DNA of 64,000 nt, taken from assembly GCF_000185965.1 (NCBI RefSeq), contig NC_014924.1, forward strand, positions 124,001-188,000, read 5' to 3'. The stretch comes from Pseudoxanthomonas suwonensis 11-1. GTDB taxonomy: Bacteria; Pseudomonadota; Gammaproteobacteria; Xanthomonadales; Xanthomonadaceae. This document shows positions 1 to 64,000 of this stretch, in pieces (position 1 is the stretch's first letter; the number at the start of each line of letters is the position of its first letter). The translations under genes and the position numbers were made by a program. The notes under the pieces are model-generated. The model was not told where the DNA came from. It made no database searches and saw only the letters and a program-made list of their open reading frames with translations.

Positions 1-885
1 GCGCGGCTGCGCGACGACAATCCCGACGAGCGCCAGAACCGCCGCAACCAGGTCGGCCTGTTCGAGCAGCAGGGCAACCGCCTGACCGGCGTGATCATGA
101 CCGCCGTCGGCGACTCGCGCGAGCTGGAAGGCGTGGTCCAGGGCAACCGCTTCTGGCTGTCGCACTTCAGCGGCCCAAGCCCGCGCCTGATCAAGGGCAC
201 GATCGACGAGGACGGCAACCTGCAGGGCGTGTCCGGCTCGGGCATCTACAACGTCGTGCGCTTCGAGGGCCGCAAGGACCCGGCGGCCGAGCTGCCCGAT
301 CCCTACCAGCTGACCTTCCTCAAGGACGGGCAGAAGCGCATCGACTTCAGCTTCCCCGACCTGCAGGGCCGGACCGTCTCGCTGCGCGACGACAAGTACA
401 GGGGCAAGGTGGTGATCGTCGAGGTGATCGGCACCTGGTGCCCGAACTGCACCGACCAGACCTACTTCCTCTCGCCCTGGTTCAAGCAGAACAGGCACCG
501 TGGGGTGGAAGCGGTGGCGGTGGCGTTCGAGCAGGAGGACAGCTTCGACTACTTCCAGAAGACCCTGGGCAAGTTCAGGCAGTACTTCGGCATCGAGTAC
601 GACATCGTGTTCGGCGGCATCGCCGACAAGAAGGTCGCCACCGAACGGCTGCAGGGCGTGAACTACATGGCCGCGTTCCCGACCACCTTCATCATCGACC
701 GCAAGGGCGAGGTGCGCGAGATCTACACCGGCTACACCGGCACCGTGACCGGCGCGTACCACGAGCAGTACGTGGCGAAGTTCAACGCCCTGCTCGACGA
801 GCTGCTGGCCGAGCCGGACCCGTATGCCGCCAGCGCCGACCAGGCCCCGGCCGGTACCGCCGCCACGGTCGCGGCCGCGTACTGA
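1..885 (+). CDS. Thioredoxin-like (TlpA/peroxiredoxin-fold) protein, 5' truncated
   Basis: The reading frame is open from the first base, so the true start lies upstream of the window; the GTG at 91 and ATG at 97 are internal. The last 200 or so residues form a thioredoxin/AhpC-TSA-like domain. It has the redox motif WCPNC (visible residues about 147 and 150) after a VVIVEVIGTWC strand, and a cis-Pro region AAFPTTFII. The preceding part looks like a beta-rich TlpA-type N-terminal domain. It is probably a periplasmic thiol oxidoreductase. A DsbD-alpha-like protein, a di-heme peroxidase and DsbD follow on the same strand, which places it in an envelope redox operon. The substrate is unknown and the tail is Ala-rich. 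Confidence 0.75.
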   Translation, partial: ARLRDDNPDERQNRRNQVGLFEQQGNRLTGVIMTAVGDSRELEGVVQGNRFWLSHFSGPSPRLIKGTIDEDGNLQGVSGSGIYNVVRFEGRKDPAAELPDPYQLTFLKDGQKRIDFSFPDLQGRTVSLRDDKYRGKVVIVEVIGTWCPNCTDQTYFLSPWFKQNRHRGVEAVAVAFEQEDSFDYFQKTLGKFRQYFGIEYDIVFGGIADKKVATERLQGVNYMAAFPTTFIIDRKGEVREIYTGYTGTVTGAYHEQYVAKFNALLDELLAEPDPYAASADQAPAGTAATVAAAY

Positions 886-937
886 CGGCGACCCGCCTGC
901 CGCCTGCGCGGCGGCAGGCGCATGCAACGAGGAACCC

Positions 938-1414
938 ATGATGTGGCATTGGAAACAGGCCGTCGCCGGCCTGCTGCTGGGCGCGCTCGCCCTGGCGACG
1001 CCGGCGCTGGCCCAGGAAGAGGTGGACCTGGACTGGCAGTGGCGGGCCGAACCGGTCGCCGGTGCACCCGGCGAAGTGGAGCTGGTGGCCACCGCGCCGA
1101 TCCGCCAGGGCTGGATCGTCTACGCCTCCGGCTTCGATGCCGGCGACTTCGGCCCGCGCCCGGCGAAGCTGGTGGTCGAGGCCGGCGGCGAGCCGCTGCA
1201 GCCGCTGCGCTCCGAAGGCGCGCAGTCGCGCAGCGACCGCAACTTCGCCGGCGAGTACAGCTACACCTACTTCGCCGGGCAGGCGACCTTCCGCCAGCGC
1301 GTGCGCCTGGATGCGGGCGCGCGCCAGGTGCGCGGCACCCTGGCCGGCCAGAGCTGCCGCGAGGCCAGCGGCCTGTGCACCCTGTTCAACGCCCCGTTCG
1401 CCGTCGTCCCGTGA
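938..1414 (+). CDS. Stand-alone DsbD N-terminal (alpha) domain-like secreted protein
   Basis: This 158-residue protein has a signal peptide ending near ALA (residues 24-26) and then one beta-sandwich domain. Its Cys pair GQSC-x6-C near the C-terminus resembles the CHEAEPLVC pair in the alpha domain of the full DsbD encoded downstream. In DsbD the alpha domain receives electrons from the membrane domain and passes them to DsbC/DsbG-type partners, so a free copy could be an extra shuttle partner; that role is inferred. Two ATGs (938 and 941) follow a GAGG ribosome site at 929-932. The stop overlaps the next start (TGATG at 1412-1416), indicating translational coupling. Confidence 0.7.
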   Translation: MMWHWKQAVAGLLLGALALATPALAQEEVDLDWQWRAEPVAGAPGEVELVATAPIRQGWIVYASGFDAGDFGPRPAKLVVEAGGEPLQPLRSEGAQSRSDRNFAGEYSYTYFAGQATFRQRVRLDAGARQVRGTLAGQSCREASGLCTLFNAPFAVVP

Positions 1415-2454
1415 TGCATGCCGCCGCCCCCTCGAACCGCCGCCGGCGTGCATCCACGCATGGATTGCGCCTGGCCCTGGGGCTCGGCCTGGCCGGCGTG
1501 GTGCTGGCGGCGATGCCCTGGCTGGCTTCGGGCGCCGCCGGCACCGCCGCCCCGGTGGATGCCGGCGGCGTGGCCGCGCTGCGGATCGCGCTGGGCGAGC
1601 GCCTGTTCTTCGAGCCGCTGCTGTCCTCCGACCGCAGCGTCAGCTGTGCGTCCTGCCACAAGCCCGAGTACGCCTTCGCCGACAACGTGCCGCTGAGCCG
1701 CGGCGTCGCCGGGCGACTGGGCCGGCGCAACACCCCCGCCGTGCTCAATACCGCCGCGCGCACCTCGATGTTCTGGGACGGCCGCGCCGAGACCCTGGAG
1801 GAGCAGGCGATCTTCCCGATCGAGAACCCGGTGGAGATGGACCTGCCTGTCGCGCAGGCGCTGGAGCGGCTCAACGCCGATCCCGGCTACCGCGAGGCCT
1901 TCCAGGCCGCCTACGGCGGACCGGCCACCGCGCGCAGCCTGGGCCGCGCCCTGGCCGCCTACCAGAAGACGCTGGAATCGGGCGATTCGCCCTACGACCG
2001 CTACGCGCGCGGCGACGACCTGGCGATCAGCGAGTCCGCGCGGCGCGGACGCATGCTGTTCATCGGCAAGGGCAAGTGCGCCGACTGCCATTCCGGCGAG
2101 GACTTCACCTCCGACCGTTTCCGCAACATCGGCCTGTTCAACGGCAGCGCGCTGTCCGACCGCGGCCGCGGCGAGGTCACCGGCAACCCGGCCGACGACG
2201 GCCAGTTCAAGGTGCCCTCGCTGCGCAACGTCGCGGTGACCGCGCCGTACATGCACAACGGCATGTTCGCCACCCTGCGCGAGGTGCTGGACTACTACAA
2301 CGATCCGGACCGGATCGTGCCCGACGCGCACGGCCGCGATGCCACGATGCCCGGCTCGCTGGGCCTGGCCCCGCAGGACCTCGACGACCTCGAGGCCTTC
2401 CTGGTGGCGCTGACCGACGAGCGTTACGCGCCGCTGCTGGATGCACGTCGATGA
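1414..2454 (+). CDS. Di-heme cytochrome c peroxidase (CcpA/MauG family)
   Basis: The protein has 346 residues. After an N-terminal hydrophobic segment (about 17-40), it carries two CxxCH c-heme motifs: CASCH at 78-82 and CADCH at 222-226. The family motif MHNGMFATL follows the second heme. This layout is typical of bacterial di-heme peroxidases, which reduce H2O2 in the periplasm with electrons from small c-type cytochromes; MauG relatives instead oxidise protein side chains. It overlaps the upstream stop by TGATG and the dsbD start by ATGA (2451-2454), so it is translated within the thiol-redox operon. DsbD is also needed for cytochrome c maturation, which fits the context. Peroxidase versus MauG-like chemistry cannot be settled from sequence alone. 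Confidence 0.88.
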   Translation: MHAAAPSNRRRRASTHGLRLALGLGLAGVVLAAMPWLASGAAGTAAPVDAGGVAALRIALGERLFFEPLLSSDRSVSCASCHKPEYAFADNVPLSRGVAGRLGRRNTPAVLNTAARTSMFWDGRAETLEEQAIFPIENPVEMDLPVAQALERLNADPGYREAFQAAYGGPATARSLGRALAAYQKTLESGDSPYDRYARGDDLAISESARRGRMLFIGKGKCADCHSGEDFTSDRFRNIGLFNGSALSDRGRGEVTGNPADDGQFKVPSLRNVAVTAPYMHNGMFATLREVLDYYNDPDRIVPDAHGRDATMPGSLGLAPQDLDDLEAFLVALTDERYAPLLDARR

Positions 2455-4274
2455 GCGCGGCCGCCATTGCCCGGGCCATGCGTGTGCGCTGGCTGGTGGC
2501 CGTTGTATTGCTGGCCGGCACCGTGGTCCCGTCGCTGCGTGCGCAGGACATCGACCAGTCCTCGCTGCTGCCGGTGGAACAGGCCTTCGCGCTGGATGCG
2601 CGGCTGCAGTCGTCGTCCCTGCTGCGCCTGCACTGGCGGGTGGCCGACGACTACTACCTCTACCGCGAACGCATCCAGGTGCGCGCGCTGGACGATGCGC
2701 CGCAGCCGCGACTGCGGCTGCCGCCGGGCGTGGCCAAGGACGATCCGGACTTCGGGCCGGTCGAGGTCTACCGCGGCGATGCAAGCGTCGAGGTCGCGCT
2801 GGTGGACGCGGTGGCGCAGGCCACGCGCCTGCGCGTGGTGGTCCAGGGCTGCCACGAGGCCGAGCCGCTGGTGTGCTATCCACCGCATGTGACCGTGCTG
2901 CGGATCGATGGCGGCGTGGTACAGGTGGAAGGCGCAGCGGATGCGGATGCCACGGTCGCCACTGCCGCCACTGCCGCCACTGCCGCGGATGTCGCGGATG
3001 CCGGGGTGGCGGACGCGACGCAAACCGCGTCCGCCGGCCCCGCCGTCGCCACCAGCGGATCGACCGTGGCGGTGCTGCTGCTGTCGGCGGTGCTGGGCGG
3101 CCTGCTGCTCAACCTGATGCCCTGCGTGCTGCCGGTGCTGTCGCTGAAGGTGCTGTCGCTGGCCGGATCCGGCGGCTCGCCGCGGCATGCGCGCCAGCGC
3201 GCGCTGGCCTATACCGGAGGCGTGCTGCTGGCCTTCGCCGCGCTCGGCACCATCGTGCTGGCCCTGCGCGGTGCCGGCCTGGCGGTGGGCTGGGGCTTCC
3301 AGCTGCAGCAGCCGGTGGTGGTCGCGTTCCTGGCCTACGTGATGCTGGCGCTGGGCCTGTCGCTGTCCGGCGTGGTCCTGTTCGCCACGCGCCTGGGAGG
3401 TGCCGGCCACGCGCTGGCCAGCCGCGACGGGCTGGCGGGCGACTTCTTCACCGGCGTGCTTGCGGTGGTCGTGGCCAGTCCCTGCACCGCGCCGTTCATG
3501 GGCGTGGCCCTGGCGGCGGCCTTCGCCCTGCCGGCGCCGGCCGCGCTGGGCGTGTTCCTGGCGCTGGGCCTTGGCCTGGCACTGCCGTTCCTGGTGGTGG
3601 GCTTCGTGCCGGCACTGGCCTCGCGCCTGCCGCGTCCGGGCGCGTGGATGGAAACGCTCAAGCAGGCACTGGCCTTCCCGTTGTACGCCACCGCGGCCTG
3701 GCTGGCCTGGGTGCTGGCGCGCCAGCACGGCAGCGATGCCCTGGCCTGGCTGCTGGGCGGCCTGCTGCTGCTGGCCCTGGCGCTGTGGGCAAGCGAACGC
3801 CTGCGCCATGCCGGCAACGGCCTGCCGCGCCTGGTCGCGCTGGCCCTGGCCCTGGTCGCGGCCTGGCCGCTGTGGCGGATCCACCAGCTCCCGGAGCCTG
3901 GCGCGCCACCGCAGCAGCACGCCAGCGATGCCAGCCGGCCGTACTCGCCGGAAGCGCTGCAGCTGGCACGTGCGCAGGGCCGCACCGTGTTCGTGAACAT
4001 GACCGCCGACTGGTGCGTGACCTGCAAGGCCAACGAGCGCCGGGTATTCGACCGCGCGCCGTTCCAGGCCGCGCTGGAACGCAACGACGCGCTCTACCTC
4101 AAGGGCGACTGGACCCGCATGGATCCGGCGATCACCGGCTTCCTGCGCGAGCACGGCGCGGTCGGCGTGCCGCTGTACGTGGTGTTCCGCCCCGGCGACC
4201 GCGCAGGCCAGGTGCTTTCCACCGTTCCCACCCAGGCCCAGGTTGAGGCCGCGCTGCAGGGAGATGCCTCATGA
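2451..4274 (+). CDS. dsbD: Thiol:disulfide interchange protein DsbD
   Basis: This 607-residue protein has the three-part DsbD design. A signal sequence and periplasmic alpha domain carry Cys134 and Cys142 (GCHEAEPLVC). An eight-helix membrane domain has the redox cysteines in LMPCVLP (Cys225) and ASPCTAP (Cys345). The C-terminal gamma thioredoxin domain has WCVTC (Cys522/525). It moves electrons from cytoplasmic thioredoxin to periplasmic thiol proteins. An Ala/Thr/Val-rich low-complexity linker (about residues 163-198) joins alpha to the membrane domain. The alpha cysteines are separated by seven residues, against five in E. coli as I recall it. The start overlaps the peroxidase stop, and the end overlaps the next thioredoxin gene (ATGA at 4271). 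A second in-frame ATG lies at 2478. Confidence 0.93.
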   Translation: MSAAAIARAMRVRWLVAVVLLAGTVVPSLRAQDIDQSSLLPVEQAFALDARLQSSSLLRLHWRVADDYYLYRERIQVRALDDAPQPRLRLPPGVAKDDPDFGPVEVYRGDASVEVALVDAVAQATRLRVVVQGCHEAEPLVCYPPHVTVLRIDGGVVQVEGAADADATVATAATAATAADVADAGVADATQTASAGPAVATSGSTVAVLLLSAVLGGLLLNLMPCVLPVLSLKVLSLAGSGGSPRHARQRALAYTGGVLLAFAALGTIVLALRGAGLAVGWGFQLQQPVVVAFLAYVMLALGLSLSGVVLFATRLGGAGHALASRDGLAGDFFTGVLAVVVASPCTAPFMGVALAAAFALPAPAALGVFLALGLGLALPFLVVGFVPALASRLPRPGAWMETLKQALAFPLYATAAWLAWVLARQHGSDALAWLLGGLLLLALALWASERLRHAGNGLPRLVALALALVAAWPLWRIHQLPEPGAPPQQHASDASRPYSPEALQLARAQGRTVFVNMTADWCVTCKANERRVFDRAPFQAALERNDALYLKGDWTRMDPAITGFLREHGAVGVPLYVVFRPGDRAGQVLSTVPTQAQVEAALQGDAS

Positions 4275-4771
4275 CCCGTCCGACCTCCCGCGCCCCCCGC
4301 GCCCCCCGCGCCGCGGCCTGGCTGGCGTTGCTGCTGTGCGCCGCATCGGCCTGGGCCGCCACGCCCGCAGGCAGCGGCAGCGCCGCGCCACCCGCGCTGG
4401 AGCAGTACCGCGGCCGGCCGGTGCTGGTGAACTGGTGGGCCACGTGGTGCGGCCCGTGCATCCGCGAGATGCCCGAGCTCGACGAATTCGCGCGCAGCCA
4501 GTCGGGCGCCGGCGCGGTGCAGGTGGTCGGCATCGCCCTGGACGAGGCCGCCAACGTCGATGCGTACCTGGCCAGGCGGCCGGTGCGCTATCCGGTGCTG
4601 GTCGAGGCGGTCGAGTACGGCGAAAGCGGCAGCTCGGCCGGCTACGGCAACCGTCACGGCGTGCTGCCGTACTCGGTCCTGCTCGATGCGCGCGGCCGCG
4701 TGGTGCGCAGCAAGGCCGGTCCGCTCACCGCCGCCGAACTTGCGTCCTGGCAGGCGGCGCTGCCGCGCTGA
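4271..4771 (+). CDS. TlpA-like periplasmic thioredoxin
   Basis: The protein has 166 residues: a signal peptide (hydrophobic core about 16-29), then a compact thioredoxin fold with WWATWCGPC (Cys60/Cys63) and the cis-Pro loop VLPYSVLLD. TlpA/ResA-type proteins reduce disulfides in apocytochrome c or other envelope clients and are recharged by DsbD, whose gene overlaps this one by 4 nt. That overlap supports a direct functional pairing. It may serve the di-heme peroxidase encoded upstream, but this is inferred. Confidence 0.88.
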   Translation: MTRPTSRAPRAPRAAAWLALLLCAASAWAATPAGSGSAAPPALEQYRGRPVLVNWWATWCGPCIREMPELDEFARSQSGAGAVQVVGIALDEAANVDAYLARRPVRYPVLVEAVEYGESGSSAGYGNRHGVLPYSVLLDARGRVVRSKAGPLTAAELASWQAALPR

Positions 4772-4810
4772 CCGTCCATTCCCGTTCCAACTTCCTTCCG
4801 GAGACCTGCA

Positions 4811-5389
4811 ATGAAGACGCTGCGCCTGCTCGCTGCCCCGCTGCTGCTCGCCCTTGCCGCCGGTGCCACCGCCGCGCCGGTGACCTACACCATCGACCCC
4901 ACCCACACCGACGTGCTGGTGAGCTGGGACTACCTGGGCTTTGCCAAGCCTTCGGCACGGCTGGAAGCCAGCGGCACCGTGGTCTACGACGCCGCCAGCC
5001 CGGGCACCTCGAAGGTCGACGTGGTGCTGCCGCTGGCCAGTTTCGACGGCCATGTCGACCGCCTCAACCAGCGCGTGCAGCGCGAGGACTACTTCGATGC
5101 CGGACGCTTCCCGGAGGCGCGCTTCACCAGCCGTTCGGTGCGCGTCGACGGCGACCGCCTGCGCGTGGCCGGCGACCTGACCCTGCGCGGCGTGACCAGG
5201 CCGGTCGAACTGGAAGCGGTGGTGACGCGCGCCGCCAACCATCCGGCGAAGAACACGCCGGCGCTGGGCGTGGCCGCCAGTACCCGCATCCGCCGCAGCG
5301 AGTTCGGCCTGGTGCAGCAGCTGCCCAATATCGGCGACGAGCTGGAGATCCGGATCCAGCTGGTGGCGCTGGCCGGCGGGGCGCAGTGA
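4811..5389 (+). CDS. YceI family periplasmic lipocalin-like protein
   Basis: This 192-residue protein has a signal peptide (cleavage near AAPVTYTIDP) and a full YceI domain: TYTIDPTHTDVLVSWDYLGF at the start, a DGHVDRLNQRVQREDYFDA segment, and an R-x-x-FGL segment near the end. YceI proteins are beta-barrels that bind isoprenoid-type lipids such as polyprenyl or ubiquinone-like molecules in the periplasm. The ribosome site is GGAGA about 8 nt before ATG 4811. Its stop TGA overlaps the GTG start of the next peroxiredoxin gene. Together with the peroxiredoxin and di-heme peroxidase, it suggests protection of envelope lipids or quinones from oxidants. Confidence 0.9.
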   Translation: MKTLRLLAAPLLLALAAGATAAPVTYTIDPTHTDVLVSWDYLGFAKPSARLEASGTVVYDAASPGTSKVDVVLPLASFDGHVDRLNQRVQREDYFDAGRFPEARFTSRSVRVDGDRLRVAGDLTLRGVTRPVELEAVVTRAANHPAKNTPALGVAASTRIRRSEFGLVQQLPNIGDELEIRIQLVALAGGAQ

Positions 5390-5928
5390 ACCGGCGCACC
5401 CGCCGCGGCTGGGCCAGCGCCTGCCTGCTGGCGCTGGTGGCGCTGGCCGGCATGGCCCCCGCCTCCGGCGGGCCGGAGGCCGGTGCACCCGCCCCGGGCT
5501 TCGCCCTGCAGGACCAGTACGGACGCGTGCACCGGCTGGAGGATTACCGCGGTGGCTGGCTGGTCCTGTACTTCTATCCCAGGGCGTTCACCCCCGGCTG
5601 CACCGGCCAGGCCTGCGCCTTCCGCGACGACATCGTCGCCCTGCGCCGCGCCGGGGCGAAGGTGGTCGGGGTAAGCCTGGACGAGGTCGCGGCGCAGGCC
5701 GCGTTCGCCGCCGAGTACCAGGTGCCGTTCCCGCTGCTGTCCGACGCCGATGGCGAGACCGCACGCCGCTACGGCGTGCTGGAGCAGCGCGGCGACCGCA
5801 GCTTCAGCCGGCGCGAGACCTTCCTGGTCGATGCCGGCGGCACGGTGGTGCACCGCTACCGCGACGTGGATCCCGGGCGCAACGTCCAGCAGGTGCTGGA
5901 AGACATCCGCCGCGCCAGCGGCGGCTGA
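5386..5928 (+). CDS. PrxQ/Bcp-type peroxiredoxin with signal sequence
   Basis: I chose the GTG at 5386 because it overlaps the upstream TGA (GTGA) and gives an N-terminal basic and hydrophobic segment, so the 180-residue protein is probably exported or membrane-anchored. The peroxiredoxin motif FYPRAFTPGCTGQAC carries a peroxidatic Cys72 and a resolving Cys77, the five-residue spacing typical of 2-Cys PrxQ. PrxQ enzymes reduce hydroperoxides using thioredoxin. The thioredoxin-like proteins and DsbD of the same operon are plausible reductants. This is the last gene of the operon, and a 42-bp tandem repeat array lies downstream. Confidence 0.9.
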   Translation: MNRRTRRGWASACLLALVALAGMAPASGGPEAGAPAPGFALQDQYGRVHRLEDYRGGWLVLYFYPRAFTPGCTGQACAFRDDIVALRRAGAKVVGVSLDEVAAQAAFAAEYQVPFPLLSDADGETARRYGVLEQRGDRSFSRRETFLVDAGGTVVHRYRDVDPGRNVQQVLEDIRRASGG

Positions 5929-5998
5929 GCCGGGCCGGGCGCAGGTCCGGTACTGCCCGCGGGATCGTTCCAGCCGGTACCGCCATCTCCACGCGGTC

Positions 5999-6038
5999 CA
6001 CGGAGCCGCCCTGCGGTCGCTGGTTGCAGGGCTCCGTG
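5999..6038 (+). terminator. Hairpin downstream of the redox operon
   Basis: CACGGAGC (5999-6006) pairs with GCTCCGTG (6031-6038). An inner stem CCCTGC/GCAGGG (6009-6014/6026-6031) competes for the boundary base. It lies 70 nt after the peroxiredoxin stop and has no T-tract, so terminator function is only a guess. Confidence 0.35.
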
Positions 6039-6058
6039 CCGGGGAAGGTGCCGGATCA

Positions 6059-6310
6059 TTCCGTTGGACAAATTTTCATCAACGGAGAGCCCGGGAATGA
6101 TTCCGTTGGACAAATTTTCACCATTGATGAGTGTCTGATTCCTTCCGTTGGACAAAATTTCACCAACGGAGAGCATCCGATTCCTTCCGATGGACAAAAA
6201 TTCATCAACGGAAGGTTTCCGATTCATTCGGTTGGACAAATTTTCATCAACGGAAAGCCCCGGATTCATTCGGTTGGACAAAATTTGTCCATCGATGAGT
6301 ATCCGGTTCC
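6059..6310. repeat. Six tandem 42-bp repeats with internal inverted repeat
   Basis: Units start at 6059, 6101, 6143, 6185, 6227 and 6269, so the period is exactly 42 bp, with sequence drift between units. Units 1 and 3 contain a perfect inverted repeat TCCGTTG-13 nt-CAACGGA (6060-6086 and 6144-6170). Units 4 and 5 have it with one or two mismatches, and the right arm is lost in units 2 and 6. Unit 6 instead carries the near-palindrome at 6276-6290. The block is clearly AT-richer than its surroundings. It lies between the 3' ends of two convergent genes. All frames stay open because 42 is a multiple of 3. The 484-bp gap 5929-6412 holds no convincing gene. Confidence 0.92.
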
Positions 6311-6412
6311 ATTCCTGGGCAGGAACTGGCCGGTGGCAGGCCACCACCCGGCATCCATCCCAGCTTGGTAGCAGCGCCCGCCAGCCTGCGGCCCCGCTGG
6401 CCGCGATCGGTC

Positions 6413-7396
6413 TCAGCGCCGCCGCCGCAGCAGGGTGCCGGCCTCGCGCCAGTGCGGCACCGGCCAGGCCGGGGCTTCCTCGCCTTCCACCACCCGGCGC
6501 ACGTCGCGCACGTCGGCACCGACCATCCTGGCGACCAGGTCGGCGGTGTAGTCGCGCAGCAGGCGGTCGCGGCGCAGCAGCAGCCAGGCGGTGCAGGTCG
6601 GCAGCAGGTGCCCGGCGTCCAGCACCACCAGGTCCTCGCCCTGGATCGATTCCAGCGCCATCTCGGCGACGACGCCGATGCCCAGGCCGCTGCGTACGTA
6701 GGTGGCGATCAGGTCGGCGTCGCGCGCGGTGACCGCGACCTCCGGCTCCAGGCCGGCAGCGCGGAACGCGCGCTGCAGCGAGGAGCCGGATTCGCGGCTG
6801 GATTCGTAGCTCACCAGCGGGTAGTGGACCAGGTCGTCGAGCTGCAGCGGCCGCCCCAGACGGGTCAGCCGGTGGCGCGCAGGCACCACCACCACGCGCT
6901 CCCAGTGGTAGAGCGGCAGGCACACGTCGCCCGGCGGCGGATCGCCGCTGCTGCTGACGATGGCCAGGTCCGCCTCGCCGCGGCCCAGGCGCGCGATCGA
7001 TTCGGCATCGCCGCCCGGCGCCAGGTGCATGGCCACCTGCGGATAGCCGCGCTTGAGCGCGGCCAGCACCGGCGGCAGCACGTGGCGGGCCTGGGTGTGG
7101 GTGGTCGCGATATGCAGCTCGCCCGTCTCCCGGCGCAGGTTCTCGCTCAGCGCGCGGATGTTGGCCGCGTGCGCCAGCAGCGGGCGCGCATGTTCCAGCA
7201 CCCGCTCGGCCGCCGGCGTCAGCGCGGTCAGGCTGCGCGCGCGGCGGGTGAACAGGAGGAAGCCCAGTTCCTCCTCCAGCTGCTTGATCTGCTTGGACAG
7301 GCCCGACTGGGTGGCGTGCACCTTGCGCGCGGCAAGGGTGATGTTGAGCCCGGCATCGACGATGGCGGCGAAATAGCGCAGCTGGGTGAGGGTCAT
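6413..7396 (-). CDS. CysB-like LysR family transcriptional regulator
   Basis: The chosen start MTLTQLRYF at 7396 gives 327 residues, the length usual for CysB/Cbl proteins. An N-terminal winged helix-turn-helix (about 1-60, LNITLAARKVHATQSGLSKQIK) is followed by an effector domain beginning ATTHTQARHVLPPVL, which closely matches the CysB signature. In enterobacteria CysB activates sulfur assimilation genes with N-acetylserine as inducer; the targets here are not in view. Its sulfur and thiol theme fits the neighbouring redox operon. Its 3' end faces the 42-bp repeat array. A longer upstream extension is possible but lacks homology-like sequence. Confidence 0.85.
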   Translation of the reverse strand: MTLTQLRYFAAIVDAGLNITLAARKVHATQSGLSKQIKQLEEELGFLLFTRRARSLTALTPAAERVLEHARPLLAHAANIRALSENLRRETGELHIATTHTQARHVLPPVLAALKRGYPQVAMHLAPGGDAESIARLGRGEADLAIVSSSGDPPPGDVCLPLYHWERVVVVPARHRLTRLGRPLQLDDLVHYPLVSYESSRESGSSLQRAFRAAGLEPEVAVTARDADLIATYVRSGLGIGVVAEMALESIQGEDLVVLDAGHLLPTCTAWLLLRRDRLLRDYTADLVARMVGADVRDVRRVVEGEEAPAWPVPHWREAGTLLRRRR

Positions 7397-7525
7397 TGCG
7401 GGCACGGCATCCGTGGGAGCGCCGTGGCCGAGTCTGTCATGGCACCGGCGGCGCGGGCCGCGGCGCGCCATGCGCGATCCTCATGAGCAAATAAGCGGCG
7501 CGCCTATGCGCTTTGCCGGCGCCGC

Positions 7526-7556
7526 GAAAAGAAGAAGCCCGGCGCTAGGCCGGGCT
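7526..7556 (-). terminator. Intrinsic terminator of ax21
   Basis: AGCCCGGC (7536-7543) and GCCGGGCT (7549-7556) form an 8-bp stem with loop GCTAG. On the minus strand the stem is followed by a T-rich run (TCTTCTTTTC, towards 7526). This is a good rho-independent terminator for the minus-strand ax21 transcript. Confidence 0.75.
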
Positions 7557-7564
7557 CCGGGGGT

Positions 7565-7594
7565 GCTGGCGTGGGGGAGGGGGAACACGCCAGC
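7565..7594 (-). repeat. Second 3'-UTR hairpin of ax21
   Basis: GCTGGCGTG (7565-7573) pairs perfectly with CACGCCAGC (7586-7594) around a 12-nt purine-rich loop. It lies between the ax21 stop and its terminator. Confidence 0.7.
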
Positions 7595-7602
7595 GCCGCA
7601 TT

Positions 7603-7642
7603 GCAGGACGGGTCGGGGGAGAGAGAGACCACCCCGTCCTGC
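7603..7642 (-). repeat. First 3'-UTR hairpin of ax21
   Basis: GCAGGACGGG (7603-7612) pairs perfectly over 10 bp with CCCGTCCTGC (7633-7642). It begins about 19 nt after the ax21 stop codon on the minus strand. Confidence 0.7.
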
Positions 7643-7660
7643 CGCGGACCTTGCAGTGGG

Positions 7661-8218
7661 TTACCAGGTGAAGCGCGGGCCCACGAACCACTGGGTGTCA
7701 CCGTCGACGAACTTCACGTCGCCGCTGATGCCCCAGTTCTGGTTGAACTTGGCCAGCGCACCGACGCGGCCGTAGAACTCGCCGTCGTACTCGTCGCCGT
7801 CCTCGTAGCCGGCCATCGCGTAGCCCTCGAAGTTCGGGTGCAGCGAACCGCGCACGCCGACCTCGGCGCTCCAGCCGTCGTAGTCGAAGCCACGGCCGGC
7901 GTCGAACTTCTCGTAGGCGACCCGGGTGACCAGGTCCACGGCCGGGGCAACCTCGCGGTTGTAGCCGACGCCGAAGCGGTACTGGTCGAAGTCGATCGAG
8001 GTGTCGTCGATCTCCTGGTTGCTGTAGCCGCCGAACAGGTGGAAGTTCGGGGCGATCGCGACCGAGCCGTCCACGCCGAAACCATCGGCGTCGGCGCCAT
8101 CGGTGTTGGTGGCGGAGTAGCCACCCTGGACATAGTTGTACGACACACCTTCGGCGGCGCTGGCGGCGAACGGCAGGGTGGCGACCAGGGCCAGGGCAAG
8201 CAGGGAATTCTTCTTCAT
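7661..8218 (-). CDS. ax21: Ax21-family outer membrane beta-barrel protein
   Basis: This 185-residue protein has a clear signal peptide (MKKNSLLALALVATLPFAASA) and a beta-barrel body. The conserved segments FHLFGGYSNQEID, TSIDFDQYRFGVGYN and a C-terminal aromatic (FTW) are those of the Xanthomonas/Stenotrophomonas Ax21 family. Ax21 is a secreted or outer-membrane protein once proposed as the XA21 elicitor; those reports were later withdrawn or disputed, and its role is now linked to outer-membrane or vesicle biology. It is monocistronic, preceded by a 301-bp gap and followed by three successive hairpins. Confidence 0.88.
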   Translation of the reverse strand: MKKNSLLALALVATLPFAASAAEGVSYNYVQGGYSATNTDGADADGFGVDGSVAIAPNFHLFGGYSNQEIDDTSIDFDQYRFGVGYNREVAPAVDLVTRVAYEKFDAGRGFDYDGWSAEVGVRGSLHPNFEGYAMAGYEDGDEYDGEFYGRVGALAKFNQNWGISGDVKFVDGDTQWFVGPRFTW

Positions 8219-8519
8219 GTACGGACTCTCTTGTCTCGTTGTTATGGGCCTATGAACAAAACGTTCCCGTTCATGGCAGGCGCATTATTCGCCCCGACCC
8301 GCAACATGGCCTGAATATAGAACTGACCAGTACATGAATTAGCGGCGCATGCGGGGAACTTTGTGGGCCCCGCCTGATGCACGGGAAAGAGGCTGGATGC
8401 GCGTTCGACACCCATGGAACCCGTACACCCGAGTGGGCCAGTGCCATGCACGCCCGGCACGCAGCAACGTGCATCCAAGTGAGGGATTGCAAGACGCGGG
8501 GCCCGGCGTGACCGCAGGC
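8219..8519. other. Intergenic region upstream of ax21
   Basis: These 301 bases separate ax21 from the 3' end of trmL, both on the minus strand. The region must contain the ax21 promoter. AT-richer stretches occur near 8240-8340, but I cannot place a convincing -35/-10 pair. I see no small gene and no strong hairpin here. Confidence 0.5.
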
Positions 8520-8996
8520 TCAGCTGCCGCCGGCAAACCCGTGCTGGCGCCAGGCCTCGAACACGAGCACGGCCACGGCGTTGGACAGGTTGAGGCTGCG
8601 GTTGCCCGGGCGCATCGGCAGGCGCAGGCGCTGGGCTTCGGGGATCGACCCGAGCACGTCCTCGGGCAGGCCGCGGGTCTCGCAGCCGAACAGGAAGGCG
8701 TCGCCATCGGCATAGGCCGGCTGGTCGTGGCGGACCTGGCCGCGGGTGCTGAGGGCGAAGAGGCGCTTGGGGGCGATGCGTTCCAGCGCGGTGGCGAGGT
8801 CGGGATGGACCTGCAGGCTGGCGTACTCGTGGTAGTCCAGTCCGGCGCGGCGGAGCTGGCGGTCCTCCAGGCTGAAGCCAAGCGGCTCGATCAGGTGGAG
8901 TCGGGCGCCGGTGTTGGCGCAGAGCCGGATCACGTTGCCCGTGTTGGGCGGGATCTCGGGCTGGTAGAGCAGGACGTCGAAAACGGGGGCTGGCAT
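8520..8996 (-). CDS. trmL: tRNA (cytidine/uridine-34 2'-O)-methyltransferase TrmL
   Basis: The 158-residue SPOUT methyltransferase has the family motifs in order: NTGNVIRLCANTG (12-30 region), GCETRGLPEDV (motif 2) and NRSLNLSNAVAVLVFEA (motif 3, forming the knotted SAM site). TrmL methylates the wobble ribose of tRNA-Leu isoacceptors in the cytoplasm. The start is firm: a -10-like TAGAAT sits exactly 6 nt before the ATG, which suggests a leaderless message. Confidence 0.92.
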   Translation of the reverse strand: MPAPVFDVLLYQPEIPPNTGNVIRLCANTGARLHLIEPLGFSLEDRQLRRAGLDYHEYASLQVHPDLATALERIAPKRLFALSTRGQVRHDQPAYADGDAFLFGCETRGLPEDVLGSIPEAQRLRLPMRPGNRSLNLSNAVAVLVFEAWRQHGFAGGS

Positions 8997-9002
8997 CCGC
9001 GG

Positions 9003-9008
9003 ATTCTA
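9003..9008 (-). promoter_or_regulatory. Candidate -10 box for leaderless trmL
   Basis: TAGAAT on the minus strand is separated by 6 nt (8997-9002) from the trmL ATG, so the predicted transcription start falls on or next to the start codon. Confidence 0.5.
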
Positions 9009-9080
9009 GACGGGCCGGCGGACGGGGCGCTTGGCCGTGCTGGCCACGCCGCGTCCGCCGGTGTCTTCCGCGCCCCGCAC

Positions 9081-9488
9081 TTACTTGCCCGAGGCGTAGG
9101 CGGAGACGTTGGCCGACGAGGCGGCCTGCTCGGTCATGTGGCCAACCTGGGCGGCAAGGGCGCCAGCCTGCTCGCGGGCGGCGATCGAGGCGCGCTCGGC
9201 CAGCTGCTCGGCGGTCGGCTGCACGTACACGGTGGCCAGGTCGACGATGCGGGCCTGGATGGCCTGCACGGCCAGGTACTCGGCCTTCTGCGCGGCGGTC
9301 GGGCGGACGGTCACGGCCGGCAGGTCGACGATGCGGGTGGCGGCCAGCTCGACCTGCAGGGCGGCATCCGGACGGACGGTGACGGCGGGCAGGTTGACGA
9401 TGCGGTCGACGCGCGGGGTTTCGGCGGCAAAGGCAGACGCGGCGGCCAGCGAGAGGGCCAGGGAGGCGGCGAGGGTCTTGGCGTTCAT
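9081..9488 (-). CDS. Small secreted protein with three RIV-LPAVTVRP repeats
   Basis: I do not recognise a named family. The 135-residue product has a signal peptide (about 1-22). Three imperfect repeats follow at residues 29-51, 52-79 and 80-106, built on R-I-V-x-L-P-x-V-x-V-R/Q-P-x-A-x-Q/L. An Ala/Ser-rich tail has no further motif. There are no cysteines and no membrane segment after the signal. The ribosome site GGAG lies about 8 nt before the ATG. It is probably periplasmic and expressed from its own promoter. Function is unknown. Confidence 0.75.
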   Translation of the reverse strand: MNAKTLAASLALSLAAASAFAAETPRVDRIVNLPAVTVRPDAALQVELAATRIVDLPAVTVRPTAAQKAEYLAVQAIQARIVDLATVYVQPTAEQLAERASIAAREQAGALAAQVGHMTEQAASSANVSAYASGK

Positions 9489-10113
9489 GGCGTGCTCCGG
9501 TGTCGCTGATCAGTGGTGTGGTAGTAAGGTAGTACACCTAAGCAGGGCGTGCAATTGGAACCTGCGTTTTCCTTCTCTGTCTTCAGCCTTTGTTCAGCTT
9601 CTGCCGGGTGCTGCCTGGGTGCACCAAGGACAACGCAGGTCCCGTGCCAAGTTTTATTTCTTGAAAATCAGCAATTTGCGCGCGCGGGAAAGTGTCCGCA
9701 GCGCTGTCCGGACGTCCGCATGCGGGCGGACACGCGGGCCGGACAGCAGGAATGACGCCGCCATCCGCGGCACAAGGCAGCCCCGGGGGGCGTGCTGGTC
9801 GAGGTGGGAGTGCGCGAAATGCGTCCTGCGCCAGGGGCCAGGTGTACTGGTCCGCCCGTTTGGCCAGGGCATCGGGAGGCCAGGGATGTGCCTGCCCGGG
9901 TCGGCAGCCGTGAGGCGTGGCTCGGGCGGCCCGCTACCTACATATATGTAAGAGGCACCAGGCCACGCCGTGCGCGCGCCCGGTCCAACGCCCAGCCACC
10001 GGCCCCGTCTTCCCGGCACGGCGGAACGCCAATGGTGGTCTGGCAGGGGCGGCTTCCTGCGGGACGCCCGGTCCGGTGCGTACCAAACACCGGGACCAGG
10101 CAGTGCCCGGCCC
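9489..10113. other. 625-bp intergenic region with nested inverted repeats
   Basis: No reading frame here looks genuine. The visible content is an AT-rich patch near 9645-9680; a dense cluster of interleaved inverted repeats at 9692-9746 (GTGTCCGC/GCGGACAC and CTGTCCGG/CCGGACAG); a 12-bp palindrome TACATATATGTA at 9939-9950; and a near-perfect hairpin at 10070-10097 that may end the minus-strand SDR transcript. The 9488 end must hold the promoter of the small repeat protein. Confidence 0.55.
9692..9746. repeat. Interleaved inverted repeats
   Basis: GTGTCCGC (9692-9699) pairs with GCGGACAC (9726-9733), and CTGTCCGG (9704-9711) pairs with CCGGACAG (9739-9746). The two pairs interleave, so they cannot both form a simple nested stem. 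A 10-bp palindrome CCGCATGCGG (9716-9725) sits in the middle. Confidence 0.6.
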
Positions 10114-10818
10114 CTACCAGGGCAACACCGCTCCATCCGGCCCCAGGAACAGCCCGCTGTCCGTCGGACCGAGCCGCTCCAGCACCTGCAGCAGGGCCGC
10201 GACCGCCTCCGCGGGCAGGACCGGGGCGCGCTCGCCGCCCATGTCGGTGCGGACCCAGCCCGGGTGCAGGGCGACCACGCGGATGCCGCGCGGCTGCAGG
10301 GCCTGGGACAGCATCACCGTGGCCATGTTCTGCGCGGCCTTGCCGATGGCGTAGCTGGGGGTGCGGAACTCGCGGCGCAGGGCGATCGAGCCGATCTCCG
10401 AGGACAGGTTGGCGACGATGCCGCCATCGGCCAGCAGCCCCGCCAGGGCCTGCACCAGCAGGAACGGGCCGATGGCATTGGTGCGCACGCTGGTTTCCAG
10501 GTCGGCCTCGGCCACCTGGCCGAAGCGCTCGCCACCGTGCAGCACGCCGGCGTTGTTCAGCAGCAGGTCCAGGCGCCGCTGCCCAAGCACCAGCGGCAGC
10601 TCGCGCAGCAGCTCGTCGCGGCTGCGGGCAACGGCCACGTCCAGCGGCAGTACATGGAGGCGCCCCGGGTGCTCGCCGGCCAGCGCATTGAGCGCGGTGG
10701 CGCGTCCGGGATGGCGCGCGGTGGCGACCACGCGGGCACCGCCGGCCAGCAGCTGGCGGGTGAACTCCAGGCCGAGGCCGCGGTTGGCCCCGGTGACCAG
10801 GCAGTGGCGCGGTTCCAT
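10114..10818 (-). CDS. SDR family oxidoreductase
   Basis: This 234-residue short-chain dehydrogenase has the cofactor motif TGANRGLG near residue 8, LLNNAGV in the middle, an active-site Ser in NLSSEIGSIA, and the Y-x-x-x-K pair in SYAIGKAA. The arrangement resembles C-factor/CsgA-type SDRs, which are usually NAD(P)H-dependent; the substrate is not predictable. The start at 10818 is preceded by GGAG, and a -10-like TACACT is at 10852-10857 on the minus strand. It is transcribed divergently from the M16 protease gene across 95 bp. Confidence 0.85.
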   Translation of the reverse strand: MEPRHCLVTGANRGLGLEFTRQLLAGGARVVATARHPGRATALNALAGEHPGRLHVLPLDVAVARSRDELLRELPLVLGQRRLDLLLNNAGVLHGGERFGQVAEADLETSVRTNAIGPFLLVQALAGLLADGGIVANLSSEIGSIALRREFRTPSYAIGKAAQNMATVMLSQALQPRGIRVVALHPGWVRTDMGGERAPVLPAEAVAALLQVLERLGPTDSGLFLGPDGAVLPW

Positions 10819-10913
10819 GGATGTGCTCCGGCCAGGGGTGTCTTGTGGCCTAGTGTAATGGCGGTGGCCGGGGGCTAGGATCGGCGTCCAATACCGCACA
10901 GGGAGCTCCACCG

Positions 10914-13772
10914 ATGAGGATCGCACGCACGCCGCTTGCCGCGGCCCTGGTTCTGGCCATGTCCACCTCCTTCGGGGTCGCCGCGCTGGCGCCGGCCGAA
11001 GCGGCCACGAACGCCGCGTCCAGCGCCACCGAGTCGCTGATCCCGTACGAGGAGTTCACCCTGCCCAACGGCCTGCGCGTGGTGGTCCACACCGACCGCA
11101 AGGCCCCGATCGTGGCGGTCAACATCTGGTACCACGTGGGCAGCAAGGACGAGCCGGCCGGGCGCAGCGGCTTCGCCCACCTGTTCGAGCACCTGATGTT
11201 CAACGGCTCGGAGAACCACCGCGGCGAGTACTTCGAGCCGTTCGAGCTGGTCGGCGCCACCGACATGAATGGCACCACCTGGCTGGACCGCACCAACTAC
11301 TTCCAGAACGTGCCCACCACCGCGCTGGACCTGGCGTTGTGGATGGAGTCCGACCGCATGGGCCACCTGCTCGGCGCGATCGACCAGAAGGTGCTGGACG
11401 AGCAGCGCGGCGTGGTCCAGAACGAGAAGCGCCAGGGCGAGAACCAGCCCTACGGCCAAGCCGACGACCTGATCTACCGCGCGCTGTACCCGAAGGGCCA
11501 CCCGTACCACCACAGCACGATCGGCTCGATGAACGACCTCAACGCGGCCTCGCTGGAGGACGTGAAGCAGTGGTTCCGCGCCTGGTACGGCCCGAACAAC
11601 GCGGTGCTGGTGCTGGCCGGCGACATCGACGTGGCCACCGCGAAGGAGAAGGTCACCCGCTACTTCGGCGACATCCCGGCCGGCCCCACCCTGGACCGCA
11701 CCCAGGCCGGCCCGGCCAAGCGCCAGACCACCCGCGAGACCATGGAGGACAAGGTCCCGCAGGCGCGCATCTACCGCGCCTGGAGCGTCGAGCGTTACGG
11801 CAAGCCGGACCTGGAGCGCCTGCAGCTGCTGGCCCAGGTGCTGGGCGGCAGCAAGAGCTCGCGCCTGGACCGCCGCCTGGTGTTCCAGGACAAGCTCGCC
11901 GACCGCGTCAGCGCCTACGTGCTGCCGTTCGAGCTGGCCTCGACCTTCTACGTCAGCGCCGACGTGCGCCAGGGCGTGGACCCGGCCCAGGTCGAGAAGG
12001 CGCTGGACGAGGAGATCGCGCGCCTGGTCGCCGAAGGCCCGACCGCCGAGGAGCTGCACCAGGCCCAGGCCATGGTGAAGGCCTCGGTGGTGCGCGGCGT
12101 CGAGCGCATCGGCGGTTTCGGCGGCAAGGCCGACGCCCTGGCCGAGTGCACGGTCTACACCGGCGACCCGGGCTGCTTCCGCCAGAGCCTGGAGGTCTTC
12201 GCCAGCGCCACCGTCGATGACGTGCGCAAGGCCGGCAGCACCTGGCTGGGCGAGGGCTCGCACACCCTGGTGGTGCTGCCGGGCGAGCGTGCCGCGCTGG
12301 AGGAGGAGCCGTCGCCGACGCCGGCCCCGTTCAACCTGCCCAGGCCGGACCGCAAGTACAAGACGGTCAAGACCAGCGTGGACCGCAGCAAGGGCGTGCC
12401 GATGCCCGAGAGCTTCCCGGACCTGAAGTTCCCGGCACTGGAGCGGGCTACCCTCGGCAACGGCACCCAGGTGATCCTGGCCCGCCGCGACGCGGTGCCG
12501 GTGGTGCAGATGAGCTACGAGTTCAAGGGCGGCTTCTTCGCCGACCATGGCCGCAAGCTCGGCACCTCCAGCTTCACCATGTCGATGCTGGACGAGGGCG
12601 CCGGCGAGCTGGACGCGCTGGGCTTCGCCAACCGGGTCGAGGCGCTGGGCGCCTCGGTCGGCGCCGGTGCCGCGCTGGACGGTGGCAACGCCTACCTGTC
12701 GGCGCTGAAGGAGAACCTGGACGAGTCGCTGGCGCTGTTCGCCGACATGATCCGCCGCCCGCGCTTCGAGCAGAAGGAGATCGACCGCGTCCGCGCCACC
12801 TGGCTGGCTGGCATCGCCCAGGAGAAGGCGCGCCCGAACGGTGCCGCCCAGCGCGTGCTGCCGCCGCTGCTGTACGGCAAGGGCCACCCCTACGCGATCC
12901 CGTTCAGCGGCACCGGCACCGAGGAGTCCATCGCCTCGCTGACCCGCGCCGACCTCCAGGCCTTCCACGCGCAGTGGGTGCGTCCGGACGGCGCCACCCT
13001 GATCGTGGTCGGCGACACCACCCTGGACGAGATCGTGCCGCTGCTGGAGCGCCACTTCGGTGACTGGAAGGCGTCCACCCCGGCGCCGGAGATCTCCGCC
13101 GACAACATCCCGCCGGTGGAGCGTCCGAAGAGCGCCGCGGTGTACCTGATCGACCAGCCCGGCGCGGTCCAGGCCACCATCCTGGCCGGCCAGGTCGTGC
13201 CCTCGACCAAGGACCCGTCCACCGTCGTGTTCGACTTCGCCAACTCGGTGCTGGGCGGCGAGTTCTCCTCGCGCCTGAACATGAACCTGCGCGAGGACAA
13301 GCACTGGGCCTACGGCGCCTACAGCTTCACCCAGGGCGCCCTGGGCCAGCGGCCGTGGATGGCCTTCGCCCCGGTGCAGATCGACAAGACCGCCGAGGCC
13401 CTGGCCGAGCTGGACCGCGAGGTGCGCGAGTACGTTGCCGGCCACAAGCCGCCGACCGAGGCCGAGGTGTCCAAGATCCAGGCCACCGAGATCCGCAGCC
13501 TGCCGGGCGCCTATGAGACCGGCCGTGCGGTGCTGGGCACGATCGGCGGCATCGTCCGCTACGACCGCCCGGACGACTGGGTGTTCCAGCGCAAGGCCAT
13601 GATCGAGGGCCTGAGCGTGGACCAGGTGAAGCAGGCCGCGACCACGCTCGACCCGGACAAGCTGGTCTGGGTGGTGGTCGGCGACCTCAAGCAGGTCGAG
13701 CAGCCGGTGCGTTCGCTCGAGCTCGGCCCGGTCCAGGTGATCGACGCCGACGGCAACCCGGTCAAGCGCTGA
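10914..13772 (+). CDS. M16 family zinc metalloprotease (two-domain, exported)
   Basis: This 952-residue protein has a signal peptide (about 1-30) and two tandem M16 modules. The first has the inverted zinc motif HLFEH (His89, Glu92, His93) and a downstream acidic ligand region VVQNEKRQ (Glu171). The second (from about residue 510, LGNGTQVILARRD) lacks the zinc motif, as in the non-catalytic halves of pitrilysin-like enzymes. Together they should form the clam-shell that degrades peptides in the periplasm. The upstream region shows TAGGAT (10876-10881) as a -10 candidate and a GGGAG ribosome site. A second, distant M16 gene lies at 23387-26188. Confidence 0.93.
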   Translation: MRIARTPLAAALVLAMSTSFGVAALAPAEAATNAASSATESLIPYEEFTLPNGLRVVVHTDRKAPIVAVNIWYHVGSKDEPAGRSGFAHLFEHLMFNGSENHRGEYFEPFELVGATDMNGTTWLDRTNYFQNVPTTALDLALWMESDRMGHLLGAIDQKVLDEQRGVVQNEKRQGENQPYGQADDLIYRALYPKGHPYHHSTIGSMNDLNAASLEDVKQWFRAWYGPNNAVLVLAGDIDVATAKEKVTRYFGDIPAGPTLDRTQAGPAKRQTTRETMEDKVPQARIYRAWSVERYGKPDLERLQLLAQVLGGSKSSRLDRRLVFQDKLADRVSAYVLPFELASTFYVSADVRQGVDPAQVEKALDEEIARLVAEGPTAEELHQAQAMVKASVVRGVERIGGFGGKADALAECTVYTGDPGCFRQSLEVFASATVDDVRKAGSTWLGEGSHTLVVLPGERAALEEEPSPTPAPFNLPRPDRKYKTVKTSVDRSKGVPMPESFPDLKFPALERATLGNGTQVILARRDAVPVVQMSYEFKGGFFADHGRKLGTSSFTMSMLDEGAGELDALGFANRVEALGASVGAGAALDGGNAYLSALKENLDESLALFADMIRRPRFEQKEIDRVRATWLAGIAQEKARPNGAAQRVLPPLLYGKGHPYAIPFSGTGTEESIASLTRADLQAFHAQWVRPDGATLIVVGDTTLDEIVPLLERHFGDWKASTPAPEISADNIPPVERPKSAAVYLIDQPGAVQATILAGQVVPSTKDPSTVVFDFANSVLGGEFSSRLNMNLREDKHWAYGAYSFTQGALGQRPWMAFAPVQIDKTAEALAELDREVREYVAGHKPPTEAEVSKIQATEIRSLPGAYETGRAVLGTIGGIVRYDRPDDWVFQRKAMIEGLSVDQVKQAATTLDPDKLVWVVVGDLKQVEQPVRSLELGPVQVIDADGNPVKR

Positions 13773-13780
13773 CCGTCCCG

Positions 13781-13812
13781 CGCCGGTGCCGTCCAGAGGG
13801 GCGGCACCGGCG
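13781..13812 (+). terminator. Perfect 11-bp hairpin after the M16 gene
   Basis: CGCCGGTGCCG (13781-13791) pairs with CGGCACCGGCG (13802-13812), 8 nt after the stop. No T-tract follows. Confidence 0.5.
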
Positions 13813-13877
13813 GTTGCGGCACGTTACGCCTGGTTCTGGCACGCTTCGCACCAGTCTTCACATCCCGGAACACGTCC

Positions 13878-14192
13878 ATGACCCGAGCCGCCCTCCCGAT
13901 CCTGCTCCTCCTGCCGCTGGCCGCCTGCACCTGGGTGCCGATCCAGCCCGAGGCCAAGGCGGTGCGCGTGATCGCCGCGGGCGGGGCCCCGGCCGGCTGC
14001 GTCCGCCAGGGCGAGATCGAGGTCTCGGTCAAGAACAGCGTGGCCTTCTACGAGCGCAACCAGGTAAAGGTCCGCGACGAGCTGGAGACCCTGGCCCGCA
14101 ACGAGGCGCCGGGCCTGGGCGCCAACGTGATCCAGCCGCTGGGCGAGCCGACCGCGGGCACCCAGCGCTTCGCCGGCTGGCAGTGCCGCTGA
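13878..14192 (+). CDS. DUF4156-like lipoprotein
   Basis: The 104-residue product starts with a lipoprotein signal (LLPLAAC, Cys17 as the lipidation site). It continues with a short domain matching DUF4156 proteins: VPIQPEAKAVRVI, then CVRQGEIEVSV, then a C-terminal NVIQPLGEP and W-Q-C-R ending. It should be anchored to a membrane facing the periplasm. Two Cys (about 41 and 103) may form a disulfide. Function is unknown for the family, and neighbouring genes give no further clue. Confidence 0.8.
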   Translation: MTRAALPILLLLPLAACTWVPIQPEAKAVRVIAAGGAPAGCVRQGEIEVSVKNSVAFYERNQVKVRDELETLARNEAPGLGANVIQPLGEPTAGTQRFAGWQCR

Positions 14193-14244
14193 ACGGCGCG
14201 GGTGCCGCGCCGTACGTAAAGGTGCGGTGAAGGCGGGCAACCGG

Positions 14245-14250
14245 TAGAAT
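14245..14250 (+). promoter_or_regulatory. Candidate -10 box of oleA
   Basis: TAGAAT lies 35 nt before the oleA ATG, giving a leader of about 29 nt. No clear -35 box is seen. Confidence 0.4.
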
Positions 14251-14285
14251 CTACGCCCCTTTCGCCTCACCGGCGTGGTCCAGCC

Positions 14286-15302
14286 ATGCTTTTCAAGAAC
14301 GTCTCCATCGCGGGGCTGGCGCATATCGATGCGCCGCATACCCTCACCTCGCAGGAAATCAACGACCGGCTGAAACCGACCCTGGACCGCCTCGGCATCC
14401 GGGTCGACGTGCTGGGCGACATCGCCGGCATCCATGCGCGACGCCTGTGGGATGACGGCATGCAGGCCTCCGACGTGGCCACCCTGGCCGCGCGCAAGGC
14501 GCTGGAAGACGCCGGCATCGGCGTGGAGAAGGTCGGCCTGCTGGTCAACACCTCCGTCAGCCGCGACTACCTGGAGCCGTCCACCGCCTCCATCGTGTCC
14601 GGCAACCTCGGCGTGTCCGACGAGTGCATGACCTTCGACGTCGCCAACGCCTGCCTGGCCTTCATCAACGGCATGGACATCGCCGCGCGCATGCTCGAGC
14701 GCGGCGAGATCGACTATGCCCTGGTGGTGGACGGCGAGACCGCGAACCTGGTCTACGAGAAGACCCTGGAGCGCATGAGCTCGCCGGACGTGACCGAGCA
14801 GGAGTTCCGCGACGAGATGGCGGCCCTGACCCTGGGCTGCGGCGCCGCGGCCATGGTCCTGGCCCGCCGCGAGCTGGTCCCGGACGCCCCGCGCTACAAG
14901 GGCGGCGTGACCCGTTCGGCCACCGAGTTCAACCAGCTGTGCCGCGGCAACCTGGACCGCATGGTCACCGACACCCGCCTGCTGCTGATCGAGGGCATCA
15001 AGCTGGCGACCAAGACCTTCGCCGCGGCCAAGATCGCGCTGGGCTGGGCGGTGGAGGAGCTGGACCAGTTCGTGATCCACCAGGTCAGCCGTCCGCACAC
15101 CAAGGCCTTCATCAAGTCGCTGGGCGTGGACCCGAAGAAGGTCATGACCATCTTCGGCGAACACGGCAACATCGGCCCGGCTTCGGTCCCGATCGTGCTG
15201 AGCAAGCTCAAGGAGCTGGGGCGCCTGAAGAAGGGCGACCGGATCGCCCTGCTGGGCATCGGTTCGGGCCTGAACTGCTCGATGGCCGAGGTGGAGTGGT
15301 AA
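14286..15302 (+). CDS. oleA: OleA, acyl-CoA condensing thiolase-like enzyme of olefin synthesis
   Basis: This 338-residue thiolase-fold enzyme is nearly collinear with X. campestris OleA minus about 20 N-terminal residues. It joins two fatty acyl-CoAs head-to-head into a long-chain beta-keto acid. The catalytic residues are all present at the expected offset: Glu97 (YLEPSTAS), Cys123 (NACLAF), His265 (FVIHQVSRPH) and Asn295 (EHGNIGPAS). It resembles FabH but carries the OleA-specific segments. The other pathway genes, oleB, oleC and oleD, follow downstream on the same strand. A strong terminator at 15327-15351 suggests that oleA is transcribed alone. Confidence 0.96.
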   Translation: MLFKNVSIAGLAHIDAPHTLTSQEINDRLKPTLDRLGIRVDVLGDIAGIHARRLWDDGMQASDVATLAARKALEDAGIGVEKVGLLVNTSVSRDYLEPSTASIVSGNLGVSDECMTFDVANACLAFINGMDIAARMLERGEIDYALVVDGETANLVYEKTLERMSSPDVTEQEFRDEMAALTLGCGAAAMVLARRELVPDAPRYKGGVTRSATEFNQLCRGNLDRMVTDTRLLLIEGIKLATKTFAAAKIALGWAVEELDQFVIHQVSRPHTKAFIKSLGVDPKKVMTIFGEHGNIGPASVPIVLSKLKELGRLKKGDRIALLGIGSGLNCSMAEVEW

Positions 15303-15326
15303 GCCACTCCTGCTCCGCATGATGCA

Positions 15327-15351
15327 AAAGGGCCGGCTATGCCGGCCCTTT
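15327..15351. terminator. Bidirectional intrinsic terminator
   Basis: AAAGGGCCGGC (15327-15337) pairs with GCCGGCCCTTT (15341-15351) across a TAT loop. A-rich and T-rich flanks allow termination of oleA from the left and of the yecA-like gene from the right. Confidence 0.85.
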
Positions 15352-15401
15352 GCTGTTCCGGGCCCTGGCATCGCCGCCGGGGCCGGCCTGGCGGCGCGGT
15401 C

Positions 15402-16127
15402 TCAGCCGGCGCCGCAGCACTTCTTGTGCTTCTTGCCGCTGCCGCAGGGGCAGGGATCGTTGCGGCCCGGGCCCTCCTCGCGGCGGATCGGGGTGCGCGG
15501 GGTCTGCGCGGCGATGTGCTGGTGGTTGAGGTCGGCCAGCATGCCCGGCAGGTCCATCACGATCTCCAGCCGCTCGCGGTAGGACAACTGGGCCGGTTCG
15601 GCCTCCGGGTTCTCCGGGTCGACCACCTCGCCCGAGGCCAGGCGCTCGAGCAGGTCGAAGATGTCCTCGATCCACTCGTGCTCGTCCAGCCACGCGTCCC
15701 AGCCTTCCTCGCGCAGGGCCACGCCCTCGAAGAAGCCCAGCGCCCAGTCGTGGCCGACGTCCAGCTCGTCCTCGCCCAGCGCCTCCTCGGCGTTCTCCGG
15801 GTCCTCGGGCAGCCACATCAGCGGCATCAGGTGGTCGGGGATCTCCTCGCCCTGGCGGGCGCGGGCGGCGCACATGTTCCAGTGGCCCTGCAGCAGGACC
15901 TGGATCTCCTCGGCCTCTTCGGGGCTGCCCCAGCTCGGGGCCTTGCCGCCCCAGACCACCGGCTGCCATTCCTCCGCGGCGACCGGCGAGGGCGCCACCA
16001 CGAGGGCGGAGAGGAAGCCGTCCAGCGCCTCCAGGTTGAAGCCGCGGAACGGCACCGCGCGCTGCTCGAGCAGGCTGGAGAGCCGTTCGATCTGCGCGTC
16101 GTCGAGATAGGGCGGGGGCGTGGCCAT
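15402..16127 (-). CDS. UPF0149/YecA family protein with SEC-C zinc motif
   Basis: The 241-residue protein has an N-terminal UPF0149 (YgfB/YecA) helical domain, including [15 protein letters not shown] and GFFEGV. It ends in a SEC-C zinc-binding tail, [16 protein letters not shown]. Such tails bind zinc, and in SecA and YecA they contact ribosomes or nascent chains. The gene is transcribed against oleA and divergently from oleB, so it is embedded in the olefin locus without an obvious metabolic link. The start at 16127 is supported by the conserved N-terminal region. Confidence 0.88.
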
Positions 16128-16213
16128 GGCAGCAGTACTCGTCAGGGGCGTGCATGGTAGACCCGCCGGCGGCCGGGCGCAGCAACGCGGCCGACCCGGG
16201 CGGCGCGCTGGCC

Positions 16214-16219
16214 TACAAT
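16214..16219 (+). promoter_or_regulatory. Candidate -10 box of oleB
   Basis: TACAAT lies 27 nt before the GTG start at 16247 and would give a leader of about 20 nt. Confidence 0.45.
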
Positions 16220-16246
16220 GCGCGGTTTCCGCGACAGCACCCGACC

Positions 16247-17158
16247 GTGTCCCAGTTCCCCGGCTACCCCGCCCAGCCCCGGCGTTTCGAAGTCCGTCCC
16301 GGCATCCACATGTCCTACCTGGACGAGGGCCCGCGCGACGGCGAGGTCGTGGTGATGCTGCACGGCAATCCGTCGTGGAGCTACTACTGGCGCACCCTGG
16401 TGGCGGGACTGTCGGACCGCTACCGCTGCATCGTCCCCGACCATGTCGGCATGGGCCTGTCGGACAAGCCGGACGACCGCCTCACCGCATCGCCGCGTTA
16501 CGACTACACCCTGCAGTCGCGGGTGGACGACCTGGAGGCGCTGCTGCGCCACGCCGGGGTCGACGACGGCACGCCGGTGACCCTGGCCGTGCACGACTGG
16601 GGCGGCATGATCGGCTTCGGCTGGGCGCTGGGGCACGCCGCGCAGGTCAAGCGCCTGGTGGTGCTCAACACCGCTGCCTTCCCGATGCCGGCGGCCAAGC
16701 AGATGCCGTGGCAGATCGCGCTGGGCCGCGACTACTTCGTCGGCGAGGTGGTGATCCGCAGCTTCAACGCGTTCTCCTCCGGTGCCTCCTGGCTGGGCGT
16801 GGAGCGGAAGATGCCGGCCGAGGTGCGCCGCGCCTACGTGGCGCCGTACGACTCGTGGAAGAACCGCATCTCCACCATCCGCTTCATGCAGGACATCCCG
16901 CTGTCGCCGAAGGACAAGGCCTGGCCGCTGCTGGAAGCCGCCGGCAGGGCGCTGCCGTCGTTCGCCGACCGCCCGGCCTTCATCGGCTGGGGGCTGAAGG
17001 ACTTCGTGTTCGACCACCACTTCCTCGAGCGCTTCCGCGCCGACCTGCCGCGCGCCCAGGTCCACGCCTTCGAGGACGCCGGCCACTACGTGCTGGAAGA
17101 CAAGCACGAGGTCCTGGTGCCCCGGATCCGCGCGTTCCTCGACGCGAATCCGCTCTGA
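16247..17158 (+). CDS. oleB: OleB, haloalkane dehalogenase-like beta-lactone decarboxylase
   Basis: The 303-residue alpha/beta hydrolase starts with SQFPGYP as in Xanthomonas OleB, which decided the GTG start at 16247. It has the oxyanion-hole motif [10 protein letters not shown], the nucleophile elbow VHDWGG (Asp in place of Ser, as in haloalkane dehalogenases), and the catalytic His in DAGHYVLED. OleB converts cis-beta-lactones made by OleC into cis-olefins plus CO2. In some bacteria OleB is fused to OleC; here it is separate and about 820 bp upstream of oleC, with a minus-strand gene between. Confidence 0.93.
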
Positions 17159-17174
17159 CCTGTCCACCGGCCGT

Positions 17175-17208
17175 GTAGCCCGCCCAAGCGAAGCGCACCC
17201 CGGGCGGG
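17175..17208 (+). repeat. GTAG-type REP hairpin
   Basis: GTAG (17175-17178) is followed by CCCGCCC (17179-17185), which pairs with GGGCGGG (17202-17208). A GTAG foot next to a GC stem is the hallmark of REP elements mobilised by RAYT transposases in Xanthomonadaceae. Confidence 0.65.
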
Positions 17209-17238
17209 TGCGCGGCTGGTCCATGCGATCCGCCGGAA

Positions 17239-17271
17239 CCCGGATGCGGCCTGCGGCCTTGTCCGGGCTAC
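17239..17271 (-). repeat. GTAG-type REP hairpin, opposite orientation
   Basis: CCCGGA (17239-17244) pairs with TCCGGG (17262-17267). An inner GGCC/GGCC stem is present, and the element ends in CTAC (GTAG on the minus strand, 17268-17271). With the preceding element it forms an inverted REP pair between oleB and the ykgJ-like gene. Confidence 0.7.
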
Positions 17272-17277
17272 GCAGCC

Positions 17278-17706
17278 TTACGCCGCCACCGGCGGAGCCG
17301 GGGGCGAGGACGGGCTGTTGCCGTTGTCGTCGGGCCGGTCGTCGTCGTTGCCGGCGGGGTCGCGCCAGCGCCAGTCGGCGGCGGTGAGCGGCGGCAGGCC
17401 GTGGGCGACGCGGGCGCGGTCGCACTGCGAGCTGGCCGCACCGAATTCCCAGGAGGCATCCACCTCGCGGCAGACCGAGGGCCGGTTGGGATGGATGCTG
17501 CAGCGCGAATACACGCCGATCTCCGCATCCAGCGCCGTGCAGCGGACCGGCGGGGCGTAGGTGCCCTGCATGCAGAGCCGGTGCGCATCGAGGCGCTCGG
17601 TCAGCGCGGCCGGGACCCCCCCTGCGGTGAACTCGTCCGATTCCATCCAGTGGAAGGCGACCCGGTACTGGGTGCAGCAGGCGCCGCAGGTTAGGCAGGG
17701 ATGCAT
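17278..17706 (-). CDS. YkgJ family cysteine cluster protein
   Basis: The 142-residue product begins MHPCLTCGACC and carries further cysteines in RLCMQG, VRCTALD, SRCSIHPNRPSVCREV and SQCDRA. This is the zinc- or iron-binding cysteine cluster of the YkgJ/UPF0153 family. The C-terminal 30 residues are Asp/Asn/Pro-rich and likely disordered. The start at 17706 was chosen because the conserved domain begins there; longer upstream extensions are Pro/Arg-rich and not credible. It lies on the minus strand between oleB and oleC, and no role in olefin formation is known. Confidence 0.85.
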   Translation of the reverse strand: MHPCLTCGACCTQYRVAFHWMESDEFTAGGVPAALTERLDAHRLCMQGTYAPPVRCTALDAEIGVYSRCSIHPNRPSVCREVDASWEFGAASSQCDRARVAHGLPPLTAADWRWRDPAGNDDDRPDDNGNSPSSPPAPPVAA

Positions 17707-17969
17707 GGGAGGCCGGGCCTTGCGCGGCGGAGTGGCGGGAACGGGCGGCGATTCTGACGCAAGCCCGGGGCCTTGTGCAGTGCCCGGCCGATCCGGGCCC
17801 GGGCCAGGCCCGCGCCGCCCGGCTGCAACGCGGCAGTGGGGCCCGCGGGCGGGCGATCCGATCCCCGGCAATAGCCGGTGCTGGGCTATCCGGCCGGATG
17901 CCGGCCGCAGGGAAACAGGCATCCAGGACGACGTCCGCCCGCCGGCGGGACCCTCCCTGGACCATGCGC

Positions 17970-17975
17970 GATAAT
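17970..17975 (+). promoter_or_regulatory. Candidate -10 box for leaderless oleC
   Basis: GATAAT ends 6 nt before the oleC ATG at 17982, so the predicted transcription start coincides with the start codon. Confidence 0.5.
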
Positions 17976-17981
17976 CCCCGC

Positions 17982-19649
17982 ATGACTTCCAGCCCCTGCA
18001 ACATCGCCGCGGCGCTGCCGCGGCTGGCCGCCGAGCGTCCCGACCAGCCCGCGATCCGCTGCCCCGGCAAGCGTGCCTCCGGCCGCGGCCTGGCCCGCTA
18101 CGACGTGGTCCTCGACTACCGCACCCTCGACACCCGCAGCGACGCGATCGCCGCCGGCCTGGCCGCGCAGGGCATCGGCCGCGGCGTGCGCACGGTGGTG
18201 ATGGTGCGGCCGTCGCCGGAGTTCTTCCTGGTGATGTTCGCCCTGTTCAAGGCCGGCGCGGTGCCGGTGCTGGTGGATCCGGGCATCGACCGGCGCGCGC
18301 TGAAGCAGTGCCTGGACGAGGCCCAGGCCGAGGCCTTCATCGGCATCCCGCTGGCGCACGTGGCCCGGCGCCTGCTCGGCTGGGCGGCTTCGGCGAAGAA
18401 GCTGGTGACGGTCGGCACCCGCATGGGCTGGGGCGGCACCACCCTGGCCGCGGTCGAGCGCGCCGGCCGCGGTGCCGGCCCGCAGCTGGCCGATACCGGC
18501 GGCGAGGAGGTCGCGGCGATCCTGTTCACCAGCGGCTCCACCGGCGTGCCCAAGGGCGTGGTCTACCGCCACCGCCACTTCGTCGCCCAGATCGCACTGA
18601 TGCGCGAGGCCTTCGGCATCGAGGCCGGCGGCGTGGACCTGCCGACCTTCCCGCCGTTCGCCCTGTTCGATCCGGCCCTGGGCCTGACCTCGGTGATCCC
18701 GGACATGGACCCGACCCGCCCGGCCGAGGCCGACCCGCGCCGCCTGCACGATGCGATCGCGCGCTTCGGCGTGACCCAGCTGTTCGGCTCGCCGGCGCTG
18801 ATGCGGGTACTGGCCGACCATGGCGCGCCGCTGCCGACCGTGCGCCGCGCCACCTCGGCCGGCGCGCCGGTGCCGCCGGAGGTGGTGGAGAAGATCCGTT
18901 CGCTGCTGCCGCCGGATGCGCAGTTCTGGACGCCCTACGGCGCCACCGAGTGCCTGCCGGTGGCGGTGATCGAGGGTCGCGAGCTGCAGTCCACCCGCGC
19001 CGCCACCGAGGCCGGCGCCGGCACCTGCGTGGGTCGCCCGGTGGCGCCGAACGAGGTGCGGATCATCGCCATCGACGATGCCCCGATCGCGTCCTGGGAG
19101 CAGGCGCGCGTGCTTGCCGCCGGCCAGGTCGGCGAGATCACCGTGGCCGGCCCGACCGCCACCGACAGCTACTTCAACCGCGATGCCGCCACCCGCGCGG
19201 CCAAGATCAGCGAGACGCTGCCCGACGGCAGCACCCGCGTGGTCCATCGCATGGGCGATACCGGCTACTTCGACGGCGAGGGGCGGTTGTGGTTCTGCGG
19301 GCGCAAGACCCAGCGCGTGGAAGCCGCCGATGGCCCGCTCTACACCGAGCAGGTCGAGCCGGTGTTCAACGTGCATCCGCGCGTGCGCCGCACCGCCCTG
19401 GTCGGCGTCGGCGCGCCCGGTGCGCAGGTGCCGGTGCTGTGCGTGGAGCTGGCGCGTGGCGTGCGCGCCACCGAGTTCGAGCGCATCGCCGAGGAACTGC
19501 GCCTGCTCGGCAGCCGCCTGCCGCATACCGCGCGCATCGGCCGCTTCCTGCGCCATCCCGCGTTCCCGGTCGACATCCGCCACAACGCCAAGATCGGGCG
19601 CGAGAAGCTCGCCGCGTGGGCCACCCGGCAGCTGGAGAAGCGTGCATGA
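17982..19649 (+). CDS. oleC: OleC, ATP-dependent beta-lactone synthetase
   Basis: The 555-residue ANL-superfamily enzyme has the AMP-binding motif [14 protein letters not shown], an A5-type motif [10 protein letters not shown], and a [17 protein letters not shown] segment. The N-terminus [24 protein letters not shown] matches Xanthomonas OleC, fixing the start at 17982 rather than the ATG at 17964. OleC activates the beta-hydroxy acid made by OleD with ATP and closes it to a cis-beta-lactone. The usual C-terminal catalytic Lys region is present ([10 protein letters not shown]). The stop overlaps the oleD start (ATGA at 19646), so the two are translated together. Confidence 0.95.
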
Positions 19650-20653
19650 AGGTGCTGGTGACCGGCGGCGCGGGTTTCCTCGGCCAGGCCCTGTGCCGCG
19701 CGCTGCTGGCGCGCGGATACGAGGTGCACAGCTTCCAGCGCAGCCATTCGCCGGCGCTGGAGGCGATGGGCGTGGTCCAGCACCGTGGCGACCTCGCCGA
19801 CGCGGCCGCGGTCGCCAGGGCGGTGGCGGGCAAGGACGCGGTGCTGCACAACGCCGCCAAGGCCGGCGCCTGGGGCAGCTACGACAGCTACCACCAGGCC
19901 AACGTGGTCGGCACCCGCAACGTGATCGCCGCCTGCCGCGCGCACGGCGTGGGCAGGCTGGTGTACACCTCCACGCCCAGCGTGACCCATCGTGCGACCC
20001 ATCCGGTCGAGGGCCTGGGTGCGCACGAGGTGCCCTACGGCGAGGACTTCCAGGCGCCCTACGCGGCGACCAAGGCGATCGCCGAACAGGAGGCACTGGC
20101 GGCCAATGGACCAGAGCTGGCCGTGGTCGCGCTGCGGCCGCGCCTGATCTGGGGCCCGGGCGATCCGCAGATCCTGCCGCGCCTGGTCGAGCGCGCGCAT
20201 GCCGGGCGCCTGCGCCTGGTCGGCGATGGCAGCAACAGGGTCGACACCACCTACATCGACAACGCCGCCCAGGCGCACCTGGGTGCGCTGGACCACCTCG
20301 CGCCCGGCGCTGCCTGCGCGGGCAAGGCCTACTTCATTTCCAACGGCGAACCGCTGCCGATGCGCGAGGTGCTCAACCGCCTGCTGCAGGCCGCCGGCGC
20401 GCCGCCGGTGACGCGCAGCATCTCCTTCCGGACCGCCTACGGCATCGGTGCGGTGTGCGAGCGGCTGTGGCCCCTGCTGCGCCTGCGCAGCGAGCCGCCG
20501 ATGACGCGTTTCCTCGCCGAGCAGCTGGCCACCGCGCACTGGTACAGCATGGAACCGGCGCGGCGCGACTTCGGCTACGTGCCCAAGGTGGGATTTGACG
20601 AGGGAATCATGAGGCTGAAGGACAGCTGGCAGAACACATCGTCCGTCACCTGA
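19646..20653 (+). CDS. oleD: OleD, NADPH-dependent 2-alkyl-3-ketoacid reductase
   Basis: This 335-residue extended SDR has TGGAGFLG (nucleotide site, about 7-14) and the catalytic Y-x-x-x-K in [10 protein letters not shown], with the sterol-dehydrogenase-like body typical of OleD. It reduces the beta-keto acid from OleA to a 2-alkyl-3-hydroxy acid, the substrate of OleC. It overlaps oleC by 4 nt. OleB, OleC and OleD form a large complex in Xanthomonas, so coupled translation fits. Confidence 0.94.
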
Positions 20654-20720
20654 TCACCACCGGCCCTTGTGCAGCATCCCCCTCGACCGCCGCCCCGGCG
20701 CCATAACGAGGATGCCCCCG

Positions 20721-20879
20721 ATGCTCCACTACGCTGTCGTCTTTTTCGTCATCGCCGTCATCGCCGCGCTGCTGGGTTTCAGCGGCATCGCCGGTGCCGC
20801 CACCAACATCGCCTGGATCCTGTTCGTCGTGTTCCTGGTCTTGGGCGCCATCTCCCTGCTGCGCGGCAGGCGCGTCTAG
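20721..20879 (+). CDS. DUF1328 small membrane protein (YtjA-like)
   Basis: The 52-residue peptide consists of two transmembrane segments (about 3-24 and 28-46) around [11 protein letters not shown], the DUF1328 signature, and ends in LLRGRRV. It should sit in the inner membrane; function is unknown. I chose ATG 20721 over 20712 because GAGG (20708-20711) is 9 nt upstream and the family is about 53 residues long. Confidence 0.85.
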
Positions 20880-20919
20880 TCCGAGCCGGCGCCCACCGGG
20901 CGCCGCCGGCAGGACCCAT

Positions 20920-20954
20920 CGACAAGGGCGTGGCCACCGGCCGCGCCCTTGTCG
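20920..20954 (+). terminator. 11-bp hairpin between DUF1328 gene and ubiJ
   Basis: CGACAAGGGCG (20920-20930) pairs perfectly with CGCCCTTGTCG (20944-20954) around a 13-nt loop. No T-tract follows. It may end the DUF1328 transcript. Confidence 0.45.
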
Positions 20955-21009
20955 TATCCGCCGCACCGCTGCCGGCCGGCCAGGGCCGGTGCGTGCACCC
21001 GGCGACCGC

Positions 21010-21015
21010 TAGAAT
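21010..21015 (+). promoter_or_regulatory. Candidate -10 box for leaderless ubiJ
   Basis: TAGAAT ends 6 nt before the ubiJ ATG at 21022. Confidence 0.5.
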
Positions 21016-21021
21016 GGCCAC

Positions 21022-21654
21022 ATGCCAAGCCCCCTCGATGCCCTCAAGCCGCTGGCCGGACGCGCCCTGGAAGCGGCGCTCAACCGTGCCGCGGCCCTCG
21101 ACCCGGACACCCTCGCCGCGCTGTCGCAACTGCACGGCCGCAGCGTCTCCCTGACCCTGGAACGACCGCCGCTGGCGCTGGAGATCCGGGTGCACGACCA
21201 GTACCTGCAGGTCGGTCCGCCGCTGCGCGAGGCCGACCTGGCCGTGCGCGGCACCATCGGCGGCCTGCTCGGGCAGGTGCCGTTCCTGGCCGCCGCCGCG
21301 CGCGGGCGCCCCGCAGGCCGCCTGCACGTGTCCGGCGACGCGGACCTCGCGCGCCGCCTGCAGAAGCTGGCCACCGGATTCGAGCCGGACTGGCAGCAGC
21401 CCTTCGTCGAGGCCTTCGGCCCGGTACTGGGCGTGCAGCTGGCCAATGCCGCGGCCGCCGCCCTGCGCGGCGCGCGTGGCCTGGCCAGTGGCCTGGTGCG
21501 CTCCGGCGCCGAGTTCCTGGTCGAGGAATCGCGCGACGTGGTCGGCCGCGCCGAGCTGGCTGCGTTCAACGACGACGTCGATGCGGTGCGCGACGACGTC
21601 GAGCGCTTGGCCGCGCGCCTCGGCCGCCTGCGCGTGCCGGGGAGCGCGTCGTGA
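21022..21654 (+). CDS. ubiJ: Ubiquinone biosynthesis accessory factor UbiJ
   Basis: The 210-residue protein has an N-terminal SCP2-like lipid-binding domain (about 12-120; the segment [17 protein letters not shown] leads into the [12 protein letters not shown] pocket) and a C-terminal helical region that includes a possible coiled coil. UbiJ binds ubiquinone intermediates and organises the soluble Ubi complex with UbiK, whose gene is at 42156-42431. It overlaps ubiB by GTGA. The usual partner ubiE is not next to it. Confidence 0.9.
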
Positions 21655-23309
21655 GGGGCGCGCTGCGCGCCTGGCGCATCGCCCGGGTGGTGCTGCGCTA
21701 CCGCCTGGACGCGCTGCTCGATGGGACCCCGGCCGAGCGCTTCCTGCGCCTGGCGCGTCCGTTCGTGCCGCGCGCCAGCGCCGATGTCGCCGCGCAGCCG
21801 CCGGGCATGCGCCTGCGCCTGGCGCTGCAGGAGCTGGGACCGATCTTCGTCAAGTTCGGGCAGATCCTCTCCACCCGCCGCGACCTGCTGCCGCCGGACA
21901 TCGCCGAGGAACTGGCGATGCTGCAGGACCAGGTCGCACCGTTCGACGGCCAGGCCGCGCAGGCGATCGTCGAGCAGGCGCTCGGCCGCCCGGTGGACGT
22001 GGCGTTCGCCCAGTTCGACACCCGCCCGCTGGCCTCGGCCTCGATCGCCCAGGTCCACGCCGCGCGCCTGCACGACGGCCGCGAGGTGGTGGTCAAGGTG
22101 CTGCGCCCGGGGATCGAGCGCCAGATCGAAGCCGACATCGCCCTGCTGCGCTCGCTCGCCGCGGTGGTCGACCGCGCCCATCCGAAGGCCGACCGCATCC
22201 GCCCGCAGGCGGTGGTGGCGGAGATCGAGACCACCCTGGCCGCCGAGCTGGACCTGCAGCGCGAGGGTGCCAACGCCAGCGTGATGCGCCGGTTCTGGAA
22301 GGATTCCCCGGACATGTACGTGCCGGAGGTGATCTGGACCCACACCGCGCAGCGGGCGCTGACCATGGAGCGGGTGCACGGCATCCCCTCCGACGACATC
22401 GCCGCGCTGGATGCCGCGGGCATCGACCGCAGGGTGCTGGCGGCCAAGGGCGTGCGGGTGTTCTACACCCAGGTGTTCCGCGACAACTTCTTCCACGCCG
22501 ACGCCCACTCCGGAAACATCTGGGTCGATACCGACCCGGCGCGGCGCGGCGATCCGCGCTTCATCGCCCTGGATTTCGGCATCGTCGGCCAGCTGTCCTC
22601 GCGCGACCAGTACTACCTGGCCGAGAACTTCATGGCCATCTTCCAGCAGGACTACCGGCGCATCGCCGAGCTGCACGTGGAAGCGGGCTGGATGCCGGCG
22701 ACGGTGCGGATCGAGGAGCTGGAGGCGGCGGCGCGCGCGGTGTGCGAGCCGTACTTCACCCGGCCGCTGAGCGAGGTCTCGCTGGCCGAGGTGCTGGCCA
22801 AGCTGTTCCGCACCGCGCAGCGCTACGAGTTGACCCTGCAGCCGCAGCTGATCCTGCTGCAGAAGACCCTGCTCAACATCGAGGGCGTGGGCCGGCAGCT
22901 CGACCCGCAGCTGGACATCTGGGAGGTCGCGCGGCCGGTGCTGGAGAAGATCCTGCGCGAGCGCTACAGCCCGCGCCGGCTGCTGCGCGAGTTCCGCCAG
23001 CGCGCCCCGGAGCTGATGACCCGCGCGCCGGAGATGCCGCGCCTGCTGCACACCTGGCTGGAGCAGCAGGTGCAGGGACGCCACCAGACCGGCATCCATG
23101 CACCGGAGCTGGCCGGGATCGAGCACACCCTGAAGGTGATGCAGCGGCGCTCGGTCGCCGCGATCCTCGGCGTCGGCCTGCTGCTGGTGGCGGCGGTGCT
23201 GTACGCGCTGGAGGCCGGCGGCCCGCGCCTGGCCGGGGTGCCGCTGTCGGCCTGGGTGGCCGGCATCGGCGGCCTGTGGGCGGTGCTGGCCGCCTTGCCG
23301 CGCCGCTGA
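21651..23309 (+). CDS. ubiB: Ubiquinone biosynthesis kinase-like protein UbiB
   Basis: The GTG at 21651 overlaps the ubiJ stop (GTGA) and gives 552 residues, close to the family norm. The ADCK/ABC1-type atypical kinase core has KFGQ (Lys68-Gln71), the A-rich nucleotide loop [13 protein letters not shown], an [12 protein letters not shown] catalytic loop and [10 protein letters not shown] as the metal motif. Two C-terminal transmembrane helices (about 505-525 and 530-548) anchor it to the inner membrane. UbiB is an ATPase needed for ubiquinone assembly. Coupled translation with ubiJ supports a joint role. Confidence 0.95.
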
Positions 23310-23313
23310 AGGA

Positions 23314-23341
23314 CGATCGCCGCGGCAGGCCGCGGCGATCG
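23314..23341. terminator. Perfect 12-bp hairpin between convergent genes
   Basis: CGATCGCCGCGG (23314-23325) pairs with CCGCGGCGATCG (23330-23341) around a CAGG tetraloop, 4 nt after the ubiB stop. No T-tract is present on either side. Confidence 0.6.
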
Positions 23342-23386
23342 GTTGGCAGGGCCGGTCGCTCCGTACGGCGGGCCGGCCCGTCGGGC

Positions 23387-26188
23387 TCAGCCCTGCGGCG
23401 GTTGCGCCACGGCCGGCACCGCCGCCGCGGCCCTGGCCGCCGCGTCGAAGTCCCCGGACACGAACACGCTCAGGCGCGCCGGATCCAGGTGGCGGCGGAT
23501 CGCCGCGTTGACCTGGTCCACCGTCAGCGCCCGGTACTGCGCCTCGCGCGCGGCGGTGAACTTCATCGTGCGGCCATGGAACAGCTGGTCCTGGAGGATG
23601 CCGGCCAGGTGGCCATCGCTGGCCCGGCCCTGTTCCAGTTCGGTCAGCAGGCCGGATACCGCGTCGCGCAGCTCTTCGGCGGTGATGCCGTCGGCCAGCA
23701 GCCGCGCCAGCTCCTCGCGCACCGCCACGTCGACCCGCTCCATGTTCTGCGGCGCGGCGATGGCCTGGATGACGAAGCTGCCGTCGTCGTCGGTGCCGTC
23801 GATGCTGTCGTCGGCGTTGACCTGGCTGCCCACGCCATAGCTGAGGCCTTCCTTCTGGCGGATGCGGTTGCCCAGGCGCGAGGTCATCGAGTCGCCGCCG
23901 AACACACGGTTGGCCACCGACAGCGCGAGATAGTCGTCGTCGCTGTAGCGCAGCGGGATGTTGTGCCGCGCCAGCAGCACCGCGTTGGGCTTGTCCGCGA
24001 CCGGCAGCTTCGACACCAGCGGGTCGACGGCGTGGTAGCGGGTAGCGATCGGCGTGTACGGGCGCGGGCTGTCCCAGCCGGCGAACAGCTCCTGCAGCTG
24101 CTTCTCCAGCGCCTCGGCGTCGAAGTCGCCGACCACCGCGATCTCGCCGCGCGAGGTGCCGTAGAAGTCGCGATGGAACGCGACCAGGTCCTCGCGCTTC
24201 AACGCGCGCACGCGCTCCAGCGACTCGTCGATGGTGTCCACGTGCAGCGGATGCCCGGCCGGCCACGGATCGAAGTACAGCGCCATCGCCTGCGAGGCGA
24301 TGCTGCCCGGATCCGTGCGCGCCGCCTCCAGGCTGGTGACCTGCTGCAGCCGCAGCTGCTCGAACTCGTCCTCCGGGAACGACGGCTCGCGCAGCAGCTG
24401 GGCCATCAGCGCCAGTGCCTCGGGCAGGTGCTCGCGGCGGCTGAGCAGGCTCAGGTTCGCGCCGGTCAGGCCGCCCTGTACGCCGCCCTTGGTCTGCAAC
24501 GCCTCCAGCCGGCGGTCGATCTCGACCCGGCTGAGCTGGCGGGTACCGCGCATCAGCATCGCGCCGGCCATATCCGCGGCGGCGTCGCGCCCGGCCAGGC
24601 TTTCGGCGTCGCCGAAGCGGAAGCGGCCCACCACCGAGACCGTGCCGCCACGGGTGCGCTTGGGCAGCAGTGCGACCTTGAGGCCGTCGCCCAGGGTGAT
24701 GCGGCGGGTGCGGGCCTCGATGTTGGCCGGGGTCGGCTCGAAGTGCTCGCCCGAGTCGACCGCGGCGCGCCCGGTGTATCCGGCGACCACGCTGGCGGCG
24801 GTCGGCGCCACGGGCACCTCGACCCGGTCGGGGGTGTCGGTTGCGATGAAGCGGCCGAGCGTGCGGTTGCCCGGACGCAGGTACTGCGTGGCAACCCGGT
24901 TGACGTCCGCGGTGGTGACGGCTGCCACCGCGTCGCGCTGGGTGAGCAGCAGGCGCCAGTCGCCGGCGGCGACCGACTCGGTCAGGCGCATGCCCACCGC
25001 ATTGACGTCGGTGAAGTACAGGTCGTGGTTGTTGGCGATGCGCTGCTTGGCCTCGGCCACCTCCTCGTCGGTGACGGGATTGGTGGCAAGTGCCTCCAGC
25101 TGCGCCAGCAGCACCTCCTCCATCTTCGCCGCGTCGCCGCTTCGCGGCTGCAGCGCGATGGCGGTGAACAGGCCGGGCTGGGCGAGGGTTTCGCCCCAGG
25201 AACCGGCGGCGGCTGCGATCCGGGTTTCCACCAGCGCCCTGTGCAGGCGTCCGGCCGGGGTATGGCCGAGCACATCGGCCAGCACCGCCAGTGCCGCGCT
25301 GTCCGGATGGGTCGAGGCGGGTACGTGGTAGGCCGCGGCGACCACGCCGAGGTCGCCGGTGCGGCGCACGACCACGGTGCGCTCGCCGTCCTGCGCCGGC
25401 TCGATGGTGGGCACCCGCGGCAGCGCGGACTTCGGGTTGCGCAGCGCGCCGAAGCTGGACTGCACCTTCGCCAGCGTCGTGGCCGGATCGATGCGGCCGG
25501 CGATCACCAAGGTCGCGTTGTCCGGCCGGTACCAGGTCCGGTAGAAGTCCTGCAGCTGCCCGATGCCCATGCCTTCCACGTCCGAACGCGCGCCGACGGT
25601 GGAATTGCCGTAGTTGTGCCAGAGGAAGGCGGTCGAGCGCAGGCGCTCGAGCAGCACGTTGGCCGGATTGTTCTCGCGCGCCTCCAGTTCGTTGCGCACC
25701 ACGGTCATCTCGCTGTCCAGGTCCGCCCTGGACACGTTCGAGTTGAGCATGCGGTCGGCTTCCATCCGCAGCACCCAGGACAGGGTGTCGTCGTTGGCGG
25801 GGAAGGCGGCGTAGTAGTTGGTGCGGTCCAGCGAGGTGGTGGCGTTGTAGCTGATGCCGCGGCGCTTCATCTCGCCGGGGATGTCCGCATGGGTCGGCGT
25901 GCCCTTGAACAGCAGGTGCTCCAGCAGGTGGGCCATGCCGGTCTGGCCATACTGCTCGTGCACCGAACCCACGCCATAGGTGAGGTTGACCGTTACCGTC
26001 GGCTTGGTGGAATCGGGGAACAGCAGCACGCGCATGCCGTTGCCGAGGGTGTATTCGCTGATGCCCTCGATGCTGGGTCCGGCGGTCACGCCCTTGGGCA
26101 GGGCCGGCGTGGCGGCAGGGGCCGCGGGTACCGGCAGCAGCAGGGCGAGGGCCAGCGCGAGCGCGGAAAAGGATCTTCCGGAAATCAT
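23387..26188 (-). CDS. M16 family zinc metalloprotease (second, exported)
   Basis: This 933-residue protein has a signal peptide (about 1-26) and two M16 modules. The N-terminal module has HLLEH (His87, Glu90, His91) and the third-ligand region VVRNELEARE. The C-terminal module begins near RRITLGDGLKVALLP and lacks the motif. It also carries the R-Y substrate-binding signature near its C-terminal part (LGNRIRQKEGLSYGVGS). It should be a periplasmic peptidase. It differs strongly in sequence from the M16 protein at 10914-13772, so the two are paralogues of separate subfamilies rather than a recent duplication. It is divergent from truC across 289 bp. Confidence 0.92.
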   Translation of the reverse strand: MISGRSFSALALALALLLPVPAAPAATPALPKGVTAGPSIEGISEYTLGNGMRVLLFPDSTKPTVTVNLTYGVGSVHEQYGQTGMAHLLEHLLFKGTPTHADIPGEMKRRGISYNATTSLDRTNYYAAFPANDDTLSWVLRMEADRMLNSNVSRADLDSEMTVVRNELEARENNPANVLLERLRSTAFLWHNYGNSTVGARSDVEGMGIGQLQDFYRTWYRPDNATLVIAGRIDPATTLAKVQSSFGALRNPKSALPRVPTIEPAQDGERTVVVRRTGDLGVVAAAYHVPASTHPDSAALAVLADVLGHTPAGRLHRALVETRIAAAAGSWGETLAQPGLFTAIALQPRSGDAAKMEEVLLAQLEALATNPVTDEEVAEAKQRIANNHDLYFTDVNAVGMRLTESVAAGDWRLLLTQRDAVAAVTTADVNRVATQYLRPGNRTLGRFIATDTPDRVEVPVAPTAASVVAGYTGRAAVDSGEHFEPTPANIEARTRRITLGDGLKVALLPKRTRGGTVSVVGRFRFGDAESLAGRDAAADMAGAMLMRGTRQLSRVEIDRRLEALQTKGGVQGGLTGANLSLLSRREHLPEALALMAQLLREPSFPEDEFEQLRLQQVTSLEAARTDPGSIASQAMALYFDPWPAGHPLHVDTIDESLERVRALKREDLVAFHRDFYGTSRGEIAVVGDFDAEALEKQLQELFAGWDSPRPYTPIATRYHAVDPLVSKLPVADKPNAVLLARHNIPLRYSDDDYLALSVANRVFGGDSMTSRLGNRIRQKEGLSYGVGSQVNADDSIDGTDDDGSFVIQAIAAPQNMERVDVAVREELARLLADGITAEELRDAVSGLLTELEQGRASDGHLAGILQDQLFHGRTMKFTAAREAQYRALTVDQVNAAIRRHLDPARLSVFVSGDFDAAARAAAAVPAVAQPPQG

Positions 26189-26465
26189 CCTTGGTCTCCA
26201 GTCGTTGTCGATGTGGGCGGGAAGCCCGCGCCGGAGTGTGTCAGAACACCGGGGCGGCAGGAGTGCCGCTGGTCATGCGTGCAAGCGGATCTATACAGGC
26301 CGGGCGCCAGGCGTCGCGATGGAAGGCAACCGGCCGGCCGGCGATGCCACGCATCTTCCAGTCGTCCCCTCCCTGCAGGTCGTCTCCATGCAACCGCCGG
26401 AACGCGCCACGGCCGGCCGCCGTCGCCCGCTCCGGGCCGGGTGCGGCAAAACCCGCCGACCCGCG

Positions 26466-26471
26466 GATAAT
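26466..26471 (+). promoter_or_regulatory. Candidate -10 box for leaderless truC
   Basis: GATAAT ends 6 nt before the GTG start at 26478. Confidence 0.5.
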
Positions 26472-26477
26472 GCGCGG

Positions 26478-27209
26478 GTGAACGAACAACTCCCCGGATC
26501 CCTTCCCGTCCTCCACGCCGACCAATGGCTGGCCGTGGTCGACAAGCCCGCCGGCCTGATGGTCCACGACAGCGTGCTGGCGGCCGACGAGACCGACTTT
26601 GCCGCCGACCGGCTGCGCGCCCAGTTCGGCCGCCAGGTGTTCCTGGTCCACCGCCTGGACCGCGCCACCAGTGGCTGCCTGCTGCTGGCGTTCGACCGCG
26701 ACACCGCCTCGGCGCTCGGCAAGGCGGTGATGGCCCAGCAGCTGGACAAGCGCTACCTGGCGGTGTGCCGCGGCTGGCCCGAGGAAGGGTTCACCATCGA
26801 CCATCCGCTGGATGGCGGCCCCGGCAAGCCGCAGAAGAAGCCGGCGGTGACCCGCTTCCGGCGCCTGGCCTGCGGCGAGCTGGACGAGCCCTCGGCCGGA
26901 TTCCCGACCTCGCGCTACGCACTGCTGGAATGCGCGCCGGTGACCGGGCGCTTCCGCCAGATCCGGCGCCACCTCAAGCACGCCTCGCACCACCTGATCG
27001 GCGACACCAGCCATGGCGACGGCCGCCACAACCGCGCCTTCCGCATGCGCGGCGTGCACCGGATGCTGCTGCACGCCTGGCAGCTGGGTTTTCCGCACCC
27101 GAAGGACGGGCAGGAGATGACGGTCGTGGCGCCGCCCTCCGGCGAGTTCCTCAAGGCCATGGCGCTGTTCGGCTGGAGCCTGGCGGACGGCGCCGCCGGC
27201 GGCGGCTGA
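26478..27209 (+). CDS. truC: tRNA pseudouridine-65 synthase TruC
   Basis: This 243-residue RluA-family synthase has the catalytic motif VHRLDRATSG with Asp61 as the nucleophile. It also has the TruC-like segments WLAVVDKPAGLMVH near the start and RFRQIRRHLKHASHHLIGDTSHGDGRHNR. TruC isomerises U65 in several tRNAs. The GTG start at 26478 was chosen from the conserved N-terminus and the -10 box 6 nt upstream; there is no ribosome site, consistent with a leaderless mRNA. Confidence 0.9.
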   Translation: MNEQLPGSLPVLHADQWLAVVDKPAGLMVHDSVLAADETDFAADRLRAQFGRQVFLVHRLDRATSGCLLLAFDRDTASALGKAVMAQQLDKRYLAVCRGWPEEGFTIDHPLDGGPGKPQKKPAVTRFRRLACGELDEPSAGFPTSRYALLECAPVTGRFRQIRRHLKHASHHLIGDTSHGDGRHNRAFRMRGVHRMLLHAWQLGFPHPKDGQEMTVVAPPSGEFLKAMALFGWSLADGAAGGG

Positions 27210-27235
27210 GCACGCGCCGCGGGGCGTCGCCCGCT

Positions 27236-27241
27236 TACAAT
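27236..27241 (+). promoter_or_regulatory. Candidate -10 box for leaderless arfB
   Basis: TACAAT ends 6 nt before the arfB ATG at 27248. Confidence 0.5.
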
Positions 27242-27247
27242 CCGCCC

Positions 27248-27679
27248 ATGCCCGTCGACGTGCTCAGCATCAGTCCCGACCTGGCGATCCCGGAGTCGGA
27301 GATCGTCGAGCGGTTCGTGCGCGCCAGCGGCGCCGGCGGCCAGAACGTCAACAAGGTTTCCACCGCCGTCGAGCTGCGGTTCGACATCGCCGGTTCGCCG
27401 TCCCTGCCCGAGGACCTGCGCCAGCGGCTGCTGGCCCGGCGCGACCGGCGCCTGACCGACGACGGCGTGCTGGTGATCGATGCGCAGCGCTTCCGCACCC
27501 AGGAGCGCAACCGCCAGGACGCACGCGAGCGGCTGGCGGGTTTCATCGCCGCCGGCCTGGCGGTACCGAAGCGGCGCATCGCGACCCGCCCCACCCGTGC
27601 CTCGCAGAAGCGCCGGATCGAGGGCAAGCGCGAGCGCAGCGAGATCAAGCGCGGGCGTTCGCGCCGCGATTGGGAATGA
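27248..27679 (+). CDS. arfB: Alternative ribosome-rescue hydrolase ArfB (YaeJ)
   Basis: The 143-residue protein has the release-factor GGQ motif (AGGQNVNKV, Gly30-Gly31-Gln32) at its N-terminus. Its basic tail (KRRIEGKRERSEIKRGRSRRD) in ArfB enters the empty mRNA channel of stalled ribosomes. It lacks the stop-codon recognition domains of RF1 and RF2. It releases peptides from non-stop complexes. The stop overlaps the next ATG (ATGA at 27676). Confidence 0.93.
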   Translation: MPVDVLSISPDLAIPESEIVERFVRASGAGGQNVNKVSTAVELRFDIAGSPSLPEDLRQRLLARRDRRLTDDGVLVIDAQRFRTQERNRQDARERLAGFIAAGLAVPKRRIATRPTRASQKRRIEGKRERSEIKRGRSRRDWE

Positions 27680-28293
27680 GCATGTCCGAAGCAACTCCCC
27701 TGCTGCCGGTGATGCCGGCGCAGGTCCCGCAGGTTCCCGCCGCCGGCTTCAACCGCTTCACCCGCTGGCTCGGCCGCAGCGTGCTGCGCCTGGGCGGCTG
27801 GCGCGTGGTGGGCGAGATCCCCCCGGTTGGCCGGCTGGTGGTGATCGCCGCGCCGCACTCGTCCAACTGGGACGGGATCTGGGGCATGGCCGCCAAGCTG
27901 GCGCTGGGCGTGGACATCCGCGTGCTGGGCAAGGCCCAGCTGTTCTGGTGGCCGCTGTCGATCGTGCTGCGCCGCCTGGGCGTGATCCCGGTGGACCGCA
28001 GCAACCCGCACGGCATCGTCGAGCAGGCCATCGACCTGGTGCGCGGCAGCGAGCGCATGTGGTTCGTGGTCGCGCCGGAAGGCACGCGCAAGGCGGTCAA
28101 GGAATGGAAGCGCGGCTTCTGGAAGATCGCCCACGGCGCCCAGGTGCCGGTGCTGATGGCCTACTTCCACTACCCGGAGCGGATCATCGGCTTCGGCCCG
28201 CTGTTCCACACCACCGGCGACATGGAGGCCGACATGGCCGCCGTGCGCGCCTGGTACCGGCCGTGGATGGGCCGCAACCGCGGCACCACCTGA
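27676..28293 (+). CDS. Lysophospholipid acyltransferase (PlsC-like)
   Basis: This 205-residue protein has the acyltransferase motif H-x4-D (APHSSNWDG), a GVIPVDRS block and the glycerophosphate-binding motif VVAPEGTRK. It probably adds an acyl chain to a lysophospholipid or another lipid at the inner membrane. It is shorter than classical PlsC and resembles the small 1-acyl-glycerol-3-phosphate acyltransferase-like family. The start overlaps the arfB stop; an alternative ATG is 6 nt further on. Confidence 0.85.
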   Translation: MSMSEATPLLPVMPAQVPQVPAAGFNRFTRWLGRSVLRLGGWRVVGEIPPVGRLVVIAAPHSSNWDGIWGMAAKLALGVDIRVLGKAQLFWWPLSIVLRRLGVIPVDRSNPHGIVEQAIDLVRGSERMWFVVAPEGTRKAVKEWKRGFWKIAHGAQVPVLMAYFHYPERIIGFGPLFHTTGDMEADMAAVRAWYRPWMGRNRGTT

Positions 28294-28302
28294 GGACTGC
28301 AC

Positions 28303-29733
28303 ATGGGCGTGGCGCTGGTCTGGTTCCGTGACGATCTCAGGCTGGACGACCACCCCGCCCTGCGCGCCGCGCTGGACCGCGGCCTGGTGCCAGTACCGGT
28401 GTACATCCACGCGCCGGACGAGGAGGGCGCCTGGGCACCCGGCGCGGCCTCGGACGCCTGGCGCCGGCGCTCGCTGGCAGCCCTGGCCGAGGCGCTGGCG
28501 CAGCGCGGCTCGCGCCTGCTGATGCTGCACGGCCCCAGCCTCGGCACGCTGCAGGCGTTGGCCGCGCTGACCGGTGCCGAGGCGGTGCTGTGGAACCGGC
28601 GCTACGAGCCGCACATCGAGGCCCGCGATACCCGGATCAAGCGGCAGCTGCGCCAGGCCGGGCTGCACGCGGAGAGCTTCAACGGCTCGCTGCTGTTCGA
28701 GCCGTGGGAGATCGAGACGAAGCAGGGCGACCCGTACCGGGTGTTCACCCCGTTCTGGAAGAACGCGCTGGCGCAGTGGCGGCTGCGGCCGCTGTGGGAG
28801 GCGTCGGCGCGGCTGCCCTCGCCGGACCAGGCCGGTGCCCCCGACGGCCGGCACCTGGACGCGATCGTCCCCGAGACCCGCCCGGACTGGGATGCCGGCT
28901 TCTGGGACGAGGCCACCCCCGGCGAGGCCGGTGCCCGCGCGCGGCTGCAGGCCTTCCTCGCCCACGGCCTGGAGGGCTACGCCCAGGCCCGCGACCGCAT
29001 GGCAGTGGACGGCACCTCGCGGCTGTCGGCGCACCTGCACTTCGGCGAGGTCTCGGTGCAGCGGGTGGCGGCGGCGGTGCTGGCGGCCGAGGTGCCCGCG
29101 CCCGACCGCGAGCGCTTCCTGGCCGAGCTGGGCTGGCGCGAGTTCGCCCACCACGTGATGCACCACTACCCGCACGTGGTCGACCAGGACCTGGATCCGC
29201 GCATGGCCGACTTCCGCTGGGCGCGGCCGCTACGCACCACCCTGGACGCCTGGGAGCGCGGCCGCACCGGCGTGCCGATCATCGACGCCGGCATGCGCCA
29301 GCTGTGGCAGACCGGGTGGATGCACAATCGGGTGCGGATGATCGTCGCCAGCTGGGTGACCAAGCACCTGCGCCTGCACTGGCGCCATGGCGCGCGCTGG
29401 TTCTGGGACACGCTCGTGGACGCCGACCTGGCCAACAACACCCAGGGCTGGCAGTGGGCTGCCGGCACCGGCGCCGACGCGGCGCCGTACTTCCGGGTGT
29501 TCAACCCGGTCAGCCAGGCGATGAAGTTCGATCCGCAGGGCGAATACATCGCCCGCTGGCTGCCGGAGCTGGCGGCCCTGCCGCTGCCGGCCCGGTTCGC
29601 CCCCTGGGAGCATCCGGACCTGCTGCGGCGGCTGGCGCCGCGCTACCCGCGCCAGCCCCAGGTCGACCTGGCCCAGGGCCGGGCGGCGGCGCTGGAGGCC
29701 TTCGCGGCCCTGCGCGCCGGACGCGAAGGCTGA
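28303..29733 (+). CDS. phrB: Deoxyribodipyrimidine photolyase (class I CPD)
   Basis: The 476-residue protein has the N-terminal photolyase domain (VALVWFRDDLRLDDHPAL, antenna-binding Rossmann fold) and the C-terminal FAD-binding domain with LGWREFAHHVMHH, TGWMHNRVRMIVASW and WAAGTGADAAPYFRVFNP. It repairs cyclobutane pyrimidine dimers with blue light. It lies 9 nt after the acyltransferase gene, likely in the arfB transcript. The conserved Trp residues used for photoreduction appear to be present. Confidence 0.94.
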   Translation: MGVALVWFRDDLRLDDHPALRAALDRGLVPVPVYIHAPDEEGAWAPGAASDAWRRRSLAALAEALAQRGSRLLMLHGPSLGTLQALAALTGAEAVLWNRRYEPHIEARDTRIKRQLRQAGLHAESFNGSLLFEPWEIETKQGDPYRVFTPFWKNALAQWRLRPLWEASARLPSPDQAGAPDGRHLDAIVPETRPDWDAGFWDEATPGEAGARARLQAFLAHGLEGYAQARDRMAVDGTSRLSAHLHFGEVSVQRVAAAVLAAEVPAPDRERFLAELGWREFAHHVMHHYPHVVDQDLDPRMADFRWARPLRTTLDAWERGRTGVPIIDAGMRQLWQTGWMHNRVRMIVASWVTKHLRLHWRHGARWFWDTLVDADLANNTQGWQWAAGTGADAAPYFRVFNPVSQAMKFDPQGEYIARWLPELAALPLPARFAPWEHPDLLRRLAPRYPRQPQVDLAQGRAAALEAFAALRAGREG

Positions 29734-29834
29734 GGCGCGGGCGGCCGCGGTCGTGGCCGGACCGGCCCTGCGTCCGGGGGAGACGGCCGCCAGACCGGGG
29801 CGCAGCGCCCATGCAACGGACAAGGAAGCTGACC

Positions 29835-30098
29835 ATGCAGTCGAGCCGCAACAGCCAGGGGTTCGCCAGCGAGTGGCTGATCGCCGCCGCCTGCTTCATC
29901 GCCGGCGTCGCCTGGACACCGCTGTTCCATGCCGGGGCCTTCGCCGCCGCCGGCCTGGCCATCGCCCGCCGCCACCGCCTGCTGGGCTATGCCACCGTGG
30001 CCTTCGGCATGGGCTTCTTCCTGCTGGTGTCCGGCTACCACGTGGGCAAGGACCTCGCCCATCGCGACCAGCAGGTCGCGGCCGCGAAGGAACGCTGA
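29835..30098 (+). CDS. Small two-helix membrane protein of unknown function
   Basis: The 87-residue product has hydrophobic segments at about 10-42 (probably two short helices) and 48-66, and ends in a charged DLAHRDQQVAAAKER tail. No family is recognised. ATG 29835 is preceded by AAGGAA at an 8-nt spacing and was preferred to the ATG at 29811, which has no ribosome site. It follows the photolyase gene by about 100 bp. Confidence 0.6.
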   Translation: MQSSRNSQGFASEWLIAAACFIAGVAWTPLFHAGAFAAAGLAIARRHRLLGYATVAFGMGFFLLVSGYHVGKDLAHRDQQVAAAKER

Positions 30099-30134
30099 GC
30101 CCAGCGACTGCGCCTGCGTAGCAGGAGGCCGAGA

Positions 30135-30152
30135 AGCCCGCCGCAGCGGGCT
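30135..30152. terminator. Hairpin between convergent genes
   Basis: AGCCCGC (30135-30141) pairs with GCGGGCT (30146-30152) around a CGCA loop, between the small membrane protein gene and the glycine-rich protein gene. Confidence 0.4.
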
Positions 30153-30166
30153 GCCCGCGGCCGGGC

Positions 30167-30865
30167 TCAGGCCACCCCGCCTTCGCCGCCCGCGGCCGGA
30201 TCATCCCGGGCGCCGCGGCTGGCGCCCATGCCCATACCCATGCCGGCTCCGCCGGCCATGGCACCGCCGGCTCCGCCGCCGCCACCGGGACGTCCGCCGG
30301 CGGGTTCGCGCTTGCCCCCGCCGCCGGCGGCCACGCGCAGCGGTCCCTGCGCCGGGATCACCAGTGAGGCCGGGATCGGCTCCAGGTCCAGCGCCTGGCG
30401 GATGAAGACCCGCAGCGAGGCCACCAGCGCCGCGGTTTCCACCGGTCGACCGGCCACCATGTCGCGCGCCGCGGCGGCCGCCAGTCCTACCTGCTCCTCC
30501 GTGCCCAGCAGGATCACGTCCGACAGGGCGGCCTCGACCGCATCGCGGATGCGGCGGCGACGCTCGGCGGCGGCGGAGGTGGGGTCGTCGGCTTCGCCGG
30601 CATCGCCCGGCTGCATCGAACGCAGGTCGCGCAGGTGGGCGGGGCTCACTACCAGTTCGCCGGTGAACGAGCCGCCCAGCGTCTTGTAGGCGGCGATCAG
30701 GGTCTTCAGGCGCTCGTTGATCTGGCGGTTCTCGCGCTCGCGACGCCGCTGCAGGGTCTGCATGAACACCAGGCGGATGCCGACCGCGACCAGCGACACC
30801 GCCACCAGGCTGCCCAGGGTCGTGAGCAGGGCGGACCATGAGCTGAGATCAAGCAGACTGCGCAT
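30167..30865 (-). CDS. Membrane-anchored protein with glycine-rich tail, unknown function
   Basis: The 232-residue product has one N-terminal transmembrane helix (about 12-34). A basic, coiled-coil-prone stretch follows (RRRERENRQINERLKTLIAAYK). The cytoplasmic body contains EAALSDVILLGTEEQVGLA and VETAALVASLRVFIRQALDLEPIP. The last 50 residues are almost only Gly, Ala, Met and Arg (including GMGMGMG). I recognise no named domain. It is monocistronic on the minus strand. Confidence 0.65.
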   Translation of the reverse strand: MRSLLDLSSWSALLTTLGSLVAVSLVAVGIRLVFMQTLQRRRERENRQINERLKTLIAAYKTLGGSFTGELVVSPAHLRDLRSMQPGDAGEADDPTSAAAERRRRIRDAVEAALSDVILLGTEEQVGLAAAAARDMVAGRPVETAALVASLRVFIRQALDLEPIPASLVIPAQGPLRVAAGGGGKREPAGGRPGGGGGAGGAMAGGAGMGMGMGASRGARDDPAAGGEGGVA

Positions 30866-30925
30866 GCACGCGAACCCCGGGCGGAAAGCCCAACCTTAGC
30901 GCCGGCCGCGCGCGCATGGTGCCCT

Positions 30926-31888
30926 TCAGCGTTCGGAATGGCCGCTCTGGTCGTACTCGCGCGGGGCCAGCAGGTCCGGGCGGATCAGGGCGATGAAGGC
31001 GCGCGCCTGTGGCGACAGCACCCGGCCCTTGCGCACGACCACGCCGTAGCTGCGCGACGGGAAGAACGCCGCCAGCGAACGCGAACCCAGGCGGGCGTCG
31101 TCGCCCTCGCCCAGGCAGATCGAGGGCACGATCGAGACTCCCAGGCCCATGGCCACGTACTGCTTGATCACGTCCCAGCCGCTGACCTCCAGCCCGACCG
31201 TGTACGGGATCCGGTTCTGCTGCAGCACCAGGTCGACCAGGCGCCAGGTGATCTGGCGCTGCGGCGGCAGGATCAGCGGGTATCCGGACAGGTCCGACAG
31301 CTCCAGCCGCGACTTGCGCAGCAGCGGATGCCCGGGCGGCGCCACCAGCCGCTGCTCGAAGCGGTGGGCGGCCTCGTAACTGAGGTCGGCCGGCACGTCG
31401 AGCATGGTCCCGACCACCAGGTCCACCTTGTCCTCGCGCAGCAGATCGGCGCCCTCGCCGGTGACCACGTTGCTGAGCACCAGGTGCACTTCCGGGTGCT
31501 GTTGGCGGAAGGCGGCGACGATCTTCGGCAGCAGGTAGAGGATGGTCGAGCTGTTGGCGGCGATCCGCAGCTCGCCGGCGTCCAGCCCGCGCACGCGCTC
31601 GCGGAAGGCGTTCTCCAGGCCGTCCAGCTGCTCGACCAGGGGCAGGGCCATCTCGTAGAGCAGTTCGCCCTCGCGGGTGGGCAGCAGGCGGCGTCCGCTG
31701 CGTTCCAGCAGGGGGGTGCCGAGGTCGCGTTCCAGCGCCTGGAGTTGCAGGGTGATGGCCGGCTGGGACACGAAAAGCGCTTCCGCGGCCCTCGAGACCG
31801 AGCCCAGACGGACCGTCTGGCAGAACGCCCGCAGCGGTTTGAGGCGGTCGGATTTGTAGGAAAAACGAGGACTTGCAGGCGGGCTCAC
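30926..31888 (-). CDS. LysR family regulator, divergent from the glyoxylate genes
   Basis: The 320-residue protein has an N-terminal winged HTH (GSVSRAAEALFVSQPAITLQL) and a LysR effector domain (GELRIAANSSTILYLLPKIV). I place the start at the GTG at 31888 because the divergent promoter and palindrome at 31930-31950 would put the mRNA start near 31914, which excludes the ATG at 31930. This start also matches the expected N-terminus FSYKSDRLKPLRAF. It faces aceB-aceA and is likely their regulator, possibly an activator under acetate or fatty-acid growth. The effector is unknown. Confidence 0.82.
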   Translation of the reverse strand: MSPPASPRFSYKSDRLKPLRAFCQTVRLGSVSRAAEALFVSQPAITLQLQALERDLGTPLLERSGRRLLPTREGELLYEMALPLVEQLDGLENAFRERVRGLDAGELRIAANSSTILYLLPKIVAAFRQQHPEVHLVLSNVVTGEGADLLREDKVDLVVGTMLDVPADLSYEAAHRFEQRLVAPPGHPLLRKSRLELSDLSGYPLILPPQRQITWRLVDLVLQQNRIPYTVGLEVSGWDVIKQYVAMGLGVSIVPSICLGEGDDARLGSRSLAAFFPSRSYGVVVRKGRVLSPQARAFIALIRPDLLAPREYDQSGHSER

Positions 31889-31929
31889 GCGACCGTCACC
31901 AGCAATATAAGGCAGATTTATGGGATACA

Positions 31930-31950
31930 TTGACAAAACTGCTTTGTCAA
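31930..31950. promoter_or_regulatory. 21-bp palindromic operator with divergent promoters
   Basis: TTGACAAA (31930-31937) and TTTGTCAA (31943-31950) are perfect inverted arms around ACTGC. The left arm supplies a -35 TTGACA for the plus strand, with TATGTT at 31952-31957 as a -10 (16-bp spacer). The right arm supplies TTGACA for the minus strand, with TATCCC as a -10 after 17 bp. It is a natural site for the adjacent LysR protein. Confidence 0.7.
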
Positions 31951-32000
31951 ATATGTTGCGGGACAGCAGCGTGGACTCCCGACCGATGCAGGAGCACGTC

Positions 32001-33689
32001 ATGTCCGCCGCCGCCGAAAGTGCCATTCCCGCCTCTCCCGCCCCGGGCCCGCGCCCGATCCCGGCCGTCGTCCCCAAGGGCGCCGCCGGGCTTTCGCTGA
32101 CCGAGCGGGTCGCAGGCCAGGAACAGCTGCTTCCGGCGCCGCTGCTGGGCCTGCTGGTGACGCTGCACCGGGCGATCGAGCCGGAGCGCCGCGCCCTGCT
32201 CGCCGCTCGCCGCGAGCGCCAGGCGTTCTACGACGCCGGCGGCCTGCCTGACTTCCGCGACGACACCCGCGCCATCCGCGAGGGCGACTGGAAGGTCGCG
32301 CCGATCCCGCAGGCGCTGCAGGACCGCCGGGTGGAGATCACTGGCCCGGTCGACCCGAAGATGGTGATCAACGCGCTGAACTCCGGCGCGCACTGCTACA
32401 TGGCCGACTTCGAGGATTCGACCGCACCGACCTGGCGCAACCTGCTGGCCGGCCAGGGCGCCCTGGCCGGCGCGGTGGAAGGCTCGCTGGCCTTCGAGGC
32501 CGGGAACGGCAAGCAGTACCGCCTGCGTCCGTACGAGGAGCGAGCCGTGCTGATCGTGCGTCCGCGCGGCTGGCACCTGGACGAGAAGCACGTGCGCGTG
32601 GACGGCGAGCCGATCGCCGGCGGCCTGTTCGACATGGCGGTGTTCGCGTACCACAACGCCCGCACCCTGATGGCCAACGACCGCGGGCCGTACTTCTACC
32701 TGCCCAAGCTGCAGTCGATGGAGGAAGCGGCGCTGTGGGAGACCGCGCTGTCCCACGTCGAGGCCTTCCTGGGCCTGCCGCACGGGCAGATGAAGGCCAC
32801 CGTCCTGGTCGAGACCCTGCCGGCGGTGTTCGAGATGGACGAGATCCTGCACGCGCTGCGCGACCGGATCGTCGGCCTGAACTGCGGGCGCTGGGACTAC
32901 ATCTTCTCGTACCTGAAGACCTTCCGCGCCCATGCCGACAAGGTGTTGCCGGAGCGTGGCCAGGTGACCATGACCCAGCCGTTCCTGAAGGCGTATTCGG
33001 AACTGCTGATCCGCACCTGCCACCGCCGCGGCGCCCACGCCATGGGCGGCATGGCGGCGCAGATCCCCAATGCCTCCGACCCGGTGGCCAACGAGCAGGC
33101 GCTGGCCCGCGTGCGCGCCGACAAGCTGCGCGAGGTCACCGCCGGCCACGACGGCACCTGGGTCGCGCATCCGGCGCTGATCCCGGTGGCGCGCGAGATG
33201 TTCGACGCGCACATGCCGACCCCGAACCAGCACCACGTGCTGCGCGAGGACGTGCAGGTCAGCCGCGACGACCTGATCCGTCCGTGCGAGGGCACGATCA
33301 CCCGCGAGGGCTTCGAGAACAACGTCGAGGTCTGCGTGCGCTACCTGGCCGCATGGCTGGACGGCAACGGCTGCGTCCCGATCCACGGGATGATGGAGGA
33401 CGCGGCCACCGCCGAGATCGCCCGCGCCCAGCTGTGGCAATGGCTGCACCACTCCGATCCGCGCGGCCGCCACGCCGACGGCAGCCCGGTGCACCTGGCC
33501 GACGGCACGGTGGTCGACTTCGCCCTGTTCGAACGCACCCTGGCCGCGCTGCCCGGGCGCCTGGGCGACACCGCCGGCCTGCCTGGCGGCAACCGCATCG
33601 CCGAGGCGACCGCGCTGCTGGACGAGCTGACCCGCGCCTGCCAGCTGGTCGAGTTCCTGACCCTGCCCGCCTACGCCCGCCTCGACTGA
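32001..33689 (+). CDS. aceB: Malate synthase A
   Basis: This 562-residue enzyme condenses glyoxylate and acetyl-CoA to malate in the glyoxylate bypass. Diagnostic segments are HCYMADFEDSTAPTW, YFYLPKLQSMEEAALW, KATVLVETLPAVFEMDEIL, GLNCGRWDYIFSY and MGGMAAQIPN. The start at 32001 has AGGAG 7 nt upstream; longer forms would run into the promoter region. It is followed by aceA, with a small hairpin at 33695-33714 between them. Confidence 0.96.
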   Translation: MSAAAESAIPASPAPGPRPIPAVVPKGAAGLSLTERVAGQEQLLPAPLLGLLVTLHRAIEPERRALLAARRERQAFYDAGGLPDFRDDTRAIREGDWKVAPIPQALQDRRVEITGPVDPKMVINALNSGAHCYMADFEDSTAPTWRNLLAGQGALAGAVEGSLAFEAGNGKQYRLRPYEERAVLIVRPRGWHLDEKHVRVDGEPIAGGLFDMAVFAYHNARTLMANDRGPYFYLPKLQSMEEAALWETALSHVEAFLGLPHGQMKATVLVETLPAVFEMDEILHALRDRIVGLNCGRWDYIFSYLKTFRAHADKVLPERGQVTMTQPFLKAYSELLIRTCHRRGAHAMGGMAAQIPNASDPVANEQALARVRADKLREVTAGHDGTWVAHPALIPVAREMFDAHMPTPNQHHVLREDVQVSRDDLIRPCEGTITREGFENNVEVCVRYLAAWLDGNGCVPIHGMMEDAATAEIARAQLWQWLHHSDPRGRHADGSPVHLADGTVVDFALFERTLAALPGRLGDTAGLPGGNRIAEATALLDELTRACQLVEFLTLPAYARLD

Positions 33690-33694
33690 CCGCC

Positions 33695-33714
33695 GTTCCG
33701 GCGCCAGCCGGAAC
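33695..33714 (+). repeat. Hairpin between aceB and aceA
   Basis: GTTCCGGC (33695-33702) pairs with GCCGGAAC (33707-33714) around GCCA, 5 nt after the aceB stop. It could adjust the aceB:aceA ratio by protecting mRNA ends or by partial termination. Confidence 0.5.
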
Positions 33715-33851
33715 CCACCCGCACAAGCCCGGTACCCACCGGGACCCGGCCTCCTTCCCCGACGCCCGAAAGGGCACCGGATCCGGCGCGTTCGCCCCGG
33801 ATCCGCGGAAGAACCATCGCAACCGCCCGACACAGCCCACGGAGAACCACC

Positions 33852-35144
<1,293 letters not shown>

Positions 35145-35156
35145 CCAGGGGCCCAC

Positions 35157-35176
35157 GGCGCCGGGTCACCGGCGCC
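35157..35176 (+). terminator. Hairpin after aceA
   Basis: GGCGCCGG (35157-35164) pairs with CCGGCGCC (35169-35176) around a GTCA loop, 12 nt after the stop. No T-tract follows. Confidence 0.5.
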
Positions 35177-35264
35177 GGTACGGCCGAGGAAACGTGACCG
35201 GATCGGCAGTCCCCGTGCTATCTTCGGCGATCCCCGCGGGGAGCGGTCGGATGGGGGACGACGG

Positions 35265-36299
35265 ATGTCGCACGACGGCGGGGGCGCCAACGCCCTCCAA
35301 GAGAGGACCAGCCTGCAACCGGACGCCGCGGCGCTGCTCGCGTCGCGCGAGTACGCGCTGTTCGCCTCCCTGGGCCGGACCCGCGAGATCGCCGCCGGCC
35401 AGTCCCTGTTCCGCCGTGGCGACACCGGCCGGGTCATGTACCTGGTGGTCGAGGGCGAGATCGAGCTGGACTTCGGTTCGGACCTGGCGCTCAAGCGCCT
35501 GGGGCCGCGCGAGTTCTTCGGCGAACTTGGCCTGCTGATCGGCGAACACACCCGCAGCGCCGATGCCGCCGCCACCACCGACACCCGCCTGATCGAGCTG
35601 GGGCTGGAGGAGTTCCAGGCCCTGGTCGACGCCGACCCGGCCCTGGTCGCGCAGTTCCTGCGCCGCGCCATCGCCCGGGTGGTGCTGAACGAGCAGGGCC
35701 TGATCCGCCAGCTCCGGCGCCGCAACCAGGACCTGGAAACGGCCCTGGACAACCTCTACGCCACCACCCACCAGCTCAACCAGACCGAGGAGCTGGCCCG
35801 GGTCGACGAGCTCACCGGCCTCTACAACCGCCGCGGCCTGATCCAGCACCTGCAGGACTGCCGCCAGCGCGGCTTCAAGGGCGGCGTCGGCCTGCTGCTG
35901 GTGGACTGCGACAGCTTCAAGCGGGTCAACGACGCCCACGGCCACCTGGCCGGCGACCGCGTGCTGCAGAACATCGCCGGCATCCTGCGTTCGGTGTCCA
36001 GCCCGGAGGACGTGGCCTGCCGCCTGGGCGGCGACGAGTTCTGCCTGCTGGTCATGGCCGAGGGCCGTGACGACGTCCTGCGCTACGCCGAGTTCGTGCT
36101 GGAGACCACCCGCAACCTGCTGCGCCTGCAGCAGGCCGTGCCCACCATCTGCCCGGTCAGCATCGGCGCCTGCCTGGTGGACGTGCACAGCGACTGGAAC
36201 CACTGGTACGCCCACGCCGATGCCGCCCTGTACCAGGCCAAGCGCGACGGCGGCAACCGCGTGCGTTGGGCCGACGGCGAGTTGCCCGTGCGCCTTTGA
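35265..36299 (+). CDS. Cyclic-nucleotide-binding GGDEF diguanylate cyclase
   Basis: The 344-residue cytoplasmic protein has an N-terminal cyclic-nucleotide-binding domain (about 25-135). Its phosphate-binding cassette keeps FGEL (Phe85-Leu88) and the Arg97-Ser98-Ala99 triplet. A linker helix (about 140-178) leads to a GGDEF domain with an intact signature (255-259) and the metal/GTP segment LLVDCDSFKRVND. The inhibitory I-site RxxD is not kept (SPED stands there). It resembles X. campestris XC_0249, which binds cGMP and makes c-di-GMP. The adjacent cyclase gene starts 11 nt after its stop, and its ribosome site overlaps that stop, so the two are co-expressed. Confidence 0.9.
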   Translation: MSHDGGGANALQERTSLQPDAAALLASREYALFASLGRTREIAAGQSLFRRGDTGRVMYLVVEGEIELDFGSDLALKRLGPREFFGELGLLIGEHTRSADAAATTDTRLIELGLEEFQALVDADPALVAQFLRRAIARVVLNEQGLIRQLRRRNQDLETALDNLYATTHQLNQTEELARVDELTGLYNRRGLIQHLQDCRQRGFKGGVGLLLVDCDSFKRVNDAHGHLAGDRVLQNIAGILRSVSSPEDVACRLGGDEFCLLVMAEGRDDVLRYAEFVLETTRNLLRLQQAVPTICPVSIGACLVDVHSDWNHWYAHADAALYQAKRDGGNRVRWADGELPVRL

Positions 36300-36310
36300 G
36301 GAGTCATCGA

Positions 36311-38878
36311 ATGGAAGGTCCGACGTATCCCGGAAGCGACGCACCGCAACTGCGGACCATCCTGATGACCGACCTGTGCGACTCCACCGCCGTCGTGGAG
36401 CGCCTGGGTGACATTACCGCCGCCTCGTTGTTCCGCGAGCACGACCAGCTGGTCCTGCGCCTGCAGCAGCAGTGGCGCGGCCGCCTGATCGACCGTTCCG
36501 ACGGCCTGCTGCTGGTGTTCGAACGCCCGGTGGACGGACTCGGCTTCGCCCTCGACTACCAGCGCAGCCTCGGCCCGCTGGGCCGCGCCCATGGCGTGCA
36601 GCTGCGGGCCCGCGCCGGCCTGCACGTGGGCGAGGTGGTGAGCTGGGCCAACGACGAGGAAGCGGTCCGCCACGGCGCCAAGCCGCTGGAGATCTCGGGC
36701 CTGGCCAAGCCGCTGGCGGCGCGCCTGATGGCGCTGGCCAATCCCGGCCAGATCCTGCTGTCGCACGTGGCCGAGACCCTGGCCCGGCGCGCCGCCTCCG
36801 AGCTGGGCCCGGGGCTCGGCCGCGCCCTGGTCTGGAAGAGCCACGGCCGCTGGCACTTCAAGGGCCTGCCGGAGCCGCTGGAGATCCACGAAGCCGGCGA
36901 GGAGGGCATTGCCGACATGGCGCCGCCGCGGCCGGCCGACGGCAAGGCCCGTCGCGACCTGCCCCTGTGGCGGCGTCCCGCCGCGGTGCTGGCCCAGTGC
37001 ACGGCGGTGCTGGCCCTGGGCCTGGTGCTGTACCTGACCACCCGCACCGAGCCGGCCATCGCCTTCGCCGAACGCGGCTGGGTGGTGCTGGCCGACCTGG
37101 ACAACAACACCGGGCAGGCGGTCCTCGACGACGCGGTAGGCCAGGCCCTGCGCCTGAGCCTGGGCCAGTCCCGCCACGTCAACGTGGTCTCGGACACCAA
37201 GGTCCGCGACACCCTGGCGCGGATGCGGCGCCCGGCCGACGCCGCGGTGGACCGCGCCCTGGCCGCGGAGATCGCGGTCCGCGACGGCGCCTGGGGCGTG
37301 GTCCTGCCGAGCGTGTCGGAGGTCGATGGCCGCGTGCATGTCGTGCTGGAGCTGATCGACCCTCAAAGCCGCGACGTGATCTACGTGGCCCGCGCCGAGG
37401 GCGCGGGCATGGAGTCGGTGCTGGCCTCGATCGATGCCGCCGCCACCGACCTGCGCGAGCGCCTGGGCGAAGCCAGGCCCGCGCTGCGACGCGACTCCCG
37501 GCCGCTGCCGCAGGTTGCGACGGCCAGTCTCGATGCGCTGCGCGCGTATGCCCTGGGCCAGGAGGCCTATGCCCAGGGAAGCTTCCTGCAGGCGGTCGCG
37601 TCCTACGAGCGCGCGGTCAGCCTGGACCCGGACTTCGCCCTCGCCCACATCGGCCTGGCCCGTGCCTACAACACCCTGGACCGCCTGCCCGAGGGCATGC
37701 CGCACCTGCGCCGCGCCCAGGCCCTGCGCGGGAGCCTGGGCGCGCGCGACCAGATGTACCTGGATGCGTGGGCCGTGCAGGTCGACGATCCCGGGCGCGC
37801 GGTGGATGCGTGGATGCTCATGGCGCGGACCTACCCGGACTTCTTCCCGGCCCAGGCCAACGTGGCCTATGCGCTGGAGGTGCAGAACCAGCACGAGGAC
37901 GCGATCCCGTTCGCGACCCGGGCCGCGGTGCCGCAGAGCGAGTTCGGGCCGCTGTCGCTGGAGCTGCTCGGGCGCCTGCACCTGGCGCGGGGCGAGCGCG
38001 CGCCGGCGCGGGAAGCCCTGGAGGCGGCCGGCCGCCACGGCCTGCCGACGGCACAGGCCTGGCTGGCGGTGTGGCATGCGGTCGGCGACGACTTCGCCGC
38101 TGCCGAGTCCGTCTGGCCCGCGGACGGACAGCTGCGCCAGACCCTGTTCGACCGGGTCTCGATCTACCTCGACCAGCGCAAGTGGGAGGCCGCGCGCGCG
38201 GAGGCGGCGCGGGTCCAGCTGCGGGTTGGTCAGGCCGGTCCGCGCGCGCGCCAGGCGATGATGCCGGTGGCCGTGGCCGCCTGGGCCATGGGCGACCACG
38301 GCGCGGCCCTGGCCCAGGTCGAGGGCATGGTCGCGAGTGGACTGGCCGCGGTGGCCGAACCGGACAACGCCATGGACCAGCGCGACGACGCGGTACTGGT
38401 GCTGTATGCGGCCATCCTCGGCCAGCGCCTCGGCGACCAGCAGCCGGCGCGACGCGTGCTGCAGGCGCTGGAGAAGGAGCCAAGGCTGGCCGGCATGCAG
38501 CCGGTAAGTTCCCTGATGGCGGTGGTACGTGCCCGCCAGGCGCTGGCCTCGGGCGACGCCCACCAGGCGCTGGCGCTGCTGGACACCATCCGGGATGGAA
38601 CCGAATCGATCCAGGCGCGGGTCGCGCGGATCGAGGCGAGCCTGGCCATCGGCGACGACAAGGCCGCCAGCGCCGGAACCACCTGGCTGGCAGGGCGTCG
38701 TGGCCTGGCCTATGCCGAATATGGATGCGCCTGGTGCCAGCAGGGGCTCAACGTGGTCGATGCGCGCCTGGCGGCGGCACACGCCGATGCGCTGCGGGAC
38801 CCGGGCGCGGCCACCAAGGTGGTTTCCCGGCTGGCGTTGCCTCCGGCACGGGTGCTCGGAGGCGCCACGGGTTCCTAG
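36311..38878 (+). CDS. Membrane class III nucleotidyl cyclase with repeat domain (peptide modification system cyclase)
   Basis: The 855-residue protein has an N-terminal class III cyclase domain (about 15-190) with metal-binding Asp21 (MTDLCDST) and Asp64 (RSDGLLLVF) and Arg138. A transmembrane helix follows at about 224-244, then a long C-terminal region of TPR-like helical repeats, including YALGQEAYAQGSFLQAV. By eye, the adenine-specifying Lys and Asp are Ile60 and Leu131 and the usual Asn is Pro134, so it is not a standard adenylate cyclase. X. campestris XC_0250, next to XC_0249, makes cGMP. From memory, such proteins are also named putative peptide modification system cyclase (TIGR04510). 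The stop overlaps the precursor gene's stop. Confidence 0.85.
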   Translation: MEGPTYPGSDAPQLRTILMTDLCDSTAVVERLGDITAASLFREHDQLVLRLQQQWRGRLIDRSDGLLLVFERPVDGLGFALDYQRSLGPLGRAHGVQLRARAGLHVGEVVSWANDEEAVRHGAKPLEISGLAKPLAARLMALANPGQILLSHVAETLARRAASELGPGLGRALVWKSHGRWHFKGLPEPLEIHEAGEEGIADMAPPRPADGKARRDLPLWRRPAAVLAQCTAVLALGLVLYLTTRTEPAIAFAERGWVVLADLDNNTGQAVLDDAVGQALRLSLGQSRHVNVVSDTKVRDTLARMRRPADAAVDRALAAEIAVRDGAWGVVLPSVSEVDGRVHVVLELIDPQSRDVIYVARAEGAGMESVLASIDAAATDLRERLGEARPALRRDSRPLPQVATASLDALRAYALGQEAYAQGSFLQAVASYERAVSLDPDFALAHIGLARAYNTLDRLPEGMPHLRRAQALRGSLGARDQMYLDAWAVQVDDPGRAVDAWMLMARTYPDFFPAQANVAYALEVQNQHEDAIPFATRAAVPQSEFGPLSLELLGRLHLARGERAPAREALEAAGRHGLPTAQAWLAVWHAVGDDFAAAESVWPADGQLRQTLFDRVSIYLDQRKWEAARAEAARVQLRVGQAGPRARQAMMPVAVAAWAMGDHGAALAQVEGMVASGLAAVAEPDNAMDQRDDAVLVLYAAILGQRLGDQQPARRVLQALEKEPRLAGMQPVSSLMAVVRARQALASGDAHQALALLDTIRDGTESIQARVARIEASLAIGDDKAASAGTTWLAGRRGLAYAEYGCAWCQQGLNVVDARLAAAHADALRDPGAATKVVSRLALPPARVLGGATGS

Positions 38879-39180
38879 TTGGTCGTGCCCCCGGTATCCA
38901 GCTGGATCGGCTGCATCGACAGGCCCGAGGTCAGCGAGGCGCGGATCTCGTCGCGGGCCGCGGCGATGGTTTCCTTCGGCGCCAGCTGTTGCACGGCCAG
39001 GCGCTGGCCCAGCTGGGCGAGCCCGGTCGCGTCGGCATGGTGTCCGACCTGTGCCAGCGCGGAGGCCGGATCGCTGGAAAACAGGTCGCGGAATGCGTCG
39101 TCGCTGGAGAGCAGGTCCAGCAGGCGGTCCACCACTCCAGCGGGCAGCGGCTGCGGCCCGCCGTTCGTCTCTTCCGACAT
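38875..39180 (-). CDS. RiPP-like precursor (putative modified peptide)
   Basis: This 101-residue peptide has a nitrile-hydratase/NHLP-like leader: PLPAGVVDRLLDLLSSDDAFRDLF followed by SSDPASALAQVGHHAD. A second amphipathic helix (ETIAAARDEIRASL) leads into a short core TSGLSMQPIQLDTGGTTN. The core has no Cys but is rich in Ser/Thr/Gly. The family resembles TIGR04509 as I recall it. A strong ribosome site (GGGGAAGGAAG) sits just before the ATG. The gene is tail-to-tail with the cyclase gene, sharing CTAG (38875-38878), and divergent from the dehydrogenase. The modification and mature product are unknown; no protease or transporter gene is adjacent. Confidence 0.8.
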   Translation of the reverse strand: MSEETNGGPQPLPAGVVDRLLDLLSSDDAFRDLFSSDPASALAQVGHHADATGLAQLGQRLAVQQLAPKETIAAARDEIRASLTSGLSMQPIQLDTGGTTN

Positions 39181-39200
39181 TCTTCCTTCCCCCCTTTTTA

Positions 39201-39219
39201 CCGCTTCGTCCGGAAGCGG
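39201..39219 (-). repeat. Hairpin in the precursor leader / divergent promoter region
   Basis: CCGCTTC (39201-39207) pairs with GAAGCGG (39213-39219) around GTCCG. It lies 20 nt before the precursor ATG on the minus strand and 48 nt before the dehydrogenase ATG on the plus strand. It could be an operator or an mRNA leader hairpin. Confidence 0.55.
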
Positions 39220-39267
39220 CTTCGCGCCGCAGCTTACCGGAGCCCGAGTGCAAGGAAACAGCCGCGG

Positions 39268-40449
39268 ATGCGAGTAAGACGTTGCAAGGTGCTCTACCTG
39301 GAGCCGCGCGAAGAGGTGGCGTTCGACCTGCAGGACCTGCTGGCCGGCGGCGACGGCGTCGCCCGCCAGCGTCGCTGGTTCGCGCTGGCGCCGCATAGCC
39401 GCGGCCAGGTGCCGGTGGATGCCGCGGCACGCGACGTGCTCGGCGGGCTCTCGCCCGAGCGTTGGGTGGAGGAGGAGATGCTGTCGCCGGCCCAGCGCGA
39501 GGCGCTGCCCGCGTTGGTCGAGGCCGGCCTGGTGGTGTGCGACGAACCGGCGCACGCGGCGATGCTGGCCCGCGACGAGGCACTGCGCGCGGCGCACTGG
39601 CATCCGCTGGCCGCGACCGCGCACGCACTGACGCGCTGGAACGGGGTCGACACCACCGAGGCGATGCGCAACACCGGCACGCAGACGGCACCGGAACTGC
39701 GCCAGGTGCTGGGACCGCCGCCGCCGGAGGCGATCGTGCCGCCCCGTGCCGGCGCGCCGCTGCCGTTGCCGGTCCCGGAAGCGACAGGCTTCGATGCGTT
39801 GCTGCGTCGGCGCGCCACCTGCCGTAACTTCGACCGCGGGCGTCCATTGCCGATGGAGGAACTGTCGCGGCTCCTGCATCGCGTCTTCGCCGCGCAGGGC
39901 ACGGTGCGCGTTACCGGCGACACGGTGTTCCTGAAGAAGAACAGCCCCTCCGGCGGCGGCCTGCATCCGGTCGAGGCCTACCTGCTGGTGCAGCAGGTCG
40001 AAGGCCTGGACGCCGGCCTCTACCATTACGACCCGCTCGCGCACGCGCTGCGTCCACTGCCCGCGCCGCCCGGATCGCTGGACGGGTTCGCGCTGCAGGC
40101 GGTCGCCGGTCAGACATGGTTCGCGCAGGCCCACGTACTGGCGATCCTCGCGCCTCGCTACGCGCGCAATTTCTGGAAGTACCGCCAGCACGCCAAGGCC
40201 CACCGCGCCGTCGTGCTGGAAGCGGGCCACCTGTCGCAGACGCTTTACCTGGCAGCCACCGAAGCCGGTCTGGCGGCCTACGTGACCTGCGCGATCAACG
40301 AGGACTGCCTGGACGAGGCGCTGGGGCTGGACCCGGTCAACGAAGGCGTGCTCGCTGTCTGCGGTTTCGGCTGGCGCGGCCAGGTGATGGAAACCATGGA
40401 GCTGGATCCGTTGGGCGCTGCATGGCAGGTTCCACCGCCTCCGAACTGA
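39268..40449 (+). CDS. SagB-like FMN dehydrogenase (putative peptide maturation dehydrogenase)
   Basis: The 393-residue protein has a C-terminal nitroreductase/SagB domain (about 170-385) with FMN-contact motifs RRATCRNFDRGRPL, NSPSGGGLHPVEAYL and AVVLEAGHLSQTLYLAA. The N-terminal 165 residues are family-specific and could bind the leader peptide. SagB enzymes oxidise azolines in RiPPs. No YcaO cyclodehydratase is encoded in this window, so the reaction may differ. The name follows TIGR04511 as recalled. ATG 39268 has AGGAAA about 10 nt upstream. It is divergent from the precursor gene across 87 bp. Confidence 0.82.
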   Translation: MRVRRCKVLYLEPREEVAFDLQDLLAGGDGVARQRRWFALAPHSRGQVPVDAAARDVLGGLSPERWVEEEMLSPAQREALPALVEAGLVVCDEPAHAAMLARDEALRAAHWHPLAATAHALTRWNGVDTTEAMRNTGTQTAPELRQVLGPPPPEAIVPPRAGAPLPLPVPEATGFDALLRRRATCRNFDRGRPLPMEELSRLLHRVFAAQGTVRVTGDTVFLKKNSPSGGGLHPVEAYLLVQQVEGLDAGLYHYDPLAHALRPLPAPPGSLDGFALQAVAGQTWFAQAHVLAILAPRYARNFWKYRQHAKAHRAVVLEAGHLSQTLYLAATEAGLAAYVTCAINEDCLDEALGLDPVNEGVLAVCGFGWRGQVMETMELDPLGAAWQVPPPPN

Positions 40450-40622
40450 TGCACGTGTGGGGTTCCGCCGCCTGGACAGGAGGAGTCGGCAGTGGTGTTT
40501 GTGGCGGTGCCGGGTTCCGCTGGTGCGGTGCGAAGAACGCCGCTGATGGCGTCGGCGAGCCGGTCTGGCAGCGCCGTGATGTCGCGAGGTGCCGACATCG
40601 CGCGACAGGTGTGCCTGCCTGC

Positions 40623-42149
40623 TCAGTCGCGCAGCAGCAGCGGCGCGCGGTAGCCCAGTGCCTCGGCCAGGTGCGGCCGGCCGATCCCCTCGCTGCCGTC
40701 GAGGTCGGCGATGGTGCGCGCCACCCGCAGCACACGGTGCATGCTGCGCGCGGTCAGCTGCAGTCGCTCGGCGGCCTGCTCGAGCAGGGCCTGCTCGGCA
40801 TCCGCCAGCCGGCAGCAGGCGGCAAGTCCGGTGGCATCGAGCCGCGCGTTGAGTCCGCTGCCGCGTGCCTCCTGCCGTGCCCGCGCCGCCTCCACCCGCG
40901 CACGTACTCCAACGCTGGATTCGGAAGGCGGCGCATCGGCGCGCAGCTGTGCCGGCGGCAGGCGGGCCATCGAAAGATGCAGGTCGATGCGATCCAGCAG
41001 CGGACCGGACAGCCGGCCCCAGTAACGCGCGACCATGTCCGGGGTGCAGCGGCAGCGCGCCGAAGGATCGCCCGCGAAGCCGCAGGGGCACGGGTTCAAC
41101 GCAGCCACGAGCTGGAACCGCGCCGGGAACTCCGCGCTGCGTCCGGCCCGGGAGATCGTGATGCGCCCGGACTCCAGTGGCTCGCGCAGCACTTCCAGGG
41201 CCGCGCGGCTCCATTCGGGCAGCTCGTCGAGGAAAAGTACCCCGTTGTGCGCCAGCGAGATCTCGCCCGGCCGCGGCGGACTGCCGCCGCCGGCGAGGGC
41301 GACCGGGCTGGCGCCATGGTGCGGCGCGCGCAACGGGCGCTGGCGCCAGCGTGACGGGTCCAGGCCCTGGCCGCTGATCGAGTGCACTGCCGCGGTTTCC
41401 AGCGCCTCGGCCTCGCTGGCCTCCGGCAGCAGTCCGGGCAGGCAGGAGGCCAGCAGGGTCTTGCCGCAACCCGGGGGACCGCTCATCAGCAGATGGTGTC
41501 CACCGGCCGCGGCGATCTCCAGCGCCCGCCGCGCCTGCAGCTGGCCGCGCACCGCGGCCAGGTCGGGCGGCGCTGGCGCGGGGCGGAGGGTTTCGGCCGC
41601 GGCCTCGCCGGAAGCCTCGCCGACGCTGGGCAGGCGCGCCTGTCCGCCGAGCCCGGCGCAGGTCTCCAGCAGGGTGCGGGCGGCATAGGCCTCGGCCTCG
41701 CGCGCCAGTGCAGCCTCGGCCGCACTGGCAGCCGGGACCACCAGCCTGCGGCCGGCGCGCGCGGCGGCCAGGACCGCCGGCAGGATGCCGTCCACCGGCC
41801 GCAGCTCCCCGGTCAGGCCGAGCTCGCCAAGGAACTCGCAGCCGGCCAGCGCGTCGCGGTCGATCTGTCCGGACGCGGCGAGGATGCCCAGTGCGATCGG
41901 CAGGTCGAAGCGGCCGCCGTCCTTGGGCAGGTCGGCGGGCGCAAGGTTGATGGTGATGCGCCGCTGCGGGTACTCGAACTGCGCGCAGAGGATGGCGGCG
42001 CGTACCCGGTCACGGGATTCGCGTACCGCCGCGGCAGGCAGGCCGACGATCTGGGTGCAGGGCAGGCCGCCGGAGAGATGCACCTCGACCTGCACGGCCG
42101 GAGCGGCCACGCCCGCACGGGCGCGACTGTGCACCAGGGCCAGGCCCAT
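40623..42149 (-). CDS. comM: ComM/YifB family Mg-chelatase-like AAA ATPase
   Basis: This 508-residue protein has an N-terminal Lon-protease-like ChlI domain (about 20-165), a Walker A GPPGCGKTLLASCL, a Walker B GVLFLDELPEW, an insertion with the zinc-type CPCGFAGDPSARCRC, and the C-terminal Mg-chelatase lid. ComM is a hexameric helicase that promotes branch migration during natural transformation. It begins 6 nt after the ubiK stop and is co-transcribed with it. Confidence 0.94.
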   Translation of the reverse strand: MGLALVHSRARAGVAAPAVQVEVHLSGGLPCTQIVGLPAAAVRESRDRVRAAILCAQFEYPQRRITINLAPADLPKDGGRFDLPIALGILAASGQIDRDALAGCEFLGELGLTGELRPVDGILPAVLAAARAGRRLVVPAASAAEAALAREAEAYAARTLLETCAGLGGQARLPSVGEASGEAAAETLRPAPAPPDLAAVRGQLQARRALEIAAAGGHHLLMSGPPGCGKTLLASCLPGLLPEASEAEALETAAVHSISGQGLDPSRWRQRPLRAPHHGASPVALAGGGSPPRPGEISLAHNGVLFLDELPEWSRAALEVLREPLESGRITISRAGRSAEFPARFQLVAALNPCPCGFAGDPSARCRCTPDMVARYWGRLSGPLLDRIDLHLSMARLPPAQLRADAPPSESSVGVRARVEAARARQEARGSGLNARLDATGLAACCRLADAEQALLEQAAERLQLTARSMHRVLRVARTIADLDGSEGIGRPHLAEALGYRAPLLLRD

Positions 42150-42155
42150 GGCGGG

Positions 42156-42431
42156 TCAGTGGGTGGGCGCGGCCCCGCCGTCGCCGGCGGCCAGCCGGGC
42201 TTCCAGCTGGTCCACCGCGCGCTCCAGCTCGTGCAGCTTCTCGCGGGTGCGCAGCAGCACCGCGCGCTGGACGTCGAACTCCTCGCGGGTGACCAGGTCC
42301 AGGCGCGACAGGCCGGCCTGCAGGGCGGTGCGGAAGCTGGCCTGCAGCTCCTCGCGCGACTCGCGCAGGCCCGGCGGGACCAGGTCGCTGAGGCGGCGGG
42401 CCAGGTCGTCGATGTGGTTGAGGTCGATCAT
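42156..42431 (-). CDS. ubiK: Ubiquinone accessory factor UbiK (BMFP family)
   Basis: The 91-residue protein starts MIDLNHIDDLARRLSDLVPPGL and ends in a long coiled coil (LVTREEFDVQRAVLLRTREK), the UbiK/YqiC layout. UbiK is a membrane-fusogenic coiled-coil protein that binds UbiJ in ubiquinone synthesis. ubiJ is at 21022-21654 in this window. A GGAGGAG site lies upstream. The gene is divergent from the PII gene. Confidence 0.92.
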   Translation of the reverse strand: MIDLNHIDDLARRLSDLVPPGLRESREELQASFRTALQAGLSRLDLVTREEFDVQRAVLLRTREKLHELERAVDQLEARLAAGDGGAAPTH

Positions 42432-42458
42432 GGGGTGCTCCTCCGGCTGGATGCCTAG

Positions 42459-42962
<504 letters not shown>

Positions 42963-42993
42963 GGCGCGCCGGCACCGCGCCGGTTACTGGTGG

Positions 42994-43662
42994 TTACTGG
43001 CCGAAACTGGCCTTGAAGCCGCGGTAGAAGCGCTTCCAGCCGTCGCGCACCGAGGTCACCCAGCGCGGGTCGGCCAGCACCTGCGACACGAACCCGCCCG
43101 GCGCGCGGCCGGTCATGCGCTGCTCGATCTTCAGCGCGTTGGCCAGGTCGCTGCGGCGCAGTTCGCGCAGCACCGGCGCGTTGCGCAGCCAGCGCGGCAC
43201 CCGCAGGGCCGAAGCGAAATCAAGCAGCACCACGCGGTCGCCGCTGACCATCACGTTGGCCGGGTGCAGGTCGTTGTGGGTGAAGCCGGCCGCGTGCAGG
43301 TGCGCGACCGCGGCACGCAGCTGGCGGAAAGTGTCCTCGCCGACGCTGCGCCTGGAGCCCAGCGGCTCGCCCGGCACGAACTCCATCGCCAGCGACAGCC
43401 CGCCGACGATGCCCAGCAGCATCGGCGCATGCGTCCAGCCACGCAGGCGGCGCAGGGCGCGCGCCTCGCGACGCACCAGCAGCCGTGCCAGCGGCGCCAG
43501 CAGGGTGCGGCGGTACCGGCTGTAGTCCTTGACCACCGCCGGCTGGCCCTCGACCAGGGTGCGGTAGACGTTCGGCTCGAGCAGCCGGGTGCCTTCCTTC
43601 AGGAGCACGGGGGCTTCGAACGGCCGGCCGGACACGCCGGCGGCATGGGCAATGGTGTGCAT
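42994..43662 (-). CDS. Lipopolysaccharide kinase-like (InaA/RIO-type) protein
   Basis: The 222-residue protein kinase-like fold has a Lys in QPAVVKDYSRYR (nucleotide site), the catalytic loop FTHNDLHPANVMV and a metal motif VVLLDFASAL. It resembles small Kdo/heptose kinase-like or BUD32/RIO-type proteins of gamma-proteobacteria. Probable work is phosphorylation of an envelope sugar; a protein substrate is not excluded. An AT-rich TAAAAT box (43745-43750, minus strand) is a possible -10. Confidence 0.75.
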   Translation of the reverse strand: MHTIAHAAGVSGRPFEAPVLLKEGTRLLEPNVYRTLVEGQPAVVKDYSRYRRTLLAPLARLLVRREARALRRLRGWTHAPMLLGIVGGLSLAMEFVPGEPLGSRRSVGEDTFRQLRAAVAHLHAAGFTHNDLHPANVMVSGDRVVLLDFASALRVPRWLRNAPVLRELRRSDLANALKIEQRMTGRAPGGFVSQVLADPRWVTSVRDGWKRFYRGFKASFGQ

Positions 43663-43894
43663 GCTGTTCTTCTTCTTGTTCCGCCCGCGGGGCAGATCGG
43701 GGGGTGGGGGAACCCGCGGGGGTGGCCATCCGGGCCAGCGCGTAATTTTAGAACTGGCGCGTGTGGTAATTCCGGATGTGAAGAAGAGGCTATGTTCCGT
43801 AAACAGAACGGGCGCTTAAGAAAAGAGGCGCCCGCCAACGCCAGCTGAATCCGCCTTCACGCGGGGCCGGGTCGGCAAGCGCCTGGTTCCTGGC

Positions 43895-43913
43895 GGCGGG
43901 CCAGCGGCCCGCC
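43895..43913 (-). terminator. GC hairpin after speE
   Basis: GGCGGGCC (43895-43902) pairs with GGCCCGCC (43906-43913) around AGC, 11 nt past the speE stop on the minus strand. No T-tract follows. Confidence 0.5.
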
Positions 43914-43924
43914 GGCATGCCCGG

Positions 43925-44776
43925 TTACTCGGCCAGGGCCTGGGCGACGAACGGCGGGGCGACCAGCACGCCCTGGTGCAGGTGCGCGGTGTAGTAGCGG
44001 GTCTCGAAGGCCTTGGCCTGGGCATCGCCCTCGCGGAAGTCGAAGCCCTGGCCCTTGCGCGCCAGGGTCACGCTCCACCAGCCGGTGGGGTAGCACGGCT
44101 GCGGGAACGGCAGGGTCTTGAAGGTCGAGAACCCGGCCTTGCCCATCTCCGCGCGCATGGCCTTGATCAGTTCCAGCTGCGCCAGCGGCGATTCGGACTG
44201 CTGGACCAGGATGCCGTCGTCCTTCAGGGCGCGGAAGCAGCTGGCGTAGAAGTCCTTGTTGAACAGGCCTTCGGCCGGGCCGACCGGGTCGGTCGAATCC
44301 ACGATCACAACGTCCACGCTGCCGGCCGGGCAGTTGGCCATGTAGGCCACGCCATCGTCGAACAGCAGCTCGGCGCGCGGGTCGTCGTTGGAATCGCACA
44401 GCTCCGGGAAATGCTTCTCGGCCATGCGGGTGACCTGCTCGTCGATATCGCACTGGGTGGCGCTTTCCACGCCCGGGTGCTTGAGCACCTCGCGCAGGGT
44501 GCCGCAGTCGCCGCCGCCGATGATCACCACGCGCTTCGGCGCGGCGTGGGTGAACAGCACCGGGTGGCTGATCATCTCGTGGTACAGGAAGTTGTCGCGG
44601 CTGGTGAGCATCACCGCGCCGTCGATCAGCATCAGGTTGCCCCAATCCGTCGTCCGGTAGATCTCGATCTTCTGGAACGGGGACTGCACCTCGTCCAGCT
44701 TGGCCTCGACCCGGTAGCCGATGGCCGATCCGGTCGGCTCGAAACGCTCGATGTACCAGTTGTCCTGGGTGCTCAT
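43925..44776 (-). CDS. speE: Spermidine synthase
   Basis: The 283-residue aminopropyltransferase has the decarboxy-SAM pocket VVIIGGGDCGTLREVLKH, the catalytic region DVVIVDSTDPVGPAEGL (Asp in DSTDP) and PCYPTGWWSVTLA. It transfers an aminopropyl group from decarboxylated SAM to putrescine. It is divergent from speA across about 150 bp, grouping two polyamine steps. Confidence 0.96.
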   Translation of the reverse strand: MSTQDNWYIERFEPTGSAIGYRVEAKLDEVQSPFQKIEIYRTTDWGNLMLIDGAVMLTSRDNFLYHEMISHPVLFTHAAPKRVVIIGGGDCGTLREVLKHPGVESATQCDIDEQVTRMAEKHFPELCDSNDDPRAELLFDDGVAYMANCPAGSVDVVIVDSTDPVGPAEGLFNKDFYASCFRALKDDGILVQQSESPLAQLELIKAMRAEMGKAGFSTFKTLPFPQPCYPTGWWSVTLARKGQGFDFREGDAQAKAFETRYYTAHLHQGVLVAPPFVAQALAE

Positions 44777-44890
44777 GGGCAGTCCTCGTGGAAAGCGGGG
44801 GGCGCCGCGGGCCGCGGCCTGGAAGGCGGGCGCCGCCGGGGCCGGCGGCGAAGGGCGCGCATTGTAACGGAGCGTGGCGGACGGCAGCGC

Positions 44891-44896
44891 TAGAAT
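44891..44896 (+). promoter_or_regulatory. Candidate -10 box of speA
   Basis: TAGAAT lies 32 nt before the speA ATG at 44929; the leader would be about 26 nt. Confidence 0.45.
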
Positions 44897-44928
44897 GCGC
44901 GTCCTTTTCCGCAGCCGAGTCCCCGCCG

Positions 44929-46818
<1,890 letters not shown>

Positions 46819-46888
46819 GCGGAAACCGCGCCGCGCGAACCGCGGCGCAGGGAGCTGGGGCCGCACCGGCGAAGGTGCGACAGCCGTA

Positions 46889-47638
46889 TCAGCCGCGGTG
46901 GACCTGGAAGCCGGCGAAGCTCTGCGTCACCGGCATGATCTCCAGCCGGTTGATGTTGAGGTGCGGCGGCAGGCTGGCCACGTAGTAGATCTGCTCGGCG
47001 ATGTCCTCGGCGCTCATCGGGTTGGCGTCCTTGTACAGCGCGTCCGAGGCGGCCTGGTTGCCGTGGGTGCGGACCACGGTGAACTCGGTCTCGGCCATGC
47101 CCGGCTCGATCGTGGTCACGCGCACGCCGGTGCCGTGCAGGTCGCTGCGCAGGTTCAGCGAGAACTGGCTGACGAAGGCCTTGGTGCCGCCGTAGACGTT
47201 GCCACCGGGGTACGGGTACACACCGGCGACCGAGCTGACGTTGATGATCACGCCGCGGCGCTCGACCAGGGTGGGCAGCAGGCGGTGGGTCAGGGTGACC
47301 AGGCCGGTGATGTTGGTGTCGATCATCACCTTCCAGTCGTCCAGCGAGGCGTGGTTGGCCGGGGCGGTGCCCAGGGCCAGGCCGGCGTTGTTGACCAGCA
47401 CGTCGATCCCGGCGAATGGCTCCGGCAGGCTGGCGATCGCTTCGTCCATCGCGGCGCTGTCGCGCATGTCGAACACCAGCGGGTGGACCTTGTCGGCGCC
47501 CAGCATCTGCACCAGGGCATCCAGGCGGTCGGCACGGCGGCCGGTGGCGACCACCCTGCAGCCGGCGGCGACGAACCGGCGCGTGGCCGCCAGGCCGAAG
47601 CCGGAGGTGGCGCCGGTGATGAAGACGGTCCTGGACAT
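46889..47638 (-). CDS. YdfG-like NADP-dependent SDR (3-hydroxy acid dehydrogenase)
   Basis: The 249-residue protein has TGATSGFG (cofactor), LVNNAGLALGTAPA (the A-N-H-A segment is typical of YdfG), NVSSVAGVYPYPGGNVYGGTKAF (Ser, Tyr, Lys triad) and IEPGMAETEF. YdfG reduces malonic semialdehyde and oxidises L-allo-threonine or serine with NADP. AGGAGGA lies about 8 nt before the ATG. It is monocistronic. Confidence 0.88.
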   Translation of the reverse strand: MSRTVFITGATSGFGLAATRRFVAAGCRVVATGRRADRLDALVQMLGADKVHPLVFDMRDSAAMDEAIASLPEPFAGIDVLVNNAGLALGTAPANHASLDDWKVMIDTNITGLVTLTHRLLPTLVERRGVIINVSSVAGVYPYPGGNVYGGTKAFVSQFSLNLRSDLHGTGVRVTTIEPGMAETEFTVVRTHGNQAASDALYKDANPMSAEDIAEQIYYVASLPPHLNINRLEIMPVTQSFAGFQVHRG

Positions 47639-47850
47639 CGTGGATTTCCTCCTGGGGGAAGCCTGCGGATTTTCGCACCATCACGTGACGGTGGCCCGCC
47701 GGATGCCGGGCCCCCGCCTGCGCCGCCCGGGATACGGCAGGAACAGCACCCTGATGCCAGGGGCCGCCGGCAGGCGCAGGGGTCGTGGAGCAATGGGCAC
47801 GGGCCCCAGGGCTTGCCGGGCAAACCCGGGGTGCTACGCCCCGTGCGGAA

Positions 47851-48645
47851 TCACTGCGCCTTGATCGCCACCGCCGGCAGGCCGCCGTTGGCGAGGGCCT
47901 GCTTGGCCTCGGCCAGCTCGCTGGCGCTGCCGTAGGGTCCCATGCGCACGCGATACACGGTGCGCCCGCCGGCTTCGCCGGATTCCACCCGCGCGCTGAG
48001 GCCGAGCATGGCGATCCGGGCCTTCACTTCCTCGGCGTCGTTCTGCGCGCCGAAGGCGCCGGCCTGGAGGATGTAGCGCGCATCGCTGGCCGAGGCCACG
48101 GCGGGAGCCTGGGCCGGAGCCGCCGCCGGTGCGCTGGCGGCCGGCGCCGGTTCCGCGGCCGGTGTACTGCTGGCCGGGGCCGGGGCCGGAGCCGGGGCTG
48201 CCGCGGCCGCGACCGGCGCGGCTTCCTGCACCGCCACCGGATCCGGCGCGCGGCCTTCCAGCGCCTCGCGGGCGCGGCGCGCTTCCTCGCGCTCGATCCG
48301 CGCCTGTTCCTCGCGCGCGCTGGCGGCCAGCTCGGCGTCGGACATGCGCACCTCGTTGCCCGGCAGCACGGTGTAGAAGTCGTACTGCGGGGCCGGAGGA
48401 GCCTGGCGCGCAGGCTCTGCCGGGATATCGGCGATCGCCTCGGTGTCGGCCAGCGGCGCCGGCTCGGCGTCCGGATCGGCACGCGGGCCGAAGCGGACGA
48501 AACCGTCGCCGTCCTTCTTCAGCAGGCCGGGCGCGCCCAGCACCACCACCGCGCCGATCGCCAGTCCGGCCACCAGCCACACCCACGCCGGCCGGCTGTT
48601 GCTGCCGTTGCGTCGCGCCTGGCTCTTGCCACGTCTTGCCGCCAT
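47851..48645 (-). CDS. SPOR domain-containing membrane protein
   Basis: The 264-residue protein has a basic N-terminus, one transmembrane helix (about 17-36), and a Pro/Ala-rich and Glu/Arg-rich linker. Its C-terminal SPOR domain is about 185-264 (YILQAGAFGAQNDAEEVKARI, then VYRVRMGPYGSASELAEAKQAL). SPOR domains bind denuded septal glycan, so it is probably an FtsN- or DedD-like division protein. It lies just downstream of argS on the same strand, an order common in gamma-proteobacteria. Confidence 0.9.
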   Translation of the reverse strand: MAARRGKSQARRNGSNSRPAWVWLVAGLAIGAVVVLGAPGLLKKDGDGFVRFGPRADPDAEPAPLADTEAIADIPAEPARQAPPAPQYDFYTVLPGNEVRMSDAELAASAREEQARIEREEARRAREALEGRAPDPVAVQEAAPVAAAAAPAPAPAPASSTPAAEPAPAASAPAAAPAQAPAVASASDARYILQAGAFGAQNDAEEVKARIAMLGLSARVESGEAGGRTVYRVRMGPYGSASELAEAKQALANGGLPAVAIKAQ

Positions 48646-48678
48646 CTTCTTTGCGTCTCCGTACTGCTGCCTGGTGGC

Positions 48679-50367
48679 TTACATGCGCTCCGGCGCGCTC
48701 ACGCCGAGCAGGCCCAGGCCGTTGGCCAGCACCTGCTGCACGGCCTGGGCCAGGGCCAGGCGCGCGTCGCGCAGGGCGGGCTCCTCGACCAGCACCGGCG
48801 TGTTCGCGTACCAGGTGTGGAAAGCATAGGCCAGCTCGCGCAGGTACTGGGCCACCAGGTGGGGTTCCAGCGACTGTCCGGCCGCCTCGACCACTTCCGG
48901 GTAACGCGACAGTTCCACGACCAGCGTCAGCGAGCCGTCATCGTCCAGGCGGGCGAGGTTGGCCAGGCCGTTGGCCTGGTCGAACGCATAGCCCTTCTCG
49001 GCGCCCTGGCGGAACAGCGCGGCCACGCGAGCGTGGGCGTACTGCACGTAGAACACCGGGTTGTCGTTGCTCTGCTGGCGCGCCAGGTCGATGTCGAACA
49101 CCAGCTGCGAATCGGGCTTGCGCGCGATCAGGAACCAGCGGGTGGCATCGCGGCCGGCTTCCTCGATCAGGTCGCGCAGGGTCAGGTAGGAGCCGGCGCG
49201 CTTGGACAGCTTCACTTCCTCGCCGCCGCGCATCACCGTGACCATCTGGTGCAGCACGTACTCGGGCCAGCCCTTGGGGATGCCCACGTCCAGCGCCTGC
49301 AGGCCGGCGCGCACGCGCGCCAGCGAGCCGTGGTGGTCGGCGCCCAGCTCGGTGATCGCGCGCTCGTAGCCGCGCTGCCACTTGCTCAGGTGGTAGGCCA
49401 CGTCCGGCACGAAGTAGGTGTAGGTGCCGTCGGACTTGCGCATGACGCGGTCCTTGTCGTCACCGAAGTCGGTGCTGCGCAGCCACAGCGCGCCGCCTTC
49501 CTCGTAGGTGTGGCCCTTGGCGCCCAGCTCGCGCACGGTCTCCTCGACCTTGCCGTCGCGGTACAGCGAGCTCTCCAGGAAATAGATGTCGAACTCGACG
49601 CCGAACGCGGCCAGGTCCTGGTTCTGCTCGTTGCGCAGGTAGGCCACCGCGAAGCGGCGGATGGAGTCGATGTCCTCGACGTCGCCGCTGGCGGTGACCG
49701 CGTGGCCCTCGATCTCCACGGTGTCGCCGCGCAGGTAGGCGTCGGCCACGTCCTGGATGTAGTCGCCGTTGTAGGCCTCCGCCGGCCACTCGGCGTCGCC
49801 GGGCTTGAGCCCGCGCAGGCGCGCCTGGGTGGAGCGGGCCAGGTTCTCGATCTGGACGCCGGCGTCGTTGTAGTAGAACTCGCGCTTGACCTTCCAGCCG
49901 TTGGCGTCGAGCACGCGGGCGATGCAGTCGCCGATCGCGGCGGCGCGGCCGTGGCCCACGTGCAGCGGGCCGGTCGGGTTGGCCGAGACGTACTCCACGC
50001 CCGCGGTGCGGCCCTGGCCGGTGGTGTTGCGGCCGTACTCGCCGCCGTGGCGCAGCACCCCCGCGACCTCGCGCTGCCAGGCACCGGCGGCGAGGTGGAA
50101 GTTGATGAAGCCCGGCCCGGCGATCTCGGCCCTGGCGACGTCGTCGCTGGCCGGCATGGCTTCGACCAGCGCCTGGGCGACCGCACGCGGATTGGTGCGC
50201 GCGGCCTTGGCCAGCAGCATCGCGGCATTGGTGGCGAAGTCGCCGTGCTCGCGGGTCTTCGGGCGCTCGATCACGAAATCGGGCGTGGGGGCGTCCGCGG
50301 GCAGCTTGCCGGCGACGCGCAGGGCTTCGATACCCTGGTTGACCAGGGCCTTGAGAAGGATCTTCAC
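48679..50367 (-). CDS. argS: Arginyl-tRNA synthetase
   Basis: This 562-residue class I synthetase has the HIGH-type motif [18 protein letters not shown], the KMSKS-type variant KLSKRAGSY, and the DALR anticodon-binding domain ending [15 protein letters not shown]. The start is a GTG at 50367, and a -10-like TAAAAT lies at 50397-50402 on the minus strand. It is transcribed ahead of the SPOR protein gene. Confidence 0.96.
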
Positions 50368-50454
50368 GGGGGACCGTTTGTGCGGTTTGGTCGGCCATTT
50401 TACCCGGTCCGCCGCGGCCGGGCGGGCCGGACCCGGGGCGGGGCCGCGATCGCT

Positions 50455-50967
50455 TCAGGCGCCCTGGGCCAGGGCCACCAGCCGGGCCACGGTGTTCATG
50501 TTCCGCGCGGTGCCAGCGGAAGCGGCCGGGACCACCAGTTTCGAATCGGCCATGCCCGAACCGTAGGCGACGTAGATCTCGCGCAGGCCCAGGGCCAGGC
50601 GCTCGTCGCGCTGGTGGCGGACCGCGTCCAGCGCGCCGGCCGGCGGCGGCCCGTCGAGGAAGATCGCCACCGTGCGGTTGCCCGGTTCGCCGGGGAAGGG
50701 ATTGGCAGCCAGCACCGCGGCCATTTCCGCCGGGCTGCGGACCAGCACACCGACCGGCTTGCCGGCGTAGCCCAGCAGGCGCCGCTCCAGCGCCGCCTTG
50801 ACCTTGGCCGGGCTGGCATCGCTGTCGAACACCACGTTGCCGCTGGCCAGCACCGTGCGTACCCCGGTGAAGCCCTCGGCCTGGCACATGGCGACCAGTT
50901 CGGCCATCGGCAGCTTGCCGGTGCCGCCGACGTTGACCGCGCGCAGCAGGGCGATATGGCGGGCCAT
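50455..50967 (-). CDS. DUF1697 family protein
   Basis: The 170-residue protein matches DUF1697 along its length: RHIALLRAVNVGGTGKLPMAEL, TVLASGNVVFDS, PFPGEPGNRTVAIFLDG, then RNMNTVARLVALA. The family adopts an alpha/beta fold with no established activity. The start at 50967 has GGAGG 7 nt upstream. No partner gene is evident. Confidence 0.88.
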   Translation of the reverse strand: MARHIALLRAVNVGGTGKLPMAELVAMCQAEGFTGVRTVLASGNVVFDSDASPAKVKAALERRLLGYAGKPVGVLVRSPAEMAAVLAANPFPGEPGNRTVAIFLDGPPPAGALDAVRHQRDERLALGLREIYVAYGSGMADSKLVVPAASAGTARNMNTVARLVALAQGA

Positions 50968-51056
50968 GGCGGCACCTCCGGGCCTGGGGCGTTCCACTCT
51001 ACCGAGCTCTACCGGGCAATACCCGCGGCCGGGGGCGCAGGCCCGCGCCGCGGCGC

Positions 51057-51731
51057 TCACACCAGCCCGCGCGCGGCCATCGATACCGGCTCGCCGTCGC
51101 CGACCACGAAATGGTCCAGCAGGCGCACCTCGACCAGGGCCAGGGCCTGCTTCAGCCGGGCGGTCACGGCGCGGTCGGCGGCCGATGGATCCGGACTGCC
51201 TGAAGGATGGTTGTGGCCCACGATCACCGCGGCCGCGTTGTGGGCCAGGGCCCGACGCACGACCTCTCGCGGGTGGACCTCGGCGCCGTCGATGGTGCCG
51301 TTGAACAGCTCCTCGAAGGCCAGCGCACGGTGCCGGTTGTCCAGGAACAGGGCCGCGAACACCTCGTGCGGGCGCGGCCGCAGGCGGCGGGCGAAGTAGC
51401 GCCCGGCGGTGGCCGGGTCGGTCAGCGCCTCGCCGCGTTCCAGGGCGGCGGCCAGGTGGCGGTTGCCCAGTTCCAGTGCGGCGGCCAGGGCGCAGGCCCG
51501 TGCCGGACCCAGCCCCGGGAGCCTGGCCAGGGCATGCGCCGGCCGGTCCAGCAGGGCGCGCAACGGGCCATGGGCGGCCAGCAGCCCGCGCGCGGTTTCC
51601 ACCGCGTCGCGGCCCTGCAGGCCGGAACCGAGGAAGATCGCCAGCAGTTCGGCGTCGGACAGGGCCGCGGCGCCGCGTGCCAGCAGCTTCTCGCGGGGAC
51701 GTTCGGTGGCGGGCCATTCGCGGATGCGCAT
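51057..51731 (-). CDS. radC: RadC-like JAB/MPN domain protein
   Basis: The 224-residue protein has an N-terminal helix-hairpin-helix-type region ([21 protein letters not shown]) and a JAMM metal motif with [15 protein letters not shown] and the upstream Glu in [15 protein letters not shown]. The RadC name reflects an old DNA-repair assignment that was later questioned; the activity is unknown. It is divergent from coaBC-dut, the usual gamma-proteobacterial order. Confidence 0.92.
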
Positions 51732-51827
51732 ATGCCCTAGGGTGCCGGTCGCGGGCACGCCCGGGAATCAGGGAAAGGGGAGGCTTGGAGTAAGCTTGGT
51801 GCCCTTTCAAGGTCAGGAATTTCCCAA

Positions 51828-53072
51828 GTGACTGCTTCGGCCACCGCCGCCCTGGCGGGACAGCGGATCCTGTTGTGCGTGGGTGGCGGGATCGCCGCCT
51901 ACAAGTCGCTGGAACTGGTGCGCCGCCTGCGCGACGCCGGTGCCGAGGTGCAGGTCGCGATGACCGCCGGCGCCCAGCAGTTCGTCACCCCGCTGAGCTT
52001 CCAGGCCCTGTCCGGGCATCCGGCCCGCACGTCGCTGTGGGATACCGCCGCCGAGCAGGCCATGGGCCACCTCGAACTGGCGCGCTGGGCCGACCGCGTG
52101 GTCGTGGCCCCGGCCACCGCCGACCTGCTCGCCCGCCTGGCCCACGGCATGGCCGACGACCTGGTCACCACCCTTTGCCTGGCCACCGAGGCGCCGCTGG
52201 CGGTCGCCCCGGCGATGAACCACCGCATGTGGAAGCACCCGGCCACCGTCGCCAACGTCGAGCTGTTGCGCTCGCGCGGCGTGCAGGTGGTCGGCCCGGA
52301 CGACGGTCCGCTGGCCGAGGGCGAGTCCGGTCCCGGCCGCCTGGCCGAGCCCGATGCGATCGTCGCCGCGCTGGCCGGCAGTGCCGCCGCGGCCCCGGCC
52401 GCGCCCGCCACGCCGGGCCTGCTGCGGGGGCTCAAGGTGGTGGTTACCGCCGGCCCCACCTACGAGGACCTGGACCCCGTGCGCTACCTGGGCAACCGCA
52501 GCAGCGGCAAGATGGGCTTCGCCGTGGCCGCCAGCGCCGCGCGCGCCGGCGCCGAGGTGGTGCTGGTCGCCGGCCCGGTGCAGCTGCCGACCCCGGCCTG
52601 CGTGCAGCGGGTCGACGTGCGCTCGGCCGCGCAGATGCGCGAGGCGGTGTCCGCCGCGCTGCCGGCCGACATCTACATCGGCGCCGCCGCGGTGGCCGAC
52701 TACACGCCGCGCGCGTTCTCGCCCAGCAAGATCAAGAAGACCGGCACCGGCGAGGTGTTGGCCCTGGACCTGGTACGCACCCCGGACATCCTGGCCGAGG
52801 TCGCCGCGCGCGAGGACGCCGGGCTCAAGCTGGTGGTCGGCTTCGCCGCCGAGACCGACAACGTCGCCGACTACGCGCGGCAGAAACTGGCCTCCAAGCG
52901 CCTGGACCTGATCGTGGCCAACCGCGTCGGCGTGCCCGGCGCCGGCTTCGAGAGCGATACCAACGCCATGACCGCGTTCTGGCCCGGTGGCGAGCGCGAC
53001 TTCCCCTCCGCGCCCAAGCTCGAGCTGGCCGACGGCCTGGTCGCGCTGGTGGCCGAGAGGCTGCGCGCATGA
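51828..53072 (+). CDS. coaBC: Bifunctional phosphopantothenoylcysteine decarboxylase/synthase CoaBC
   Basis: The 414-residue protein fuses an N-terminal flavin CoaC domain ([41 protein letters not shown]) to a C-terminal CoaB domain ([35 protein letters not shown]). It makes 4'-phosphopantetheine, the CoA precursor. The start is GTG at 51828. It overlaps dut by ATGA. Confidence 0.96.
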
Positions 53073-53533
53073 GCGCCTCCCACGTGCTGGAGGTGAAGCT
53101 GCTGGACCCGCGCTTCGGCGACAGCTGGCCGCTGCCGGCCTATGCCACCGGCTCCAGCGCCGGCATGGACCTGCGCGCGGCGATCGAGACCCCGCTGGTG
53201 CTGCAGCCCGGCGACGCCGCGCTGGTCCCCAGCGGCCTGTCGATCCATATCGGCGACCCGGGCCTGTGCGCCCTGGTCCTGCCGCGTTCCGGGCTGGGCC
53301 ACCGCCATGGCATCGTGCTGGGCAACGGCACCGGCCTGATCGACGCCGATTACCAGGGGCCGCTGCTGATCAGCACCTGGAACCGCGGTCGCGAGGCCTT
53401 CACCATCGAGCCGGGCGACCGCATCGCCCAGCTGGTGTTGGCACCAATCGTGCGTGCAGAACTGAAGGTGGTTGATACATTCGCGGCCAGCGCCCGGGGA
53501 GAGGGCGGCTTCGGCCATACCGGCGTCAAGTAG
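53069..53533 (+). CDS. dut: dUTP pyrophosphatase
   Basis: The 154-residue trimeric dUTPase has all five motifs: [45 protein letters not shown] and [10 protein letters not shown]. It removes dUTP and supplies dUMP for thymidylate. It overlaps coaBC by 4 nt and precedes the phosphomannomutase gene by 13 nt, so the three form an operon. Confidence 0.96.
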
Positions 53534-53546
53534 ACAGGGGGCGGGG

Positions 53547-55889
53547 ATGAAGGAAGAGGACGCGAATCGTCCGGCGAGGGCGCAGGCCCGCCGCGGCGCG
53601 CTCGTGCTTGCGGGCGTGCTGGTCCTGCTGGCGGCGTGGTTCGCCTGGAGCGGCGTGGCCCAGTGGCAGGCGGACCAGCGCCTGGCCGGGCTGGAGCGCG
53701 CCCGCGACCGGATGGTCAAGGACACCGCCGCCGCCGTTGCCGAACAGGCCAGGGCGCTGGGCAGGCAGCTGCAGCGCGAGGAGGTGGCCGCGGCGCTGCA
53801 GTCCGGCGATGCCGGGGCCGCGTCCGCCGCCCTGGCGGAGGGCTGGAAGCAGGCCGAGGCCGCGCAGGTGCTGCGCGGCGACCTGGCCGCCGCCCACGCC
53901 GATGCCGCCAACTTCGGCTATGCCCGCCTGGCCCTGCTGCAGCGTGCGCTGACCACTGGCTCGGCGACCGCCGCGGTGGTGCGGGACGGCAAGAAGGTGG
54001 CCCTCGGCGTGGCCGCCCCGGTCCAGCTGGGCGACGTCCAGGCGGTGGCCTACGTGCGCATGCCGCTGACGCTGCTGACCGTGCCGCTGGAAGCCGCGCC
54101 GGTCCCGGACGGCAGCTACCTGGCCCTGCGCCAGGGCAGCTACAACGTCGCCCAGCGCGGCGACGCCGGCCTGGCCAGCAGCGCCGACGTGCTGTCGCGC
54201 CCGATCGGCGACGAAGGCCTGCGCGCGGCCGCGGCCGTGCCCTATGCCGCCAGCGGACCGTTCGGCCTGGGCGCGATCCCGTGCCTGGCCGGTGCCGCGG
54301 TCCTGGGCCTGGGCGTGCTGGTGCTGCTGCTGGTGGGCATCGGCCGCATGCCGAGCCTGGGCCGTGCCCGCCCGCGCCGCGCCGAGGCCGGCGACGACGC
54401 CCCGACCTTCAGCCAGACCCTGGAGATGGAGGCGCAGAACGCGCCGCAGCCGGTGCGTACCACCGCCACCACCTCCGCGCCGCCGCCGGAGGACCTCGTG
54501 CTGGATCCGGGCATCTTCCGCGCCTACGACATCCGCGGGGTGGTCGGCCCGCAGCTCGACCCGAAGGTCGCCTCCTACATCGGCCAGGCGATCGGCACGG
54601 TGATGGCCGAGGAAGGCCTGGTCGACATCGTGGTCGGCCGTGACGGCCGCCTGTCCGGCCCGGAGCTGGTCGAGGGCCTGGTGGAGGGCCTGCGCAAGTC
54701 TGGCCGCAACGTGATCGACATCGGCATGGCGCCGACCCCGGTGGTGTACTTCGCCGCCTACCACCTGCGCGCCGGCAGCGGCGTGGCGGTGACCGGCAGC
54801 CACAACCCGCCGGACTACAACGGCTTCAAGATCGTGGTCGGCGGGCGCACCCTGTCCGGCGAGGCCATCGTCGACCTGTACGCGCGCATCCGCGACGGCC
54901 GCCTGCGCAGCGACCAGCCCGGCAGCTACACCACCCAGGACGTGGCCGAGGACTACATCCGCCGGATCGCCGACGACGTGCAGCTGGAGCGCCCGCTCAA
55001 GGTGGTGGCCGACGCCGGCAACGGCGTCGCCGGCGACATCGCGCCGCGCCTGCTGGAGGCCATCGGCGCCGAGGTGGTGCCGCTGTACTGCGAGGTCGAC
55101 GGCAGCTTCCCCAACCACCACCCCGACCCGAGCGAGCCGCACAACCTCGAGGACCTCATCCAGACCGTGCGCCAGTTCGACGCCGACCTGGGCGTGGCCT
55201 TCGACGGCGACGGCGACCGCCTGGGCGTGGTCACCCGCGAGGGCCGCATCGTCTACGCCGACCGCCTGCTGATGCTGTACGCGGCCGACGTCCTGCAGCG
55301 CAACCCGGGCGCGATGGTCATCTACGACGTCAAGTGCACCGGGCGCCTGGCGGACTACATCCTGCGCCACGGCGGCAGCCCGCAGATGTGGAAGACCGGG
55401 CACTCGCTGATCAAGGCCAAGATGCGCGAGACCGAGGCCGAGCTGGCCGGCGAGATGAGCGGCCACTTCTTCTTCAAGGAACGCTGGTACGGCTTCGACG
55501 ACGGCCTCTACGCCGCCGCGCGCCTGCTGGAGATCCTCGCCGGCCACTTCGAGTCGCCGTCGGAAGTGCTGGACGCGCTGCCGGACAGCGTCTCCACCCC
55601 GGAGATCAAGGTCCCGCTGGAGGACGGCGAGGACCCGCACGCGCTGGTGGAGGCGTTCACCGCCGCCGCCCAGGCCGAGGAATCGCCGTTCGCCGGCGCG
55701 CGCCTGACCACGATCGACGGCCTGCGCGCGGACTGGAACGACGGCTGGGGCCTGCTGCGCGCCTCCAACACCACGCCGGTGCTGGTGCTGCGCTTCGAGG
55801 CCGACGACGAGCAGGCACTTGCCCGCATCCGCACGTTGTTCCGTACCCAGCTGCAGCCGCTGCTGCCAGGCAAGACCCTGTCGTTCTGA
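53547..55889 (+). CDS. Phosphomannomutase/phosphoglucomutase with N-terminal membrane-anchored extension
   Basis: The C-terminal 450 or so residues form a complete alpha-D-phosphohexomutase: the phospho-Ser loop VTGSHNPPDYNGFK (Ser418), the metal loop FDGDGDRLG, the sugar loop GEMSGHFFFKERW, and the phosphate site LRASNTTPVLVLRF. It interconverts mannose-6-P/mannose-1-P and glucose-6-P/glucose-1-P for LPS and exopolysaccharide. The first 320 residues are unusual: a transmembrane helix (about 16-34), a periplasmic coiled/alpha-beta domain, a second helix (about 241-265) and a Pro-rich linker. P. aeruginosa AlgC has a comparable long N-terminal form. xanA/algC naming is possible. Confidence 0.92.
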   Translation: MKEEDANRPARAQARRGALVLAGVLVLLAAWFAWSGVAQWQADQRLAGLERARDRMVKDTAAAVAEQARALGRQLQREEVAAALQSGDAGAASAALAEGWKQAEAAQVLRGDLAAAHADAANFGYARLALLQRALTTGSATAAVVRDGKKVALGVAAPVQLGDVQAVAYVRMPLTLLTVPLEAAPVPDGSYLALRQGSYNVAQRGDAGLASSADVLSRPIGDEGLRAAAAVPYAASGPFGLGAIPCLAGAAVLGLGVLVLLLVGIGRMPSLGRARPRRAEAGDDAPTFSQTLEMEAQNAPQPVRTTATTSAPPPEDLVLDPGIFRAYDIRGVVGPQLDPKVASYIGQAIGTVMAEEGLVDIVVGRDGRLSGPELVEGLVEGLRKSGRNVIDIGMAPTPVVYFAAYHLRAGSGVAVTGSHNPPDYNGFKIVVGGRTLSGEAIVDLYARIRDGRLRSDQPGSYTTQDVAEDYIRRIADDVQLERPLKVVADAGNGVAGDIAPRLLEAIGAEVVPLYCEVDGSFPNHHPDPSEPHNLEDLIQTVRQFDADLGVAFDGDGDRLGVVTREGRIVYADRLLMLYAADVLQRNPGAMVIYDVKCTGRLADYILRHGGSPQMWKTGHSLIKAKMRETEAELAGEMSGHFFFKERWYGFDDGLYAAARLLEILAGHFESPSEVLDALPDSVSTPEIKVPLEDGEDPHALVEAFTAAAQAEESPFAGARLTTIDGLRADWNDGWGLLRASNTTPVLVLRFEADDEQALARIRTLFRTQLQPLLPGKTLSF

Positions 55890-55894
55890 CGGGA

Positions 55895-55921
55895 CCGCGC
55901 GCCGCCGCTGGCGGCGCGCGG
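55895..55921. terminator. Perfect 12-bp GC hairpin between convergent genes
   Basis: CCGCGCGCCGCC (55895-55906) pairs with GGCGGCGCGCGG (55910-55921) across GCT, 5 nt after the phosphomannomutase stop and 10 nt from the stop of the opposing gene. No T-tract. Confidence 0.6.
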
Positions 55922-55931
55922 ACGAACGGCC

Positions 55932-56612
55932 TTACTGCGTGGCCGCCGCGTCGCGTCCGGCCGGCGTGCCCTTGAGCGCGCGGTAGCGCTCGAGGGTCGA
56001 CTCGATCTCCTCGCCCAGCGCGGCGCGCTGGCGCTCGAAATTGCGCTGCAGCAGCTGGTGGTAGAGCAGCTGGGCGTGGCGCTGGCGGATGTCGGCGGCC
56101 AGCTTGTCCGGCACCTTCTGCCCGGACAGTTCGCGCTCGGCGGCCGTGCGCAGCAGGCTCACCAGGCCCTCGCGCAGGCTGGTGATGTTGTAGCGCGCGG
56201 TCTCGATGCTGTTGTCGACCAGGGTGACGCGCTCGGCGAACACCCGGCGCAGGTCGTCCTCGCTGTCGAAGGTCGACAGCAGGGCCTGCTCGGTCAGGCG
56301 GCGGCTCTCCTCGGCCATCGCCTCCAGGCGCTTGCGCGACTCTTCCTCGGCCTGGGCGGCACGTTCCTCGGGCGTCAGTTCGCCCTGGACCTCGGCGGTG
56401 CGCATGCCGCTGCGGGCGCTGATCTCCTCGCGCTTCCTGCCGGCCGCTTCCGAGGGCAGGGCATCGGCGCAGACGCGCTGCCCGTCCTGGTCCCAGCAAT
56501 AGAGCTTCTTCGCGCCCTTTTCCGGCGGCTTGCCCTTCTGCGCCACCACCGTCGCCGGCAACAGCACGAGCGCCGCGGCGATCATCGCCAACGGCCTGGT
56601 GTAATGCGGCAT
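55932..56612 (-). CDS. Secreted coiled-coil protein (DUF4124-like start), unknown function
   Basis: The 226-residue product has a signal peptide (about 1-24, ending VVAQ). A short segment with KLYCWDQDGQRVCADALP resembles the Cys-pair start of DUF4124-type proteins. A long Glu/Arg-rich coiled coil follows, about residues 70-215. I took ATG 56612; a GTG at 56615 is also possible. It follows pyrE by 25 nt on the minus strand and is probably co-transcribed. It is likely periplasmic; function unknown. Confidence 0.7.
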   Translation of the reverse strand: MPHYTRPLAMIAAALVLLPATVVAQKGKPPEKGAKKLYCWDQDGQRVCADALPSEAAGRKREEISARSGMRTAEVQGELTPEERAAQAEEESRKRLEAMAEESRRLTEQALLSTFDSEDDLRRVFAERVTLVDNSIETARYNITSLREGLVSLLRTAAERELSGQKVPDKLAADIRQRHAQLLYHQLLQRNFERQRAALGEEIESTLERYRALKGTPAGRDAAATQ

Positions 56613-56636
56613 CACGGCAGCCCCCTGCGCTGTCAG

Positions 56637-57296
56637 TCAGCCCGTCTGGTCACAGCCGTAACGGGCCCGGTAGGCCAGCAGCGGCGCGTGGTACGCCGCC
56701 AGTGTGTCGTTTCCGGCGGCGAATGCAAGCAGGTCCGACAGGCCGGCCACGGCCAGCACCGGCACCCCGGCCTCGGCCGCCACCGCCTGCGCCGCCGAAC
56801 GGCGGTCGGAGTCGCCGGCGATCTCCTGGCGGTCCAGCGCGACCACGATCCCGGCCACGGTGCCGCCGGCGGCGGTGATGATGCCCAGCGCCTCGCGGAT
56901 GGCGGTGCCGGCGGTGATCACGTCGTCCACCACCAGCACCTTGCGTCCGGCCAGCGGCGCGCCGATCAGGCTGCCACCCTCGCCGTGGGCCTTGGCTTCC
57001 TTGCGGTTGAACGCCAGCGGCAGGTCGCGGCCGCGGCGCGCGTACTCGCAGGCCAGCGCGGTGGCCAGCGGGATGCCCTTGTAGGCCGGGCCGAACAGCA
57101 GGTCGAATCCGACTCCCGAGGCGTCGATCGCGTCGGCGTAGCAGGACGCCAGCGCGGCCAGCGCGGCACCGCGGTCGAAGCGGCCGGCGTTGAAGAAGTA
57201 GGGCGATACCCGGCCGGACTTGAGGGTGAACTCGCCGAAGCGCAGGGCGTCGGCATCCAGGGCCAGCTGCAGGAAGCGGGTGCGGTGGTCGGACAT
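56637..57296 (-). CDS. pyrE: Orotate phosphoribosyltransferase
   Basis: The 219-residue enzyme has FLQLALDADALRFGEFTLKSGRVSPYFFN at the start region, the PRPP motif VLVVDDVITAGTA and the flexible catalytic loop NRKEAKAHGEGG. It converts orotate and PRPP to OMP. A -10-like TATCCT is at 57326-57331 on the minus strand. It is divergent from the exonuclease gene, a common gamma-proteobacterial pairing. Confidence 0.96.
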   Translation of the reverse strand: MSDHRTRFLQLALDADALRFGEFTLKSGRVSPYFFNAGRFDRGAALAALASCYADAIDASGVGFDLLFGPAYKGIPLATALACEYARRGRDLPLAFNRKEAKAHGEGGSLIGAPLAGRKVLVVDDVITAGTAIREALGIITAAGGTVAGIVVALDRQEIAGDSDRRSAAQAVAAEAGVPVLAVAGLSDLLAFAAGNDTLAAYHAPLLAYRARYGCDQTG

Positions 57297-57432
57297 CGGG
57301 ATCGCAACAGGGGGGGACGTCGGCATAGGATACGGCCGCGGCGGCCCCCGGCGCGCGCAGGACGGTACAGCGGGGCAGCGCCACCGGGCGCGATTGGTTA
57401 GGCTGTCGGCCTGTTTTTCCGGCACGTCCCCC

Positions 57433-58245
57433 ATGCGCATCATCAGCTTCAACGCCAACGGCATCCGCTCGGCCTCCAGCAAGGGTTTCTTCGACTGGCT
57501 GGGCCAGCAGGACGCCGACGTGGTCTGCCTGCAGGAGACCAAGTCGCAGGAACACCAGCTGGCCGATGCCTGCTTCCGCCCGGACGGCCACCACTGCTTC
57601 TACCGCGACGCCACCACCAAGAAGGGCTACAGCGGCGTGGCGATCTACGCCCGGCGCGAGCCGGACGAGGTGCGCACGGTGCTGGGCCGGCCGGACTTCG
57701 ACGACGAGGGCCGCTACATCGAGGCGCGCTTCGGCAACCTCAGCGTGGTCTCCTTCTACATCCCCTCCGGCTCCTCCGGCGAGCTGCGCCAGGGCTACAA
57801 GTTCCAGATCATGGAGTGGCTGAAGCCGGTGCTCGACGAGTGGCTGGCCAGCGGCCGCGAGTACGTGCTGTGCGGCGACTGGAACATCGTCCGTTGCCGC
57901 AAGGACATCAGGAACTGGACCTCCAACCAGAAGAACTCCGGCTGCCTGCCGCCGGAGCGCGCCTGGCTCAACGGCATGATCGGCCCGGACGAGGGCAGCG
58001 ATGGCACCCCGCCGCGGCCCGGCGGCTGGGTCGACGCCTACCGCGCGCTGCATCCGCAGGGCGAGGACTACACCTGGTGGAGCAACCGCGGCGCGGCGCG
58101 CGCCAACAACGTGGGCTGGCGGATCGACTACCAGTTCGTGACCCCGGGCCTGGGGTCGCGCCTGCGCGGCTGCTCGATCTACCGCGAGCAGCGCTTCTCC
58201 GACCACGCCCCGTTCACCGTCGATTACGAAGGCAGCCTGCCGTGA
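57433..58245 (+). CDS. xthA: Exodeoxyribonuclease III (AP endonuclease)
   Basis: The 270-residue Xth-family nuclease has MRIISFNANGIRSA, the metal Glu35 (VCLQETKSQ), the active-site Asp-Asn of CGDWNIV and the His of FSDHAPFTVDY. It cuts at abasic sites and degrades 3' ends of duplex DNA. The variant with KNSGCLPPERAW is the ExoIII-like group common in Xanthomonas. Its stop overlaps the GTG start of the ampG-like gene. Confidence 0.94.
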   Translation: MRIISFNANGIRSASSKGFFDWLGQQDADVVCLQETKSQEHQLADACFRPDGHHCFYRDATTKKGYSGVAIYARREPDEVRTVLGRPDFDDEGRYIEARFGNLSVVSFYIPSGSSGELRQGYKFQIMEWLKPVLDEWLASGREYVLCGDWNIVRCRKDIRNWTSNQKNSGCLPPERAWLNGMIGPDEGSDGTPPRPGGWVDAYRALHPQGEDYTWWSNRGAARANNVGWRIDYQFVTPGLGSRLRGCSIYREQRFSDHAPFTVDYEGSLP

Positions 58246-59552
58246 GTGCGCCCGCCGCCGGCGAGCCGCCGCGCTACAAGGGCTGGGCCGGCATCCGCCG
58301 CGCCTTCGGCACGCCTTCGGCGCTGACCCTGGCCCTGCTCGGCTTCGGCTGCGGCCTGCCGTTCCTGCCGATCGCCTCGATGACCCTGTCCACCCGCCTG
58401 CGCGACGGCGGCCTGGACCTGGGGAGCATCGGCCTGATCAGCCTCGCCAGCTTCTTCTACCTGCTGAAGTTCCTGTGGGCGCCGCTGATCGACCGCTACG
58501 TGTTCGCGCCGCTGGGGCTGCTCGGCCGGCGCCGCTCGTGGCTGCTGGCCGCGCAGCTGGGCGTGGCCGCCGGCCTGGCCGCGCTGGCCTTCACCCGGCC
58601 TGAGCTGGGCGTGGGCCCGCTGGTGGGCTGGGTGCTGTTCACCTCCTTCGCCGGCGCCACCCAGGATTCGGTGGTGGACGCCTACCGCATCGAGGTCGCG
58701 CCGGCGCAAGCCCAGGCCGCGCTGGCGGCGACCTACACCCTCGGCTACCGCATCGGCCTGATCCTCGGCGGCGCCGGTGCGCTGTACCTGGCCGAATTCG
58801 GTGGCTGGACCATGGCCTACCTGGCGATGGCCGCGCTGATGCTGGCCCCGGTGCTGGCGACCCTGCTGTCGCGCGAGCCGGATGCCCCGGAGTCGACCAT
58901 CACCCGCCGGATCGATTTCCTCGGCGCGTTCTGGCAGCCCTTCTCCAGCTACTTCGCCAACAACGGCCTGGCCCTGGGCCTGGTGCTGCTGCTGTTCGTG
59001 GGCCTGTTCAAGTTCCCCGACCAGGTGATCGGGGTGATGGCGGGGCCGTTCTACCTGGACAGCGGCTACACCAAGGCCGACATCGCCACGGTGTCCAAGC
59101 TCTACGGCATCTGGGCCGGCATCGGCGGCGCCTTCCTCGGTGGCCTGTGCGTGGCTGCGTTCGGTTTCAGGAAGATGCTGTTCGTGGCGGCGCTGGGCGT
59201 GGCCCTGTCCAACCTGGCGTTCCTGCTGATGAGCCAGTACCCGTCGCAGATCTGGGCGTTCTACGCGGCGATCACCGCCGACAACGTGGCCCAGGGCTTC
59301 GCCGGCACGGTGCTGGTGGCGTTCATGTCCTCGCTGACCGACCGCAACTTCACCGCCACCCAGTTCGCGCTGCTGGTGTCGCTGGCCAACCTGCCGGGCA
59401 AGTTCGCCGGCGGCGTGTCCGGCTACGTGGTCGAGGCCACCTCGTACGCCACGTTCTTCGTGCTGTCGGCACTGACCGTGATCCCCACCCTGGCGCTGCT
59501 GGCCTGGCTGTGGCCGCGGATCCGCGAGGCGGCTGCCGCTCCACCGCGCTGA
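58242..59552 (+). CDS. ampG: AmpG-like muropeptide MFS permease
   Basis: The GTG start at 58242 overlaps the exonuclease stop (GTGA), giving 436 residues with about 12 hydrophobic helices. The first helix FGCGLPFLPIASMTLSTRLRDGG, LLKFLWAPLIDRY and FAGATQDSVVDAYRIE are typical of AmpG. It imports anhydromuropeptides for cell-wall recycling. anmK, a later recycling step, lies at 62463-63575. Confidence 0.9.
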   Translation: MSAPAAGEPPRYKGWAGIRRAFGTPSALTLALLGFGCGLPFLPIASMTLSTRLRDGGLDLGSIGLISLASFFYLLKFLWAPLIDRYVFAPLGLLGRRRSWLLAAQLGVAAGLAALAFTRPELGVGPLVGWVLFTSFAGATQDSVVDAYRIEVAPAQAQAALAATYTLGYRIGLILGGAGALYLAEFGGWTMAYLAMAALMLAPVLATLLSREPDAPESTITRRIDFLGAFWQPFSSYFANNGLALGLVLLLFVGLFKFPDQVIGVMAGPFYLDSGYTKADIATVSKLYGIWAGIGGAFLGGLCVAAFGFRKMLFVAALGVALSNLAFLLMSQYPSQIWAFYAAITADNVAQGFAGTVLVAFMSSLTDRNFTATQFALLVSLANLPGKFAGGVSGYVVEATSYATFFVLSALTVIPTLALLAWLWPRIREAAAAPPR

Positions 59553-59632
59553 GACTACGTCCGTCGGCGCGTTGACCCGGGGTGGCGTGGGCCATGGCAC
59601 TCTGTCGGCCGCACTTCCCGACCCTGCCGTCC

Positions 59633-59860
59633 ATGCCCGACCTGGTGCTGCGCGACATCGACCCGATCCTGGCCGAACGCATCCAGCGTGTCGCCCTGGC
59701 GCGCGGCTGGGGCCTGCGCGAGACCGCGCTGCGGCTGATCGAGCAGGGCCTGTTCTCGGCCGAGGAGGAAGTCCGCAGCGGCTTCGAGAATCCCGAGGTG
59801 GAGGCGCTGGCCGAAGCCATCGCCGCGCTCAAGGAACTGCCGGCGGGCCGCGGCTTCTAG
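59633..59860 (+). CDS. Small ribbon-helix-helix-like protein
   Basis: The 75-residue protein starts MPDLVLRDIDPILAERIQRV and continues LARGWGLRETALRLIEQGLF, which resembles the DNA-binding arm and helices of FitA/Arc-type antitoxins. The tail is acidic and helical (EVEALAEAIAALKEL). No toxin gene is adjacent, so it may be an orphan regulator. ATG 59633 begins the conserved part; the next ATG upstream (59594) would add an unconvincing leader. Confidence 0.6.
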   Translation: MPDLVLRDIDPILAERIQRVALARGWGLRETALRLIEQGLFSAEEEVRSGFENPEVEALAEAIAALKELPAGRGF

Positions 59861-59903
59861 CCGCGGCACGTGGCCGGGGCGCCGGGTCGCGGCCGGTGCC
59901 TGC

Positions 59904-60605
59904 TCAGTGGCGGGTCGCCTCGCGGCGCACGCCGCCCCGGGCGTCCGGCAGTGCGGTGGCGGACTGGCCACGCGGATGCCGGGCCAGGGCCTTGCGGCGC
60001 TCGCGGACGCTCTGCGCGACATAGGTCAGCGCGGCGGCCATGGCCAGGCTGTAGCCAAGCAGCTCGGTGCATTCCTCGGCCGCGTTCTTGAACACGCGCA
60101 CGTAGTTCCCGGCCAGCAGGCCGTGCCACAGGCTGGTCATGCCGAACAGGCGCGAATAGACCAGCAGCAGGACCAGGCCGATGGTCATCACCGCCGCCGA
60201 CCGCGAGACCAGGAAGCGCGCGGTCGCGGCCAGGGTGGCCTCGCGCTGGCGCAGGGCATGACCCAGGCAGGCCGTGGCCACGGCGGCGACCAGGATCGAC
60301 CACAGGCCGTGGAACAGCAGGTCCCAGACCGCGTCCAGTTCGCGGATCAGCATGCAGGCGAAAAACCCGGCGGCGAGCACGGCGAAGCCGCGCTCCTCCG
60401 CGCGGGCGCGGGCCAGGCGGACGAAGGCCAGCACGGTGGCAAGCAGGAAGCCGAGCTGGGTCAGTTCGACCAGCGACCATTCGCCCACGGCGTCGCCCAG
60501 CACGTGGATGTCCGCGTACAGGAGGGCGACCGGGGTGGCCATGACCAGTGCCAGCAGCAGGGAACGACCCAAGTGGGCCAGCAGGATGTGGCGTTGTTTT
60601 TCCAT
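59904..60605 (-). CDS. Multi-pass inner-membrane protein of unknown function
   Basis: The 233-residue protein has about six hydrophobic segments (near 12-32, 45-62, 74-90, 98-118, 138-153, 180-197). Features include an IRELDAVWD motif between helices and a FKNAAEECTELLGYSLAMAAAL segment before the last helix. The C-terminal 35 residues are Arg-rich and cytoplasmic. I do not recognise the family. A -10-like TAGAAT lies at 60678-60683 (minus strand), giving a leader of about 66 nt. Confidence 0.7.
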   Translation of the reverse strand: MEKQRHILLAHLGRSLLLALVMATPVALLYADIHVLGDAVGEWSLVELTQLGFLLATVLAFVRLARARAEERGFAVLAAGFFACMLIRELDAVWDLLFHGLWSILVAAVATACLGHALRQREATLAATARFLVSRSAAVMTIGLVLLLVYSRLFGMTSLWHGLLAGNYVRVFKNAAEECTELLGYSLAMAAALTYVAQSVRERRKALARHPRGQSATALPDARGGVRREATRH

Positions 60606-60846
60606 CGGGGGGAGGGCTCTCGGGCGCGGGGACTGCCGGCTGTGGCGGGGTCCCGGGGGGAGCGCAGGTCGGGACGGATTCTAGACCCGGCTGCCGGCCG
60701 GGAAGGCGCGGTCCGTGGAACATTGCGTCACCGCCCCGGGGCCCGGGCCCCGGCTCCAGCACGGCGCGCCAGCGCATGTGCACCACGGCGGTGGCAGGCT
60801 TGCCTGGACGGGTGACAGGGCCCAAGGCGCGAACGGAGCGATCCCG

Positions 60847-61353
60847 ATGACCATGCGGATGCGGGCGGTGCAGGCCGACATCACCACCCTGGCGGTGGAT
60901 GCAATCGTCAATGCCGCCAACCGCTCGCTGCTTGGCGGCGGTGGCGTGGACGGCGCGATCCACCGCGCCGCCGGCCCCGGGTTGCTGGAGGAATGCCGTG
61001 CGCTGGGCGGCTGCCCCACCGGCGAGGCCAGGATCACCGGCGGCCACCGCCTGCCGGCACGGCATGTGATCCACACCGTGGGCCCGGTCTGGCAGGGCGG
61101 CGACGCCGGTGAGCGGGCACTGCTGGCGGCGTGCTACCGCAACAGCCTGGTCCTGGCCGAGGCACACGCTTGCGCCACGCTCGCCTTTCCCTCGATCAGC
61201 ACCGGCGTGTACGGCTATCCGCCGGACCTGGCGGCGCCGGTCGCGCTGGCCACCGCCGCGGCGTTTCCGGCCCAGGTGGTGCGCGAGGTGCTGTTCTGCT
61301 GCTACTCCGCACCCGACCTGGCGCGGTACCAGCGCCTGCTGGGCCGCGCCTGA
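60847..61353 (+). CDS. ymdB: Macrodomain O-acetyl-ADP-ribose deacetylase
   Basis: The 168-residue macrodomain has [58 protein letters not shown] and [11 protein letters not shown], the full ADP-ribose pocket of the YmdB class, including the Asn and Asp used in deacetylation. It removes the acetyl group from O-acetyl-ADP-ribose or ADP-ribose from proteins. No sirtuin or ADP-ribosyltransferase gene is nearby. Confidence 0.9.
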
Positions 61354-61358
61354 GCGGC

Positions 61359-62414
61359 TCAGGGCAAGGGCAGTGGCTCGTCGAACACCGCCACGTGCGG
61401 CACCCCGTCGGCGCCGATCCATCCCCGGTACATGCCGCCGGTGTTGAACGGCAGGGCGATGCTGCCGTCCGCGCCAAGCACGATGGCGCCACCGTTGCCG
61501 CCGGCAGCGGGGATCTCGCGGTTGATCACCGCCTCGGCCGCCGTGGCCAGCGGCTGCCCGGCCAGGCGCACGCGCGCGCAGATCTCATGCGCGGCGGCGG
61601 CGCGGATGTAGAACTCGCCCCAGCCGGTACCCGACACCGCGCAGCGCGCATCGGCCCAGGTGCCGGCGCCGACCAGTGGGGCGTCGCCGACCCGGCCCCA
61701 GCGCTTGTTGGTCATGCCGCCGGTAGAGGTGCCGGCGGCCAGCTGGCCGGAGCTGTCCAGCGCGACCGCGCCAACGGTACCGAAGTAGGGATGCGCCGGG
61801 GCAGGACCCGCACTGGCCTGGCCACGCTCGCGCGCCAGCGCATCCTGCAGCTGCTGCCAGCGCTTCTCGGTGCGGAACCAGGACGGGTCGACCAGCTCGA
61901 TGCCGCGCTCGCCGGCGAAGGTCTCGGCGCCTTCGCCGACCAGCATCACGTGCGGTGAGTCCTCCATCACCGTGCGCGCCAGGCGGATCGGGTTGCGCAC
62001 CCGGCGCACGCCGGCGATGGCGCCGGCACGGCCGCTGGCGCCGTCCATGATCGCGGCGTCCAGCTCGTTGCGGCCCTCGTGGGTGAACACCGCGCCGCGG
62101 CCGGCGTTGAACTGCGGCGCATCCTCCAGCACCGCGATCGCGGCGGTCACCGCGTCCAGCGCCGAACCGCCCTCGCGCAGCACGGCATGGCCGGCCCGCA
62201 GCGCCGTGGCCAGGGCCTCCCGGGCGGCGGCCTCCTCGGCTGGAGGCAGGCTGGCGCGTTCGACCCCGGCGCCGCCATGCAGCACCAGCAACGGCCCTGC
62301 CGCCGGGGCGCCGTCATGCACCGGATCGGCCTGGTCCGCCGTCGCCCATGCCGGCACTGCCAGCGCGCAGGCCAGTGCCGCCAGCCATGCCTTGCTCCGC
62401 AGTCGCATCCGCAT
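61359..62414 (-). CDS. Isoaspartyl peptidase/L-asparaginase (exported)
   Basis: The 351-residue Ntn hydrolase should self-cleave before the Thr of YFGTVGAVALD to make alpha and beta chains. Other motifs are LLVLHGGAGV, FNAGRGAVFT, DAAIMDGASG, GTSTGGMTNKRWGRVGD and GTGWGEFYIR. It hydrolyses beta-aspartyl dipeptides and L-Asn. Unlike cytoplasmic IaaA, it has a clear signal peptide (about 1-25), so it acts in the periplasm. Its stop lies only 5 nt from the end of the convergent macrodomain gene. Confidence 0.92.
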   Translation of the reverse strand: MRMRLRSKAWLAALACALAVPAWATADQADPVHDGAPAAGPLLVLHGGAGVERASLPPAEEAAAREALATALRAGHAVLREGGSALDAVTAAIAVLEDAPQFNAGRGAVFTHEGRNELDAAIMDGASGRAGAIAGVRRVRNPIRLARTVMEDSPHVMLVGEGAETFAGERGIELVDPSWFRTEKRWQQLQDALARERGQASAGPAPAHPYFGTVGAVALDSSGQLAAGTSTGGMTNKRWGRVGDAPLVGAGTWADARCAVSGTGWGEFYIRAAAAHEICARVRLAGQPLATAAEAVINREIPAAGGNGGAIVLGADGSIALPFNTGGMYRGWIGADGVPHVAVFDEPLPLP

Positions 62415-62462
62415 CCCCGTCTCCTCTCGGTTGGTGGCCGGGCCGCGCCTGCCGGCGCGTGC

Positions 62463-63575
62463 TCAGGCCGGATGTACCACGCCCAGCACGCGCGGCCCGC
62501 GCGCGCCGGTCACGGCCGGCAGGTTGCCCGGGCGTGCGGTCAGGGTCTCGCGCGCCAGCCAGGCGAAGGCCATGGCTTCCACGTAATCCGGGTCCAACCC
62601 ATGCGCCGCGGTGGATTCCACCACCACGCCGGGCAGTCGCGCCGCCAGGCGCGCCATCAATTCCGGGTTGCGCACGCCACCGCCGCACACGATCACCCGC
62701 GCGGTGCCGGGCTGGTGCGCCAGCAGCGCCTCGGCCGCGGTCGCCGCGGTCAGTTCGAGCAGGGTGGCCTGGACGTCGGCCGGTGGCTCGTCGCCGCGCA
62801 GGCGGGCCTCGACCCAGTCCAGATGGAACTGCTCGCGCCCGGTGCTCTTGGGCGGCGGCTGGACGAACCAGGGCTCGTCGAGCAAGCGCTGCAGCAGCGC
62901 CTGGTCGACATTGCCGGAGGCGGCGAAGGCGCCATCGGCATCGAACGCGGCGCCGGTGTGGCGCTGGCACCAGGCATCCAGCAGGGCATTGGCCGGGCCG
63001 GTGTCGAAGCCGCGGACCGCGCCCCCGCGCGGCAGCAGGGTGTAGTTGCCGATGCCGCCGAGGTTGAGGACGGCGCGGTCCTCGGCAGCCGAGTGCAGCA
63101 GGGCGGCATGGAAGGCGGGAACCAGCGGCGCGCCCTGGCCACCGGCGGCAACGTCGCGGCGGCGGAAGTCGCAGGCGGTGGCGATGCCGGTGCGCTCGGC
63201 GATCACCGCGCCGTCGCCGATCTGCAGGGTGAAGGGTACCGGCCCGTGCGGGCGGTGGCGGATGGTCTGGCCGTGCGAGCCGATCGCGGCGACCTGGGCA
63301 GGCGCGACCGCGGCCTGTTCCAGCAGCGCCAGTGCAGCGCCGGCGAAGGCCTCGCCGACCTGCACGTCCAGCCGGCCCAGCTCGTCCAGCGAGTCCGGCT
63401 CACCGCCCTGGCCGAGCGCGACCAGGCGCGCGCGCAGCGCCTCGTCCCAGGGATGGACGCGGGCGGCAACCAGGCGCAGGCCGGTGGTTCCGGGGTGGTC
63501 GGGCAGTTCGACCAGCGCCGCGTCGATGCCGTCGGCGCTGGTGCCTGAGATCAGGCCAAGGAAGAGTCGGGACAT
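62463..63575 (-). CDS. anmK: Anhydro-N-acetylmuramic acid kinase
   Basis: This 370-residue ASKHA kinase has [56 protein letters not shown] and [12 protein letters not shown]. It phosphorylates and opens anhMurNAc in peptidoglycan recycling. The start at 63575 begins [12 protein letters not shown] -10-like TACAAT lies 7 nt upstream (63583-63588, minus strand), so the message may be nearly leaderless. It follows an M23 peptidase gene, a common order. Confidence 0.95.
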
Positions 63576-63582
63576 GCGCGCC

Positions 63583-63588
63583 ATTGTA
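63583..63588 (-). promoter_or_regulatory. Candidate -10 box of anmK
   Basis: TACAAT on the minus strand ends 7 nt before the anmK ATG, between the M23 peptidase stop and anmK. Confidence 0.4.
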
Positions 63589-63603
63589 GGCGCGGGCGCG
63601 GCC

Positions 63604-64000
63604 TCAGCCGCGCTTGCCGGAGGGCGTGCCGGTGCTGGCGTAGAGCAGCTTTTCCATCGACTCGATGCGCGCCAGGGTCGGGGCGACCTGGGCACGGAAC
63701 GCGGCCAGGGCAGGGCCCTTGAGCGGCTCCGGCGGCGGCATGGTCACCGACAGCGGGTTGCGGTGCTGGCCGTTGACCCGGAATTCGTAATGCAGGTGCG
63801 GGCCGGTGGCCAGGCCGGTGGAGCCGACGTAGCCGATCACCGTGCCCTGCGACACCGTCTGGCCCTGGCGGACCTTGCCGAAGCGCGACATGTGCGCGTA
63901 CAGGGTGGTGTGGCCCTTGCCGTGGTCGAGGATCACCACGTTGCCGTAGCCGCGCTGCTGGCCGACGAACTGCACCCTGGCGTCGCCGGCGGCCATGATC
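63604..64000 (-). CDS. M23 (LytM-type) murein endopeptidase, 5' part missing
   Basis: Only the C-terminal 130 or so residues are in the window; the frame stays open to the edge. It has the LytM core [22 protein letters not shown] and the zinc-binding [20 protein letters not shown]. The upstream zinc ligands (HxxxD) must lie outside. The position before anmK suggests a MepM-like cell-wall cross-link hydrolase. The C-terminal tail is helical. Confidence 0.88.

What the first reader, a model, noticed from the sequence alone, without database searches (positions are those of the whole stretch)
35265..40449. Cyclic-nucleotide to c-di-GMP relay physically joined to a RiPP-like peptide-modification cassette
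Seen: a cNMP-binding/GGDEF protein, then 11 nt later a membrane class III cyclase, then a tail-to-tail leader-type peptide gene and a divergent SagB-like dehydrogenase. Known: in X. campestris XC_0250 makes cGMP and XC_0249 (CNB-GGDEF) turns that signal into c-di-GMP. Inference: the same locus also makes a modified peptide, so the second-messenger relay may control, sense or be controlled by that peptide. The cyclase has a large probable periplasmic repeat domain that could bind the mature peptide. I know of no description of this link.
Basis: partly seen in the sequence, partly recalled or inferred. Interest (0 to 1): 0.88.

Follow-up and report, generated by a model that had tools for sequence, protein, structure and literature searches.

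The report
Swappable peptide-sensing cGMP signalling cassette
Many soil and plant bacteria carry a four-gene set that encodes a small, probably modified peptide next to a cGMP-to-c-di-GMP relay, and the outer half of the relay's enzyme is exchanged between species together with the peptide and its modifying enzyme, as if the peptide were a private signal and the enzyme its receptor.

Summary
NCBIfam already names the three as a putative peptide-modification system; cyclase and GGDEF correspond to the published XC_0250/XC_0249 cGMP relay. My paper searches showed none joining the two.

New here: the cyclase is two evolutionary units meeting at its membrane helix. The cytoplasmic half evolves with the GGDEF gene. 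The outer TPR half evolves with peptide and dehydrogenase and is replaced with them as one 3-4 kb block, in the clearest pair between flanks 97% and 99% identical. In Xanthomonas, outer-half types match dehydrogenase types almost one to one and are scattered over the backbone tree. That is the pattern of peptide-pheromone cassettes (agr, ComQXPA), built of unrelated parts.

Best reading: the modified peptide is the ligand of the cyclase's outer half and sets cGMP, hence c-di-GMP. Binding, chemistry and export are untested. YcaO was found in only 3 of the 57 genomes, so this is not an ordinary TOMM system. Linkage drag is the main rival.

The parts
35265..36299 (+). CNB-GGDEF diguanylate cyclase (XC_0249-like): proposed to read cGMP and make c-di-GMP
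   Evidence: cGMP-contact residues and GGDEF motif conserved in the family
36311..36979 (+). cytoplasmic catalytic half of the class III cyclase (residues 1-223); backbone unit, evolves with the GGDEF gene
36980..37036 (+). predicted membrane helix (residues 224-242), N side inside by charge
37037..38878 (+). extracytoplasmic TPR half of the cyclase (residues 243-855 and stop): proposed peptide receptor, exchangeable
38875..39180 (-). NHLP-related precursor peptide, 101 aa, tail to tail with the cyclase (4 nt overlap)
38878..38943 (-). C-terminal tail of the peptide (last 22 residues): proposed core, type-specific
39181..39267 (.). 87-bp gap between the divergent peptide and dehydrogenase genes, likely holding both promoters
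   Evidence: promoters inferred from the arrangement, not tested
39268..40449 (+). SagB-like flavin dehydrogenase (TIGR04511); its first ~165 residues found no relative in the PDB sequence search
37070..40449 (.). specificity block (outer half of cyclase + peptide + dehydrogenase) that is exchanged as one unit in relatives; start taken from the sliding-window switch at residue 254

Best explanation
A four-gene signalling cassette with a fixed output and a swappable input. Shown by sequence: the output unit is the CNB-GGDEF protein plus the cytoplasmic guanylate cyclase domain; the input unit is the outer TPR half of the same cyclase plus a leader peptide plus its own SagB-like dehydrogenase, and this unit is exchanged as one block. 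Inferred: the dehydrogenase modifies the C-terminal tail of the peptide; the product leaves the cytoplasm, binds the TPR half of the cyclase of cells of the same type, changes cGMP synthesis, and through the cGMP-binding domain of the GGDEF protein sets c-di-GMP and so biofilm and related behaviour. It would thus be a self/kin or quorum signal with many specificities.
For: Co-occurrence: identical 57-genome sets for the three families, GGDEF in 56 of 57, including five genomes where GGDEF lies elsewhere (G235, G214, G014, G024, G073). Two co-evolving units: in 131 strictly deduplicated loci identity correlates 0.84 for GGDEF/CYC-N and 0.73-0.82 within CYC-C/peptide/DH, but 0.40-0.46 across; partial rank correlations given the backbone: CYC-C~DH 0.70, CYC-C~peptide 0.55 (0 of 300 permutations each); CYC-C~GGDEF given the rest 0.09 (14 of 300). 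In 158 loci the switch falls between residues 214-253 and 254-293, next to the helix, which is the strongest hydrophobic window at the same place in 158 of 158 (a second window over 1.6 in 4 of 158). Block exchange: G170 and G241 share 100% of GGDEF and of cyclase residues 1-200 but 33% of the dehydrogenase; DNA flanks 97.0% and 99.1% identical around ~3.6 kb without a blastn match at E<=1e-10. X. arboricola NL_P126 and pv. juglandis CFBP 2528: flanks 90% and 93%, between them only one 305-bp match at 66%. Types: lineage 0 (23 loci) 5 CYC-C types = 5 DH clusters; lineage 1 (18 loci) 6 types, ARI 0.95. Types scattered on backbone trees: 10 changes against 11.0 shuffled (as low in 57 of 200) and 10 against 10.8 (72 of 200). 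CYC-C >=60% with DH <60% or peptide <50%: 0 of 133 pairs. Peptide tail pN/pS 0.05-0.17 in the six Xanthomonas types tested. Output intact: cyclase D28, D41, D71, A150 and cGMP-contact F73, E90, H98, E146 in 158 of 158 complete loci. G091 keeps peptides, DH and outer half, but its cyclase domain is altered (D41 is Y, L73 is R; NCBIfam matches from model position 126 only) and it has no GGDEF match.
Against: No direct evidence of binding, modification or secretion. No exporter among the recurrent neighbours that I scanned, and no C39 match in G061 and G136, which have the cassette. The swapped parts are contiguous, so linkage alone could move them together. CYC-C can diverge while DH stays similar: DH >=70% with CYC-C <50% in 87 of 232 pairs; Lysobacter lineage 5 (6 loci) has one DH cluster and four CYC-C types, ARI 0. 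In L171/L172 peptide (78%) and DH (87%) stay alike while CYC-C is 45%. CYC-N keeps a small partial correlation with DH (0.17, 0 of 300). One type (t0) is somewhat clustered on the tree (26 of 500 shuffles as low) and the lineage-1 tree is poorly resolved, 2 of 15 inner branches starred. Outside Xanthomonas tail pN/pS is 0.20-0.94 in five types, and in 3 of 11 types the tail is not the most conserved part. Tails of several types resemble one another (loose CFEA-like pattern in 59 of 131). In G091 D28, D71 and A150 are kept. The XC_0250 cyclase domain alone restored biofilm in the published mutant (PMC3770947). GGDEF persists without the trio in 4 genomes. G235 has 9 peptide and 5 dehydrogenase matches (4 over cut-off) for one full-length cyclase.
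Confidence: 0.6

Rival explanations
1. Linkage drag: peptide and dehydrogenase are a fast-changing RiPP under diversifying selection; the 3' two thirds of the cyclase gene is replaced only because it lies between them and the nearest stretch of shared sequence. The cyclase regulates or ignores the peptide.
For: The exchanged parts are contiguous and breakpoints lie in conserved sequence on both sides. Blocks of different type hardly align as DNA, so internal reassortment would be rare anyway.
Against: The outer half itself is under 40% identical in 317 of 464 close-backbone pairs, more than I would expect of a passenger; the switch falls beside the membrane helix; CYC-C and peptide keep a partial correlation of 0.28 given DH and backbone; in Lysobacter lineage 5 outer half (0.36-0.81) and peptide (0.38-0.71) vary more than the dehydrogenase (0.68-0.84).
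Confidence: 0.2
2. The outer half of the cyclase is part of the maturation or export machinery (as the NCBIfam name 'peptide modification system cyclase' may be read), docking precursor or dehydrogenase, and cGMP tells the cell that a peptide is being made.
For: NCBIfam naming. By rank correlation CYC-C goes with DH (0.75) more than with the peptide (0.63); by Pearson the reverse (0.77 and 0.82).
Against: The half is predicted outside the membrane (mean net charge +4.6 before and -1.0 after the helix), whereas 129 of 131 peptides lack a hydrophobic export-type stretch and 158 of 158 dehydrogenases lack one in their first 45 aligned residues; a homologous half is fused to a Ser/Thr kinase in G073, which suits a general sensor.
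Confidence: 0.12
3. Antagonism: the peptide is a bacteriocin-like product and the type-specific outer half serves self-recognition or immunity, with cGMP/c-di-GMP as the alarm or response.
For: Type-specific block exchange and many types also fit bacteriocin/immunity pairs; extra TPR-only copies follow the dehydrogenase in G096, G199 and L220.
Against: No further recurrent gene that could be exporter or immunity gene among those scanned; the window peptide matches no toxin model in NCBIfam or Pfam; cyclase and GGDEF residues are intact in the complete loci, which points to signalling.
Confidence: 0.06
4. Chance neighbours.
For: None found.
Against: 57/57/57 identical sets and 140 of 198 loci in the same order.
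Confidence: 0.005

Closest known systems
XC_0250 / XC_0249 cGMP to c-di-GMP relay of Xanthomonas campestris (PMC3770947; parts 1 and 2 of 4 of the text read, plus passages)
   Same: Same kind of gene pair; F73, E90, H98, N145, E146 of XC_0249 and D41, D71, L73, A150, A161 of XC_0250 stand at the same residue numbers in Xanthomonas G170 (its residue 157 is I, not L). PDB 5h5o, named only 'Diguanylate cyclase', is up to 96.9% identical to family members; that it is XC_0249's domain is my recollection (the paper's own entry is 4KG1).
   Different: The paper treats cyclase and GGDEF only; the word peptide does not occur in its main text. Peptide, dehydrogenase and exchange of the outer half are not described in what I read.
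NCBIfam TIGR04509 / TIGR04510 / TIGR04511 putative peptide modification system
   Same: All three members present far above cut-off.
   Different: The names give no function; the CNB-GGDEF partner, the two-unit cyclase and the block exchange are added here. Of six terms (three accessions, three names) the accessions and the cyclase name hit no paper; three papers hit the looser names, two unrelated and one on graspetides.
Graspetide loci with SagB-like and cyclase genes (PMC8939145, passages only)
   Same: Reports, in RiPP loci with ATP-grasp ligases, SagB-like nitroreductases and, in complex loci, adenylate cyclases.
   Different: ATP-grasp-based; I did not test for ATP-grasp genes here, and no CNB-GGDEF relay is mentioned in the passages seen.
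agr and ComQXPA peptide quorum-sensing cassettes
   Same: Works like them: precursor, modifying enzyme and sensing half of the receptor vary as types, output half conserved (ComP: PMC4008528, passages; agr groups by AgrB, AgrD, AgrC polymorphism: PMC8919982, abstract start in listing).
   Different: No histidine kinase or response regulator; receptor is a guanylate cyclase; enzyme is a SagB-like dehydrogenase; Gram-negative; signalling not demonstrated.
TOMM / SagB systems (microcin B17 McbC, cyanobactin oxidase CyaGox)
   Same: Dehydrogenase is a SagB-family flavoenzyme; the W-K-Y stretch with K304 and Y305 is shared with CyaGox.
   Different: No YcaO match in 54 of 57 cassette genomes nor in the window's own genome; Cys in the last 20 residues in only 49 of 131 peptides, though 118 of 131 have C, S or T in the last 12.
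TIGR03903 TOMM system kinase/cyclase fusion protein (NCBIfam)
   Same: Precedent for a kinase/cyclase signalling protein curated with a RiPP system; sub-threshold match of the kinase-fused paralogue L090 (125 bits, cut-off 706).
   Different: The window cyclase did not match it at E<=0.1.

Membership tests
NCBIfam peptide-modification trio (TIGR04509/10/11) | scores over the three curated cut-offs in one locus | tested here: met
   1151, 100 and 596 bits against 400, 34 and 240
XC_0249-type cGMP-gated diguanylate cyclase | CNB + GGDEF domains with cGMP contacts F73, E90, H98, N145, E146 | tested here: met
   F, E, H, E146 and GGDEF in 158 of 158, N145 in 139 of 158; domains
XC_0249-type cGMP-gated diguanylate cyclase | activation by cGMP | not testable with these tools
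   published for X. campestris (PMC3770947)
XC_0250-type guanylate cyclase | D41, D71, A150 in the cyclase domain; TPR half | tested here: met
   158 of 158; TPR in the window protein
XC_0250-type guanylate cyclase | cGMP synthesis | not testable with these tools
   published for X. campestris (PMC3770947)
TOMM (azole RiPP) | YcaO cyclodehydratase | tested here: not met
   match in 3 of 57 cassette genomes (G068, G195, G235), none in G000
TOMM (azole RiPP) | SagB-type dehydrogenase | tested here: met
   TIGR03605 122 bits, cut-off 78
TOMM (azole RiPP) | core rich in Cys/Ser/Thr | tested here: inconclusive
   Cys in the last 20 in 49 of 131; C, S or T in the last 12 in 118 of 131
RiPP in general | precursor with leader and modified core | tested here: inconclusive
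   leader family and coding constraint shown; modification not testable here
RiPP with dedicated C39 exporter | C39 exporter in locus or genome | tested here: not met
   none among scanned recurrent neighbours; G061 and G136 have no C39 match; the window genome has one, elsewhere
agr / ComQXPA quorum-sensing family | histidine kinase receptor and response regulator | tested here: not met
   the receptor candidate is a cyclase
pherotype-like cassette (works-like test only) | precursor, enzyme and sensing half exchanged as one block, output half conserved | tested here: met
   Xanthomonas lineages; only partly in Lysobacter lineage 5
pherotype-like cassette (works-like test only) | types that do not cross-activate; extracellular signal | not testable with these tools
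   needs bench work

The most novel reading that the evidence does not exclude
A peptide-gated receptor guanylate cyclase in bacteria: a Gram-negative pherotype system in which a dehydrogenase-modified leader peptide is read by the outer half of a membrane guanylate cyclase and converted to cGMP and then c-di-GMP, with dozens of specificities (80 outer-half types at 60% identity in 131 loci) passed between species, in Xanthomonas as one block at a fixed chromosomal site.
Probability: 0.5. Interest if true: 0.95.

Novelty: new variant of a known kind. Interest (0 to 1): 0.85.

Why it matters
The input of the cGMP relay of Xanthomonas was left open in the 2013 paper, which calls the TPR domain uncharacterised. 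This gives a concrete, testable candidate: a cognate peptide made by the next two genes. If true it is a peptide-receptor guanylate cyclase in bacteria, an agr-like specificity system in Gram-negatives built of unrelated parts, a SagB-type dehydrogenase apparently working without a YcaO partner, and a possible basis of strain recognition in Xanthomonas, Stenotrophomonas, Lysobacter and Pseudoxanthomonas.

Tried and rejected
Chance adjacency: rejected by co-occurrence. TOMM/azole peptide: unlikely for want of YcaO. A linked or universal C39 exporter: not found. Relatives of the first 165 residues of the dehydrogenase (a RiPP-recognition domain was suspected): none in the PDB sequence search (best E 0.15), and the fold could not be predicted. 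Conserved extra partner gene: among 114 loci with flanks from 50 GGDEF lineages, the families that recur most are chromosomal neighbours; ten proteins scanned are malate synthase, isocitrate lyase, two ComM-type Mg-chelatases, a LysR regulator, a biotin carboxylase, an S9 peptidase and a BMFP protein, and two without a Pfam match; I did not scan every recurrent ORF, and ORFs were picked by length, so some are antisense artefacts. Remains of the trio beside GGDEF in the four GGDEF-only genomes: none by tblastn in the 10-12 kb fetched. Peptide leader against tail as partners of the two parts of the dehydrogenase: partial correlations are small, so I lean on them little. Purely vertical divergence of the outer half: rejected within Xanthomonas.

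Limits of the counts. One search used 168 of 198 loci (all four genes present, cyclase model start at most 60, dehydrogenase at least 250 positions). 158 remained after exact and 131 after strict deduplication (27 rows dropped); statements on 158 rows count some genomes more than once. Homologues outside that set with altered or missing cyclase domains are G091, G059 (second copy), G073 (second copy), G096, G199 and L220 (second copies) and a fragment in G235. Type thresholds (CYC-C 60%, DH 68%, single linkage) are mine; another cut gives other numbers. Pairs of loci are not independent, and the Fisher value ignores phylogeny. In one search the leader figure of type (0,0) was upset by an overlong ORF; the pN/pS of type (2,7) is unreliable because of an indel. 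One genome per species is held, so types within a species could not be tested.
Full report
What is in the window. Four genes stand as described: CNB-GGDEF at 35265-36299 (+), class III cyclase at 36311-38878 (+), a leader-type peptide at 38875-39180 (-) and a SagB-like dehydrogenase at 39268-40449 (+). NCBIfam calls the cyclase 'putative peptide modification system cyclase' (TIGR04510), the peptide 'NHLP-related RiPP peptide' (TIGR04509) and the dehydrogenase 'putative peptide maturation dehydrogenase' (TIGR04511), all far over cut-off. So the tie of cyclase to peptide is already in the curated annotation. Upstream lie malate synthase and isocitrate lyase genes, downstream a ComM-type gene (Pfam).

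Not chance. In 250 genomes of the order, TIGR04511 is over cut-off in 57, TIGR04510 in 57 and TIGR04509 in 57: the same 57. The CNB-GGDEF protein (E<=1e-30) is in 56 of them and in 4 of the 193 others; the exception is G091. In five genomes (G235, G214, G014, G024, G073) the GGDEF gene lies elsewhere or on another contig and is still there. Of 198 loci read, 140 have the order GGDEF> CYC> <PEP DH> and 11 have the dehydrogenase turned round (genomes counted more than once). In 274 genomes of the class, TIGR04510 at E<=1e-100 occurs in 3, all of the window's own family.

The relay resembles the published one closely. The Xanthomonas member G170 carries F73, E90, H98, N145 and E146 of XC_0249, and D41, D71, L73, A150 and A161 of XC_0250, at identical residue numbers (residues from PMC3770947, parts 1 and 2 of 4 read). 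PDB 5h5o, named 'Diguanylate cyclase', is up to 96.9% identical to family members; I take it for XC_0249's domain from memory, the paper's entry being 4KG1. Cyclase D28, D41, D71 and A150 and GGDEF-protein F73, E90, H98, E146 and the GGDEF motif are invariant in 158 of 158 complete loci; N145 is kept in 139, and L73, L157 and A161 vary, mostly conservatively. The main text of the 2013 paper does not contain the word peptide. No X. campestris genome is among the named loci, so peptide and dehydrogenase genes next to XC_0250 itself are inferred from relatives.

The cyclase is two units. Aligning 158 loci, identity of the cyclase's residues 12-253 follows the GGDEF gene (rho 0.64-0.76) and less the dehydrogenase (0.28-0.37); from residue 254 on it follows the dehydrogenase (0.25-0.65) and mostly not the GGDEF gene (0.07-0.39, apart from the last, sparsely filled columns). 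The strongest hydrophobic window is at residues 224-242 of the window protein and in the same place in 158 of 158, with mean net charge +4.6 before and -1.0 after, which puts the TPR half outside; a second window over 1.6 appears in 4 of 158. In 131 strictly deduplicated loci the correlation matrix has two blocks: GGDEF with the catalytic half 0.84; outer half, peptide and dehydrogenase 0.73-0.82; across blocks 0.40-0.46. Partial Mantel tests agree, with a small remainder of catalytic half with dehydrogenase (0.17).

The outer half is swapped with peptide and dehydrogenase. G170 and G241 (the latter has the contig length, 269,640, of a Xanthomonas sp. 3793 record) are identical in GGDEF and in cyclase residues 1-200, yet 33% identical in the dehydrogenase and 14-46% in 50-residue windows from 251 to 850. 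Their DNA is 97.0% identical up to cyclase nucleotide ~809, has no blastn match at E<=1e-10 for about 3.6 kb, then is 99.1% identical. Two strains named X. arboricola, NL_P126 and pv. juglandis CFBP 2528, show the same between flanks of 90% and 93%, with one weak 305-bp match (66%) inside. Among 464 pairs with GGDEF and catalytic half both >=85%, 317 have outer halves under 40% with median peptide identity 35% and dehydrogenase 46%; 26 are intermediate; 121 have outer halves >=70%, and these all have peptide >=64% and dehydrogenase >=71%. Over all pairs, 0 of 133 with outer half >=60% have dehydrogenase <60% or peptide <50%. In the first Xanthomonas lineage (23 loci) five outer-half types map one to one on five dehydrogenase clusters; in the second (18 loci) the index is 0.95; in lineages 2, 3 and 4 (9, 8 and 6 loci) 1.0; in Lysobacter lineage 5 (6 loci) 0. 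On trees of the backbone DNA the types need 10 changes where shuffled labels need 11.0 (25 rows) and 10.8 (18 rows): they are scattered nearly at random, so blocks have moved repeatedly, although type t0 is somewhat clustered (26 of 500 shuffles as low) and the second tree is poorly resolved.

The peptide. In Xanthomonas the last ~20 residues are much alike within a type, for instance NMQPIRLNVPSGS.PQLKK, NHTVIFAFES.S.RSTL.R. or GWVVFCR; the share of invariant columns in the last 22 is 0.55-0.95 in the six Xanthomonas types and exceeds the rest of the peptide in 8 of all 11 types tested. Types differ, but several share a loose CFEA-like stretch (59 of 131). pN/pS of the tail is 0.05-0.17 in the six Xanthomonas types, lower than the 23 codons before it in 5 of 6, and 0.07 and 0.05 in two types whose gene does not overlap the cyclase gene; outside Xanthomonas it is 0.20-0.94 in five types, one unreliable. 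So the gene is real, and its tail is a good candidate for the specific part. Cys stands in the last 20 residues of 49 of 131, while C, S or T is in the last 12 of 118 of 131. YcaO is matched in 3 of the 57 cassette genomes and not in the window's own, and the dehydrogenase keeps a K-Y pair shared with CyaGox. Whatever it oxidises is probably not the product of a YcaO enzyme.

Supporting oddities. G091 has five peptide matches, the dehydrogenase and a cyclase homologue with an altered catalytic domain (residue 41 is Y, 73 is R; D28, D71 and A150 kept), and no GGDEF match: input kept, output probably lost. In G096, G199 and L220 a second, cyclase-less outer half follows the dehydrogenase. In G073 a homologous outer half (324 bits, under the TIGR04510 cut-off) is fused to a Ser/Thr kinase domain, as expected of a sensor module.

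How it probably works. Shown: one conserved output unit and one exchangeable input unit meeting at the membrane. Inferred: the modified tail is the ligand of the outer half. This is the pattern of ComQXPA, where the ComX-binding part of ComP is variable and the cytoplasmic part conserved (PMC4008528, passages). The main weakness is that the exchanged parts are neighbours, so linkage could explain joint transfer; that the switch sits at the membrane, that the outer half is itself so diverged, and that it keeps a partial correlation with the peptide beyond dehydrogenase and backbone (0.28) speak against pure drag. Results the other way: dehydrogenase >=70% with outer half <50% in 87 of 232 pairs, the Lysobacter lineage, a pair with peptide 78% but outer half 45%, GGDEF without trio in four genomes, and no known export route. 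That the cyclase domain alone restores biofilm (PMC3770947) suggests that the outer half modulates rather than is required.

Is it in print? Searches for the three NCBIfam accessions and names, XC_0249/XC_0250, locus tags of possible neighbours, and combinations of RiPP, cyclase, cGMP, Xanthomonas and quorum-sensing terms showed no paper on the link in the rows listed (10-12 rows of up to 79 hits). The nearest is a graspetide survey that notes SagB-like enzymes and adenylate cyclases in some RiPP loci (PMC8939145, passages). The library lacks most subscription journals and preprints.

Noticed in passing
G235, L071:3561-19900 and L072: An enlarged locus with five dehydrogenase matches (four over cut-off), nine peptide matches on both strands, one full-length cyclase and a cyclase fragment; the GGDEF gene is about 180 kb away.
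   Followed up: partly
L090:2357-5239 (G073): A homologous outer TPR half fused to a Ser/Thr kinase domain instead of a cyclase.
   Followed up: partly
L048:8435-10357, L066:8666-10591, L220:10025-11950: TPR-only cyclase copies without catalytic domain directly after the dehydrogenase; could be remnants of an older block or decoy receptors.
   Followed up: partly
L095 (G111), L096 (G106), L097 (G231), L098 (G030): CNB-GGDEF genes without the trio and without detectable remains of it nearby; in G111 the cGMP-contact F73 is S, in G030 H98 is L and N145 is S.
   Followed up: partly
L200 (JAHREJ010000008.1): A record titled Bacillus subtilis SK7B5 carries a cassette that groups with Stenotrophomonas loci (lineage 3); probably a mislabelled or contaminated assembly.
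   Followed up: no
L035:9037-11157 and relatives: A prolyl-oligopeptidase (S9) gene with what looks like a lipoprotein signal stands after the dehydrogenase on the opposite strand; its family recurs in 7 lineages (24 ORFs). A possible peptide-processing enzyme, or just a neighbour.
   Followed up: partly
window 31920-35144 and 40623-42149: Malate synthase, isocitrate lyase and a ComM-type gene flank the cassette; ORF families at these places recur in 19-36 of 50 lineages (some picked as antisense shadows), so the site is old while the block inside is exchanged.
   Followed up: partly
window 36083-39847, minus strand: A 1254-codon open frame runs antisense across the cyclase and beyond, as expected of GC-rich DNA; not taken as a gene.
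   Followed up: no
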